Made by a program: the position numbers and the translations under genes. The notes under the pieces are model-generated. The model did no database searches and was not told the DNA's origin. It saw nothing but the letters and a program-made list of their open reading frames with translations. Of a stretch of DNA of 64,000 bases, positions 1 to 64,000 are shown in pieces. Origin of the DNA: Bathymodiolus brooksi (Eukaryota; Mollusca; Bivalvia; Mytilida; Modiolidae); assembly GCA_963680875.1 (NCBI GenBank), contig OY804585.1, forward strand, positions 30,618,186 to 30,682,185, given 5' to 3'. Each line of letters opens with the position of its first letter. Positions within the stretch are counted from its first letter, which is position 1.

Positions 1-640
1 TGCAAAAATCTAAAGGATGTTAAGCATTTAAAATTAGATATTAAGAATGAAATAACCGAAAAGTATAAAAATTTATATAAAAGTAAAATAGACAAAATTG
101 ATGAGAGCAGCAAGCTTTCCCTTTATAAAAATTTAGAACCTTCATTAGAAAGAAAATTCTATTTATCGTTTAATGATTTTTCAATCGGGAGTATTTTTAC
201 AAAATTTCGTATCAGTGACCACAGTCTTGAAATAGAGAAGGGTGGCTATAATAAACTCCACGTGAAGAAAGACTATGCAAAGATTGTGGAGTCATTGAAG
301 CTCATTTTATTTTAAAGTGTAAAGTAAATCACAATCTGAGAAAAACTCTGTTTAATGATGTTGAATTAGATAATGAAATTTTTTTCTTAAACTTTTCTGA
401 TGAACAAAAGTTAGTATATTTACTAAATCCTGCTTCCATACGACATGTTAGAGTTATTAGCTTCTATTTGAAACGGTCATTAGAACTGAGGACAGAAGTC
501 TTATTGCGACATAAATAACTCATTATGTTTGTCCTTTTTTTCTTTCTTTTTTTTTCATGCACACAATTGTTTGTTTGTTTGTATTTGTCACAGCCATGTT
601 TATATACGTTTAATGACAATAAAGTTATTATTATATTATA
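1..640 (+). mobile_element. LINE 3' fragment (C-terminal ORF2 tail plus 3' UTR), frameshifted
   Basis: The window opens inside the C-terminal part of a non-LTR retrotransposon ORF. Frame 1 reads through FRISDHSLEIEKGGYNKL, the counterpart of LRISAHRLHIETGRYQGI in the better copy near 22.8 kb. At about position 270 the coding potential shifts to frame 3 (LCKDCGVIEAHFILKC), which gives the CxxC...HxxxxC zinc-knuckle-like motif of this ORF2 type and runs to a TAA at 516-518. The 3' UTR ends with TTTAATGACAATAAAG (about 606-621) followed by an ATT-rich tail. The frameshift shows it is dead. It is close kin of the minus-strand piece at 14,778-15,010. The clade (CR1/L2/Jockey-like) is an inference. 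Confidence 0.75.
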
Positions 641-1596
641 AAAGGGTGCTTGACATGAAGTTACATAGGTATGGAGTGTCGTAAATTCGTATGTCCGATT
701 GTGGTGTATAGAATAGAATAGAATAGTTTTGATTAAATCAATCAAGAAGCTCGTGAGAGCACGGAATTACAGACATTTACATTTTACACTTACAATGATT
801 TTGATGATTAGTAACATATATGACATATATAAAAAAGAATAAAAAACAAGCATAGATGGTCGACACTGCAGGGGGGAAACCACCCATAGGCAGAACAAAC
901 TATGGCAGTTTATAGCTAATTTACAATTACTAGTCATTACGATTCCATTGTTGTTCTTCAGTCACTGGCTGCAATGTTTAAAACGATAAAAAAAAATGCA
1001 TAAGGGACAAACCAGTTAACTTTTAGGGGGGATCTATGACACCCCTCCCCCCACCCACCCACACACACACACACACATATCTGATTATTCTTAATATGAA
1101 AAATCTGTTGTTTTAAATTTTACACACATTTCTTGTAAAAAAAAATGCAGGGTCTGGTCAGAATGTGTATTTTTGCTTCTTTCAGATCAAGATATTTATT
1201 TTCCATAAGATGTGGCGACAGAAAATAAAAAAACCCATATCCCCTCTAAATAGTTAAAGAACAGTTCCCTAATGTGATGGCTAACCAAAAAAATGTGTAC
1301 CCCCTCATCATCCATGCAAGCAATGGTGATACTGTCTTATCAGTGTTTTCTTCTATCATGCAGATTAAATTTATTACAAGTAGGATCAGTAACCGAAATG
1401 AGGTTTTTTAACTTTTTGGTATTGTTTACGACTCCTGCCCTTTGTAGACTAAAATGCTTGAGTTTACACACCATTTTAAAACTTATCGTTGATTTAACAT
1501 TACGCTTGATTACGATCGTTCCTTCCCCCATCTTAATCAACCTTGAATAACTAAATGTTCAATTCAATCCATTTCATTTTTTTTTGGATTGAATAT
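641..1596. other. AT-rich region without a gene; two microsatellites
   Basis: I see no supported exon. A short GAATA pentamer run lies at about 708-727. A C/A-rich stretch with a (CA)9-type dinucleotide run lies at about 1,042-1,077. The open frames at 1,293-1,550 and on the opposite strand show no recognisable motif. Confidence 0.6.
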
Positions 1597-1920
1597 AAAT
1601 ACAAATACAAATGTGTTTATTTCCAATCAAGGGCAAGATCATTGCAATGATTAAATATATAATGGGTACAATGTGTAATGTATACACACAATACAATGTA
1701 ACAATAAAATAATAGAATATAACAATAATATTGGATGATACCTTTATATAACATAGGGTACACAACAAATGTCTGAAAGTCCTCCCTGTGGCATAAAAGC
1801 ATATAAACAAGTACATTTATAATTTGTAGTTGTTTAGGTGCAGAAGGCACCAAGGGCCGGTGCTAAACGACATTCATCCTAGAAAAAAATAATAAATAAA
1901 AATAAAAGGAACCCAAAGGA
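1597..1920 (-). mobile_element. LINE 3' UTR end, minus strand, (TTTGTA)n tail
   Basis: Read on the minus strand this ends with TGCCCTTGATTGGAAATAAA and then a TTTGTATTTGTATTTA tail. The complete LINE near 23.7 kb ends the same way: a 'CCCTTGAGGGACCCTAATTGG' type motif, AATAAA and a short-repeat tail. It is therefore a 3'-terminal fragment of a related LINE subfamily. No coding part is recognisable upstream. Confidence 0.55.
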
Positions 1921-1949
1921 GAAACATATATCTATATAATTAGTCCTCC

Positions 1950-2060
1950 TTGTGACCAGTGCAAATGGAATAGAGTATTTGTTTCCAATTTAGGGCCATA
2001 TCAGGCATTACAAAAAAAACCGTTCATGATTATATTTAGTACATACAAAAACAACCTACA
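1950..2060 (-). mobile_element. Second LINE 3' end remnant, minus strand
   Basis: The segment GTATTTGTTTCCAATTTAGG followed by GCCATATCAGGCATTACA parallels the end of the adjacent fragment (GTGTTTATTTCCAATCAAGG...). It looks like a second, older copy of the same LINE terminus lying head to tail. Confidence 0.4.
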
Positions 2061-2097
2061 AGAAACACCTACAATCCCAAGACACTACTGATATATC

Positions 2098-2225
2098 ATG
2101 ACATTTACCGGTGTAACCCCCTCCACATTTCTGTGCCTGTCCCAAGACAGGACCTGGATTTCCATGGTCATACGTCCTGGTATATTTGTTTAATCTTCAG
2201 AGGTGAGAGGTGATTATTCGTTGAC
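2098..2225 (+). repeat. Dispersed repeat family 'GCCTGTCC...ACCTGGATTTCC', copy 1
   Basis: Shares the ordered blocks GTGTAACCCC, TGTGCCTGTCCCAAGACAGG, ACCTGGATTTCC and GGTGATTATTCGTT with copies at 14,560-14,735, 27,285-27,415 and (inverted, shorter) 39,486-39,556. It resembles a repeat I recall as common in mussel genomes. Class unknown. Confidence 0.5.
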
Positions 2226-2714
2226 TCGCTGTATAAACTTTCTTTTCATAATGATTCCTACTTCTAGATCGGATGACTGATCGCATGCAGCGTGAAATGG
2301 GGGAAAGTTCATGAGTAAATACATTTCTGGTGTACAGATATATGTCAAATTGTATATATACACAAAATGACAAATCTTGTTCATACCTTCTTCGATAACT
2401 TCATAGCCTAATTTGATAGGGCCTCCGACTATGGACACAGCACATTAACTGCCACCACTTCCACAAGGAGAAACACCCTAGGATTCGTCAACCATATCAA
2501 CTGTTTTAAAACAGGGAGCCTGCATCAAATTGGTTTGATAAAGGTGTCACAATTAGCGTTTCCGACCTTTTCCAAATCTTAAATTTTATGCAACATAACA
2601 TTTTCAAAAAAATATGATATTATAGAAATAACACACTTGCTTCCTATTTGAAACATTTAAAAATGTTTTTATGTCTTCTGTGCGAACTCTATAATTTCAA
2701 TGTTTCTTTTTCAG

Positions 2715-2962
2715 AACAGTGTACACCACTACCATCATCTCCCAACACAAGAACACGATTGGTCGAGACGTACATTCCATCACGTGACAGATTGAAACGG
2801 AAGCGGCAAACCTGCACGAAGGATAACGTTGCTGACGGAGCAGTTTCTGTCCCATATCTTGCAGCTACCAGTGATGAGTATGATGCCGACAATAGTGGAC
2901 AAACAGTTTCGTCTACGTCATCACATTATGTGTATTTTAAGTCGGCAGAACCACCGAATTGA
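2715..2962 (+). CDS. Possible terminal coding exon of an unknown gene
   Basis: A pyrimidine-rich tract ending in TTTCTTTTTCAG (2,703-2,714) is a good splice acceptor. The exon that follows stays open for about 82 codons to a TGA at 2,960-2,962. The residues are hydrophilic, rich in Ser, Thr and Asp, with a basic stretch (RLKRKR) that would suit a cytoplasmic or disordered C-terminus. The local base composition is less AT-rich and the codons look more balanced than in the flanks. The frame is also open upstream to an ATG at 2,648, but that part looks like intron. I do not recognise the protein, see no partner exon upstream, and see no clear AATAAA downstream. Confidence 0.35.
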
Positions 2963-5457
2963 GATTAGTAATTTTGTATAATGTTGTTATGTATTTTAAA
3001 CGTTTGCATTTGCATCCGATTAACCCTTGTTAGTCAAGAAACATGTCATTTTTAATCCCGCTTATAATGATATAGAAGAATGAAATTACGAAGTATGTAC
3101 TCTTGCATAAGTGGCAATTAAAATTTAACGGTCATATGCTAGCATCGTAGAATTTGAGATATGCTGGAGGGGAACACAAATGCGAATTCAGTCCGTTCAT
3201 AATCTTTCAACTTGTATGTGAAGGTGGTCGGTATTTGGTAGAAGTATTCTACATTTGTGCTTGCCCTTTAAATTCAGGTGGGAAGTTGTTTTTTTTTTGT
3301 CGAGTAATTATGTACGACATTTATTTGAACTGTTCACACGAGTATTCATTCATCTTGTAAAATTGCAATTTTATTGTGATTTTAATACCTAAAAATTACC
3401 CAGAATCTCGACAAAATGAACAATACCTCCCAATTTCCGTTTCTCCATGGGTGGACTATATGAAAACAATGAGAAGCATGTATTCGAATAAAAAGGTTGT
3501 AAAACGCCGACAGGAAGTTAGCTATAATACCATAGTGTTTTGAACTCTTATTCGCTTTCTCCATTTTATCATTTTGAAAGGTGAAGATTTTCTCAATAGG
3601 CTCAAGTTGTTGATTGTAATGCATTTGTACTTAGGGGGTGTGTCCAACGAGACACTGGACATTGACTTGTAACAATGCTTTATTGGTAAATTGACCAGTT
3701 TTCCTGCAACACTACGACCATGTTCCCGGGGTCAACCATTCATCATAAAAACATATGAAAAGGCTGCTTTAGTTTTGTTTTCAACGAGCGGATATGGCCC
3801 CGTTACACCCGGTTTCTAATATCAATTGTAGTCCGAAAAATAATCATCCGAATCTGACGTGCAGTGAATGGTGGGTCTAGAGCAGGAGATTTAATTTAAA
3901 GATGACCTTGATTGTATCACAGCCCAACAAAAGTTTGACCCTTTTTGTCAAGTTCAGATCGTTAGTATTCCCATTGAAAAAATATTGAATCGGATTTGTA
4001 TTGGATGTCAGTGGTGAAATTCGTCAATTCAGTACTGGTGCAGCAATGAATGTCTATCAAATGTTATATTGCGCTTGGTGAATTGTATGCAATTGTGCAG
4101 TTTTTTATTGCTGATATTGTGGAGCTTTTATGTGTTTATTTTTTAAATGCCTTTTTCTTTCTTTTTTTTTTAAAACTTTTTGTGTTTGGGGGAAAGTACA
4201 TAAACAACATCTCAATTGAAAAGTAGAAAATCTTTATGAAAAAAATAGGAAAGAGAGAGAAATAAATCATTGAAGTAGATTACAAATATTTAAATAGTTG
4301 GAGTTTTGTTCATTTTGAAGAGATTTTATTTGAAGAAGACATGGGTGTAATGGATTAATTGATTTAAATAATTATTTGTGTCAATATATTTTCCTTTTTT
4401 CAAAGCCTTTCATCTATTTCATCTATATACTCAAGTGTTTACATAGATCAACTTTTTACCCCAAACTGACATGATACACACAAATCTAAATAATAATATT
4501 TTAATAACAATATTCCATTTCTCTGTGATCACTCATCCGGAAATATAACCTTTTTTTTTAATCATTATAATATCTTGTGCAGCATCAGTGTATTTCATTT
4601 TGAAATCTAATCCTTTTTTCAAAAAATTTGTGTTCAATTAAATGTGTTCATCAATATTGCTAATTTTTATGATCCTTTTTGAAATCTTGTCATTTTGACT
4701 GAAAATTTGTGTTCAATAAAATGTGTTCAACAATACAAATGTATTGCTAATTTTTATGATCCCGTGCAGCTCAGCGACAAAGTCAGTTATTTTATGATAA
4801 AAGTTGTTGGTGTTAAATGATGCAATGTCCATAATGCAATCATGTTTCAGCACAGGGCTTATGAAGTTCCTGTCAAAATTGAACGGAAAGTTTACCTTGT
4901 TGAAGAGTTTTGTTGCTTCAATGAAGTAATTGTAGAATGTGACAAATACCTCCATTTAATAGTGTTCAGATTTTAATGTGTTCAGTTTATTTTTGAATTT
5001 ATAATATTTAGTCATGAAAGTGTTCAAACTTCAAGCACTGTAAAATCCAGTTTCCGGTTGTGTGTATAAATATAGACTTGGGCAAACAGATCTGTATATA
5101 TATATATATGTGTGAAAGTTAAAAGATAAAGGATACAATGTTTTGTATGACTTTTATAATGATTGATTGATTGTATGTGAAAGGGATTTGAGATGAAATA
5201 TCCTGAACAATTTGAGATATGGCCATATGTTAAGATCATTTGTATGTGACCAGTTTAGGACAAGGTCATAAGACAAGGTCATAGGACAAGGACATTTGTA
5301 AATGTCAACTTTAGTATTGTTATTTATCTGTGATATTTCTGTTCTATAAATGTAGCCACAAGAAAAAGGTTCTCAATTATTTTTTATATTTATTAAAGTA
5401 TCTTTAAAACTGATTATGTCTTGGTTATTTTAAAATAGAATACTTCTTCTCCCGAAC
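2963..5457. other. AT-rich non-coding stretch; one 80-bp tandem duplication
   Basis: No supported gene. A direct duplication of about 60 bp with a period near 80 lies at about 4,626-4,765: both copies contain TTTGTGTTCAAT, AATGTGTTCA and TTGCTAATTTTTATGATCC. A short TA-rich run occurs at about 5,094-5,109. The remaining frames are short and motif-free. Confidence 0.6.
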
Positions 5458-5633
5458 AACCGAGCTCATGGCGAGATGTACTCCATACAACATTATGTGA
5501 TAATGTTTGTCAGTGACTTGCGTCAGATCGGTGTTTTCTCCAGGTACTCGGGTTTCCTCCACCAATAAAACTTACCGCCACGATACCGGTATAACTGAAA
5601 TATTGTTGAAAGTGGCGTTCAACACCGTAACTC
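5458..5633 (+). mobile_element. SINE-1, head-truncated
   Basis: Carries the SINE-1 body in order: ATGGCGAGATGTACT, ACAACATTATGTGATAATG, GTCAGTGACTTGCG, TTCCTCCACCAATAAAAC, ATAACTGAAATATTGTTGAA and AGTGGCGTT. The tRNA-like head is reduced to its last part and the tail is degenerate. A second tail-only scrap follows at about 5,757-5,795 (GTTAAACACC, ACCCTAACC). Confidence 0.8.
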
Positions 5634-5795
5634 TCCGAACAAAAATATACACATGTCAAAACAAAGATTAAAGTACCGAAGTCTAGACAAGACATGTGAT
5701 TTAACAGACTTCATTTGAACATTTAAACAACATATATTTTATTTATTGTTTGCATAATATGTTGAAAGTTGTGTTAAACACCAAAACCCTAACCA

Positions 5796-6639
5796 AATAT
5801 CTGCAAGGAACAAGGTAATGGCTTGAAAGACTTTCAAGTCACGTTCTTTCATCACTGTGTCACAGTAAGGACAGAAAATTGAAGAAAAATTCAAATTTAC
5901 TAGTGTACAAACTCAGAATGTACATTATTTTATTGAACAGAATGGTTCTTCCTGTTGTATGAGTTGTACGGTACTGGTACCACATAATACAACTAATTTT
6001 ACAAAATTCACAACGAAGGAGGGTCCGACTTGGGGAAAAACTATAATTATACAATATTAAAATAAAATTTATCAAAAAAACTTATTTTAATGACAATTAC
6101 GGAGATAAAAACACTAAGAAATAAACGAATGTTGTATTTTCATAAACTGTGGGGATTTTTTTTGTTGTAAATCGTTTGACGGGCAGATATAGGGCTATAT
6201 TAGATTGTTGTTGGTATTTAAACTATTTTTAAAGGTGAAATACAATCAAAATATAGCAAGCCAAATACAACTGACATTTATTTCAAATCAAGTCTATTTA
6301 TTCCTATTGGGAAGCATACAAAATACCAAGCCACGAAGGATGCTTTGGGCTGTTCTTTTCACTACAAATTGCCGAGTTGTAGCATTACATATCCGTTTTG
6401 AAAGGACCTATACTGTGAAACTGACAACCCCAATGCGTTCACACGAAACCGTATCATTTCATTTCACACATGATAAAGTAGTTTTAGTACCATAATTGCT
6501 TATCCTTTTGTTGTGAATACACATAATACTGTAGGTATGAATGGGAAACTTTGTATACATTCTAACCGAGAAACAAATTAAGTTAAATCTAAAAGGTCTT
6601 GACCTCGTTAAAATATGTAATAGCGTAGATTAAATTCTC
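5796..6639. other. AT-rich stretch without a supported gene
   Basis: The 96-codon open frame at 6,205-6,495 has no recognisable motif, signal peptide or splice context, so I do not call it. No tandem or inverted structure of note is visible. Confidence 0.55.
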
Positions 6640-6876
6640 TGCAAGCGAATAGAAAGAAAAAAAGTGGCTCTTCTGGTTGCCAGAGGCAATTTACAGGATG
6701 TAAACACCTAACCACTCATACAAAATGACTTGTAAAACTTGGAAGGAATGATATTTGTCTACTTCTGACTATGTCATTGTCTATTTGACTTGTGTACCTT
6801 GTTTGTATATATTCCTTGTATATGCCTTCAACCCTTCGGGGTAAAATTGAGCATTGAATAAAGATTTATTTAATGT
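6640..6876 (+). mobile_element. LINE 3' end (family with TATGCCTTCAACCCTTCGGG motif)
   Basis: Ends with TATGCCTTCAACCCTTCGGG then GTAAAATTGAGCATTGAATAAA. The same terminal block occurs at about 11,707-11,755 (plus) and, inverted, at about 24,264-24,320. This defines a LINE 3'-UTR family represented only by termini here. Confidence 0.55.
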
Positions 6877-7106
6877 TGAGGTTCGCCCACATATCTATTT
6901 CTGTAACTAGTCGTAGTTAGTAATACATGTGTTGTTACCTCTGCTCGGAGTACCGCCTCGGTGGTGGCTAGTGCTCAGTCGCCTTGATTGTGGTAGATCG
7001 TACGTTCGATTCTCTCTCGGTTCAAACCAATGACGATATTTCATTGATATTTGCTGTTTCTCTGTTAATCACGCAGCATTAAGGAATATGAGCAAACGCT
7101 GGTTAT

Positions 7107-9779
7107 TTTGGATTAAGGATAATGTGTCCTAGTGGAGAGCTACCTGTGAACCGATGTTTCGATGAGCAAGCAGGATGGATAATGTGCAGGGGCGGATCCA
7201 GGATTTGTGGTTAGGGGGGGCGTGAGTAGGCGAGGGGTCTGGGGACGGCTTAAGGTCCCCAGCTGGTTCAGGGTAGAACCCTGGTAGGGGGCCCAGGAGG
7301 GCAGCCCCCCTGAAGCTCTGGGGATTTTAGGAATTACAGACATTTATTTTGAACCAACCACACCATTTTTATCAGACCAAAAAAACTTGATTTGGAGTCT
7401 TAATTTTGTCGGATAATTGTTAACAGTATATTTCTGTCAGATTATAAGATCCTAAAGTAAAACTTTTTTTGAACAACCGTGATGCGAATTGTTCAACTCA
7501 TGACTGATCGATCACGATATTTTAACCCTTCAAAGAACTATTGGTTTAGTTTTAACGCATTCCTCATTACACTAATTGGTCTGTACTTTCGGGTGGTTCT
7601 AGTTAATACTGCCCGTCCGGATGGAGCTTTTCTTTTCGTCGTTTGATTCATTCATTGAAAACATGATTCGACCGTTCTTGTTTATAGACAAACAAAAGCG
7701 GAAATTGTCGGCGAATCAACGAACACACCCAACGTGTATTTACAATGTGTAGGAATATTTTACTACAGGTCATGAAAAAGTTGTTTGTTGAACTGCTTAA
7801 TTAACGTTGTATAACATATGCTTTGCGAATTTTAGGGGGGGAGCACGCCCCCTCTAAATCCGCCCCTGATGTGTCCTATTGGAGCGCTACCCGTGAACCG
7901 TTGTTTCGATGAGCAAGCAGGATAATGTGTCCTAGCGGAGCGCTACCCGTGAACCGCTGTTTCGATGAGCAAGCAGGATAATGTGTCCTAGTGGAGCGCT
8001 ACCTATGAACCGTTGTTTCGATGAGCAAGCAGGATAATGTGTCCTAGTGGAGCGCTACCTCTGAACCGTTGTTTCGATGAGCAAGCAGGATAATGTGTCC
8101 TAGTGGAGCGCTACCTGTGAACCGATGTTTCGATGAGCAAGCAGGATGGATAATGTGTCCTATTGGAGCGCTACCCGTGAACCGTTGTTTCGATGAGCAA
8201 GCAGGATAATGTGTCCTAGTGGAGCGCTACCTGTGAACCGATGTTTCGATGAGCAAGCAGGATGGATAATGTGTCCTATTGGAGCGCTACCCGTGAACCG
8301 TTGTTTCGATGAGCAAGCGGGATAATGTGTCCTAGTGGAGCGCTACCTGTGAACCGTTGTTTCGATGAGCAAGCAGGATAATGGGTCCTAGTGGAGCGCT
8401 ACCTGTGAACCGTTGTTTCGATGAGCAAGCAGGATAATGTGTCCTAGTGGAGCGCTACCTGTGAACCGTTGTTTCGATGAGCAAGCAGGATAATGTGTCC
8501 TAGTGGAGCGCTACCTGTGAACCGTTGTTTCGATGAGCAAGCAGGATAATGTGTCCTAGTGGATCGCTACCCGTGAACCGTTGTTTCGATGAGCAAGCAG
8601 GATAATGTGTCCTAGTGGAGCGCTACCTGTGAACCGTTGTTTCGATGAGCAAGCAGGATAATGTGTCCTAGTGGAGCGCTACCTGTGAACCGTTGTTTCG
8701 ATGAGCAAGCAGGATAATGTGTCCTATTGGAGCGCTACCTGTGAACCGATGTTTCGATGAGCAAGCAGGATGGATAATGTGTCCTATTGGAGCGCTACCC
8801 GTGAACTGTTGTTTCAATGAGCAAGCGGGATAATGTGTCCTAGTGGAGCGCTACCCGTGAACCGCTGTTTCGATGAGCAAGCAGGATAATGTGTCCTAGT
8901 GGAGCGCTACCTGTGAACCGCTGTTTCGATGAGCAAGCAGGATAATGTGTCCTAGTGGAGCGCTACCCGTGAACCGTTGTTTCGATGAGCAAGCAGGATA
9001 ATGTGTCCTAGTGGAGCGCTACCTGTGAACCGTTGTTTCGATGAGCAAGCAGGATAATGTGTCCTAGTGGAGCGCTACCTGTGAACCGTTGTTTCGATGA
9101 GCAAGCAGGATAATGTGTCCTAGTGGAGCGCTACCTGTGTACCGTTGTTTCGATGAGCAAGCAGGATAATGTGTCCTAGTGGAGCGCTACCTGTGAACCG
9201 TTGTTTCGATGAGCGAGCAGGATAATGTGTCCTATTGGAGCGCTACCCGTGAACCGCTGTTTCGATGAGCGAGCAGGATAATGTGTCCTAGTGGAGCGCT
9301 ACCCGTGAACCGCTGTTTCGATGAGCGAGCAGGATAATGTGTCCTAGTGGAGCGCTACCCGTGAACCGCTGTTTCGATGAGCGAGCAGGATAATGTGTCC
9401 TAGTGGAGCGCTACCCGTGAACCGCTGTTTCGATGAGCGAGCAGGATAATGTGTCCTAGTGGAGCGCTACCCGTGAACCGCTGTTTCGATGAGCGAGCAG
9501 GATAATGTGTCCTAGTGGAGCGCTACCCGTGAACCGCTGTTTCGATAAGCGAACAGGATAATGTGTCCTAGTGGAGCGCTACCCGTGAACCGCTGTTTCG
9601 ATGAGCAAGCAGGATAATGTGTCCTAGTGGAGCGCTACCCGTGAACCGCTGTTTCGATGAGCAAGCAGGATAATGTGTCCTAGTGGAGCGCTACCCGTGA
9701 ACCGTTGTTTCGATGAGCAAGCAGGATAATGTGTCCTAGTGGAGCGCTACCTGTGAACCGTTGTTTCGATGAGCGAGCA
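7107..9779 (+). repeat. 56-bp minisatellite array inside SINE-2 (about 35 copies)
   Basis: The unit begins GGATAATGTGTCCTAGTGGA, continues GCGCTACC and ends TTTCGATGAGCAAGCA; the period is 56 bp, with some 60-bp units that carry an extra GGAT. Units differ by few substitutions (CTGTGAACC/CCCGTGAACC, GTT/GCT/GAT, AAGC/GAGC). Runs of neighbouring units share the same variants, for example a block of GCTGTTTC plus GAGCGAGC units at about 9,240-9,540. That pattern fits stepwise local amplification. The array is interrupted at 7,187-7,868 by a MITE. Confidence 0.9.
7187..7868. mobile_element. 682-bp non-autonomous DNA transposon, CAGGGGCGG ends, 5-bp TSD
   Basis: Begins CAGGGGCGGATCCAGG and ends TAAATCCGCCCCTG (imperfect terminal inverted repeats). 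It is flanked on both sides by ATGTG (7,182-7,186 and 7,869-7,873). The interrupted 56-bp unit resumes exactly after the second ATGTG, which proves an insertion. G-rich (left) and C-rich (right) tracts lie just inside the ends. No transposase is encoded. The ends and the 5-bp TSD suggest the hAT superfamily (5-bp TSD group); that is inference. Confidence 0.85.
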
Positions 9780-9902
9780 TTATAAAGATCAAACTGATGG
9801 CGTTTGTCTATAAAATAAAACATATCAATAATAACTTGTTCTCGCCGTGATATGGCTGAATAATTGCTCACGTGACGTTAAACTCCAGTCACTCGCTCAC
9901 TC

Positions 9903-10390
9903 TTCTACAGAGATAATGGACATGTTTTTAAACGGTAACCATCTACAGTTTAAAATTTGAATTAAGCTTCCATTGCTCAAATATACACTGGGATGTAGCA
10001 CAAGTTAACACCCTCTCCCTACAGTTAGAAATCAATCAACCGAAGAGACTTATAATTAGATTGTATTGGTACCATATTGCAACTGTAAATTTGCAACCAT
10101 TGGCCACCATTGACCTTAGAAGTTCGATTATAGATTATTTAAGTCCTTCGGTAACCCATGGATGAGTATGCTCATTCGTCCTCATAATTGGGGGTTTGTT
10201 ATGTAATGAGCCGCCACGGAATCTACAGTTTATCAGACCTTTGGCAAATAGAGTTGGCCGATGAATCCATATGATAAATGCAATACGCTTGCATTGGTAC
10301 AGAAAAACACTCACAATTTCCGCTCAGAGCTCACCCATTCTCAGTGTTCTCCTGCTTGACACTGGTTTTGTGGAAAAAATATGACCTCCC
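9903..10390. other. Non-coding stretch without recognisable features
   Basis: No motif-bearing ORF, repeat or RNA gene was recognised. Confidence 0.5.
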
Positions 10391-10458
10391 AGGGGCGGAT
10401 CCAGACTTTCTGAAAAGGAGGATGCTGCTGGATCCACCTGTGCTCGATTCAGAAAGTC
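10390..10458. mobile_element. Miniature remnant with CAGGGGCGGATCCAG end and internal hairpin
   Basis: CAGGGGCGGATCCAG (from about 10,390) is mirrored by CTGGATCCACCTG (about 10,429-10,441), a degraded version of the right terminus of the CAGGGGCGG family. An 11-bp perfect inverted repeat, GACTTTCTGAA (10,404-10,414) and TTCAGAAAGTC (10,448-10,458), overlaps it. No target duplication is visible. Confidence 0.4.
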
Positions 10459-11060
10459 TTACCCGCACCGAATAATCAAACTGGCGTATTATTTCAATAA
10501 AGTCAAAAATGACAGCGAGTCAAAAATCATTCAATTTTGACCATTTTAGCATCTTTATATATACTAGTTATGTGGAAAAGGCTAATTAAAAATTTTGCAA
10601 ATATATTTTAGGACTTTGGGGGGTGGGGGTGGGAGGGGGTTCAACATAGCAGCCCAGTCAGAAATAGTCAAGAATCCAGTAGATTTCATCATAAAATGTC
10701 TAGCATTAAAATATTTAGCTAAAATTTCAGAACGGAATATTAACCCATTACTTTATAATGGATACTGTCTATCAAAATTACTTGAAATAAGTGGTTCTTA
10801 TTTATGGTTTACTTCAAAGAAAAGGTGGGTATACTTCTATAGAAATTGATGTGAAAGAAGTCGAGAGGTTGTAGAATAAAAAAAATAAAAAATATAGCTT
10901 CACTAAAATTGTCAAAAATTAAATTAAAGATAAATTACGGAATGTTAATGTTTTCAATAAATTGTAATCTGTAGAGAAAAACTGTAAATTATACTTCTAT
11001 AATAGAATTGAAATAAAACTGATAGTGAACCTTATAATTCGCTTCAATACAAACAAAACT

Positions 11061-11121
11061 TTGATTGATTGATTGATTGGTGTTTAACGCCAACTTTAGT
11101 AGTATTTCAGCTATATCGTGG
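11061..11121 (-). mobile_element. SINE tail fragment with (TTGA)n / (TCAA)n end
   Basis: TTGATTGATTGATTGATTGG is followed by TGTTTAACGCCAACTTTAGT and TTTCAGCTATATCGTGG. This is the shared bivalve SINE 3' module read in reverse, with a TCAA-type tail. A sister fragment is at 17,762-17,830. Confidence 0.65.
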
Positions 11122-11455
11122 AATTTTGAAAACAAAAGTAGTATAATATTTAAAATAAGAAGAAGCGATCATTTATTGTGGATTTAAAGGAGGGGTCACA
11201 AAAATATTAATACAAAGGGGGAAAACATGATCTCTACATAAAATAGAGGATGAATATCATTTCCTTTTTAACTGTCGTCTGATTTTGGCATTAAGAAATG
11301 AAAACTTGTCCAGAATTAAACTATTTGTATAGTATTGATAGAATAGTAATAAATGTGTCATCTGAAAGTTGGTTGTCCCATTTATTATAAAATTATTGCT
11401 CACTGAGGAAAGTTGAACTGATCTCTGCACAATTGATCATGTTTATGTTCAAATC

Positions 11456-11520
11456 AGGGGCGCTGTAGCCGATGGGGCAAGGGACAATTGCCCATCCCCT
11501 CAAATTTATTTTTGGCAAAA
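11456..11520. mobile_element. Possible single end of a CAGGGGCG-type DNA transposon
   Basis: CAGGGGCGCTGTAGCC followed by a G/C-rich stretch resembles the termini of the 5-bp-TSD family, but no matching right end is visible. Weak. Confidence 0.25.
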
Positions 11521-12019
11521 AGTATTGCAAAAAACAATATTGACCAGTTAACCAAGGGAATGCTTTTTTTTTTTTTTTCTCTTCGTTTTTTTCTGATTGA
11601 CGTTTTGAAAACTTAACCCAATTGTCCGCTCTGTATATGCAATTGATGTTCATTTGTTGTTTTTTTTTTAAATCTTTTTTCTTATGTGATATTTGTATTG
11701 TGTTTATATGCCTCCAACCTGTCTGGGTTAAAAATTGTGCTTAATTTACATTGAAAATATTAATTTTTGACAATACATTTTTCCAAATTGTTTATAGAAT
11801 TATTTTCAATTTAATCCGTTGTTTATTTAACGAGGAAAACATAATGCCATAAAAAATCAAAATAGTTTAGAATTAATGTAATCTAATTAAAAAGAAATGT
11901 TCCTTTTATCTTTTTATTTTTTTAGTGATATGGCCAAAAAAATGAAAGAAAATATACAAACATGTGGAATGAATGCTACCCAGAGTGCTACCCATAGAAG
12001 ACAATAATACAGAACAAAG

Positions 12020-12399
12020 CATAGGCGCTCGTGGCACGGACTTACCAACCCCCCTTTTCTAACTTTCTGCTTACAAATTTATTTTCAATAAAATTTCTTT
12101 ATTTCTTTATTATTTCATCTCTTTTTCCTTATTTTAACTTGTTCGTGTCAATATTCATACAATCTTATGCTAACATCAAATTGCATGTGTCGACCCTATA
12201 TAGATGTGGATTATTAGTATCTATCAGGGTCGACACATGCAATTTGATGTTAGCATAAGATTGTATGAATATTGACACGAACAAGTTAAAATAAGGAAAA
12301 AGAGATGAAATAATAAAGAAATATTATTGAAAATAAATTTGTAAACAGAAAGTTAGAAAAAAAAAGGAGGGTGGTAAGTCAGTGCCACGAGCGCCTGTT
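12020..12399. mobile_element. 380-bp near-perfect palindromic MITE, 8-bp TSD
   Basis: The left half (AGGCGCTCGTGGCAC...GGTCGACACATGC type sequence) is repeated inverted with very few mismatches. The arms are about 180 bp and meet at a short spacer near 12,200-12,228. The ends are CATAGGCGCTCG and its inverted counterpart CGAGCGCCTGTTG. GAACAAAG flanks both sides (12,012-12,019 and 12,400-12,407). CA..TG-like ends plus an 8-bp duplication fit a hAT-type MITE or foldback element. No coding capacity. Confidence 0.8.
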
Positions 12400-12407
12400 G
12401 AACAAAG

Positions 12408-13152
12408 GACTCACACAGTCTCGCGTGTTGTCACTTTATTCGAAAGGGTAGCAATTTAAACAAGAGGAAAACATTTATTAGATTTAATTTTCATTGCAGG
12501 AAGAATATCATTTTCTTAGGAGTTTTGTATGAAATTAAATTAACCGTCTACTTGGCTATAATTCTCCGTCTTTTTGTAAAATTGTATATTTCAAAAGCTA
12601 TTGTCCACAAAAATTTTAATTGATCTAAAAAGGAAGCTATCCTATTCATAAAAAAGAAGATCATCCAATACATTTTTAGTGACACACCTGTCAGTTTTGA
12701 ACAATCGGAAGTTTCTCCCTTATCCGTTTTAACAGACAATCTTTTGCAACATTTAACAATAGGGCAACTGTTTTAATCCGGAAGAGGGCCCGACAATGTC
12801 ACTTCAGCTTTTTTCCCAAACAATTGTAATTTTATGACGATACAATCTTTTGATTCTCTTCTTCTTGTTCTTTGATAATTGAATATAAAGTCTATTAGTT
12901 CGTTAATTCAGAAACACCGAGCTAGTCCGATTAACTTAAATGTTGATTTTAAGGATTTATCAAAATATTTAAAAAGTAGATTTTTGACGAAATACTGTAT
13001 TTGAATAAGCTCTTCAAATATTAAATAGTTATATGATGTCATTTAAAATATTTATAACGATTAGAACGTTTCAACAATGATATAATATTCCGAGTAGCTT
13101 TAAGGTATACGGCCATCAAATATTTTGAAATTCTTTACAAATATGATATTTT
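12408..13152. other. AT-rich stretch without supported features
   Basis: Nothing beyond short chance ORFs was recognised. Confidence 0.5.
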
Positions 13153-13425
13153 AAAATGTGAAGTAGTTTATAAAATCTGCTTCAAAAGATGTATCTGTTT
13201 GACGTCGAGATTTGTGTCAAGTTGGTATCAGAAAAACTGGGCAATCGCTTTCTTATGTTTGTCTCTTATCGGTGGGGAAGAACGAATTATCTTAAAATGT
13301 GAAGTAGTATATATCTGTTTCAAAGATATAACTTTTTAACGTCGAGATTTGTGTCAAGATGGCATTAGAAAACTGGATCATGGCTTTTTTATCTTTGTCT
13401 CTGATCTGTGGGGTAGAACGGACTA
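13153..13425. repeat. Diverged tandem duplication, period about 141 bp
   Basis: Two units share, in order, AAAATGTGAAGTAGT, ATCTGTTT, ACGTCGAGATTTGTGTCAAG, AACTGG, TTTGTCTCT and GGTGGGG-like blocks. They start at about 13,153 and 13,294. Function unknown. Confidence 0.65.
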
Positions 13426-14559
13426 CATTCCAAAGTAAAAAATAAATAATAATAAATACATTTAAATAAATATCTCATGTAAATTTACATTCCACAGTAT
13501 GCAATCGTATACACGTGTTACAGACTTGCAAAAAATAAGAACAGCTAAAAATAATGATAGACATAATTCAGAAATTCGCGATTCCTGTCCAGAAATCTAC
13601 ATTTTTTTATTACTCATTTCATATATTATTTCTTCTTTTTTCTCTCTCCCATTCAGTTTCCGTTCATATCTCCATTAAATTCAATTATTGCTTTTATTTT
13701 TTTTTATGCTTAGATTTTATTATTTGCGTTATGCGTGTTTTCTGAGTTTAAAGTATTAAATTTACCTTAAAAATTAAAATATTTGTCCTTAAATAGCAAT
13801 TCAATAATCAACTTCTTTCCAAATTACCAGTTTACAGTGCATGGTGGTCTTTTTTCCTTTGTGGAGAGGGTTGTAAAAAGAGAACATGTCTTAATTAAAT
13901 CTTGTGACTTACAAATACAAAATGTTCTCAAGTATGCTAATGACTAAGCGTCACCTTGTAGATAATAATGAAGACAGTGTCCAAATTGATTCTTTTTGAA
14001 GAAAAGTCAAAAGATGGCCACTAATTTACATACATAGAGTTAATCATAGGATAACGAGAAATATCAAAATCTTTTAGAATAATTCTCCCAATGTGCTCGT
14101 TCTACCGGGAAATTTGAAAAAAGACAAAGTTTGTTGAAAATACATAATTTTTTTTAAAGAGAATTATATTGTAACATAATTGAGATTTAATATACTGGAA
14201 TATAATGAATATTTTAACCTTTGTTACTATAACTAGTGGAATACGGTTACAATTCAATGTCGGAAAAACAAATTGTGACAAATTAAACTTTAAAATCCGA
14301 CGAATTAGAGAAAAAAAGAAAAAGATCTTTAGAGACATAGTGACAGATTACAAGACCAATGTAAAACGTGGATTCAATGTTTATTAATAGGTATTTGCAT
14401 GTATTGTTGAAATCGATATTTAATTTTGTATGTTAGTTTAGAAAATTCTTAAAATATATTGGGAAACACAACCTGTGAATGGTAATGAAAATCAAAACCC
14501 TTGAAAAAAACAACATAAAGAGAAATTTGTTCACTAAAACAATGAGAAAGTTGGGATCC
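13426..14559. other. Strongly AT-rich stretch, nothing recognised
   Basis: Several 60-80 codon frames exist on both strands but are T/A-homopolymer rich and motif-free. Confidence 0.5.
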
Positions 14560-14735
14560 CATCAACTGGTTTAACCCCCCCCCCCCCCCCCCCCCCTTCC
14601 ATATTTTTATGTCCGTCCTAAGTCAGAACCTGGATTTCCAACGTCATAAGTCGTGTTCCTATTTTATGTTTAGTGTGCTAAGATGAGAAGCGATTTTTCG
14701 TTTTGTTGAAATTGGTAGAATTGATGGCCGTTACT
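14560..14735 (+). repeat. Dispersed repeat family copy 2, with a 22-nt C run
   Basis: GGTTTAAC runs into a poly-C tract (14,575-14,596), then GTCCGTCCTAAGTCAG, ACCTGGATTTCC, AGATGAGAAGCGATTTTTCG and GTTTTGTTGAAATTGG. This matches the order in the copies at 2.1 and 27.3 kb. The C run expands what is CCCC in the 2.1-kb copy. Confidence 0.6.
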
Positions 14736-14777
14736 GTTTAAATTTCTTTCCATAATTTCATTTAACCCATTTTTTTC

Positions 14778-15010
14778 TTATCAAATTCAAATTCAAAATT
14801 TTATTGTCATTAAACAATACAGTTTGTGACAATTATACAATAAACATGTAACAAAGAGAACATAAAATCGGCATATTCAAGTAAATAGTCCCCTGTTCTC
14901 AGTTCTAATGACTTGTTTTAAAAAGGAACCCAGTTTATTTACTTGAGATGGTGTTGATGGGTTTAAAATATATGAAAGTTTTTTTGATTCAACTAAGAAG
15001 CAATAATCAA
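14778..15010 (-). mobile_element. LINE 3' fragment, minus strand, kin of the 1-640 copy
   Basis: On the minus strand the sequence CATTAGAACTGAGAACAGG parallels CATTAGAACTGAGGACAGA at about 478-496. The end TGTTTAATGACAATAAAATT parallels GTTTAATGACAATAAAG at about 605-621. The tail is an AATTTG-type repeat. Coding remnants upstream are frameshifted. Confidence 0.7.
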
Positions 15011-15681
15011 CCAGCCTTGTTCGAACTTTGCACTGTTAACAAACCCACGTGGGTATTAAATTTTTAAACACCGTTTTTACCTATTCTTGTTTGAACCATG
15101 GAAATAATATATTGACAATATACATGTCCTATTCCAGTTCATGTTTGAAATCATGAAATTTCTTCTGCTTAATATAAATATTCAAATTTATAATTTTGTT
15201 TGACCTTTATTTGATATATATATTGCAAATACACATACTGAATTCTCGTGGAATTAATTTAATAATAGCAATTTACATTTGTTATACAATATCTTTGAAA
15301 AAATTATTTTGTTTTCGCGCCAAAAATATACTTCACGTGTTTATATCCAAGGAATCTTTTTATTACAGCAAAATTCTTAAGTTTTGACGCCAAATGGAAT
15401 GAAGGATGCAAGTACTGTTGTATTATTTCATGATATATTATATACTTTGACATTTTATCTTCCAAGACGTGCTGAGAATCTCTATTACATGGCATCTTTC
15501 AAAATCTTCTCGTTTTTCTCTCCTCTTAAATGACAAATGGCTTATAATGATATTACACAGCAATTAACCCTCCCTGCAAACAGCTGCATATCAATTTATG
15601 ATGTATTATTTCATAATTCTGCACAGAGTTCTATTTAACTTTGTTTTTTTGGGATGAGGAGCACAAGTAGAAAAACAGTAC
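15011..15681. other. AT-rich stretch, nothing recognised
   Basis: No supported gene, repeat or RNA. Confidence 0.5.
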
Positions 15682-15948
15682 GTGATCGTTATCTTCAAAG
15701 AAAGAACACTTCTGTTATATTTTAATTCAACACCTTTCCACTCAAAAATGAAGAATGTTACAATAATGACTAATGTAGACAAACTTAAGATAAGTGAACC
15801 GTTACGTAATCTTACACCGGCTATATACTGGTTAACCGAGGCTTTGTTACAAGCGGTCGATTCAGATCGAAACTTCATAACCGCCACTGTGTGTGATAAC
15901 TCTTCGATATGGATAGAAATATGGAATCCGGAGAACGGAAGATGTTAG
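15682..15948 (+). CDS. Hypothetical small ORF or isolated exon
   Basis: An 88-codon open frame; an internal ATG at 15,748 would give 66 residues. From about 15,760 the codons look more balanced than in the surroundings (PLRNLTPAIYWLTEALLQAV), suggesting an amphipathic helix and then SIWIEIWNPENG. No family is recognised. There is no convincing promoter or polyadenylation signal, and the antisense frame is also open, so this may be chance or a transposon relic. Confidence 0.2.
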   Translation: MIVIFKERTLLLYFNSTPFHSKMKNVTIMTNVDKLKISEPLRNLTPAIYWLTEALLQAVDSDRNFITATVCDNSSIWIEIWNPENGRC

Positions 15949-16552
15949 TGTATCGCCAAACGAAAAAAATCAGGGTTTTCGTTTGCTATATCTTTGAAAA
16001 GAATCTTTCCACGAGTTTCACTAAAAAGTGAAAATTTTGATTTTAATCAGATTGGCTAGGCCCAGGGTTTGAAGGTTTTCACTTCTTTCATAGTTTTTGT
16101 TGTTGTTGTTGTCCATATTTGATTCTTTTAAAATGTCTTATAAAAGTATATCATCTAGTTAAAAAGATCTACACGTCATACAGTCGTAAACCACATAAGA
16201 AGAATCAGACGGAAAATAAGAACATATTTATTGCATAATGGAGATCATTAGGACGAAATTAAACCATTGGGAGTTATTTTGTAAATTTTAAAAGAACAAA
16301 CAGAGGCTCTATGGTCCATGGAGCCTGTATAATTGCTTACCTGGTGAGCAGTTGCTCATTGTTTGTGAGTGAAGTGGTCAAAACACTACTATGTCCAGCG
16401 GTGGCCATATTTGATGTCGACTAGAGTGCAAAAAATCTTTTGTATTTCTATACATACATAGATCATTCATTCAAATGTTTAATTCGTGTGACTCAGCAGT
16501 TTCCGTAGAGATTTACTTCTTTTTATACTTTCAGCATAGATCATAGAGGATA

Positions 16553-17189
16553 TAAACAAATACAAATACAAATTCTTTATTAAGAAAGTTCAGAATTTAA
16601 CATGTTTACATAAAAGGCAATTAAGTTGTAATATACAAAAGAGACATATTAATTAATTTCAGAACAATATATAATTAATATCAAGGGGGACAACCACAGT
16701 CCAATAATGTTATAAGGGAGATAAACACAAGTAAACAAACCAATCGGCAAACCTCGGGTGAGTCCGCTTCTCTCCCTCAATACCTCGGCTGTAATACGGT
16801 ATTTGATATGCGTCTACGCGTCACATTTCTTCGCCGGAAGACTGTATCACTTCAATCAAACATTGCGCACCGCGAATAAGTTCTAAAATGGCGACAATAG
16901 ATGAATTTGTTTTGACAAATATTGGTCTTTGATGAAGATACGGAATCAGCCGACATTGCGAAAAATGAAAATATATTATTATTGGACGAATATTCGAAAG
17001 TGAAATCATTTTAATACCTCCTTCATTGAAGATTTCCGAAAGTAGTTCCAATGGGAGCTTTCGTAATACGGACGAGGTATGATGAAGGTACGGAATCAGC
17101 CGAAGTTGCGACGAGTGGTAAACAAACATATCACAAATTACGTTCCATATAATTACCCAAAAACACCCAAAATACCCCAAAACACTCAA
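16553..17189 (-). other. Minus-strand unit: 122-codon ORF, 3' UTR-like stretch and LINE-like (TTTGTA)n terminus
   Basis: An open frame runs from 17,189 down to 16,821. It contains LRKLPLELLSEIF, which resembles the start of an F-box (LPxELLxxIF), and two diverged copies of a CRLIPYLHQ-type segment about 50 residues apart. It is followed by about 250 bp and then AATAAAGAATTTGTATTTG at about 16,580-16,562, the same kind of tail as the LINE end at 1,597. It could be a retroposed gene fragment, a LINE 3' UTR with a chance ORF, or neither. The F-box reading is weak. Confidence 0.25.
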
Positions 17190-17761
17190 AAGAAAATGAA
17201 ATTAAGGAATTTAAGGAATACAATTTATAGATATATCTCCTTTATAAATTTTTTAGGTTTTTTTTAAGAAAACAAAGTAGAATTTATGATATTTGCCTGG
17301 TATATTCGTATTTTTACTGTCCCGTGCAAGAACGATAACTCAGTATGATATTTCAATGCGCCGTCATTGAATATTGAGACCTTTTGATTTTTTATTTACA
17401 AAAATTTTGTAAAATAATTGGAGATTTCGGATTTTTTTTTATTATCCCTTAAAATTTTAATATTTAATGAATATTTAACATTGAATTGTATACCACCATA
17501 CCGAAAGATCAAAGAGTAATAATTGCTTTAATAATTGTGTAATATGATGCTCGTCTACTTAATTAATCTAATCAATTACTACTATTTGTTTACAAACAAT
17601 CATTAAATTTTGAAATTGAAAGTAATTGTTTTTTGTGTTAGTTGTTAGTCAAAACAGAAGTATGTTTTGAGAATTTTAAAGAAAAACATGTGCATCCTGT
17701 ACACAATGGATCAAAGAAACTGAGGACGGAAATTAAACGCAATGAATTGGCTTGTGTTTGG
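17190..17761. other. AT-rich stretch, nothing recognised
   Basis: No supported feature. Confidence 0.5.
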
Positions 17762-17830
17762 TTGATTGATTGATTGATTGATTGATTGGTGTTTAACGTC
17801 CAGCGAGCAATTTTTCAGCTATATTCAGGA
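17762..17830 (-). mobile_element. SINE tail fragment with (TTGA)n / (TCAA)n end
   Basis: Six TTGA-type repeats, GGTGTTTAACGTCCAGCGAG and TTTTTCAGCTATAT: the shared SINE 3' module in reverse, as at 11,061-11,121. Confidence 0.65.
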
Positions 17831-19479
17831 CGATGCTTGTGTTTGGAGAACACTAAACAATGAAATAGAATGTTTTAACTGAAACCATTTTACTCAATTT
17901 TCTGAATTTCAATAAAACCCGGAGATGATATGTGACAATCCTAGTTCTTTTTGGCAATCAAAATGCAACACAACTTCAACTATGCAGAGAGTATTAACAG
18001 ACTGCGAATGGTATGTATAACTTAATATTTTCAATATACCCACTGGATGTGCATTTCCACAACTTTTGTCTCTTCATCTACGTTATTATTTGAACAATTT
18101 ATGTTACTTTGTTTTTAATTATTAAGGAAAAAGATGCGGAAATTCTAAAACAATCAGCCGCAATGCAGTTACAAGAAATACGCACAATCGGTTAATGCAT
18201 AAATGTCAATGATTATGGAATTGTTTTGTAGAAAAGAGCGATTCAATATTACCGAAATATACATCTGTATTAAGTACATGTGCATGTATTCAAATATAAA
18301 ATGAAAGTAAATGGGGGGTAAATGTACATGAGACAGTCACATGAGGCCTTCAACAATGAGCAAATTACCCAAAGCTCATAGAAAGTTCACCGACACCGGC
18401 TTAAGCAGTATTCTTTGCAATATGTCGATCAACGTCACATCCGTCATAGAAGAGGATTGTCAACAAATTACAAAATAACAGGCGAAATATATTAAAAAAA
18501 ATTATAAACAAAAATTTTTCAACGGAATAATCTATCATCTGCTTCACATTGAAACCCTTTCTTAGAATACTCGTATATTTATCAGGCTGCACTTGAATCA
18601 ATACGTGATTAGAACAATAACATAAAAAGACAAATATAAATGTACGGCATATCATTTTGATTAAAAATACATATTTAATCAATAAACTATTTAATTATAA
18701 ACGTCATGGTCGCTTTAAAGTGTTTCATTTTGTCCATTTTTTGTCATGATATTTATCTTTTTTTTTTAATTTGTTTCCTTTTTACAATTAAATATTTCTC
18801 ATTACATTTACTTTTTGTTTCTTTCCTTTTTACACGCTCATATTTTTTATATTTTTTTTCCAATTTCAAATTAATTGTTTTTAAAATAAATTCGGTGAAT
18901 AGGTCCACCTTGAGTTTTTTGTTGCATTCGATATGAAAACACCTTTGGAAATATCACGTGGATTAAAATAAAACCTTAGTATTAAAGTAAGATTTATTTT
19001 TCAACATTATCTCGTTTTTGTCGAGGAAATACACACCTTATTCGAGAAAATGGTCAACAATAAATTCTGAAAACTAATTTTGATATACGAAAGAAAATAC
19101 CCTCCAAATTATACCCTATCCCGAATTTTGACAAGATGACTCACCATTCCTTTTTTGCATCTTGCTTTTTCGATTAAAGTCGAAAGTAGTAAGTAAGATT
19201 TATTTTTAAGCATTATCTCGTTTTTGACTTTTCGCTCCTATTTTGCATCTCGAATTTACGATCAAACCGTTCTTCCTGTTTCAAATTGCAACAATTCCTA
19301 CCGCTCTCTATTTGGTATTCGATTTTTTTTTAAATTTAAGTTAAACCTTCGATATTAATATTTATTCAACATTATATCTCGTTTTTAATTAGTCACCCAT
19401 AGAAAGTTTTTATATTGGTAAACATTGTTAATGTTCTTTATTTATCCTTTTGCAGGCAGCAGAAAATAGTTATTTGTAG
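17831..19479. other. AT-rich stretch with weak repeats
   Basis: At about 18,328-18,385, ATGAGGCCTTCAACAATGAG matches a dispersed repeat I recall from bivalves. Three loose copies of a block around TTATTTTTCAACATTATCTC occur near 18,985, 19,195 and 19,360. No gene is supported. Confidence 0.45.
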
Positions 19480-19489
19480 CTGGTGCATG

Positions 19490-20067
19490 CAGCTCAGGTA
19501 GAAAGACAATGCCTTCCAAAGTTTACAGTACCTAAATCATTTAACTCAGTGTTATTGTCAGTGGACCATAAAAGATAAAGCAGCCGCAATCTTAAACCGC
19601 TGTGGTGTCAAGAATGTTGGTACGCCTTACCAAGTATTTTCAAATGGGGGTTGCCTATTTGACTCTGTCTCGGTGTCATTAACTGGTTCACAACAACTTT
19701 CATTGGAACTTCGTGTTCGTACATGTTTAGAAATGATAAGTATTAAAGATAGGGTTCTGTCACTTCCGGTAGCCACATATTTGCTCATGGTGTCTCCCAA
19801 CTATATTGCTTCAGTATTTACTTGTGCTAAAGCAGGTGGTTATTCGTCTATATGGACAATTTTTGCATTATCTAGTGTACCATAGAATATATCTATCCAC
19901 CAATGAACGGCGACCAAGACCGACCTTTCCGTCTTAATATGCTAGTTGTACCACAGAGACCCATACAAGACCAACGTCAAATACGCGTAATGTGGACACG
20001 TTTGCAACCATATCAACAAAGACATTATTGGTATCCAGACCACTTTGTACCCTTGCTTACAGACTAA
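19490..20067 (+). pseudogene. Vertnin/OTU-like block of the broken gene (two frameshifts)
   Basis: The N-terminal part of the domain (LPKFTVPKSFNSVL, about 19,510-19,550) is in one frame. The Cys-box part (about 19,535-19,885) is in a second, and the C-terminal part (YPPMNGDQDRPFRLNMLVVP to the TAA at 20,065-20,067) is in a third. In the OTU fold, Cys in G-x-C-L-F and His in HFVPL would be catalytic. The Cys box here reads NGGCLFDSV instead of the usual DGNCLF. Because the frames break, it cannot be translated as it stands. Confidence 0.5.
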
Positions 20068-20817
20068 CACATCACACAACAGCCATTGCCTTATAATACA
20101 CACAACAACATCCCATGCATTGATAGTTTAGACGACTTTCCACCTATGTCACCTAGTCAGTGTATGCCTAGTAAAAGACCCGTATTACCGGTCCATATGA
20201 CTATCCGTCTACACCAAACACCATATCAAACTCAACAACAAAGCTGTCAGACCAATTGCTATCATCCCCGCTACAACCAAGCGGCATCTTGCATACAAAA
20301 ATGGAAACTTCTAACAATTTACCATCACTATGCACCGACGACTGTTCCACCCTATCGTCGTCTCCAATTCCTGCTAGGGTGTCGTCGTTTCAGTCTACAC
20401 CAGTGAAAGACATTCCGGTTCATGTATCATTTTCTTCGCCAATAGGGGTTGAAGTTGAAAGTGACACATCTTCAATTCTAGACAACACCGATATCTCCCC
20501 ATTATCATGTTCAAAAGATGACTGCAATCAATCAGATCCGTGTAATGCAGCTACTAATCCCTTGTTACAACAAGTTACGAGAGGCGGTCTTTCAGCTTTT
20601 AACATTTACACACAAATAGCCAGTGGTCATCCATTTTTTACAGACATTTCAAATGGTCAAAAAGACAACAAATTTCTACTAGTTGACAACACACGTAATA
20701 CACAGCGACATCAAAACAAACAGAGTGCTACCTTTTACGACGATCTTGGTGTCTGGGATTCAAGATAAGGAACTACCACAAAATCGTACTATGTTATAAG
20801 CCTGAGGTTTTAAATGT

Positions 20818-21279
20818 GTGTTTTTGAAACAGAATCTGCATTGCGCATCGCAAGTGGTTAAAAGACAAAAAACGTTCGTTCCATTAGAACCACAACCTGA
20901 CCCATCTGACGTTGTAACCATGCATAGGTATTACATTGTATTAAAACGGCAAACAGACTTTGAAAAAAGGACCTATTGGTTCAGCTGTGACGCAAAACCA
21001 GAACTTTTAAACATAGCTCTTGTAGAATATAATGGCATTTTAAAAGATCACGACGACTGTCACGGCAATTCTAAGCATAGATTCGAGCCTTATCGTCGTA
21101 CCAACCCTTACATCATGGAAAAGGCCGTCATTGAGTTACAAAACAAGAAACCAGGACAAGTGTACCAGGAAATGGTTTTCGAAAACTCCTTTGACGCACC
21201 CAAAGACTTTCAGCAACTCCGTGACCTCAAGTGCAGGAACCATGCCAAGAAAAAAGATAAACCATCCGCCACCACATAG
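20818..21279 (+). pseudogene. Middle block of the broken transposon gene
   Basis: An open frame of 153 codons. About residues 36-135 are the conserved-looking region (HRYYIVLKRQTDFEKRTYWF, KAVIELQNKKPGQVYQEM, FDAPKDFQQLRD) and the C-terminus is Lys-rich (NHAKKKDK). The end is truncated by a frameshift; the homologous continuation is in another frame immediately downstream (IADEMLHVLEM). An open 150-codon stretch inside otherwise broken DNA suggests fairly recent decay. Confidence 0.5.
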
Positions 21280-21440
21280 CTGACGAGATGCTACATGTAT
21301 TAGAAATGGTAAAAGATCACCCATTTGTACAGAAGGTGGAACTCACTAAAATATATCGGATATATCAGTCTGTGCAATGTTATGTGGCTTTAAATGACCC
21401 ATCGCTTATTGAGGAGAAACATGCAACGGGTGCCAAGTAG

Positions 21441-22147
21441 TAGCACATTGGCCAGGAAACTGAAAAGATACCCCCGGAAAAATAAAACAATTCAACAGAA
21501 GTCAGAACGACAATTTAACATGACAATTTTGAAACAAATCTGACTTTAAAAACATGGCAAACGTAGAATGTCAGATCTAAACATTATACAGTACATTTAT
21601 ATAATATAATTAACGATATACAAATGCACATGGCGATGTAAAACCGCATGGTGTTCGTTGTTTCTCGACACTTGGCAATCAAGTATACACTCGTTATATT
21701 TCTATTGTGTGGGTAAAATATTTCAAATACCTTTAGTCAGTAGAAAAGTGCGGCAGTAGGGTTTAATGTGTTTGTTTTTATGTGTACCATGACCATGCAC
21801 GACAAGCCCAATTTGACGTCTGTGTCCATTAATTTTCCCCCAGAGGTAAGGCCAGATTTGTAAATGCAATGATTATACCGTTTTAGAATATATTTTCCTT
21901 CCCCACAAATATCATGATATAAGATTTAATTTTTGTGAAATTAATATGTGACATTTAATGCAAAAACAGCATTTTACAGAAAAAAAACCCTGATCTGATG
22001 GAACCGAAAGATGCAAAATAATAATACTATTAAATATGTAATTTTGCAGTTTGCAGTTGTCAACGAGAATTTAATGTTAAAAGAAAATCGGATTTATTTT
22101 TCGGGCGAACATAATTTTCTGTATAATATATATCGCTACACTTTTAA
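21441..22147. other. Non-coding gap between the transposon gene and the LINE
   Basis: No recognised feature. It may contain the rest of either element in unrecognisable form. Confidence 0.4.
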
Positions 22148-23065
22148 CTAAACCCAAAACCAAAAACTAGTATACATATATTTGATCACACAATCAAGCC
22201 CATTGTACTTTATGGCTGTGAAATATGGGGCACTTTTAACTCAAATACAGCTAGATTTAGAAATGGAACTGTATCTCCGGACAGAATTTACTCAAATCTC
22301 ATTGGTGAAAAATTACATACTAAATTTTGTAAATTTATTTTAGGTGTTCATAAAAAAACCACCAACTTTGCTGTTTTGTCAGAACTTGGTCGTTTCCCAC
22401 TCTATTACGATATTATAAAAAGTATTCTCCACTATTGGAACCGACTTGAATATCTAGAAAAATTTCCTTTACTACAAAATGCTTATGAACAATCAAAACA
22501 ACTATATAATCAAAACAAATCATCATGGTACGGATCTCTCCAACGTATACTTCAAAATTTTCCAACAATTAGTCAATTGAAAGGAAAGAAAATTTCAAAA
22601 AACAGCCTCAATAGACAAATCAAAGAGGGCTTTTTGGAACTATGGAAAAATCAGATGAAACAATACTCAGAAGGGAAGCTTCGCACTTACACCACATTCA
22701 AAGTACATTCTGGGTTTGAAAATTATCTATCTGTTATCGGTAATTTTGAGCATAGGAGATGTTTAACTAAACTAAGAATCTCAGCACATCGTCTACATAT
22801 TGAGACTGGTAGATACCAGGGTATCCCTCCACACCAAAGGTTGTGTGAGCAGTGCGACTCGGGAGAGGTAGAAGATGAAATTCATTTTCTACTTTGCTGC
22901 AGCAAATTTAGAGAGGAGCGACAACAGCTGTTCAAAACAATATCTCAATCGTGTAACAATTTTCTACAATTAAATCCTCGAGAAAATTTTTACTGGTTAA
23001 TGACCTGTGAAGATGTATCAGTTTTGAAAGAGTTGTGTCGCTTTATTTATAAATACTGCAGATAA
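22148..23065 (+). CDS. LINE ORF2 C-terminal fragment (open, truncated at the 5' end)
   Basis: About 305 codons without a stop. The N-terminal boundary is the truncation point, not a start codon; the first ATG in frame is internal (22,376 is a non-ATG start). It contains the region after the reverse transcriptase (LYGCEIWG; FAVLSELGRFPLYYDIIKS) and the Cys/His motif at about residues 237-255. In intact elements this region belongs to the RT/endonuclease polyprotein and probably contacts nucleic acid. It is unlikely to be functional alone. Confidence 0.7.
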   Translation, partial: LNPKPKTSIHIFDHTIKPIVLYGCEIWGTFNSNTARFRNGTVSPDRIYSNLIGEKLHTKFCKFILGVHKKTTNFAVLSELGRFPLYYDIIKSILHYWNRLEYLEKFPLLQNAYEQSKQLYNQNKSSWYGSLQRILQNFPTISQLKGKKISKNSLNRQIKEGFLELWKNQMKQYSEGKLRTYTTFKVHSGFENYLSVIGNFEHRRCLTKLRISAHRLHIETGRYQGIPPHQRLCEQCDSGEVEDEIHFLLCCSKFREERQQLFKTISQSCNNFLQLNPRENFYWLMTCEDVSVLKELCRFIYKYCR

Positions 23066-23129
23066 TTTAAATAACTGAATAACACTGCTTCAATTTTATT
23101 AACAAAATCTACATATTAATGTCTAAAAT

Positions 23130-23495
23130 ATATTATTGTTTGTCTGCACTAGACACGAGGAGGAATGCTCATTGCTAATCTTAGTAGATGCAATACATTT
23201 CCTGAAGCACTGTCCCTTGGTGTCTGTTGCAGATAAACGATACATCTATTTATTCCCATTTTAGTTTATTACTTGAACTGCTTGCTTTCCTGGATCAGAC
23301 ACGGGGAGAATCGAAATGCGATTCTTAAGCACCGTCCCCTGGTGTCTCCTCCAGCTAAGTAATCACAGTCCTTTCATCAAACACATGATGTTTTACTACT
23401 TGAACCGCTTGCTTTGCTGGATCAGACACGGGGAGAATCAAAACACAATTCTTAAGCATCGTCCCCTGGTGTCTCCTCCAGCTAAGTAATCGCAT
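23130..23495 (+). repeat. Three tandem copies of a GACACGGGG...GGTGTCTCC hairpin in the LINE 3' UTR
   Basis: Two close copies start near 23,296 and 23,420: GATCAGACACGGGGAGAATC, TTCTTAAGCA and GTCCCCTGGTGTCTCCTCC followed by AGCTAAGTAATC. A more diverged third copy starts near 23,148 (AGACACGAGGAGGAATGCTC ... CTGTCCCTTGGTGTCTG). GACAC.GGGGA can pair with TCCCC.GGTGTC within each copy, so three stem-loops could stack in the RNA. Confidence 0.6.
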
Positions 23496-23775
23496 ACATG
23501 TAGTCCATTCTTCAACCATATGATACACTGCAACTATACATTACTCATTGCCTCTCCTCGGGTCGTGCTGCCGAACACGGCCTATTTATTTATTTATTTA
23601 TATATTTTTTGTAACATATATCATTTAAATAGTTAGAATTGTCTTGTTTAAAAACATATATCTCCATTCTGTATTGTTGTAACTGTTGATATAATTATGA
23701 ATGTATATTTGTTATTGCCCCTTGAGGGACCCTAATTGGAATAAAAATATTGTATTGTATTGTATTGTATTGTAA

Positions 23776-24263
23776 GTCTCATGAAGATGTAGCTCGAGTC
23801 GTGTACGGTATTTCTTGGTTGTAAAATGATTTCAGATTGACACAGAATATGACTGTGCGGTTTAAAACCAGTTATTAGGTATAACCTATTTGTGAGAACC
23901 AATCAGACCGTTGTGACCGTCATTATCATAACCACTGAGATTAATTAACAGACCATCCGGTTTACAGACTGAATGATGATTGATGTTATCGTGCACACTT
24001 AGCATGTTTAAAGTAATCGTCAAGAGTTTCTAATTCGTTGTCATGTTCAATTAGATTCCATATGGTCTTCAGATACAAGTCCAGATCAAATAACGGGATC
24101 ATGTTTTGCTTGATGGAAACTTTAGTGTGGTGTTAAGATACCACAAAACAATCATGAATTGCATGTGTATGAGACTAGATATTTGAAAAATAGCTTATTA
24201 ATGAAAAATATGTTGTTACTAGTAATTAAAACTGACTTGTTGAACAGTTATACTTTGTATATT
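23776..24263. other. Non-coding stretch without recognised features
   Basis: Nothing supported. Confidence 0.5.
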
Positions 24264-24320
24264 TACTAGTCTTAGTACATTGAGCACAATTTTACCCAAA
24301 TAGGTTGAAAGTATCTAGTC
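24264..24320 (-). mobile_element. LINE 3' end block, inverted copy
   Basis: GAGCACAATTTTACCC and AGGTTGAAAG are the reverse complement of the CTTTCAACC...GGGTAAAATTGTGC block that ends the LINE copies at 6.8 and 11.7 kb. Confidence 0.45.
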
Positions 24321-24439
24321 CTTCCTGCTCCCATTTGTTCCATAGAAGATTCATGTTTGTTTTTTTCTCATTTGTGTTATTTGTATTTATTTACCTATAT
24401 TTGTGTCCAACATTATGTTCATATCAGATGATGTTTGTG

Positions 24440-24700
24440 TCATTTTAACAGTAACACACAGGTACAACTAGTGAAGTAGAAAATACTTTCAATTCCGGAG
24501 CACCCGAGTTCACCCTCGGTTAGTTGTTTGGTATAGTGTTGCCCGAATTCACCCTCGGTTGGTTTTTTGGTGTAGTGTTGCTCAATCTGAAATTTTCTAT
24601 GTAGTGTTTTCTGGGCCGTTGCTTGTCTGTTTGTCATTTTTCTTATGGCCATTGTATAGTCTGTCCTTCTGTCTGTTAGTGCAGGGTGTAGAAAACCCTT
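24440..24700 (+). repeat. Dispersed bivalve-type repeat with internal duplication
   Basis: GGAGCACCCGAGTTCACCC, TTTGGTATAGTGTTGC and TTGCTTGTCTGTTTGTC match, as I recall, a repeat abundant in mussel sequences. A 42-bp segment (CCGA.TTCACCCTCGGTT.GTT) is directly duplicated at about 24,503-24,584. Confidence 0.5.
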
Positions 24701-24951
24701 TCTTGGAATTTCGTTTTTAAGTAAAAAAAATTACGAAAATAAGATAGGAACCCTCCCTTTCCCAAGTATAACCCCCAGACCCCTATTTTTGAAAACTGTT
24801 GGATCGGCCACCCCATACTCCATGACCATGATACACTCTAAAAGGACCAAGTAATTATAGCCTATAGGTATGTAATATGTCCAACGTTTCAGATAAGAGG
24901 TTAAATCCCCTCCTTTTCACAACAGTTTGGTTTAATCTAGAAATTGGCTTA

Positions 24952-25220
24952 GGGACGGACCATTTAACTTCCAGGGGATATTCTGATTCCCAATGTTGCT
25001 GAAAAAAATATTCTGATTTTGGTGGAGGAAAAAAAAATAATCTGATTCAGAGTTTTTGTCATATAACCTAATGTTAAATTCTGGAAAAAAAATTCGTGCT
25101 TTGTGCAACAAAAAAAATAAATATTTTAACTCTCGTGTTGTCCGAAAAAAAAATTCTGAACGAAACAAAAAACCATTACCCCCAACCCCCCACCCCCCTG
25201 CAAGTTAAATGGTCGGTCCC
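24952..25220. mobile_element. 269-bp MITE, TTA target duplication, GGGACCGACC-type ends
   Basis: Left end GGGACGGACCATTTAACTT; right end AAGTTAAATGGTCGGTCCC; TTA on both sides (24,949-24,951 and 25,221-25,223). Internal blocks CAATGTTGCTGAAAAAAAT and TCTGATTCAGAGTTTTTGTC recur in the copies at 37.6 and 44.2 kb. TTA with GGG...CCC ends fits the PIF/Harbinger superfamily (inference). Confidence 0.8.
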
Positions 25221-25654
25221 TTACGGTAAAGTGCAGAAAAAAACTAACATATGTTTTGTTTTATTTTATCATTAGAATTACTTTATTGATACAACCTTTA
25301 CAAAAATATTTACATCTCAGTGCAAGGTTTTTAATCAAAACTCGCCATGGGTGGTAATGTGTTTATAACTGTATCGTATCTCTTAGGTGCCCTTTGTTAA
25401 TAACGCAACTTATACAACTTTGATGCATTTTTGTGACATTTTGGTTTGATCTTTATCTAATAATTAGACAATCTCATGAATAGCAAACGTGTAGAATTAA
25501 AAATAATTATTATCCACGTTTTAATGGCTTAGTCATAATTATACTGTTAGCGCATGTTGAGACGAAACCAAGTTTGAAGACAACACTGATTTGTAGCAAC
25601 TGAATTTTATCTATAAAGCAGTTACTTCGTCCCTGTCAGTGGATTTTGTATATA

Positions 25655-25906
25655 GGTTTATAGTGTTTAACACCACTTTCAACAATATTTCAGTTATACC
25701 CGTGGCGGTCAGTTTTATTGGTGGAGGAAACCAGAGAAAACCAACGACCTTGTCTTAAGTCACTAACAAACTTGATCACATAATGTTGTATCGAGTACAC
25801 CTCGCCATGAACGAGGTTCGAACTCACAACTTTAGTGGTGATAGGCACTGGTTGCACATGTAGTTGTAAATCCAACTACAATACTAACGCGACGACGACG
25901 ACCCCT
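25655..25906 (-). mobile_element. SINE-1, near full length, minus strand
   Basis: Read on the minus strand: a head with GGGGTCGTCGTCGTCGCG and GTAGTTGGATTTACAACTAC, the B-box GAGTTCGAACCTCG, the body ATAATGT...GTTAGTGACTT, and the tail TGTTGAAAGTGGTGTTAAAC. One of the few copies here with head, body and tail. Confidence 0.8.
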
Positions 25907-26820
25907 TGTTTTACATGTAAGGAGACTGCAGTTGTTCCTAAAGCCACCAAAGACCCTTTGATGCTATTTTTGTTCTTAAATCCATTATATATCAAATTTT
26001 CTTTACATTATTATTCATGTTCAACTTTGAACTTGTTATCAATAAATAATTTGAATTAGGGTTAGTGTATATAGTAAACAAAGTTAGAGGAGAACAATCG
26101 CCATATATTGTTTCATTCTTTGCACTTTCTCAAGTGTAACTTCTAACTTTTTGCATTTCGTGTCAAACAACATCATTAAAAGAATAAATGAGTTTTCAGA
26201 AAAATAAAGCAATCGTCTCGTGTCAATTCTAATGAGAATCTACCATTTAAGTGGAATGTCATTCTCCTCAGATGACTTACTAATGGGTTAAAACAATTAA
26301 ATGGATGACTTTTTTTTCGCACGTGCGGAAGATGGAGGAAGCCCAACGAAAACAAATTGAAATGTTTTGATGAAAGAAGACATTTGTACTCTCCACCCAC
26401 AAAAACATTCATTCAATTAAAAACAGGATTATTAATGAAGCAAATCACAATTAACACAAACCACGAGACTCTCTCAGCAGACGATAACCATATGGAACAC
26501 ATCTGGATTTACACGTCACAGCAGAGAGCACACGGACATCAGTAGTATACTTTGCATCTGTTATGAATATGTTTTGTGAGAAATGTCCTGGCTAACAGTT
26601 CACACAAACTAAAACTCTTTTCAACAAATCTTCCCTTTCCTATATAATACAAATCTATCCACATCTGTTTAATGATTTCTTTCCCAGTTTTGTTTATAAT
26701 AGTGTATATTTTGTTATAATCATAATATTTCCTTCATTACATAGTAAATATCCTGCTGCTAATCGAAAATTACAGAAAATGATAACAAGACAAACTGATA
26801 TCTAACAATTGTAATGTGAC
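25907..26820. other. Non-coding stretch without recognised features
   Basis: No supported gene. A CGACGACGACGACC run at 25,890-25,903 belongs to the head of the adjacent SINE. Confidence 0.45.
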
Positions 26821-27050
26821 GGTGAGCCTCGGACAATCGGTGAGAGAGCTATTATGGGGGAGTCTAGGACAAGCGGTGAGAGAGCTATTAGGGGTGAGTC
26901 TAGTACAAGCGCCCCGGTGAGAGAGCTATTAGGGGTGAGCCTAGGGCAATCGGTGAGAGAGCTATTAGAGGCGAGCCTCGGACAATCGGTGAGAGAACTA
27001 GTAGTGGCGAGCCTTGGACAATCAGTGAGAGACCTACTAGTGGTGATCCC
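26821..27050 (+). repeat. 36-bp minisatellite, about 6 copies
   Basis: The unit is GTGAGAGAGCTATTAGGGGT followed by GAGCCTAGGGCAATCG. Because 36 is a multiple of three, an open frame of 78 codons runs through it as a 12-residue repeat (REL..VSLGQSV). There is no gene context, so this is treated as DNA-level repetition. It is GC-richer than its surroundings. Confidence 0.85.
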
Positions 27051-27284
27051 TGGATTTGGAAAAACGCATGTAAGAAACCTTTCCCCCTAACTAAATTATC
27101 TTGATTGACAAATAATCGTTTTAAATGTTACACATAATGTCTAAGAATGTTGTTATTCTGTAAAGAATTGTTCGTTAGAAGACGTTCCGTGTCTTCTGAT
27201 ATTCTTTTAAGATTATGTTGACACTGTATGCCAAGCAATAATAACTTTATTAATGCAAAGCAATTCAAAATTGTGACATAAGCA

Positions 27285-27415
27285 TGCACCGCCACAATTA
27301 AGCCAGGACCTGGATTTTCAACTCCATATGTCGTGGTCAGTTTGTGTTCAGTGATTTGGGATTAGAGGTGGTTGTTCGTTTTGTTGATATTGGTGTCCTT
27401 GTTGACCATCACTGT
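27285..27415 (+). repeat. Dispersed repeat family copy 3
   Basis: CACCGCCACAATTAAGCCAG, ACCTGGATTTTCAAC, CATATGTCGTGGTCAGTTTG and GGTGGTTGTTCGTTTTGTTG follow the family order seen at 2.1 and 14.6 kb. Confidence 0.55.
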
Positions 27416-28789
27416 ATATACTTCTTATATACAATACTTACATAATGCATAGTTGTGTACGTATATTCTTTAATATTTGACAATGAAGAAGGAAATGACA
27501 TTCATCATCAATATCATTTTACATCTAATACAGACTATAGATACTTGGGATCTTTGCCGATCGTTTTATTTTCTGATATAAGACAAAGTCGTGAAACTAA
27601 CACGGTTCATCCATAGAAAATAGACATTATTTGCAAAAATTGATCGGGAACGCATCTATTGTAAAAAAAATACAAGGATGAGAGTATTGCTTAAGCCATA
27701 CATGTCCACTCCCGGTCACAGCTACATCTGAAAATGAACATTCATTATCTTTGATGGAAACACAAGTTAGATCTATAACTTCTCGTAACACGACTAAATA
27801 CATAATATCAAGACAATAAATCTACTTGTCACAGAAAAAGCTGCGGAAAAACAGTGTGACAGTGTGATGGACACACAGCAACAAAGCTATAGCCCTAATG
27901 GGCTTTGCCGATTGACAAGTAAAATTTAGGTTACCTACACATATGGATAAAAAATGAGTTGACTCTTAAATATTGCAAAAAAAAAAAAAAAAAAAAAAAG
28001 AATAAGAAATTAAATTAATTATGTTCGCATGTTATTTTATTTCATAAAAAAACATGAAAGTCACATCAATGACAAAATAAATCAAATTTGAAGGACAGAT
28101 TTTAAAAACAACATTATCAAAATTGAATATAATAAAACAAACAAACAGCCGCCAGAGTTTATTATTTAAGAGCGTCTATTTTATTATTTTACTGTCAGAA
28201 CGCTGAAATTGACATTTATGATGTTCGGTATCCTTTATCAAAAAGAAAGGATCAGATCATTAAATGTGTCTAAATGACGAATGGACCAATTACATACTTA
28301 ATAGCCATATAAACACCCTTGTAATTTGATGAAGTTTATATAGCTTTTGAAGTCAATAATACAACCACAAAATCAGAAAACGAAATTAGTTTCGTCGCTT
28401 GGAGATTATAATGAACAAAGTTTAACAAAGACTCGTGTCCACTGTCATTAAAAAGTAATAACATTTGTTATTATGCAAGGTCATACTAGTATACGTTGTT
28501 TATGTTAATATTGGTAGATGTGGAAATTTTAGCACCCTGAAATAACAAAACTGTACACCCGTAGACGAAACCGAAGACTGTACATTGGGTACTGATGGGT
28601 ACTAAGCTCCGCGTCGCCAATAAAATTGCATTTTCCACCGTGAAATTCTCAACTGACACCGGCAACTTTCTCCAAATACAAAACAAAGGTAATCAAAAGT
28701 ATTACATGCAAGCTCGTATCATTTACGCGAAAACTGGGAAGGAAATCGGTGATACAAATTAGAATAAAAAAAACCTCAATGGGTCTATG
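27416..28789. other. AT-rich stretch; poly(A) run
   Basis: A run of about 23 A residues lies at 27,977-27,999. No gene is supported. Confidence 0.5.
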
Positions 28790-29335
28790 AGCACCCGCTC
28801 TACATCAATCTTTAAAGATCCTAATGTTGCTAAACACATGTCTTTCCTCCATCACAAATATTTATTGTCTCCGCCGACAAGGCCCCTATCATAGTTTTGG
28901 TGTGTAAATCACATTACGTTGACTGCTTGATCCAGGAATTAGGTATTGACAATTAACTTGGCAACCCTACATATACCTCGACGACATTTACGAGAAGAGG
29001 AAATCCTGGACAAGCATAGGTCTGTTTCATGTTCCTTTGGAATTTCAATCCAAAGATGAAGAACTGGCTCTACCATCACTCTACTGGATTCCTAAAATAC
29101 ACAAGTGTCCTTTCAAACAGCGCTATATTGCTGAGTCTGCCAAATGCTCCACGAAAACGTTTTCCAAATTATTAACATGTATTCTATCACCGGTAAAAAC
29201 CGGACTTCAGAGTTCTGTGACACGAGTTACTCGAGGAGTGGTGTGAATCAGATGTGGATTCTGAAGAACTCTAAAGATCTGTTAGAGTACATACAATCTA
29301 GGTCCCTCTCCTCCTGCAATAGCATTAAAACCAGT
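28790..29335 (+). mobile_element. Penelope-like reverse transcriptase fragment, frameshifted
   Basis: Coding blocks in shifting frames read DPNVAKHMSFLHHKY, LPSLYWIPKIHKCPFKQRYI, CSTKTFSKLLTCILS and SGVNQMWILKNSKDLLEYIQ. The LPSLYWIPKIHK motif and the following 'KLLT..L' region are typical of RT domains of Penelope-like elements known from bivalves and corals. The next expected motif (DFSTLYTT-type catalytic block) is missing because the sequence breaks at about 29,332. At least two frameshifts and several stops make it inactive. Confidence 0.65.
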
Positions 29336-29420
29336 GTCGTATTTACCTATAGGCTTGATAGGCTGAAGCCTAGGGCCTCATCATCTGTTGGGGGGGGGGG
29401 GGGGGGGGGGGGGGTCTCCG
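29332..29420. mobile_element. Possible hAT-like left end with a 25-nt G run
   Basis: The Penelope fragment is cut off at CAGTGTCGTATTTACC, a hAT-like left terminus, and a G homopolymer follows at 29,390-29,414. No right end was found, so this is tentative. Confidence 0.3.
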
Positions 29421-30448
29421 ATCAAGGTGCATAATTTTTTTGACATTGTCAATTTGTCATAAACCTTACACATGCTGCTATAACGCATTGTACTCTTTAA
29501 ACAACCCTTCTGTAAATTTCCTTGTACTCCATTTCAGAATGATACTGTCTTATGATTATTCATATTCAAGTTTGTGTTCAACGTCTATTATATTCATTTT
29601 TACATATGATCCAATGTTCAATTGTGACCCATTATAGTATAGGATTTCATTTTGTTTTAAATGGGCGTTGTTCGGTAAACGACAGATATATTACCGAAAG
29701 CATTTAACACAATCCATTCAACAACCAAAAGAAACATCAATATTGGATAAAAAAAATATATAAAAATTCTATATAACTATCAAATGTGCAAAATTTCGGA
29801 ATTTGTGTCCTTTTTTGGAATGAAATAGTGCAATTTTATGGCCCACCAATAACACTTTAAGATGAACACTTTGCAAAAACTATACATTCAAATTGGATGG
29901 AAAATAAAACCTTTAAAATTTTGGAAATTTGCACTTTTCGGTCTCTTTCTGTCAAGTTTATCTCGAAACGGTAAAAGATAGAGGAAATCCGTCGACATAC
30001 AGTCATACTGCTGAAAGCTCTCAATACAATTCACTCAGCAACAAAATCACGTCAAAATTGGAAGAACAAGAAAAATACTATAAAACTTTCTATGCGAAAT
30101 GTCGAATTTGAGACCCTTTTAGACCCTTTTTAAAATTAAATTGTTAAAGAAAAAATTATGATCCATCAATAACTCATAAAGATGAACACGTTGCAAAAAA
30201 AGATGCATTAAGATTAGATGAAGATTTAAAAAGCTCATTTTTTTTAATTCCCCCTTTTGACCCTTTTTATGTCAAAAACGGCAATAGTTATATAATGACG
30301 TTATGCATGTTTCTGAAAGGGATGTTCTTAAGGAATACATTTAAAAAATCCTCATCAAAAACAAATGAACAATAAATAATTCAAACTCTTTGGGCCTCTT
30401 TTTTCCTTTTGTGTACTTCTAATCAGCATTAAACATAAACTATAAAAA
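29421..30448. other. AT-rich stretch with an old duplication
   Basis: CCAATAACACTTTAAGATGA (about 29,846) and CAATAACTCATAAAGATGA (about 30,167), followed by ACAC.TTGCAAAAA in both, mark a diverged direct repeat about 320 bp apart. No gene. Confidence 0.45.
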
Positions 30449-31365
30449 CTCTATGTTAAATATTTGTACCAAATGTGGATATGTGCAGAGGGAGTTAGTA
30501 TGCTTGTTGTTACCAACTTCCAGTGTAAACAATAACAACAACACATGTGATTTTATTTACATTTCACTGTCATGTGATTACCTAATTTGAATGTCACCAG
30601 AACCCATGCATGCATGAGATGTTCATTTCACCCAAAGTTTAGCTTTTTACATTTTATTGGAAATTATTTTAGAAATTTAAAAGTAAAAAGTATAAATGCA
30701 AGCCTTTGAATTTTAAATCTTTTTCTTTAAATTCTAAATAAAATCACTTTTGTCTTGGTGTTTTCTAAAGCCCAGTATTTGAACTCAAAGAACATGGTTA
30801 TAAAGTAAGCCTATGTGTGTTGACCAGATATACCATGTAAATAGCCCATGCTTTGCATGCTTTGTGTATACTTTTAGAAAATGAAAACAAGTTTTATGTA
30901 TGTTATTTAAGCATAATAAAAAAAACAAGTAATTAATATATATTTTTTTTAAATATAATAGAAAAAATAGAAAATAAAGGTAGAAAAAAACAACATTTTT
31001 TTTTGTCTTTTCATAAATTAATATTTACAAATTAAAAATTATCTGCCCTTATTTAGAACTCTACCAATACTTATATAGAAAGGATAGTCATGCCTCTCAA
31101 AACTTCAGATGAAAAACAGGATTTAATACTAAAAGTGTTTGATTATTTTGAAGCGGAATCAAAATTGTCACTTGGTGAAAGTGAAATGAACATCTCATGC
31201 ATGCTTGGGTTCTGGTGACATATTCAAATTAGGTAATCACATGACAATGAAATGTAAATAAAATCACATGTATTGTTGTTATTGTTTACACTGGAAGTTG
31301 GTAACAACAAGCATACTAACTCCCTCTGCACATATCCACATTTGGTACAAATATTTAATATAGAG
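30449..31365. mobile_element. 917-bp non-autonomous element with about 190-bp inverted repeats
   Basis: The left arm (30,449 to about 30,640) begins CTCTATGTTAAATATTTGTA. The right arm (about 31,165-31,365) ends TACAAATATTTAATATAGAG. Long blocks match inverted, such as GTGCAGAGGGAGTTAGTATG and CATGTGATTACCTAATTTGA. The AT-rich middle encodes nothing. No clear target duplication. Foldback or long-TIR DNA transposon; superfamily unknown. Confidence 0.75.
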
Positions 31366-32067
31366 ACCTAATGGGCAACTTTTTGGAAAATAGTGTCAAA
31401 ATTCTGAAATTATTTGTCAGAGTAGGTAGATGATATATGAGTAAATGTGTGAAGAAAAAAAATCAATAAGTTGAACTGTTGATTTTTAATTAATTTTTTA
31501 GTCCTGTTTTAGGCTGGTCAAACGGACTATACAAGTATGTAGGGGACAATCTATTGAACATTCCTACCATTCCAATTGGCGTGGTGGTTTCAGAGAAGAA
31601 GATTAAAATGTAAAAGTTTACGGACATCGACAGACGCCAAGTGATGGTTATATATCGCATGACCCTTTGGATCAAGTGAGCTAATAGGGTGTTATCAGAC
31701 ATCACATTTGTTTCGACATCGTGGCGCAAGAAATGTTCTTCCAACAGATGTAAAGAGAGCCGCTGGCCTGATCACACTTTAAAATACTCTTCCATCTTCC
31801 TCCAGTCGCAAGGGTGGTGTATTTGGAAGGGGCCTCACTTGTGGAATAGTCTAGGGCTTCTCTTCATCTAAATCCGGCCCTGATTAAAACATTTGACTTC
31901 TCTACCCTCTAAACAACTATTCCTCACTCTAAGCTGAAAGACAGATTAAAGGAGTTGATCCAACTGTGTTTCATAAAAAAAAGAATGGTCAACGTAGATA
32001 CACAACCTTGTGCTAGGAAGGGACAGATCTTTTTTGTTAAAAAAAACCACATTCTGATTCTACCAAA
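31366..32067. other. Repeat debris: 'CGCCAAGTGATG' repeat and a lone CCGGCCCTG end
   Basis: AGACGCCAAGTGATGG then GATCAAGTGAGCTAAT (about 31,633-31,686) is a dispersed bivalve repeat; a related copy is at 46,030-46,115. CTAAATCCGGCCCTG at 31,868-31,882 looks like a lone right terminus of the CAGGGGCGG MITE family. Confidence 0.45.
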
Positions 32068-32225
32068 CCGCGGGTAGACATGTCGCTCCACTCGGACACA
32101 TTATCCTGATTCAGAGCCACCAGTATTTGTTCTTACTCAAAAGCAGAGAAACAGCGAATACAAATTGCATAGTCTTTGGTTTGACCGGAGCTGTTCTCGA
32201 ACCCACGATATACCGCAATCGAAAT
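32068..32225 (-). mobile_element. SINE-2 partial copy, minus strand
   Basis: Contains the inverted central module (GTCGCTCCACTCGGACACAT TATCC), then AGTCTTTGGTTTGACC and the B-box region TCGAACCCACGATATACCGC. The 3' tail is missing. Confidence 0.75.
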
Positions 32226-33182
32226 AATTGTCGTTGCAGTTGGTTATATTATAGACTAATACTATTTAATTTGAACAATGCCCTCAATGTAATCTGAAAT
32301 ACATATATGCTTCTTGTGTCCAGTGTATTTTTGCCTGCTCTAATTACCATGTGTTATAGATTATTAAATGAAATGCTGTTGTGTGGGAAATAGCATCAGG
32401 GTTGAAATATAATATGACTGTTATTATAAGAAATTAAATCTTGATTTTCTTCTCATAAAATTATATGGTTTAATACGTTTAAAATCAAAGTATAATTTTA
32501 TGATTAAGAATGGTAAAAGCAGCTCGATGATAAAGTGATTTCAATGAATGCTTCGGCAATTATTTTTAATATTTTGACAAGAAAATTACTTTTCATATAA
32601 AAATTTTGACTGGATTATTAAATTCATTTCGACCAAGTGAACAATTAAATTGGTATATCGTGTTTCTAATCTGAGGAAGTATGGGCCAATGCTTTAAGAT
32701 GAAGATGTATGTTCAACAGTGAACGGGGGTCATCTCCACGTCTGTCTATACGTGATGTCATTTACAACAATAACGGGTTTAATAAATACCGTAATTGACA
32801 ATATCAGCAAAAATCTACAAAATTATTATAAAGAAAAAAGAATAAACTGGGAAAAACACAGGGAAAGTCCACATCGTACATTAAAAATAAAAAAATACAT
32901 ATTAAGTTTGAATTTCAACCCATTTTAGTTCTATTAAATTTATTTTAAACTACCGTAATTAAATTAATGTCTTTTAAACGATTAGAATATATAATATTTA
33001 TAAAGTCTCTAATTCTTCAAGAAGAAACTTTATTTAATCTATATAAAAATATGAAAAGATAACATTTTAGGAATATTTAGATAACTTTGTAATGTAAGCC
33101 TAATGAAATATGAATATTGACTGGTTATGGTTTGAAAGGAAAATTTACGGCGAAATTGTTTAATTTAAAAAAATTTAAGGAT
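32226..33182. other. AT-rich stretch without recognised features
   Basis: Nothing supported. Confidence 0.5.
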
Positions 33183-33365
33183 TTGGTTTGGTTTGGTTTA
33201 TGGTGTTTAACGCCACTTCCAACAATATTTCAGTTATATCGTGGCGGTCAGTTTTATTGGTGGATATCGGAGTACCCGGAGAAAACCACCGACCTGTCGC
33301 AAGTCACTGACAAACTTTACCACATAATGTTGTATCGAGTACACCTCGTCATGAACGGGGTTCGA
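33183..33365 (-). mobile_element. SINE-1, minus strand, ending in its B-box
   Basis: TTGGTTTGGTTTGGTTTATG tail, TGTTTAACGCCACTTCCAAC, the body, and GAACGGGGTTCGA where it abuts SINE-2. The head upstream of the B-box is absent. Confidence 0.85.
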
Positions 33366-33735
33366 GTGAGTAAGTGAATGATTGTTGTCTAACAACAACT
33401 CAGCAATTGTGCATCTATATCATGACGAGAACAAGTTGATTTTCAATGAAATGATGATGAGATCTGCTTTGTACTAGACCAAAACTCTTTGCTGGATTTT
33501 TTATAGTGCTAGCTCACTGAAACAACAGTCGCGGATAGGCCTGTCGCCCCACTCGGACACATTATCCAGTCAACCAGTCTTTGCTCTTTCTCCTTAATGC
33601 TGCGTGCTTAGCGGAGAACCAACAAATACCATTTTTATAGTCTTTGGTTTGACCTGATCGGGGCTCGAACCCACGATATCGATCTATACCGCACTAGAGG
33701 TGAGAACGCTAACCATTACACCACCGATTGGGTTG
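33366..33735 (-). mobile_element. SINE-2, full length (reference copy), minus strand
   Basis: On the minus strand: a tRNA-like head with A-box GTGTAATGGTTAGCG and B-box GGGTTCGAGCCCCG; GGTCAAACCAAAGACTAT; CGCAGCATTAAGGAGAAAG; the single central module GGATAATGTGTCCGAGTGGG ... TGTTGTTTCAGTGAGC; ACTTGTTCTCGTCATGATAT; and an ACTC-like tail. About 370 bp. Confidence 0.85.
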
Positions 33736-33800
33736 AAATCTATATAATACAATACTTTACGAGTAACAAATAAATAACATCAGTGCCGTCGCCTGTTTAG

Positions 33801-34181
33801 GCAACAACCATTTTCTTTTCTGGGGGGTGGTGGTGGGACGGGGTGCTTTGATTTCCATTGTGCTCCTAAAAAACATTTCAGAACCTTCCTCAATATTTTT
33901 TTCTCATGAGAAGGAAAGCAACAAATGTTGTTCCTGTCATGTGGAACAGAAATACATTTTTCCATAAAAACAATACATTGACTACTCAAATTCAGCAGCG
34001 CAATATTTTTTTTCTAGACGGGGACGCCATAAAAAAATTTTCAGCTACAATGAAAAATCAAATTTTGTTTTCGTTCAGCTAGGGCATTAAAATATATTTT
34101 TCAAAAAAATCCCAGGCCACCCCAGCCCCCCGCCCCCCCCCCCCCCCCCCCCCCCCCCCCAGATAAGACAATGGTTGTTGC
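33801..34181. mobile_element. 381-bp MITE with GCAACAACCATT ends and a subterminal poly-C run
   Basis: Left GCAACAACCATTTTCTTTTC then TGGGGGG; right CCCCCC AGATAAGACAATGGTTGTTGC, forming imperfect terminal inverted repeats of about 28 bp. A 28-nt C run (34,133-34,160) lies just inside the right end. No clear target duplication. No coding. Confidence 0.55.
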
Positions 34182-34800
34182 TTTGATAAAGTAATTTCTC
34201 TTCCATATTGATGTGAAATTAATCATATTCTAAAGCATATCAGAATCTCACGCTTCTATCCATATACTTAATATTATATCATTGATAGCGGTCTATATTT
34301 CTAAATAATTACGAAATAATCAACAAATGTGATTTTAATTATACTGTATAATTGATTGCATATGATAGCATTCGTGCAACAAGTGCATTGTATTTTAACT
34401 ATGTGCAGTTAATAATTAAAAGAATTTTGCAAGAGACGGAAACCGGAAGTCTGTAACGAGCTAAATATGCTTGGATTTGTTTGCTTTGTTGAAATAGAAT
34501 TGAAATGCATCCTGAAATGCATTGTATACATTGGAGAACAAGATAAGTATTTATCGGGTGTTTCCGGCACCTTCAGTCGTCTGGTTTTGCAGTGTCTCAA
34601 CATATTCAACATATTCAACACTTTAACATTCCGAAAGTGTCTATTGACTTCTGCTGCATGTTTGATCTTTGCTTGACAACAATCTAATCCCCGGTAACCG
34701 TCACCAGTACTTTTCAACCCCCTTCATCTTTTTATATACCTAATCACTCCAATACATACAGAGACGCCATTTACCTGTTGATGCAACTTTATTTTATCAT
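34182..34800. other. Non-coding stretch; overlapping short frames only
   Basis: The frames at 34,409-34,717 and its opposite strand overlap and lack motifs. No feature is supported. Confidence 0.45.
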
Positions 34801-34804
34801 ACAT

Positions 34805-35060
34805 ATATATATATTACGAATTTAGTTTGCTACACATATTTTCATTGGTTCTTCAACCCTGAATGTCAGCATATATATTTCAGTCCCCAAAAACAGCCGG
34901 TAATGTCACATTATATACCCTGTCTGATAGCTGAATAACATATAATATTACGAATTTAGTTTGTTACACATATTTTGACCCTGAATGTCAGCATATATTC
35001 GGAAAACAGACGGGGTATATATTTCAGTCCCCAAAAACGATTAAAACATGGACGACAAAA
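34805..35060. repeat. Tandem duplication 'ACGAATTTAGTTTG' with stem-forming segments
   Basis: Two units, starting near 34,815 and 34,951, share ACGAATTTAGTTTG.TACAC, CCTGAATGTCAGCATATAT and TTTCAGTCCCCAAAAAC. The first unit also carries CATTATATACCCTGTCTGAT AGCTGAATAACAT, which recurs at 35,728-35,760. Confidence 0.65.
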
Positions 35061-35629
35061 CATTACGTTTCACTGAATCAATGGTATAATACGGAATAAT
35101 AAATGTAATTTTACCAAATTAAATGCTGTTTTTATACTCAAAACGGCTGCATGAACAAAAAAAATATTACAACGGTTAATTCCGTCACAAATACCTGATC
35201 GATTCAGCAAACTCCTATGTTCCACGGCTGTACCATAACAAATAAACAAAACGTTGAGACTTGAACATTTTCGACATCATGGGGCCACACCAAGGTTTTA
35301 TTTACATGTTGTTAACATTTAAATTATTGAAACTGTTTCGCAAACCAGTTGTTTTGTTATGTGATATATTAATGTTCTATTTATAAAGTTTATAAAATTT
35401 ACTACATATGAAACTGTATTGATTTAGAAATTTAGTACAGTATTTTCCTTCATGAGACACTCCATACATGAAATATGACGCGACACATATTTTGACGTCA
35501 TTGAAGAATGACGTCAAAGGTATGGAAACGGACATCTAGAAATACGAAAAATGAAAATAAAAGAGTCAAATTTATTTAATACAGTTGGATGTGGTATTTA
35601 TAAAAAACAATGGTTAAATCCGTAATATA

Positions 35630-35762
35630 TCTGTTATTCAGCTATATAATGTGACATTCCCGGCTTATGATATATATTCTCTTCGGCTGCGCCTCAGGGA
35701 ATATAGATCCTAAGCCGGGAATGTCACATTATATACCCTGTCTGATAGCTGAATAACATATA
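35630..35762. repeat. Inverted repeat (hairpin) around TAAGCCGGGAATGTCACATT
   Basis: TTATTCAGCTATATAATGTG ACATTCCCGGCTTA (left) is mirrored by TAAGCCGGGAATGTCACATT ATATA...AGCTGAATAACA (right), with an insertion in the right arm. The loop region is GC-richer (CTTCGGCTGCGCCTCAGGG). Confidence 0.7.
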
Positions 35763-35866
35763 ATATTTTAATTTTCAGACGTATATATATACATACTTCT
35801 GAAAATTAAACCGAACAGTGTTAGAATTAGATTTTAGAGCTGTCAATTTTTTGTTCTTCCCTCGAC

Positions 35867-35956
35867 GGGATTTGAACCCACACCATTGATACACTGCAGC
35901 ACCATTCGCTTAACCTTACGTCCAGCGCCCTTGACCACTCGACCACATCCACTCCC
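35867..35956 (-). mobile_element. Type-II tRNA-like sequence (Leu/Ser-like), likely head of a third SINE family
   Basis: On the minus strand TGGTCGAGTGGTCAAGGGC is a good A-box and GGTTCAAATCCCGTCGAGG a good B-box. About 45 nt lie between them, leaving room for a long variable arm as in tRNA-Leu or tRNA-Ser. The acceptor ends do not pair cleanly (GGGAGTGG against the 3' end). The downstream sequence (GACAGCTCTAAAATCTAATT, then a TTTTCAGA hairpin at 35,770-35,808) recurs, as I recall, in bivalve repeats. A SINE head is therefore more likely than a functional tRNA gene. Confidence 0.5.
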
Positions 35957-36628
35957 TAAAAAAGGAGCTTAAATAATCGTAGTGTTACCTTTTCTCGCAA
36001 GGCAAATCTAGGGATAGACGTAAGACATGTGTATAAGCGTGTGTAGATGGTACATATATACTTAATATTATAATTTGACAGTAATCTAACTCAGCAATTT
36101 TTAATATATTGTATAGGATAATGAAGAATTCATTATACAGTCACAGGAAATAAAGTATATTATACAAACGTCTAGAAGCAAGTGACAGCCATACAATATA
36201 TCTGTCCCACTGGATCTCAAAGTTATTAGGGATACTAGGTTAATACTAAATATTATATACGTCTGGGTGGGTGTGTGACACTGGGTATCGATGACGGGTT
36301 TCAGGGCGCAGTCAATAGCGTTTGACAGGAAATCATCGGGTGTCGGATAGGAGATGCCCTCTCGATACACGAGTTTGGTGGTGTGTCAGGTTTATACTAT
36401 GGTATTAAATTTGACCGCGAACAATAGTGTGTGTCATGTTCGGAGAGTGCAACGTTTCTTTTTTGTTGAAAATCCCGTTTGTAGATTTTGAAAAAGTGCA
36501 GGTGTATCTTAGTCAATACAAAATCTATTGTTCGTCCCTATCCACCTCTTCATAACAGTGGCAGTCGATTGTTGTTGCATCGCTTGTCCCTTAGCTCCCT
36601 CTTTATAGTATAATTTATATATGTATAT
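35957..36628. other. Non-coding stretch; one GC-richer unexplained patch
   Basis: At about 36,260-36,385 the minus strand reads YREGISYPTPDDFLSNAIDC with coding-like base composition. An in-frame stop lies just upstream with no acceptor between, so no exon is called. Confidence 0.4.
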
Positions 36629-36819
36629 CAGGGGTGGATCCCGGATTTCAAGTAAGGGGAGCGCACTTAAAAAAATTGCGCCGAGCGGAGGGAGGCGCGA
36701 AAATTTTTGGGGTATTTCGTGTGAAAAATCAGGATTTTACGCCAAAAAATCATATTTTTTCCAATTTTAGGGGGGCGCGCGTCGTGTGCCCCCCCCCCCC
36801 CCCCCTGGATCCGCCCCTG
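36629..36819. mobile_element. 191-bp MITE, CAGGGG(C/T)GG ends, 5-bp TSD TATAT
   Basis: Ends CAGGGGTGGATCC / GGATCCGCCCCTG; TATAT flanks both sides (36,624-36,628; 36,820-36,824). Internal blocks AAATTGCGCCGAGCGGAGGG and GGCGCGAAAATTTTTGGGG match the 46.2-kb copy in inverse orientation. A 17-nt C run is subterminal. Confidence 0.85.
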
Positions 36820-37583
36820 TATATATTGTTGTTCTTGTTATCGTTCTGTACCGCAACTGGACGTTAAGCAACATATAGAGGTTAAGAAAAAACTTCGAAG
36901 GTCTATTTTGTTCTCATATTTTTCTAAATAAACATGTAAATTTGGATAAATGACACACAAAGTCGTTATAAATTGGCTTAAAGGAAAAGGCCAGTCAGTT
37001 GAACAATTGTTATAATTCAATACATTGTAACTTTTTATTTGTAAATAACTAATTATTAAACAAAAAACACCTTTATTAACATTAATATGCCCAATTAAAA
37101 ATATGAATATTTGGAATTTCCTGTCGTAGTGTAAGCGGCCATGACACCTCTTCATGTGACGTCACACAGTCAGATCATGTCAGATGAATAAATAAATAAA
37201 TTTTTACTCTTCCCAACATCTTGCCCTTTTGGTTATGTTTTAATATCAGATCAACTGCAATACAATGTTTACAATTGTATATCGTCCTCATTTTTTTCTT
37301 AATACTCCCATCCTATGTTACATTTTCATAAAACAAATGAGTTTATTTGTAGTTGGGGGAGGGGGTAGGTATCTACATATAATTTCATGTTTTACGTGAA
37401 TGTCCGTAGGTTAAATAACTGTCAGTTTTAACTTATTTTATGCGTACACATGCTTTTTTCTTTTTTATCGCCAATGCTATCGTACTTTCCCGTGTTTTTC
37501 GTGGTCACTGGTCGATGTGTTGACAAGGATAGTTCTGACCCGTAATTACAAAAAAATTCTTCTCACACTTACCCTTTTCGTTA
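36820..37583. other. Non-coding stretch without recognised features
   Basis: Nothing supported. Confidence 0.45.
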
Positions 37584-37875
37584 GGGGCCGACCATTTAAC
37601 TTGAAAGGGGGGGGGGGGGGGTTATGGTTTTTTGTTTCGTTCAGAATTTTTTTTTCGGACAATACAAGAGTTATAATATTGATTTTTTTTGTCGCGCAAA
37701 GCGCGAAATTTTTTTCCAGAATTTAGCATTAGGTTATATGACAAAAACTCTGAATCAGATTTTTTTTTTTTTCCTCCACCATAATCAGAATATTTTTTTC
37801 AGCAACATTGGGAATCAGAATATTTGTTTAGAAAAAAAACATAACCCCCCCCCTTCAAGTTAAATGGTCGTTCCC
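37584..37875. mobile_element. 292-bp MITE, TTA target duplication (Harbinger-like)
   Basis: GGGGCCGACCATTTAACTTG / CAAGTTAAATGGTCGTTCCC ends, TTA at 37,581-37,583 and 37,876-37,878, a 15-nt G run at 37,607-37,621 and the inner blocks shared with the 24.9-kb copy in inverse orientation. Confidence 0.8.
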
Positions 37876-38296
37876 TTAGTGCAATAAAATGCTTGACATG
37901 AATCCATAATGATATTGTAAAAACCACAAGATAAATATATGACGTTATTTTACGATTTACATAATTTTTAATGATAAAATTGCACCTGATATATTATACC
38001 ATACCGATTGTACGACGTCACGGGCAGGATAAATCCGAGAATGGATTATGCTTTTTGTCTCCTCCACATTGAAGAGTTTTGAAAAATGGCGATCCCCATT
38101 ATTTGGTGCTACAGGCAACTTCAATCACCAAATTCTACCTTACGGTATACTATTTTTAACATTCATTAGCACAAATGTCTTTTATTTACTGTCATTTAAA
38201 TTTTCACGCTAACTTGTTAAGACCATGGCCTTTTCCTTTAAATATGATTTGGGCATATATGTAAGGAATTCACACGTGAATATGAAATAAAATTAG

Positions 38297-38390
38297 GCGT
38301 AATATGACACAATTCAGGCGTAAATATTTCATTAGCAGACACTCCTGCACATTTCAGGCGTAAATATTTCATTAGCAGCCACTTATATCT
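38297..38390 (+). repeat. 46-bp direct duplication
   Basis: TTCAGGCGTAAATATTTCAT TAGCAG occurs twice (about 38,313 and 38,353), with a partial third match just upstream (AATTAGGCGTAATATGACAC). Confidence 0.7.
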
Positions 38391-38533
38391 CTGTTACACA
38401 AAAACTGGACGTGCTAGAATGTCGAAATGAGGACATACTATTGTTTTAGGAAAATTACAATTAGTTTAGTTTTAAAATATATTAGACTGCATTTCCGGTC
38501 AAGATTCTACCAATGTATTTGAAGATGGCAGCT

Positions 38534-38740
38534 GCAATCAGTCCTATCACCACAAAAGTTCGAACCCCGTTCATGGCGAGGTGTACTCGATACAACATTA
38601 TGTGATAAAGTTTGTGAGTGACTTGCGACAGATCGGTGGTTTTCTCCGGGTACTCCGGTTTCCTCCACCAATAAAACTGATCGCCACGATATAAATGAAA
38701 TATTGTTGAAAGTGGCTTTAAACACCATAAACCATAAACC
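38534..38740 (+). mobile_element. SINE-1, plus strand, (ACCATAA)n tail
   Basis: Partial head (CCTATCACCAC), B-box AAGTTCGAACCCCG, the full body, then GTGGCTTTAAACACCATAAA and CCATAAACC repeats. Confidence 0.85.
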
Positions 38741-39394
38741 ACCAACCACGAAGATGGTGGCCATCTTTAGTTAGTTTACCATGATTTAAAACGACATAAT
38801 CAACAGTTTGCATTAAGGAATTCTAATAAATCACAACTTTCTGTCTGTCCCTGCTATAAAAAACCACCATATTGTTTGGTAGTTAACTTAATTTTGTATT
38901 TTATATACATTTGATGAATCACCGGTGTTGGCTTGGTACAAATAACAGATGCGAGATTTCATAAATTATAGCTAATATAAACACATTTCTATTTCATTCT
39001 CATGTATCTTTAATTTAAGTTACACTTTCTGTCATTCTTGAGAAGATGGTGAAGTTCAGTTGTGCATGTTATTTACAAAAGAAATCGTTAAAGATGGTAT
39101 TGTTTACCGCACTTTACGAACTTCAGAAGGTTTTTTGAAATGCCTTTTATTTGAAATGAAGGAAAATAGATTATATTATAAATATTTATATCATAATTTG
39201 AATCAATTATATATCGTAACGTTTTTACCCCAACTTAAAGTGTATTTAAATTGGAAAATAAACAATTTATTAGCTTTGTTGAATTTATTCACTTGTTTTG
39301 TTTTTGTGTATTATGAAAAGAAAGTATAAACAGTGATTGTCAACAATTCCACCAATATCAACAAAGTGAACAACTACCTCTCACCTCAAATCAT
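38741..39394. other. AT-rich stretch; one motif-free 89-codon frame
   Basis: The frame at 39,060-39,329 shows no known motif. No gene is called. Confidence 0.4.
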
Positions 39395-39459
39395 TGACGG
39401 CCACGATATAACTGAAATATTGCTGAAACTGGCATTAAACACCCTAACCCTAACTCTAA
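39395..39459 (+). mobile_element. SINE-1 3' fragment with CCCTAA-type tail
   Basis: GGCCACGATATAACTGAAAT, GGCATTAAACACCCTAACCC then TAACTCTAA. Only the last 65 bp survive. Confidence 0.75.
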
Positions 39460-39485
39460 TCAAACCATTGAACACAAAAAAGACC

Positions 39486-39556
39486 ATGACATATGACATT
39501 GGAAATCCAGGTCGTGGCTTGGGACAGGCACACAGATGTGGTGGGATTAAACTGTT
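39486..39556 (-). repeat. Dispersed repeat family copy 4, inverted
   Basis: GGAAATCCAGGTCGTGGCTT GGGACAGGCACACAGATGTG GTGG is the reverse complement of the family core. Confidence 0.55.
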
Positions 39557-39585
39557 TGCTTGTTTTTTTGTGCATTTTTTCAAGG

Positions 39586-40035
39586 AGTGTGGTAGATCGT
39601 GCGTTCGAGTCCCGATCGGGTCAAACCAAAGACTATGCAATTGGTATTTGTTACTTCTCCGCTAAGAACGCAACATTAAGGAGTAAGAGGTCGTCGTGGT
39701 AGTGATCATATGGTAGTTGGCTTTATAACTACCTATGTAATCAGTGCCTGTCACCACTAACGTTGCGAGTTCGAATCCCGCTCAGGCGAAACAACATTAT
39801 GTGATAATGTTTGTCAGTGACTTGCGACAGGTCTTTGGTTTTCACAGTGTACTCCGGTTTCCTGTATCAATAAAAATTATCTTCGTACCATATAACTGAA
39901 ATATTGTTGAAAGTGGCGTTAAACACCCTAACCCTAACCCCATCAATGAGTAATAGCAAAAACTGGCGGAATCAGAATAATGTGTCGGAGTCACGAGACA
40001 TATCTACCCACGTATTGTTGTTTTTGTTACAGTTA
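39586..40035 (+). mobile_element. SINE-2 copy split by a SINE-1 insertion
   Basis: The SINE-2 head and first body part (GTGCGTTCGAGTCCCGATCG, CGCAACATTAAGGAGTAAGAG) end at 39,689. They resume at 39,948 with GAGTAATAGCAAAAACTGGC and AATAATGTGTCGGAGTC, the central module. The 3' part decays after about 40,035. Confidence 0.75.
39690..39947 (+). mobile_element. SINE-1, full length, nested in SINE-2, with 9-bp TSD
   Basis: Head GTCGTCGTGGTAGTGATCAT ATGG, B-box GCGAGTTCGAATCCCGC, the body, and the tail GTTAAACACCCTAACCCTAA CCCC. It is flanked by GAGTAAGAG (39,681-39,689) and GAGTAATAG (39,948-39,956), consistent with target-site duplication with one mutation. This is the best copy for defining both ends of SINE-1. 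Confidence 0.85.
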
Positions 40036-40180
40036 GATATTTCATCATATTTAAATTAAAGTCTTTTTGATAATGTTAAAAGTTCAAGTTCCTGTTACAC
40101 ATTATAGATATGAATTTGAAAAATAAATACAAAATGTAATCTATAATGATGGTAAAAGTTAAATACGTCTGCTCACAGGG

Positions 40181-41550
40181 GGCATGTGCTAAAAGGTGGA
40201 GTGGAGTCGTGGAGTGGAGTGGAGTCTTGGAGACTCCAAATTGGAGTGGAGTCTTGATTGAACATATGAATAGGGGTGCATTTCAATCTCCAGTGGGTAC
40301 CATTGTGCCCAGCTGTACCTGAAGTAGCTCAGTCCCATGTTGTTACTTTAGGTAAAATTTGGAACTCCGGTGCCGCTGGGGTTTGAAAAATAGATATTCC
40401 TTCGGCATGAAAATCATACCCATTTGAATTACGAAAACTATACCCATTCATTCGCTAATTGGTGAAAAAACGAAGTAACCAAACCTCAATATGTCTTCCA
40501 ATCAGAGTCCCGTTCTTTGTTTCTCAAATACTGAAGTCTCGGACGTCAAGCGATATTGCTTAGTAAACTTTGTTTGACCTTTTGTAAAAACTGACGACGA
40601 TTGTGTACATTGAAAAAATGCAAAATATGGACATCAATTTTGCATAAAAAACACTGTAGAAATAAAACCGTACATAATAATATATTATATTTATCAGGCA
40701 CGTGCACGCGCACTGCAAAATGACCGGAAAGTCAACTAATATAAATGTCTTTTGAGCAAATTAACCAAAGAATGACTAGGATAGAATTATTTTAGTGAGA
40801 GAAACAAAATATACGGTCTTGTTCCTAAGGTGTTAGGGCTATGGTGTTTAATGACACTTTCAACAATATTTCAGTTATATCGTGGTGGTCAGTTTTATTG
40901 GTGGAGGAAACTGTCGCAAGTCACTCACAAACTCTATCACATAATGTTGTATCGAGTACAATGTTTAATGAAGGAACCAATTTTTCCTACGTGTACCGTT
41001 GATGATGGACAAAGAAAATATTCAATTTGTTCACCTTCTTCGATATATTAATAAATGTTCCCATGTAAACATTTAAATATAAACGTAAGCAATTATGCCG
41101 ACCTACAAATGATTATGTGAAGTTATGGGTTTAATAATTCAAATAGCTTCTTTTGTCTTTTTGTCTTACCTATAATTTTCAACCATACTTTTTTCTTTAA
41201 TCATTTATTATATTCTAAAATGTTATTAGAACTTGGTCTGGGAATGACTCCAAAATTTCACTCCACTCTACGACTCCAAACTTTCACTCCGTGACTCCGC
41301 TCCACTCCACTCAACCTTTTAGCACATGCCGTAACAACATGGGACTGAGCTACTTCATGTACAGCTGGGCACAATGATACCCACTGGAGATTGAAATACA
41401 CCTCTATTCATATGTTCAATCAAGACTCGACTCCAATTTGGAGTCTCCAAGACTCCACTCCATTTTGGAGTCTCCAAGACCCCACTCCAATTTGGAGTCT
41501 CCAAGACTCCACTCCACTCCACGACTCCACTCCACCTTTTAGCACATGCC
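40181..41550. mobile_element. 1,370-bp Mutator-like element with long inverted repeats and 9-bp TSD
   Basis: The left end GGCATGTGCTAAAAGG and right end CCTTTTAGCACATGCC are flanked by CTCACAGGG on both sides (40,172-40,180; 41,551-41,559). The arms are 40,181-40,346 (166 bp) and 41,331-41,550 (220 bp). The 54-bp difference equals two extra copies of a 27-bp unit (GGAGTCTCCAAGACTCC core) in the right arm. An additional internal copy of the terminus ends at 41,330 (TTTTAGCACATGCC). No transposase is seen. Long TIRs plus a 9-bp duplication are typical of Mutator-like elements. Confidence 0.85.
40832..40963 (-). mobile_element. SINE-1 inside the Mutator-like element, minus strand
   Basis: TTAGGGCTATGGTGTTTAAT tail, then the SINE-1 body with a short internal deletion, ending in TATCGAGTACAATG. 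The tail carries a single TTAGGG. Confidence 0.8.
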
Positions 41551-41559
41551 CTCACAGGG

Positions 41560-43031
41560 GCCGTTTTCAAATATTTATATCCAAACTGTCAGAAAAATAA
41601 TTTGCTGTGTTGAAAGATATGCATGCATGCTTATTGTAATAATATTTTGTTGTTTGTTTGGCTAGATGTTAGTTAGACTGAGTAGTAACATAAAGTGATC
41701 TCTCGTTTATATTGGTACCCCGTACCAAAGGATCAAAAGTTGACATATTTTTGTAATTTGCTAGCTAGTTCCAATGTTGCGCAGTGCATAAACATGTATA
41801 TACAACACAAGCACCGCGACATTTCAGTGAGCCAACACTATGAAAATCCAGCTAAGCGTGTTTAATACAAAGAGGACACCATCTCGTCGAAATGTAACTT
41901 ATGTCCGCCATGGTATGGCTGAAAAAAAATACCTTGGTGTTAAACAACCAACACTCACTTACTCATACAACTAGGAAATGAACTTCATCTTCAATATGCA
42001 ATGAAAAAATTAAAAAATCCTGATTTCATCTTGACGTTGTGGAGGACTTTGAAATGAATTTTTTTATATGATAATAACAAGTAAGTAGGTTTTGTGGCCG
42101 TTCATTGGACTGAAGTATCGTTGGTCCGAAGGTAGATTTTCTCTGTGGAGAATAACATAAAATACCGTACACTTATCAGTCCTATAAAGTTTGTAAATAT
42201 TTTATGAAGTGTAAACAAAGCAAACCTAAGTATTTTCAGACACCGAGACATGTAACAAAATGTCTTATTTATTACAAAAAAAGTCCCATAGCTCTGCAAC
42301 GGTAAATAACCAACTACGTTTGTAGGTATAGTACATTTAGCAAACATTTTCATCGTTTCATTGAATGTACCATGCGGTTCTCGCCGACATATAGCTGAAA
42401 AATTGCTCACTTGGCGTTAAATAACAATCACTCACTCAAAGACGTGCATATTTAGAAAGTTACTTAAATAAGAAGTACGAAAAAATTAAACCAAAGACAC
42501 GACTGTACACAAATATAATTTAGAAACAATAAAAAGAAGCAAAACAAATTCTAGATCATTCATTTGCATGTAATTACAGTTACATGTCAAAACAAACACT
42601 CAGAACCAATATGGCAGATTCTGACAACTTCCTTCACAAAACCCGTCAACAGACCTAATCAATATGGTCACAATAACAAGAACAACATCTGTTTTGATGA
42701 AAGATCAACAAGGATTCGTACTCAAATCATCAAACATACTAAACATCCATCATCTACACTGTTGCTAAGTTTATCATATGTAGAACTAATTAAGATGGAC
42801 GTTCGGGTCGTATCTAAGCTAATCAACTAAATATATATGAACGTGGGAAAATTGTTGAGATTCTCGAACAATAACATATGGATCTTATCATCCTGCGTAG
42901 AAATCATAAATATGTTGCTTTACAAATCAAAATAAACAAACATTATATATTGGTAATCGAAAGTTTTAAATGTTACCAGGGCAGCAAGGGCAAACCAATT
43001 TAATCGAAATAAGGTTTGGTTTGGTTTATAT
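41560..43031. other. Non-coding stretch with two SINE-2 tails
   Basis: Tail fragments of the SINE-2 type lie at about 41,904-41,966 (CATGGTATGGCTGAAAAAAA, ACTCACTTACTC) and 42,376-42,438 (ATATAGCTGAAAAATTGCTC, TCACTCACTC), both plus. No gene is supported; the frame at 42,564-42,830 has no motif. Confidence 0.6.
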
Positions 43032-43180
43032 ACAATATACGTACATTGTCGGTAAATATAAAATTTATTTGTACGAGCTTTAGAAACAGGCAGAATAGCG
43101 AGCCTTTGACGAGCTTTTCATGCCTGTTTCGCAGCGAGTACAAATGAATTTTATATTTAATGACAATGTACGTATATTGT
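43032..43180. repeat. 149-bp palindromic hairpin element
   Basis: ACAATATACGTACATTGTC (left) and GACAATGTACGTATATTGT (right), continuing inward with TAAATATAAAATT.ATTTGTAC / GTACAAATGAATTTTATATT and GAAACAGGC / GCCTGTTTC. A small foldback MITE is likely; no target duplication was identified. Confidence 0.7.
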
Positions 43181-43259
43181 GTTTATCCTGCAATGTCAAA
43201 AAAGTCGGAAGATTTAAACAAAAAGGACAGAAACAAGCGTCATTCCTCGCCTTTCATAA

Positions 43260-43850
43260 AAGTGGTAACCCGGACCCGGTTTACACTTAATCAAATGATC
43301 ACGCATAGTGTAAGTGTCAAAATTCACATTGTCTTGAAATATTATATTTTTACAAGTAATATTGCAAGAATTAAGACGTATGATACAGTACATTTTGTAA
43401 ACGGATTCAAAACAATTTATCACTTCCGGCCCGGGTTACAACTTTTATCAGAATCTAAAATGCTCCCATAATGACAAAAGAGAACATTACCATTGAATTT
43501 AAAATATTTTTTACATTTCTTTAATACTGAAAAATGTTCGTTCTGAATATTGTGAAGTTTTAACAAGAAATAAAGGTGTAATCAACGATTAATTGAAAAT
43601 TTTGCCTTGGCCCGGGTTACAACTTTTACTAACTTCGAAAACATATATTGCCGATATTTCGTATAAAAACTAAAAGAAATTATATTTGTTTAAAAAATGT
43701 GATAAAATACATAATTTTTATGCATTATGTTCAAATTTTATTAAAATTAATGCCTTAATAAAGATGTAATAAAGAAAATACGAATTTGGGCCCGGGTTTT
43801 TGGAACCGGACCCGGGCCCGGGTTACCACTTTTACTAACTACCCATAAAT
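43260..43850 (+). repeat. Degenerate tandem repeat with CCCGGG palindromes
   Basis: GGCCCGGGTTACAACTTTTA recurs near 43,428 and 43,608, and a related GGGCCCGGGTTACCACTTTT near 43,814. A partial copy (AACCCGGACCCGG) is at about 43,267. Spacing is about 180-210 bp, with AT-rich filler between GC-rich cores. Confidence 0.65.
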
Positions 43851-44047
43851 GTTGTCAAGGGTGTCTTCTAGGTGGTCCGCGTTACATTAGTACCAGTTTC
43901 ATACTTGTCTGCGCCCTCCGCTGTATATAGCTACAGGGTACCAGGAAAGTTTATTCGTAGGCTGAAAAGTTTATTCGTCTAGTACGAATAAAGCAAAAAT
44001 TTATTCGTATAGCATATTTGTACAGCAAATGTACTGATTGCAGGATA

Positions 44048-44133
44048 AATGGTGTTTAACGCCACTTTCAACAATATTTCAGCTATATCGTGGTGGTCAG
44101 TTTTATTGGTGGAGGAAACCGAAATACCCAGGG
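44048..44133 (-). mobile_element. SINE-1 3' portion, minus strand
   Basis: TGGTGTTTAACGCCACTTTC, AATATTTCAGCTATATCGTG and TTTTATTGGTGGAGGAAACC, then an abrupt junction with a MITE. Confidence 0.8.
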
Positions 44134-44316
44134 CTACGTTTTTTTTTCTTTAAAATTTTATTTTCGGACAACATGAGAGTTAGAATTTTTGAACTCTGAA
44201 TCAGATTATTTTTTATTCCTCCACCAAAATCAGAAATTTTTTTCAGCAACATTGGGAATCAGAATACTTTTTTAGAAAAAAAAACATAGATGAAAACACT
44301 TAATGGTCCATTTGAA
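44134..44316. mobile_element. Harbinger-like MITE, degraded ends
   Basis: Internal blocks ATTTTCGGACAACATGAGAG, CTCTGAATCAGATTATTTTT and AGCAACATTGGGAATCAGAA match the copies at 24.9 and 37.6 kb. The right terminus has decayed to ACACTTAATGGTCC and the left terminus is lost. Confidence 0.7.
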
Positions 44317-44696
44317 GCAAAATCTGTGCAAGATTTATCAACGACACTCGCCTCTCGCTTGAACATTGGAACGGTATGTAAAATGATGTTATAGATTGGG
44401 ACATTGTGACGATCCTAAAGGTGCCTTTAACGGTCGAAAAAGCTTGAAGCGAAATTGACCATGTAAACACTCCTTAACATTGTAGCAGCTCTTAACGATG
44501 CTTAACGGTCTCGTATGCGGATGTTCCTATTATATCCAGCATGTCTTCTTTTTACCGATGAAAAAATCGCATCAAATTAATATACCCGCCCCAAATGGCA
44601 CGTTTACATATTATTGGTCAACACCAGTGTCCTCGAGAGGTACCGAGGCACGGGCACTTGTCTCTGTAAAATAAATTGTGTACTGCCTATGTACCG

Positions 44697-44915
44697 AGGC
44701 GACCATTCAATTTTTAGGTGGGGAAATGTTTTCCCGAGTCAGAATTTTTTCTCACGAAACATTGTCTTCTTTTTTTTAAACTGCATGGTCAGATTTGTTA
44801 TATCTTTTAGGTACCTTTTTCTATAAAATTTGACGACTGAACTATTTTTTCAATAAAAACATACCCCCCCCCCCCCCAAAACACACATTAACACTTAAAT
44901 CAATGGTCGTTTCGT
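44697..44915. mobile_element. Distant member of the TTA/Harbinger-like MITE family
   Basis: GGCGACCATTCAATTTTTAG / CACTTAAATCAATGGTCGTT, with TTA following at the right. The interior (CCCGAGTCAGAATTTTTTC) is only loosely similar. A 14-nt C run is subterminal. Confidence 0.5.
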
Positions 44916-46029
44916 TAAGGATCCACCTCCGATGTTAGATCTAAACAATGGATATGATATCGTATTAAATTAAATATTACATCACTTCAATATGAAGAAC
45001 GAGTGTCTCTTCATTTGATCAAAAGATCAGCTACCTGAGATATCACCTTTGTAAGTGCTCTTCGCTTATTTAAGTATCTACTGATAAAACCTAAAAATAT
45101 TACTATTTATTTTTAGAACTGATGAAATATTATACCTACTACCTATCTGTAATAGAGACATAGTTTTTTTTCTACTTATAGAATGTTTACCTGGAATTCC
45201 TTTCCCAGCTTCTATATACCTGTCACATCTTCTGTATACCTGTCCCTTTTGTAATTTTATACTGTTCAGTACATATTTATTTGTGAATAAATTTGTTATA
45301 CAAGTCCATTTGTTTGTTGTTTACATGAGTCTTCCTGGGTTATTGGTCATATGTATATACTTTTTATATATCATTCATATTTGTGTCAATTTCATGCAAA
45401 ATAATAACTAAAGGTTCCCAAGAACATGTGATCGTGTGGTTTCTAATTTGACCTTTAAATTTTATAGAACAATCGCATCTGATTCTATAGTCAGATTAAT
45501 TTTCTATATATACATATCTTTATTCTCATACAGCCAAATACAATGGTACAGAGAAAAATAACTGAGCAGGAAATTTTAATGTAATTTTTTTTATCAAAAT
45601 ATGTATAATCGGTATAAATAGACCGAGAGTAAAAATAAATCACAATAAAACGCGGAAGATATGTTGAACAACTGATTATCATCCCGCTGCATTTTTAATT
45701 TGTGATAATTTTGACTTATAACTTTAATAATCATTTCAAGACATTTCTATTTTTAGTGCCAGCGGCCATCTTCAATGGAGGGCAGGGCTGTTGGACACAA
45801 TTTTGAAAGCTGACCACACAAGGACCAGCCCAGATATATTTGGTTTAATTTAGTTTCGTTGGTTCTGAGATTTTTATCAAAATATCCCTAATTTCCATAA
45901 GCGGAACGGATGAAAGAAAAAAGTAGTTCATAGAAAAACCAAGAATATATTTTAAACTATTCATTGCAATGTAGCTGCAGTTAACATCTGCTCATTTAAG
46001 TCCAATGGTTTCAGATGAGAAGATTTAAG
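44916..46029. other. AT-rich stretch; possible retroposon end at about 45,500
   Basis: On the minus strand GTATGAGAATAAAGATATGT (about 45,505-45,524) looks like a polyadenylated retroelement terminus, but no body is recognised. No gene. Confidence 0.35.
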
Positions 46030-46115
46030 TGTGAAAGACTACGACGTATGACGGACAGACACCAATAGATAGGTAACGGTCACATGGATCTTTGACCAGG
46101 TGAGCTATAAAAAAT
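46030..46115 (+). repeat. Dispersed 'GACGGACAGACACCAA...CCAGGTGAGCTA' repeat
   Basis: ACGACGTATGACGGACAGAC and CTTTGACCAGGTGAGCTA follow the same layout as the copy at about 31,620-31,690 and a repeat I recall as common in bivalves. Confidence 0.45.
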
Positions 46116-46207
46116 TTAACAATAAACGTCAATTTCGATACTGTTGAAGAACTCTTTAAAATCGGCACAAAAGTTGGACATCTCAGATAAAAACAAGTAG
46201 ATGAACA

Positions 46208-46400
46208 CAGGGGCGGATCCAGGGGGGGGGGGGGGGGGCGCACCCGGCACGCGCCCCCCTAAAATTTGAAAAAAAAATGATTTTTTGGCGTAAAATCGTG
46301 ATTTTTCACACGAAATACCCCAACAATTTTCGCGCCTCCCTCCGCTCGGCGCAATTTTTTTAAGTGCTCCCCCCTAATTAAAATCCTGGATCCGCCCCTG
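46208..46400. mobile_element. 193-bp MITE, CAGGGGCGG ends, 5-bp TSD GAACA
   Basis: CAGGGGCGGATCCAGG / CCTGGATCCGCCCCTG, GAACA on both sides (46,203-46,207; 46,401-46,405), a 17-nt G run at 46,222-46,238. The interior matches the 36.6-kb copy in inverse orientation. Confidence 0.9.
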
Positions 46401-46970
46401 GAACAGTACTGATGGACAAATATACAAATAACAACGCGATGCACTCTCACTCTCCCCCTGGGAAACTTCAAACCCAGATAACAAGCCGTATCCTTAAGAC
46501 GTCACAAAACGTGGCAAAGTTGGACCGGTTAATAGACAATCCTTGCCCTCTCAATGGTAACGACTGTACATTTAAAACAAACATTTACATGTAATAAGTT
46601 TGTGTTGGCATAAGTTGGGAGTAACAGAACGAAGTTGTACCAGAACCTCAATCCACCATTTCTTTCAAAAGTTTGCAACATTTATTCTTGGGCATATGTT
46701 ATCATGTTTTAAATATGAAAAAGCTTAACTGGGCTGACTACCAAAGCTAACATGTTATTGTAGTTAATTGTATCAAATGATAACGAGGTCTTATCTATAC
46801 ACAGGGTGTGTTATTATTGTTGGATGAACAAAAAAATCCCTAAATAACATCAACATTAAAACCAGCCTAAGAAGATTTTTGTACCTTTATCCACAAAGGG
46901 TCTTATATTACACTTTATTCAGCAATAACATACAGTCATTTGATGTTTCTTATCTATACAATTCCCGTCG
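46401..46970. other. Non-coding stretch without recognised features
   Basis: Nothing supported. Confidence 0.45.
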
Positions 46971-47204
46971 GTGCTTGACATGCAGCCATTGTCTAATATA
47001 ATGGACACATATACAAGGAACTTGTACAAAAACTTTCCCTCATTTCCACAGAATACTGATTTCCTAGAAGACACTAATAACACAATCTGTTCAAAGGACT
47101 GGTACAAGGAAGATTCATACGATGTTAAAGGGGTCGTTATTTCTTTCTTATGTGCAATGATTTTCACATTTCTGATTAAAAAAAAAACGTCGTTAGAAAA
47201 CTAA
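46971..47204 (+). CDS. Possible C-terminal exon with a membrane anchor, unknown gene
   Basis: An open frame whose end reads VVISFLCAMIFTFLIKKKTS then LEN and a stop: a 15-residue hydrophobic segment followed by lysines, as in a tail anchor or single-pass C-terminus. Upstream residues are polar with Cys and N-glycosylation-like NNT. No clear acceptor was fixed and the family is unrecognised. Chance remains quite possible. Confidence 0.2.
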   Translation: MLDMQPLSNIMDTYTRNLYKNFPSFPQNTDFLEDTNNTICSKDWYKEDSYDVKGVVISFLCAMIFTFLIKKKTSLEN

Positions 47205-47479
47205 GGGAAGTGAACAAAGGGGAGTAACTCTAAGTGTCGTCTATATTTTTTTAGTTTTTAAAACAAAAAAAGCTTGGAATTTGTTTATAATTATGGGCCT
47301 AATTTGACCATGAAAAATAATCTAGATATCCAAATGCAATTAACAGATGGGGTGTGTCAGAAGCACCACCCCTTGGTGTTTTTAGCAGGTTTACTACTTG
47401 TTAAGGAATATGCAACATATGTAAAGTTTCACACTGGATCTGAGATAATAATTATATTTATATTTTTAGAAATATAAAC

Positions 47480-47594
47480 TATGTCCTTTTTCTTTTGTGT
47501 GTATGTCTCATTTATCAATCATGAATGTTTGTATTGTTAATGATGCCTCATGTGGGCCCTATGATTAGGTAATAAAAATATATTATTATTATAC
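47480..47594 (+). mobile_element. LINE 3' terminus with (ATT)n tail
   Basis: GATGCCTCATGTGGGCCCTA TGATTAGG AATAAAAATATATTATTATT parallels the end of the 23.7-kb LINE (GCCCCTTGAGGGACCCTAAT TGG AATAAAAATATTG). No coding remnant is recognised upstream. Confidence 0.55.
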
Positions 47595-47815
47595 GTCCTG
47601 ATTGTATGGTAAACAGTAGTTTGATTAACATCTATCTAACTAGAGTTATTGGTCTTATACATGACCAAATCCATGTCGTTTACATATAAAATATGTTGAT
47701 CTATGTCTCATCAGCTGCTCCCTGCTAATTTAATCATTTTTATGAAAGTTTTTCAGATAATAAACCAACCTGAAATTAATCTAAGGTGACATGCATAAAT
47801 AAGAACATGTACTCT

Positions 47816-48235
47816 TCATAATTAGTGTGAACCAAATATGGTGAATCTACATGTTACATGGTAAAGGAGAAAACGTCCTAATCATGAAACTTAAACAAAT
47901 CAGTAGACCATGAAGATTATGTCAAGGTCAGGAGAAAATTAACTGTCCAACATGTACCCACTATGATCAATGAGTGGACCAAGTTTGGAGTGCCTATGTT
48001 GTATGGCAAAGGAGAAACTGACCTAATCATGAAAACTTCAGTAGAACATGAAATTGAGGTCAAGGTCAGGTGACTGACATAGCAATTGTCTAATTGACAC
48101 CCCAAAAAAATACCTTCCATGATCAATGTGTAGAACAAATATGATCATCCTATGTTGTATGATAATGGAGAAACAGATCTCATCATAAAAATTGTTACCA
48201 CTGTCATAGCCACCGCTGCAAAAGCAATACCCATG
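47816..48235. repeat. Diverged tandem repeat, period about 150 bp, three units
   Basis: TACATG.TACATGGTAAAGGAGAAA, CTATGTTGTATGGCAAAGGA and CTATGTTGTATGATAATGGA mark three units at about 47,846, 47,990 and 48,150. Each is followed by a CTAATCATGAAA-like block, and two also contain TGAGGTCAAGGTCAGG-like text. It resembles a dispersed bivalve repeat. Confidence 0.6.
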
Positions 48236-49120
48236 TCTCGTCCTTCACTGATTTTGTCACACACAATATAAAAATGGTATAGGTGTAAAGGATTTTATAG
48301 CACAATTTCATTCCATTTCCCCCCAACTGTCCTACAGTCCGATATATACACTACAATGTACTATGAAAGAAGATAAACAAATTAATATCTGAAAATACAA
48401 GTTTCTATTCAACACTCTTACTCCATATTAAATGTCCTTGATAGAAGCACCTCTGACCTTGACTTGATTACTTATGGGAGCAACAATCTCTAAAGTACAA
48501 TATGTGTCAATTCTTTTATTCTCATAGTACTATATCTATTATTCATGTCAATAGAGCATTTGTACATTTCTGATTTATTCTAAATTTATGTTTTTATATA
48601 TCTTTATAAGAGTTATTTCCCTTGAGTGCAGACTAAAGGGTTAATTTCCAGGCAAATGTCAAGGAATATAACATCTCTTTTTATTTTTTATTTTATCATA
48701 ATCTGTACACAATTTTAATGTTACGATTTATGAATTTTCATTTAGCTATAAATCTAGCTATCCTCTAGGTTTTTATAAGGTTCAAACATCTACAAACTAT
48801 AAAAAAAATATTCACATCAAATTCTTTGTCCTTCACGTTGCTATTGAATGGAATGGTTACCATGGTTACCATTATCCTGGCACTAGGGAAATAACTCCTT
48901 CAAAAATGTATAAAAACGTTTAATTTTAGAGTCAAATCAGGAATGTTTAATGGTTTATTCTGAAGAGGTAAATGTTTTCTTTGTTATTAACAGGCCTTAC
49001 AAGTATGATTTATATATATATACGGTATATATACTGTGTTCTGATTGGACAAATTTGAAGTAAGAGTATGACATTTATTTTTAGAAGTTTTATTACTGTA
49101 CGGTCTGGTGAAGACAATTT
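48236..49120. other. Non-coding stretch; TA-rich hairpin
   Basis: A TATATATATACGGTATATATA self-complementary run lies at about 49,012-49,033. No gene. Confidence 0.5.
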
Positions 49121-49480
49121 CAGTGAGTAAGTGATTGCTGTTTTAATACCAAATGAGCAAAATTTCAGCTCTATCATGGTGAGAACAAGTTACAATTCAA
49201 TGAGATGATGATGATGCCTGCTAGTTCTAGACCAAAACAGTTGGATTTTTATAGCACTAGCTCAAACAACAGTGCACAGGTAGACATGTTGCTCCACTCA
49301 GACACATTATCCTGCTTCCGAGCTAACCGGTCTTTGCTCTTATTCCTATATGTTCTGTGCTCAACGGAAAAGCAGCTAATACCACTTTTATATTCTTTGG
49401 TTTGACCCAATCAGGGCTAGAATCTACAATCTACTGCACTTGAGGTGAACACACTAACAATTACACCACCAACGTTGGTC
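49121..49480 (-). mobile_element. SINE-2, full length, minus strand
   Basis: Minus-strand order: head GGTGTAATTGTTAGTGTGTT, B-box region, GGTCAAACCAAAGAATATA, one central module (GGATAATGTGTCTGAGTGGA), AACTTGTTCTCACCATGATA and a CACTTACTCACTG tail. More diverged than the 33.4-kb copy. Confidence 0.8.
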
Positions 49481-51068
49481 AAGAAACAATTTGAAGAACG
49501 AGAACATTCCAGTAGACTTGAAATAAAAAGATAATGCAGACTCCAGGATAGTCAAAGCTTTTTATTTATGAATATTCTAACATACGACTATCCAGATTTG
49601 TCACACAGAAAACAAGGACGTAATCATAGGTGTTGAGACAGGCCTGTCGAAACACACGCTTTATGATGACAAAATGATAACAATGGGCATATTTTATTAA
49701 CATTTCTCACAAAGAGAACAGATAAATAATTTTTAAATTCACTTTTTCAAAAACTAATGCATCATGGGAATTTTTCCTACAAAAGTACTTCAGAAACCAA
49801 AATTTGAAATGGTAATTTGTCATAGGTCTGTGATAAGATGTTTAAAACATTTTTTTATTGAATGACGTTTAAATTGGTGTAAAGAAAATGAAAAAGTTTC
49901 TGGAAAAGTGAATTCTATTGCACAAAATTGATAATTTAACTTTTTTTTAAATTAGGAAACAAAATTTGATAAAAGCTATTTACAAGAAAGTGCCTAGGGC
50001 AAGAATATTGAGTTACATAAGACTAAATAAATTAATTCCTTTTATAAAGGATATATTTGTGAATAAATACTGAATTATTTGTTCATCGAAAAGGCTAGCA
50101 GTAAAAATTTAATGTTTATTTAACTAAAAAATAATGTCTTTCGTTAAATAAATAAATGACGAAAAGTCAGCATAAAATATTTCAGTGCTAGAAAATTTCT
50201 AAATATTTTGTCAATAAATGTCTTCACTTTCCCTTTGTCTTCTATTTGTATCACTAAAACAAGGAGTTTAAAGGGAATAGAACAAATCTGAAAAAGAAAA
50301 AGAAGAAATTAAATTTACATTACAATAATACATATACTAGAGTATGAACAAAGAGAGACAACTCACAAAACTATCAGCTGCAAGCATAACTGAAAAAAGT
50401 TTGGTTTGGTTTATGGTGTTTAATGCCACTTTCAACAATATTTCAGTTATATCATGGCGGTCAGTTTTATTGGTGGATAAAACTGGAGTAGCCAGAGAAA
50501 ACCACCAACCTGTCACAAGTCACTGACAAACTTTATCACATAATAAACAAATATAAGGGATTCTTCGGAACCTTGTGTCTCACCTGCTTTCCACACATCA
50601 ATAAGTCAACGTAATCACTTCAAATTTTGTTTTATAGATCTTTTTTTTTCATGAATAAATATTCAAATTGTCAGACAAAATAGAAAAAAAAATATCCTGT
50701 TTAAACATTAATAAGACAGGAGACATTTTAAACATGTAAAATTTGTAAAGGGGTTCTCATCTGATATCAAAATATAATATACAACAGTCAATGTTTGCTT
50801 TTGTTTTATGCTGTTTTTATGAAAGGGGAACATATAAACATTTTAACAAAGTTCAAATTCTAATGGAAAACAGGAAAGAAATTTATAATTATTTGAAAGT
50901 TTGCATGTATGTACAATATTTTTCAGGAGGTAATGGATATCAAAATATTATACAGTTGTATAGATTTCTCCTCACCTTTGACTTTAGGCTGAGGTCATGG
51001 ACATCTTAATATTATACAGATCTCTCCTTACCTTTGACCCTAGGCTGAGGTCATGGACATCTTAATCT
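49481..51068 (-). other. 3' UTR / downstream flank of troponin T
   Basis: Follows the TAG stop of the troponin T gene on the minus strand. It contains a 53-bp direct duplication next to the stop (about 50,960-51,068; GGCTGAGGTCATGGACATCT twice) and a SINE-1 at 50,400-50,545. AATAAA (minus) candidates occur at about 50,110, 49,853, 49,692 and 49,560. Which one is used cannot be told from sequence. Confidence 0.5.
50400..50545 (-). mobile_element. SINE-1, minus strand, downstream of the troponin T stop
   Basis: TTGGTTTGGTTTATGGTGTT, then the body to CTTTATCACATAATA. It lies in the same orientation as the gene, so it would be part of the 3' UTR if transcription extends this far. Confidence 0.85.
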
Positions 51069-51236
51069 CTATTCTTCTTCTTCTTCACCTTCTGCTTCTG
51101 ATGTTTGTCCCCCCTTTCTTCGTACTATTTCAGGGGGAGCTACTGGTTTACAAATCTCTTCAAAAAGTGTCATTCTTTCATTATAGCTTCTGTTGTCAGT
51201 ATGTCTTTCATATTTACTACATAACTGTATTTTTGG
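51069..51236 (-). CDS. TnT: Troponin T, last coding exon
   Basis: Troponin T anchors the troponin complex to tropomyosin on muscle thin filaments. This exon has an acceptor (TTGTATTTTAACAG, about 51,250-51,237), starts in phase 0 with PKIQLCSKYERHTDNRSYNE, and ends EGEEEEE-TAG at 51,071-51,069 (56 codons with the stop). The block PKIQ..SKYERxTDxRSY is the signature of invertebrate troponin T C-terminal regions (insect form, from memory: PKIQVASKYERRxDTRSY). The acidic tail is shorter than the long poly-Glu tail of insects. A 53-bp duplication begins right after the stop. Confidence 0.92.
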   Translation of the reverse strand, partial: PKIQLCSKYERHTDNRSYNERMTLFEEICKPVAPPEIVRRKGGQTSEAEGEEEEE

Positions 51237-51947
51237 CTGTTAAAATACAAATTATTCAAAACTCAATTAATTTTGTCTGACATTGTAATAATTTTCAACG
51301 ATTTTGCTCATTTTCGTTTTGGATCTACAATCAAACTTGTATTAAAGTCATCATTGGTACAAAGGGAAAATGGACGCTTAAGAAAAATGACCATTTATTC
51401 AAAATCGGTAGATCTGGATTAAAGTTCGATTCTGTAATGATTCTTGTTATTGCTCAGATAAAAAAGTTTACGAAAATAATGTTCCCAAAGTTAAAATCTC
51501 CCACAAACTATGGTTTCCATGAATTATTTCTTAATTTTAAGTATACAATGTTTCTTTTGTTGCTTAGTATCACAATCTTCATCATGTTCTGAATTTCAAA
51601 TGAAAATGGACAGTTATAATGGTTCATAAATAAACATATTGAATTTCAATGTTTATATCTTTATTTCAGGAAAGATTCAATTTGATTTTAAATGATGTTT
51701 ATGTAATGCGATTAGATATTATTCGATTTATTGTATTTATTTACAAATACAAAAAAAATGCAATGTATGAAGTTGAGAATATTAATATCAATGTTTCGTG
51801 TATATAATATCAGATTTAATAAACACAATGTCCAGCAATTAAAAGGTAACCAAAACGATGTGAGACAAAATTCATGGAACTTTCTTTTCTGTGCGAGAAA
51901 TATTTTTTTTTGTAAGCGGTAAAAAAAGAAAGAAACGTAATACTTAC

Positions 51948-51984
51948 AGGAGCATTAATAAATTTATCTGCAAGTCTGTCAAAA
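51948..51984 (-). CDS. TnT: Troponin T, 37-bp exon
   Basis: The acceptor TTTTTCTTTCAG precedes 51,984 and the donor GTAAGT follows 51,948 on the minus strand. Its first base completes the split Ser codon (TC|T) left by the 39-bp exon. It then reads FDRLADKFINAP and ends in phase 0, joining directly to PKIQLCSKYER. The 38-bp satellite begins only 64 bp upstream of this acceptor, so the branch point and polypyrimidine tract must lie in that short gap or in repeat DNA. Confidence 0.85.
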
Positions 51985-52048
51985 CTGAAAGAAAAATCAA
52001 AATAATTATTACAATGTTACAAAGAACTGTAGCTATATTAAAACAGCA

Positions 52049-55000
52049 TACAGTCAAACCAGCATTAGTGACCACCTCTATTAAGTTACAGTCAAACCTG
52101 CTTTAGTGACCACCTCTATTAAGTTACAGTCAAACCAGCTTTAGTGACCACCTCTATTAAGTTAGTCAAACCTGCTTTAGTGACCACCTCTATTAAGTTA
52201 CAGTCAAACCTGCTTTAGTGACCACCTCTATTAAGTTACAGTCAAACCAGCTTTAGTGACCACCTCTATTAAGTTACAGTCAAACCAGCTTTAGTGACCA
52301 CCTCTATTAAGTTACAGTCAAACCAGCTTTAGTGACCACCTCTATTAAGTTACAGTAAAACTTACTTTAGTGACCACCTCTATTAAGTTAGTCAAACCTG
52401 CTTTAGTGACCACCTCTATTAAGTTACAGTCAAACCTGCTTTAGTGACCACCTCTATTAAGTTACAGTCAAACCTGCTTTAGTGGCCATCTCTATTAAGT
52501 TACAGTCAAACCTGCTTTAGTGACCACCTCTATTAAGTTACAGTCAAACCTGCTTTAGTGACCACCTCTATTAAGTTACAGTCAAACCTACTTTAGTGAC
52601 CACCTCTATTAAGTTACAGTCAAACCTGCTTTAGTGACCATCTCTATTAAGTTACAGTCAAACCTATTTTAGTGACCACCTCTATTAAGTTACAGTCAAA
52701 CCTGCTTTAGTGACCACCTCTATTAAATTACAGTCAAACCAGCTTTAGTGACCACCTCTATTAAGTTACAGTCAAACCAGCTTTAGTGACCACCTCTATT
52801 AAGTTACAGTCAAATCTGCTTTAGTGACCACCTTTATTAAGTTACAGTCAAACCTACTTTAGTGACCACCTCTATTAACATACAGTCAAACCTGCTTTAG
52901 TGACCACCTCTATTAAGTTACAGTAAAACTTACTTTAGTGACCACCTCTATTAAGTTACAGTCAAGCCTGCTTTAGTGACCACCTCTATTAAGTTACAGT
53001 CAAACCTACTTTAGTGACCACCTATATTAAGTTACAGTCAAACCTACTTTAGTGACCACCTCTATTAAGTTACAGTCAAACCTACTTTAGTGACCACCTC
53101 TATTAAGTTACAGTCAAACCTGCTTTAGTGACCACCTCTATTAAGTTACTGTCAAACGTACTTTAGTGACCACCTCTATTAAGTTAGTCAAACCTGCATT
53201 AGTGACCACCTCTATTAAGTTACAGTCAAACCTGCTTTAGTGACCACCTCTATTAAGTTACAGTCAAACCTGCTTTAGTGACCACCTCTATTAAGTTACA
53301 GTCAAGCCTGCTTTAGTGACCACCTCTATTAAGTTACAGTCAAACTTGCTTTAGTGACCACCTCTATTAAGTTACAGTCAAACCTGCTTTAGTGACCACC
53401 TCTATTAAGTTAGTCAAACCTGCTTTAGTTACCACCTCTATTAAGTTACAGTCAAACCTACTTTAGTGACCACCTCTATTAAGTTACAGTTAAACCTGCT
53501 TTAGTGACCATCTCTATTAAGTTAGTCAAACCTGCTTTAGTGACCACCTCTATTAAGTTACAGTCAAACCTACTTTAGTGACCACATCTATTAAGTTACA
53601 GTCAAACCTACTTTAGTGACCACCTCTATTAAGTTACAGTCAAATCTACTTTAGTGACCACATCTCTTAAGTTACAGTCAAACCAGCTTTAGTGACCACC
53701 TCTATTAAGTTACGATCAAACCTGCTTTAGTGACCACCTCTATTAAGTTAGTCAAACCTGCTTTAGTGACCACCTCTATTAAGTTACAGTCAAACCTGCT
53801 TTAGTGACCACCTCTATTAAGTTACAGTCAAACCTGCTTTAGGGGCCATCTCTATTAAGCTACAGTCAAACCTGCTTTAGTGACCACCTCTATTAAGTTA
53901 CAGTCAAACCTGCTTTAGTGACCACCTCTATTAAGTTACAGTTAAATCTACTTTAGTGACCACCTCTATTAAGTTACAGTCAAACCTACTTTAGGGACCA
54001 CCTCTATTAAGTTACAGTCAAACCTGCTTTAGTGACCACCTCTATTAAGTTACAGTCAAACCTGCTTTAGTGACCACCTCTATTAAGTTACAGTCAAACC
54101 TGCATTAGTGACCACCTCTATTAAGTTACAGTCAAACCTGCTTTAGTGACCACCTCTATTAAGTTACAGTCAAACCTACTTTAGTGACCACCTCTATTAA
54201 GCTACAGTGAAACCTGCTTTAGTGACCACCTCTATTAAGTTACAGTCAAACCTGCTTTAGTGACCATCTCTATTAAGTTACAATCAAACCTACTTTAGTG
54301 ACCACCTCTATTAAGTTACAGTCAAACCTAATTTAGTGACCACCTCTATTAAGCTACAGTCAAACCTGCTTTAGTGACCACCTCTATTAAGTTACAGTCA
54401 AACCTGCTTTAGTGACCACCTCTATTAAGTTATAATCAAACCTGCTTTAGTGACCACCTCTATTAAGTTACAATCAAACCTACTTTAGTGACCACCTCTA
54501 TTAAGTTACAGTCAAACCTACTTTAGTGACCACCTCTATTAAGCTACAGTCAAACCTGCTTTAGTGACCACCTCTATTAAGTTACAGTCAAACCTGCTTT
54601 AGTGACCACCTCTATTAAGTTACAATCAAACCTGCTTTAGTGACCACCTCTATTAAGTTACAATCAAACCTACTTTAGTGACCACCTCTATTAAGTTACA
54701 GTCAAACCTACTTTAGTGACCACCTCTATTAAGTTACAGTCAAGTGACCACCTCTATTAAGTTACAGTCAAACCTGCTTTAGTGACCACCTCTATTAAGT
54801 TACGATCAAACCTGCTTTAGTGACCACCTCTATTAAGTTACAATCAAACCTACTTTAGTGACCACCTCTATTAAGTTACAGTCAAATCTACTTTAGTGAC
54901 CACCTCTATTAAGTTACAGTCAAACCAGCTTTAGTGACCACCTCTATTAAGTTACAGTCAAACCTGCTTTAGTGACCACCTCTATTAAGTTACAGTCAAA

Positions 55001-58000
55001 CCTGCTTTAGTGACCACCTCTATTAAGTTACAGTCAAACCTGCTTTAGTGGCCATCTCTATTAAGTTACAGTCAAACCTGCTTTAGTGGCCATCTCTATT
55101 AAGTTACAGTCAAACCTGCTTTAGTGACCACCTTTATTAAGTTACAGTCAAACCTGCTTTAGTGACCACCTCTATTAAGTTACAGTTAAATCTACTTTAG
55201 TGACCACCTCTATTAAGTTACAGTCAAACCTGCTTTAGTGACCACCTCTATTAAGTTACAGTCAAACCTGCTATAGTGACCACCTCTATTAAGCTAGTCA
55301 AACCAGCTTTAGTGACCACCTCTATTAAGTTACAGTCAAACCTACGTTAGTGACCACCTCTATTAAGTTACAGTCAAGTGACCACCTCTATTAAGTTACA
55401 GTCAAACCTGCTTTAGTGACCACCTCTATTAAGTTACAGTCAAACCTACTTTAGTGACCATCTCTATTAAGTTACAGTCAAACCTACTTTAGTGACCACC
55501 TCTATTAAGTTAGTCAAATCTACTTTAGTGACCACCTCTATTAAGTTAGTCAAACCTGCATTAGTGACCACCTCTATTAAGTTACAGTCAAACCTGCTTT
55601 AGTGACCACCTCTATTAAGTTACAGTCAAACCTGCTTTAGTGACCACCTCTATTAAGTTACAGTCAAGCCTGCTTTAGTGACCACCTCTATTAAGTTACA
55701 GTCAAACCTGCTTTAGTGACCACCTCTATTAAGTTACAGTCAAGCCTGCTTTAGTGACCACCTCTATTAAGTTACAGTCAAACCAGCTTTAGTGACCACC
55801 TCTATTAAGTTACAGTCAAACCTGCTTTAGTGATCACCTCTATTGAGTTAGTCAAACCTGCTTTAGTGACCACCTCTATTAAGTTACAGTCAAATCTACT
55901 TTAGTGACCACCTGTATTAAGTTACAGTCAAACCTACTTTAGTGACCACCTCTATTAAGTCACAGTCAAACCTACTTTAGTGACCACCTCTATTAAGTTA
56001 CAGTCAAACCTGCTTTAGTGACCACCTCTATTAAGTTACAGTCAAACCTGCTTTAGTGACCACCTCTATTAAGTTACAGTCAAACCTGCTTTAGTGACCA
56101 CCTCTATTAAGTTACAGTCAAACCTGCTTTAGTGACCACCTCTATTAAGTTACAGTCAAACCTGCTTTAGTCGCCATCTCTATTAAGTTACAGTCAAACC
56201 TGCTTTAGTGACCACCTCTATTAAGTTACAGGCAAACCTGCTTTAGTGACCACCTCTATTAAGTTACAGTTAAATCTACTTTAGTGACCACCTCTATTAA
56301 GTTACAGTCAAACCTACTTTAGTGACCACCTCTATTAAGTTACAGTCAAACCTACGTTAGTGACCACCTCTATTAAGTTACAGTCAAACCTGCTTTAGTG
56401 ACCACCTCTATTAAGTTACAGTCAAACCTGCGTTAGTGACCACCTCTATTAAGTTACAGTCAAACCTGCTTTAGTGACCACCTCTATTAAGTTACAGTCA
56501 AACCTGCATTAGTGACCACCTCTATTAAGTTACAGTCAAACCTACTTTAGTGACCACCTCTATTAAGTTACAGTCAAGTGACCACCTCTATTAAGTTAGT
56601 CAAACCTGCTTTAGTGACCACCTCTATTAAGTTACGATCAAACCTGCTTTAGTGACCACCTCTATTAAGTTACAATCAAACCTACTTTAGTGACCACCTC
56701 TATTAAGTTACAGTCAAATCTACTTTAGTGACCACCTCTATTAAGTTACAGTCAAACCAGCTTTAGTGACCACCTCTATTAAGTTAGTCAAACCTGCTTT
56801 AGTGACCACCTCTATTAAGTTACAGTCAAACCTGCTTTAGTGACCACCTCTATTAAGTTACAGTCAAACCTGCTTTAGTGGCCATCTCTATTAAGTTACA
56901 GTCAAACCTGCTTTAGTGACCACCTTTATTAAGTTACAGTCAAACCTGCTTTAGTGACCACCTCTATTAAGTTACAGTCAAACGTAATTTAGTGACCACC
57001 TCTATTAAGTTAGTCAAATCTACTTTAGTGACCACCTCTATTAAGTTAGTCAAACCTGCATTAGTGACCACCTCTATTAAGTTACAGTCAAACCTGCTTT
57101 AGTGACCACCTCTATTAAGTTACAGTCAAACCTGCTTTAGTGACCACCTCTATTAAGTTACAGTCAAGCCTGCTTTAGTGACCACCTCTATTAAGTTACA
57201 GTCAAACTTGCTTTAGTGACCACCTCTATTAAGTTACAGTCAAACCTGCTTTAGTGACCACCTCTATTAAGTTAGTCAAACCTGCTTTAGTTACCACCTC
57301 TATTAAGTTACAGTCAAACCTGCTTTAGTGACCACCTCTATTAAGTTACAGTCAAGTGACCACCTCTATTAAGTTACAGTCAAACCTGCTTTAGTGACCA
57401 CCTCTATTAAGTTACAGTCAAACCTACTTTAGTGACCACATCTATTAAGTTACAGTCAAACCTACTTTAGTGACCACCTCTATTAAGTTACAGTCAAATC
57501 TACTTTAGTGACCACCTCTATTAAGTTACAGTCAAACCAGCTTTAGTGACCACCTCTATTAAGTTACAGTCAAACCTGCTTTAGTGATCACCTCTATTGA
57601 GTTAGTCAAACCTGCTTTAGTGACCACCTCTATTAAGTTACAGTCAAATCTACTTTAGTGACCACCTCTATTAAGTTACAGTCAAACCTACTTTAGTGAC
57701 CACCTCTATTAAGTCACAGTCAAACCTACTTTAGTGACCACCTCTATTAAGTTACAGTCAAACCTGCTTTAGTGACCACCTCTATTAAGTTACAGTCAAA
57801 CCTACTTTAGTGACCACCTCTATTAAGTTACAGTCAAGTGACCACCTCTATTAAGTTAGTCAAACCTGCTTTAGTGACCACCTCTATTAAGTTACGATCA
57901 AACCTGCTTTAGTGACCACCTCTATTAAGTTACAATCAAACCTACTTTAGTGACCACCTCTATTAAGTTACAGTCAAATCTACTTTAGTGACCACCTCTA

Positions 58001-60414
58001 TTAAGTTACAGTCAAACCAGCTTTAGTGACCACCTCTATTAAGTTAGTCAAACCTGCTTTAGTGACCACCTCTATTAAGTTACAGTCAAACCTGCTTTAG
58101 TGACCACCTCTATTAAGTTACAGTCAAACCTGCTTTAGTGGCCATCTCTATTAAGTTACAGTCAAACCTGCTTTAGTGACCACCTTTATTAAGTTACAGT
58201 CAAACCTGCTTTAGTGACCACCTCTATTAAGTTACAGTCAAACGTAATTTAGTGACCACCTCTATTAAGTTAGTCAAATCTACTTTAGTGACCACCTCTA
58301 TTAAGTTAGTCAAACCTGCATTAGTGACCACCTCTATTAAGTTACAGTCAAACCTGCTTTAGTGACCACCTCTATTAAGTTACAGTCAAACCTGCTTTAG
58401 TGACCACCTCTATTAAGTTACAGTCAAGCCTGCTTTAGTGACCACCTCTATTAAGTTACAGTCAAACTTGCTTTAGTGACCACCTCTATTAAGTTACAGT
58501 CAAACCTGCTTTAGTGACCACCTCTATTAAGTTAGTCAAACCTGCTTTAGTTACCACCTCTATTAAGTTACAGTCAAACCTGCTTTAGTGACCACCTCTA
58601 TTAAGTTACAGTCAAGTGACCACCTCTATTAAGTTACAGTCAAACCTGCTTTAGTGACCACCTCTATTAAGTTACAGTCAAACCTACTTTAGTGACCACA
58701 TCTATTAAGTTACAGTCAAACCTACTTTAGTGACCACCTCTATTAAGTTACAGTCAAATCTACTTTAGTGACCACCTCTATTAAGTTACAGTCAAACCAG
58801 CTTTAGTGACCACCTCTATTAAGTTACAGTCAAACCTGCTTTAGTGATCACCTCTATTGAGTTAGTCAAACCTGCTTTAGTGACCACCTCTATTAAGTTA
58901 CAGTCAAATCTACTTTAGTGACCACCTCTATTAAGTTACAGTCAAACCTACTTTAGTGACCACCTCTATTAAGTCACAGTCAAACCTACTTTAGTGACCA
59001 CCTCTATTAAGTTACAGTCAAACCTGCTTTAGTGACCACCTCTATTAAGTTACAGTCAAACGTACTTTAGTGACCACCTCTATTAAGTTAGTCAAATCTA
59101 CTTTAGTGACCACCTCTATTAAGTTACAGTCAAACGTAATTTAGTGACCACCTCTATTAAGTTACAGTCAAACCTGATTTAGTGACCACCTCTATTAAGT
59201 TACAGTTAAACCTGCTTTAGTGACCACCTCTATTAAGTTACAGTCAAACCTACTTTAGTGACCACCTCTATTAAGTTACAGTCAAATCTACTTTAGTGAC
59301 CACCTCTATTAAGTTACAGTCAAACCAGCTTTAGTGACCACCTCTATTAAGTTATAGTCAAACCTGCTTTAGTGACCACCTCTATTAAGTTACAGTCAAA
59401 CCTGCTTTAGTGACCACCTCTATTAAGTTACAGTCAAACCTGCTTTAGTCACCATCTCTATTAAGTTACAGTCAAACCTGCTTTAGTGACCACCTCTATT
59501 AAGTTACAGGCAAACCTGCTTTAGTGACCACCTCTATTAAGTTACAGTTAAATCTACTTTAGTGACCACCTCTATTAAGTTACAGTCAAACCTACTTTAG
59601 TGACCACCTCTATTAAGTTACAGTCAAACCTACGTTAGTGACCACCTCTATTAAGTTACAGTCAAACCTGATTTAGTGACCACCTCAAATTAAGTTACAG
59701 TCAAACCTGCGTTAGTGACCACCTCTATTAAGTTACAGTCAAACCTGCTTTAGTGACCACCTCTATTAAGTTACAGTCAAACCTGCATTAGTGACCACCT
59801 CTATTAAGTTACAGTCAAACCTACTTTAGTGACCACCTCTATTAAGTTACAGTCAAGTGACCACCTCTATTAAGTTGGTCAAACCTGCTTTAGTGACCAC
59901 CTCTATTAAGTTACGATCAAACCTGCTTTAGTGACCACCTCTATTAAGTTACAATCAAACCTACTTTAGTGACCACCTCTATTAAGTTACAGTCAAATCT
60001 ACTTTAGTGACCACCTCTATTAAGTTACAGTCAAACCAGCTTTAGTGACCACCTCTATTAAGTTACAGTCAAACCTGCTTTAGTGACCACCTCTATTAAG
60101 TTACAGTCAAACCTGCTTTAGTGACCACCTCTATTAAGTTACAGTCAAACCTACTTTAGTGACCATCTCTATTAAGTTACAGTCAAACCTACTTTAGTGA
60201 CTACCTCTATTAAGTTACAGTCAAACCTGCTTTAGTGACCACCGCTATTAAGTTACAGTCAAGCCTGCTTTAGTGACCACCTCTATTAAGTTACAGTCAA
60301 GCCTGCTTTAGTGACCACCTCTATTAAGTTACAGTCAAGCCTGCTTTAGTGACCACCTCTATTAAGTTACATTTAAACCTGCTTTAGTGACCACCTCTAT
60401 TAAGCAATAACTTG
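52049..60414 (+). repeat. 38-bp satellite array, about 220 copies, inside a troponin T intron
   Basis: The unit is TTACAGTCAAACCTGCTTTA GTGACCACCTCTATTAAG (38 bp). Frequent variants: a 36-bp form lacking CA (TTAGTCAAACC), a 28-bp form lacking ACCTGCTTTA (TTACAGTCAAGTGACC), and point variants CCAGC, CCTAC, CAATC, CGATC and GGCCATCTC. A higher-order organisation is visible, with identical runs of variants about 1,260 bp apart. No open reading frame or CRISPR-like spacers. Confidence 0.95.
56515..59060 (+). repeat. 1,260-bp higher-order repeat, two essentially identical copies
   Basis: The sequence from about 56,515 to 57,775 repeats from about 57,775 to 59,060 with the same order of variants. 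Examples: the 28-bp units at 56,573/57,833, the CAATCAAACC unit at 56,673/57,933, the AACGTAATTT unit at 56,981/58,241 and the ATTGAGTTAGTC unit at 57,597/58,857. All are offset by exactly 1,260 bp. Outside this block neighbouring units differ, so this is a recent segmental tandem duplication. Confidence 0.85.
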
Positions 60415-61322
60415 TATTATGTGACCTTAATCTAATTTCTCTTCATGGTGCTTTTCATATCAATGAAACCTGTCTTATGTGACCCTATTTCAATGATCCA
60501 TTAGAAGGTCAAATAAGACAAGTTTGACTGTATTTGTCAATACCATTATGTAAAATTATATAATTCTTAGCAGAAATTCCCAGAAGCCAACTGAAAATAA
60601 AAATAAAAAATAAAATAACCAAACTCAATCAACAGTTCAACTAAAATTCAGTTTAGTTTCCATATTTAAATTGCGCAAATTCTACAACTCCCCAAAGAAA
60701 GGAGTTAAATTTAAATCAATATTGGGCATAGTCACTAATTGCATATTTGGACGTGAATCAAACTATCATATAATAAAGGCCACAACTGTCCCTCTGAGTG
60801 TGTTTAATATTATGGTTAATATATAGAGTATGTACCAGTAGATGAGGTGTGATTCAAGATTCTCTTCTCATTGCACAAAAGAAAAATACCCTATCAAGTA
60901 GTCCCTTCTTATCAGGCCACTCCTGACAAAGGCCAAATAAATTGTTCCCCTTAAGAGAGACCATCCCTCTTATATGGTAATTATTTTCATAGCAGAAGGG
61001 GCGTCCTTATAAGTGGGGGTTACTGTATAAGAATATTCTAAGTAATTTTTGTGGAAGTTTGTGTCGTCCAAGCTTTTGTTGTTTTGTTTTCTTTTACCAT
61101 TTTGCTTGTAAGGTTGTTGATTTTTTTGTATCAGGAACATTCGTTTATTTGAATATCTTTTTGGATTAAGATACTCACATCACACATGTATCATTAGTAA
61201 GAAAGGGTACAGATGTAACTGAACATGAGAGACTATCAAATTTTCCAGGCAGACGCACATTAAATGAAAGGAACTGTGCTTTTATTGCTGTTTTATTTCT
61301 AGTATTTTTATTCAGTACTTAC
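60415..61322. other. Troponin T intron with diverged satellite relatives
   Basis: GAAACCTGTCTTATGTGACC (about 60,465-60,484), GACAAGTTTGACTGTATTTG (about 60,518) and CCTTATAAGTGGGGGTTACT (about 61,004) resemble the satellite unit or its flanks. They may be the dispersed parent sequence from which the array grew. Confidence 0.5.
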
Positions 61323-61361
61323 GATTCATCAACCTTGACTCCCATTGAACTTCTATTTTTT
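61323..61361 (-). CDS. TnT: Troponin T, 39-bp exon
   Basis: The acceptor TTTTTCTTCTTGCAG precedes 61,361 and the donor GTAAGTA follows 61,323 (minus). The first base completes the split Gly codon of the previous exon (GG|A). The exon then reads KNRSSMGVKVDE plus two bases of a Ser codon. The alternative frames either stop at once (AAA AAA TAG) or break phase with both neighbours. The short basic linker fits the region between the tropomyosin/TnI-binding coiled coil and the C-terminal block. Confidence 0.8.
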
Positions 61362-62340
61362 CTGCAAGAAGAAAAAAAATTACAATGTACATACATGTAT
61401 CTGCAAAAATATTTGCCACTTACAAATTACAATATTAATATAGATATCTGCAAAAAATATTTGTTATTTGCTTAATATATAAGGTATAAATTTTAGAAAT
61501 GTCTTTAATTTCTTTTAAGCTACCGGTATTTATGAATAAAATAAATAAGGTCTGCACCATTTTTTTTACTAGTACTGATGAAACATTGCATATAGATATA
61601 CAACTAAATTACAGTTAAATATTGTTATTACCAAATCTGATAAGGGCTATTCCAGAAAAAAAAATGTATGGGGAGAGGGTCGGGATGGAAGGCACTTTTT
61701 GCCAAGACCCACTAAAAATACAATTTTAAGAAGAAACTAAGTTGCATCATGTCAAATGTTGTTATGAACCCATCACCCATGAACATTAATGAGTATCAAT
61801 ATAAAGTGCCTTTCATACCCCCCCATATAACTTTTCCTGGAATAGTCCTAAGTTGTTTCTGTAAATAACTTTGAGTAAACAACTGGTCTGTTCATAGTAG
61901 CTGTTAACTTAATTTACCCCTGGATAACTCAACTACCGTACTCGGCTATTGAAGTAAACTTTTTGGTCTTATCTAATCTGGCACAATCAAGCTTGACTGT
62001 ATAAAATATTAATGGTTACTAATTGGATACAGACTTATTTATCATGAGCTGTTAATTAATATCTCTGACCAATAACATATGCCTGCATTGTAAGAGAGGT
62101 GTATGGGTGGTCAAGCTGCAATGGTAATTGACCACTTAATGACCATAAGCCTAATACTACTGATGTAGATTTGCCAAAGGGGTGGCCTTATAAGACGGGG
62201 ACAACTACTGTATCAGTGCCCCCCCAAAAAATGCCAAAGTAGAGCATTCCTAAAAAGAGACTACACACTAATTATTAACAAAAGTTAAAATTAACATGTA
62301 TATCAGATTTAAGGTCTTCTCTTTAAATATTTTAACTAAC
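61362..62340. other. Troponin T intron
   Basis: No supported element besides a satellite-flank-like segment near 62,175-62,215 (GTGGCCTTATAAGACGGGGA). About 61,660-61,850 contains an imperfect inverted pair around TTCCAGAAAAAAAAATGTATGG / ATATAACTTTTCCTGGAATAG, with AGGCACTTTTTGCCA / AAGTGCCTTTCATACC. Confidence 0.5.
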
Positions 62341-62381
62341 CCTTTGTTCATTTGTCTAGCTCTCTCTGATAATTCTATCAT
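62341..62381 (-). CDS. TnT: Troponin T, 41-bp exon
   Basis: The acceptor GTTTTGTTTATTTACAG precedes 62,381 and the donor GTTAGT follows 62,341 (minus). It starts in phase 0 after ...KRQQYD and reads MIELSERARQMNK plus two bases of a Gly codon. This parallels the 'YDLKELNERQRQ' end of the coiled coil in insect troponin T (from memory). The donor GTTAGT is weaker than the GTAAGT used by the other exons. Confidence 0.85.
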
Positions 62382-62481
62382 CTGTAAATAAACAAAACAA
62401 CAATTTATATGACATAAACAATAGTAAATCAAAAGATTTAATCAGAATCAAATCCCTCATCTAATTAAATTACAATTATAG

Positions 62482-62714
62482 AGGGGTCGTCGTGATCGCA
62501 TGGTGGTTGGATTTACAACAACTTATGCAACCAGTGAGTTTGAATCCAGCTCTTGGTGAGGTGCACTCAATAAAATATAATGTGATAACGTTTGTCAGTG
62601 ACTTGCGGCAGGTCAATGTTTTTTTTCCCGGTTTCCTTCACCAATAAAACTGACCGCCATGATATAATTGAAATATTGTTGATATTGGCGTTAAACACCA
62701 TAACCCTAACCCTA
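62482..62714 (+). mobile_element. SINE-1, near full length, in troponin T intron
   Basis: Head GGGGTCGTCGTGATCGCATG GTGG, B-box GTGAGTTTGAATCCAGC, body, and tail GGCGTTAAACACCATAACCC TAACCCTA. Antisense to the gene. Confidence 0.85.
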
Positions 62715-62971
62715 CATTTACTGTGTAAGTTTAACTTGGTTTTGAACAATTGTCCATTCCAAAACAATTAAATTGATCCTACAGGTGGTTGATTAGTAAG
62801 TAAGGATACTGATGTAAATGAACAAGAGAGCTTACTTTATACTTTTACAAAGTAAAGAAAGAGTGATTTAATTGTTGTTCTACATTTTACAGTCACCGTC
62901 AAGTCTTTAATAATGGGCATAACTCATACCCTAAAATAAGTGTGAAATGACCACTAGCCTGCAGTTGAGTG

Positions 62972-63117
62972 GACTGTTGTATTTGTGAGCTAGCAGTGTG
63001 AAAATCCAACCATGTTGGTCTAATGCTAAACAGACATCATCATTTCATCGAAAGTAACTTGTTCTTGTCATGATACAGATTTATAAAATTTTTCACTTTG
63101 TATTAAACAACAAACAC
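62972..63117 (+). mobile_element. SINE-2 3' half in troponin T intron
   Basis: GACTGTTGTATTTGTGAGCT AGCA, CATCATCATTTCATCGAAAG, ACTTGTTCTTGTCATGATAC and TATTAAACAACAAACAC: SINE-2 sequence from inside the central module to the tail. Confidence 0.7.
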
Positions 63118-63262
63118 TTTATTTATAGCAGGTTCTTCAATGACATTTTATTTATAAGTGACCTTGATATAAGTGTGAAATGACCTTTAGCCTGAGGTTG
63201 ATTGTTCCTCTTTACTTAAAATGGAATGCAAATTGTAATTTCCAAAACTTGATAGAACTTTC

Positions 63263-63470
63263 TTTTATATAAACTTTGTCTTCTGTAATAAAAACTTACA
63301 TCATACTGTTGACGTTTTATATAAACTTTGTCTTCTGTAATAATAACTTACATCATACTGTTGACGTTTTATATAAACTTTGTCTTCTGTAATAAAGACT
63401 TACATCATACTGTTGACGTTTTATATAAACTTTGTCTTCTGTAATAAAGACTTACATCATACTGTTGACG
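63263..63470 (-). repeat. 52-bp tandem repeat (4 copies) spanning the exon end and splice donor
   Basis: Four units start at 63,263, 63,315, 63,367 and 63,419 and differ at only a few positions. On the minus strand each unit carries CGTCAACAGTATGAT (last 15 nt of the exon), GTAAGT, a short stretch ending TTATTACAG, and AAGACAAAGTTTATATAAAA. The exon therefore has its own 3' end and donor copied three more times downstream. Confidence 0.95.
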
Positions 63471-63668
63471 TTTGAATTTCTGTTCTTGGTCATACTGTTC
63501 TCCCATTAATTTGTGGAGTTTTTCATGAAGTTCTTTGGCTTTTTGTATCAAACCATCAGATTTGAGGCCGTCTAAAGCTAAAGCTTGAATTCTCTGAGCT
63601 AATATGGCACGTTTTTCCTCTTCTAATTGTTCTTTAGATTTTTGCAATTCTTCTTGTTTCTGTTCTGC
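63456..63668 (-). CDS. TnT: Troponin T, 213-bp coiled-coil exon
   Basis: The acceptor TCTCCCTATTTAG precedes 63,668 and the donor GTAAGT follows 63,456 (minus). Phase 0 at both ends, 71 codons. It reads AEQKQEELQKSKEQLEEEKR, then RIQALALDGL, KAKELHEKLHKLMGEQYD and KFKRQQYD. The order EQLEEEK - R.Q.LAL.GL - KA.EL...L..L..E.YD - KRQ.YD is that of invertebrate troponin T, covering the end of the tropomyosin-binding helix and the start of the TnI/TnC-binding coiled coil. The open frame runs about 17 codons past the donor before stopping. Upstream exons lie outside the window. Confidence 0.92.
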
Positions 63669-64000
63669 CTAAATAGGGAGAGAATAAAGAAAAAATTACA
63701 ACTGTAATGTACAAATGTATTCTCAATACTTGACAACGAAAAAATTCAAGACATATTCAACATTTTTTTTTCATAACCTTCAATTTATCACAATAGTATT
63801 ATCAAAACAGAACCATCTTATTATTAGTTTATAATAAAATACACATACTTTATATACGTGTACTTTAAACACAGTGTATTTATAAACAAATATTAGAAAG
63901 GCAGTTTTGTAATAATATTATATTTATACCACGGTTTTTCGAGTTAAACAGGTAAACAATCGAGCGTGAAACGTGAGTTTGCTTAACAGTTTAACTCCGA
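63669..64000. other. Troponin T intron, upstream of the 213-bp exon
   Basis: AT-rich; no further exon is recognised before the window ends. Confidence 0.6.

Follow-up and report, generated by a model that had tools for sequence, protein, structure and literature searches.

Tandem arrays built from parts of SINEs are known in detail from squamate reptiles, in which Vassetzky et al. 2023 (PMC10702118) described SINE-derived satellites (sSats) in a study of 56 genomes. The snake unit is 67 nt long, most arrays have a single SINE end left while minor variants still have both, subvariants alternate, and cobra units are 89% alike as against 64% for SINE copies; whether SINE-derived satellites are restricted to squamates is given as uncertain by its authors. 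In humans, Ahmed and Liang (2012, PMC3389668) counted 7,276 of 31,472 minisatellites as derived from transposable elements; in the same paper, which cites Jurka and Gentles 2006, an AluJo is reported to contain 17 copies of 52 bp that grew in place. EhSINE1 of Entamoeba histolytica carries 1-4 internal repeats of 26-27 nt, and some of its copies moved recently (PMC2996970). A review (PMC6947457) holds further cases, together with a model in which short repeats flank the first duplicated motif.

The locus described here adds one case to the known SINE-derived tandem arrays. It lies in a 64-kb stretch of mollusc DNA, which we call the window, and consists of a SINE copy with 35 tandem units of its central module. 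Like the squamate sSats, it repeats a portion of a SINE in tandem, and beyond the terminal unit the SINE sequence runs on; most snakes have many such loci per genome, whereas one locus is known here, and unlike the sSats, which mostly have one extended end, this array keeps both ends, belongs to a different SINE and resides in a mollusc (PMC10702118). An internal SINE segment is repeated in place, as in Alu-derived minisatellites, but in 35 copies rather than the 17 of the AluJo array and in another kind of SINE (PMC3389668). Internal tandem repeats between conserved ends are also found in EhSINE1 (PMC2996970), but this locus has 35 of them, in a single copy that shows no sign of mobility. The arrangement resembles SVA (SINE-VNTR-Alu) in placing a VNTR between retroelement-derived parts (PMC5857280), but SVA is a composite mobile family, and in the present array it is a segment of the element's own sequence that has been amplified. 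Tandem repeats inside mobile elements are shared with the Helitron-linked satellites of molluscs, with the difference that the host element here is a SINE (PMC5139131). A literature search for SINE-derived arrays in molluscs, covering titles and the starts of abstracts, found no case, and a search with SINE sequence fragments gave no match; none is described in the portions consulted of the bivalve transposon paper PMC10294476 or of PMC12692304.

The expanded copy comprises the following features, in window positions.

6956-9902, locus overall: SINE head, 35-unit array and SINE tail
6956-7116, plus strand: SINE head with decayed A and B boxes, together with the stretch up to the central module (nhmmer, blastn)
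7106-7109, plus strand: run of four T between head and array, a possible Pol III stop
7117-9779, plus strand: tandem array of 35 units of the SINE central module, split by a nested element (TRF, cut at unit start)
7117-7176, plus strand: unit 1, a 60-bp variant with an extra GGAT
7182-7186, no strand assigned: left copy of a 5-bp target duplication, ATGTG (read from the sequence)
7187-7868, no strand assigned: 682-bp element nested in unit 2, its terminal inverted repeats perfect over 11 bp, CAGGGGCGGAT (read from the sequence)
7869-7873, no strand assigned: right copy of the target duplication, ATGTG (read from the sequence)
9780-9902, plus strand: SINE tail, running on from the last unit as in intact copies (nhmmer, pairwise alignments, blastn)

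The original prediction that about 35 tandem copies replace a single central module agrees with our count: when the array was cut at the unit start motif and the later insertion left out, it resolved into 31 units of 56 bp and four 60-bp units, all four of which carry an extra GGAT. TRF calls the 56-bp array at 7869-9779, with 33.9 copies and 95% matches. The earlier reading of the array is thereby confirmed, but it had overlooked the 682-bp foreign element in unit 2, whose removal together with one ATGTG restores a complete unit. Its ends and the 5-bp duplication suggest that this element may be hAT-like. Elsewhere in the window it has a 33-bp end match only, at 46.4 kb (blastn); its terminal sequence CAGGGGCGGAT occurs six times, three times on each strand, of which two are its own ends and the others lie at 10390, 36809, 46208 and 46390. 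Because this sequence recurs, the nested element probably has relatives in the window.

Both ends of the expanded copy belong to a SINE that is present elsewhere in the window. A profile search finds the head at 6959-7175 (nhmmer E 4.1e-59) and the tail at 9720-9901 (E 2.3e-50), with a model that itself contains the expanded copy, and independent blastn matches link the head to S39 (1.5e-18), S33 (2.7e-15) and L001 (7e-19), the relatives listed below. Within the window, blastn also places the left flank of the array at four other sites (39.6, 33.6, 49.4 and 32.2 kb), the unit in the stretch that follows the head at 33.5, 49.3 and 32.1 kb, and the tail at 42.4, 17.8, 33.4 and 49.1 kb (E 1e-12 to 3e-7).

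33369-33723, minus strand: S33, full-length SINE with one central module (blastn, alignment, nhmmer)
49122-49468, minus strand: S49, full-length SINE with one central module (blastn, alignment, nhmmer)
32068-32222, minus strand: S32, SINE copy that has lost its 5' end and tail and retains the first part of a single module (nhmmer E 3.1e-36)
39585-40027, plus strand: S39, SINE copy split by a SINE-like element (nhmmer E 4.1e-30 and 5.9e-13)
498-857 of JAJVLF010000109.1: L001, full-length SINE of this family from another assembly

The two intact copies at 33.4 and 49.1 kb have the head-module-tail order that had been claimed for them, with the correction that both lie on the minus strand. S39 retains its head at 39585-39689 and one eroded module within 39941-40027. 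By eye, the SINE-like element inserted between these parts (39690-39940) has a B-box-like GTTCGAATCCC and a tail like that of the present SINE; its end CCCTAACCCTAACCC, a CCCTAA end, resembles the animal telomere repeat, and its flanks TTAAGGAGTAAGAG and TCAATGAGTAATAG look like an old target duplication. L001 was found with an exact pattern taken from the conserved sequence that precedes the module, which returned 1 record in the genome-contig collection, and was examined over 8000 of the 9120 bases of its record. All 9 of the blastn matches between L001 and the window fall in this SINE. The contig is binned as a Campylobacterota MAG and is probably host contamination in a symbiont assembly. 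Just ahead of its SINE there is, by eye, a reverse-transcriptase-like reading. The exact unit pattern gave no match in the genome-contig collection, and four exact patterns gave none in the viral-contig collection, searches that diverged copies would escape.

The profile was built from S33, S49, L001 and the collapsed expanded copy, which match it by construction. Besides single array units, its matches in the window are S33, S49, both parts of the expanded copy, S32 and two parts of S39, followed by three headless SINE copies at 41.8, 42.3 and 63.0 kb. The copies at 41.8 and 63.0 kb are uninformative on module number because both start inside the module. Eight weak matches (E 5.6e-7 to 0.2) consist of seven to the tail and one that is head-like; tail matches alone cannot identify this SINE, since by eye its tail seems to recur in one or more further SINE-like elements of the window (39.69-39.93 kb). 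In all five of the other copies that run into the module from the head side (S33, S49 and L001 in full, S32 and S39 in part), the central module is single, and the profile search found no second multi-module array in the 64-kb window.

The unit of the array is homologous to this single central module. Head, one consensus unit and tail, joined in that order, align collinearly to S33, S49 and L001 with scores of 234, 224 and 258, against maxima of 40, 43 and 47 among 200 simple shuffles each; the alignment to L001 begins within the head. Identities to S33, S49 and L001, respectively, are 76%, 68% and 75% for the head, 84%, 85% and 79% for the unit and 73%, 75% and 75% for the tail, and the three relatives are 79-84% identical among themselves. 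Aligned by itself, the unit consensus reaches 59 with the module of S33, 58 with that of S49, 54 with that of L001 and 47 with that of S32, whereas none of 3000 random 85-base stretches drawn from the window exceeds a maximum of 26; the eroded module at 40.0 kb, with 24, falls below that maximum and does not rise above chance by this measure. The origin of the array in this SINE's central module, between the SINE's own head and tail, is thus borne out by the collinear alignments and by the profile search, and the relatedness of head and tail to the intact copies, at which the original prediction had declared itself vulnerable, was upheld by alignments well above shuffles. As in other SINE-derived minisatellites, the unit corresponds to a SINE segment that is single in other copies, and SINE sequence extends from the terminal units, here at both ends. 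The unit consensus carries a 6-bp deletion relative to S33, S49, S32 and L001, and the units therefore descend from one module that had already changed.

The family can be described as a SINE with Pol III boxes. An A-box motif matches at 11/11 positions in all three full-length relatives (S33, S49 and L001), which, the motif being short, is weak evidence alone, and the B-box motif matches at 11/11 in S33, 9/11 in S49 and 10/11 in L001. A tRNA origin is no more than suggested by the A and B boxes, since neither Rfam at its gathering score nor ARAGORN finds a tRNA in the window, and in S33, L001 and the expanded copy the Rfam tRNA model finds nothing at E values up to 10. The A box of the expanded copy is decayed. 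Compared with S33 and S49, that box has a 5-bp gap; the best matches to the A motif are 9/11 at 6971, 6991 and 7018, amid nineteen matches of 8/11 that represent background. The B motif reaches 9/11 at 7003, the same as in S49. The T run at 7106-7109 is absent at that place in S33 and S49, and the nested element adds eleven runs of at least four T, one of them of seven. T runs alone are weak evidence, since the relatives also carry them elsewhere (S33 one, S49 three, L001 one).

If the expanded copy represented a SINE subfamily that retroposes with a central array of variable number, as SVA does in hominoids and EhSINE1 in Entamoeba, then both ends should be found around an internal array, as they are, and the identity of only 68-76% between its head and tail and those of the relatives would fit a distinct subfamily; EhSINE1 is also an example of mobility in SINEs that carry a small number of internal repeats (PMC2996970). 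Against this reading, the 64 kb hold no second expanded copy and all five other copies are single-module, the A box is decayed with four T ahead of the array, and no target duplication of the expanded copy was found among exact matches. We regard such a subfamily as improbable. The longest exact match between the flanks of the expanded copy is 6 bp, like that of random pairs, and exact matches gave no convincing target duplications for S33, S49 or L001 either; because no target-site duplication was found, the retroposition of the expanded copy rests on family membership. A working promoter, transcription or retroposition of the expanded copy, which the original prediction had entertained, is not borne out given the 5-bp gap in the A box, a best match of 9/11 and the T run before the array, and nothing seen in the sequence suggests that the copy is still mobile.

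The expanded copy is an old one. Counting sites at which S33, S49 and L001 agree, its private changes number 27/110 in the head, 2/40 in the unit and 15/72 in the tail, where the head count is inflated because the multiple alignment is unreliable in its first columns and places the A-box gap unlike the pairwise alignment. The unit has changed less than the flanks (2/40 versus 42/182, P 0.008), and amplification of a fully decayed copy would need further assumptions for this reason. In the other three copies the module has 6/120 private changes against 49/469 in the flanks (P 0.08). Either the module seems to be slow-changing in general, or the expanded copy seems to come from a subfamily with different ends.

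The order of units within the array points to growth by local steps. Units differ from each other by 4.4% on average in pairwise comparison and by 3.0% from the consensus, with 20 distinct 56-mers among the 35 units and seven units identical. Neighbouring units differ at a mean of 2.09 positions versus 2.69 expected (P 0.0004, 5000 permutations), and units at lag 2 are likewise closer than chance (P 0.002, 5000 permutations); lags 5 and 9 give P 0.05 and 0.03, and the remaining seven lags up to 11 exceed 0.05. The 60-mers are units 1, 6, 8 and 17, each followed by a unit with T16/C29 (P ~1e-4, in a test chosen after looking), and the four 116-bp two-unit blocks so formed differ from each other at 1-5 positions. 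Blocks of unit types recur exactly only where a single type is repeated (HH, SS, SSS); the two-unit blocks resemble each other without being identical. Because neighbours are alike, a two-unit block recurs four times and units are 4.4% apart, we favour local duplication by slippage, unequal exchange or conversion. The TIR insertion postdates the block structure, since the pair that it splits, units 1 and 2, is itself one of the four blocks. RNA structure was rejected as a cause of amplification, two units (7945-8056) folding no better than shuffles (z 0.51).

The edges of the array are not decayed, the first unit being 2 bases away from the consensus and the last unit 1. That these units are about as near the consensus as inner ones would be expected if a pre-existing satellite of this unit had inserted into, or recombined with, a SINE copy holding the homologous module, but both junctions are collinear with the intact SINE, the array has no foreign flanks, and an origin of the unit in the SINE module would be required anyway; we consider this quite improbable. 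Inflation or collapse of the copy number through an assembly error, which the seven identical units might suggest, is very improbable indeed, since 20 distinct unit sequences in structured order, plus a nested element, are unlike a simple misassembly, but the exact unit number of 35 may be wrong.

We consider it very probable that the locus arose through SINE insertion, duplication of the module in place, growth to 35 units and a later TIR insertion. An ordinary SINE copy would have inserted at the locus, and its single central module (about 56-62 bp) would have been duplicated head to tail in place, with breakpoints of little homology. The resulting pair would then have expanded to 35 units through replication slippage, or unequal exchange plus conversion, in one- and two-unit blocks, and the TIR transposon would have entered unit 2 afterwards. 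The array junction reads AGCA/GGATAATG, and the bases ahead of the module are AAGCA in S49 and ATCA in S32 and L001. Because these resemble the junction, a microhomology of 2-5 bp, seen in some relatives only, may have helped the first duplication; in S33 (GACT) and the expanded copy (TTAA), the corresponding bases have at most one base in common with the unit end. Since the source module, both element ends, the array and the later insertion are all present, some of the events can be put in order. The molecular mechanism of growth, and the restriction of the event to this locus, are what we infer.

A further mobile element of the window also seems to hold a large array. A 38-bp satellite (205 copies by TRF, which also lists it with period 114) apparently lies within a TIR element at 52051-60530: it begins CAGTCAAACC, and the sequence that follows it ends GTTTGACTG at 60530, with TA on either side; the satellite's trimer period is not confirmed, because identity drops steadily over lags 38, 76 and 114 in ungapped comparison. 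At 22148-23065, a 305-aa open frame resembles, by eye, the end of a LINE protein.

No function need be invoked for the expanded locus, a non-coding minisatellite within a decayed SINE. It was first called a satellite; with 35 units at one known locus it is a minisatellite, and no dispersed satellite is shown. It provides a clean snapshot of a tandem array starting inside a mobile element and a clear example of a known route from mobile elements to tandem repeats. A SINE lineage with an expansion-prone conserved module, which would form arrays of varied length at many loci and seed a new satellite family, appears unlikely, and it is even less likely that the expanded copies of such a lineage would retropose as well; if such a lineage did exist, SINE-derived satellites would extend from squamates to a mollusc. 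With the locus itself, SINE-derived arrays, which are known in detail from squamate reptiles, would extend to a mollusc, a member of a distant animal group.
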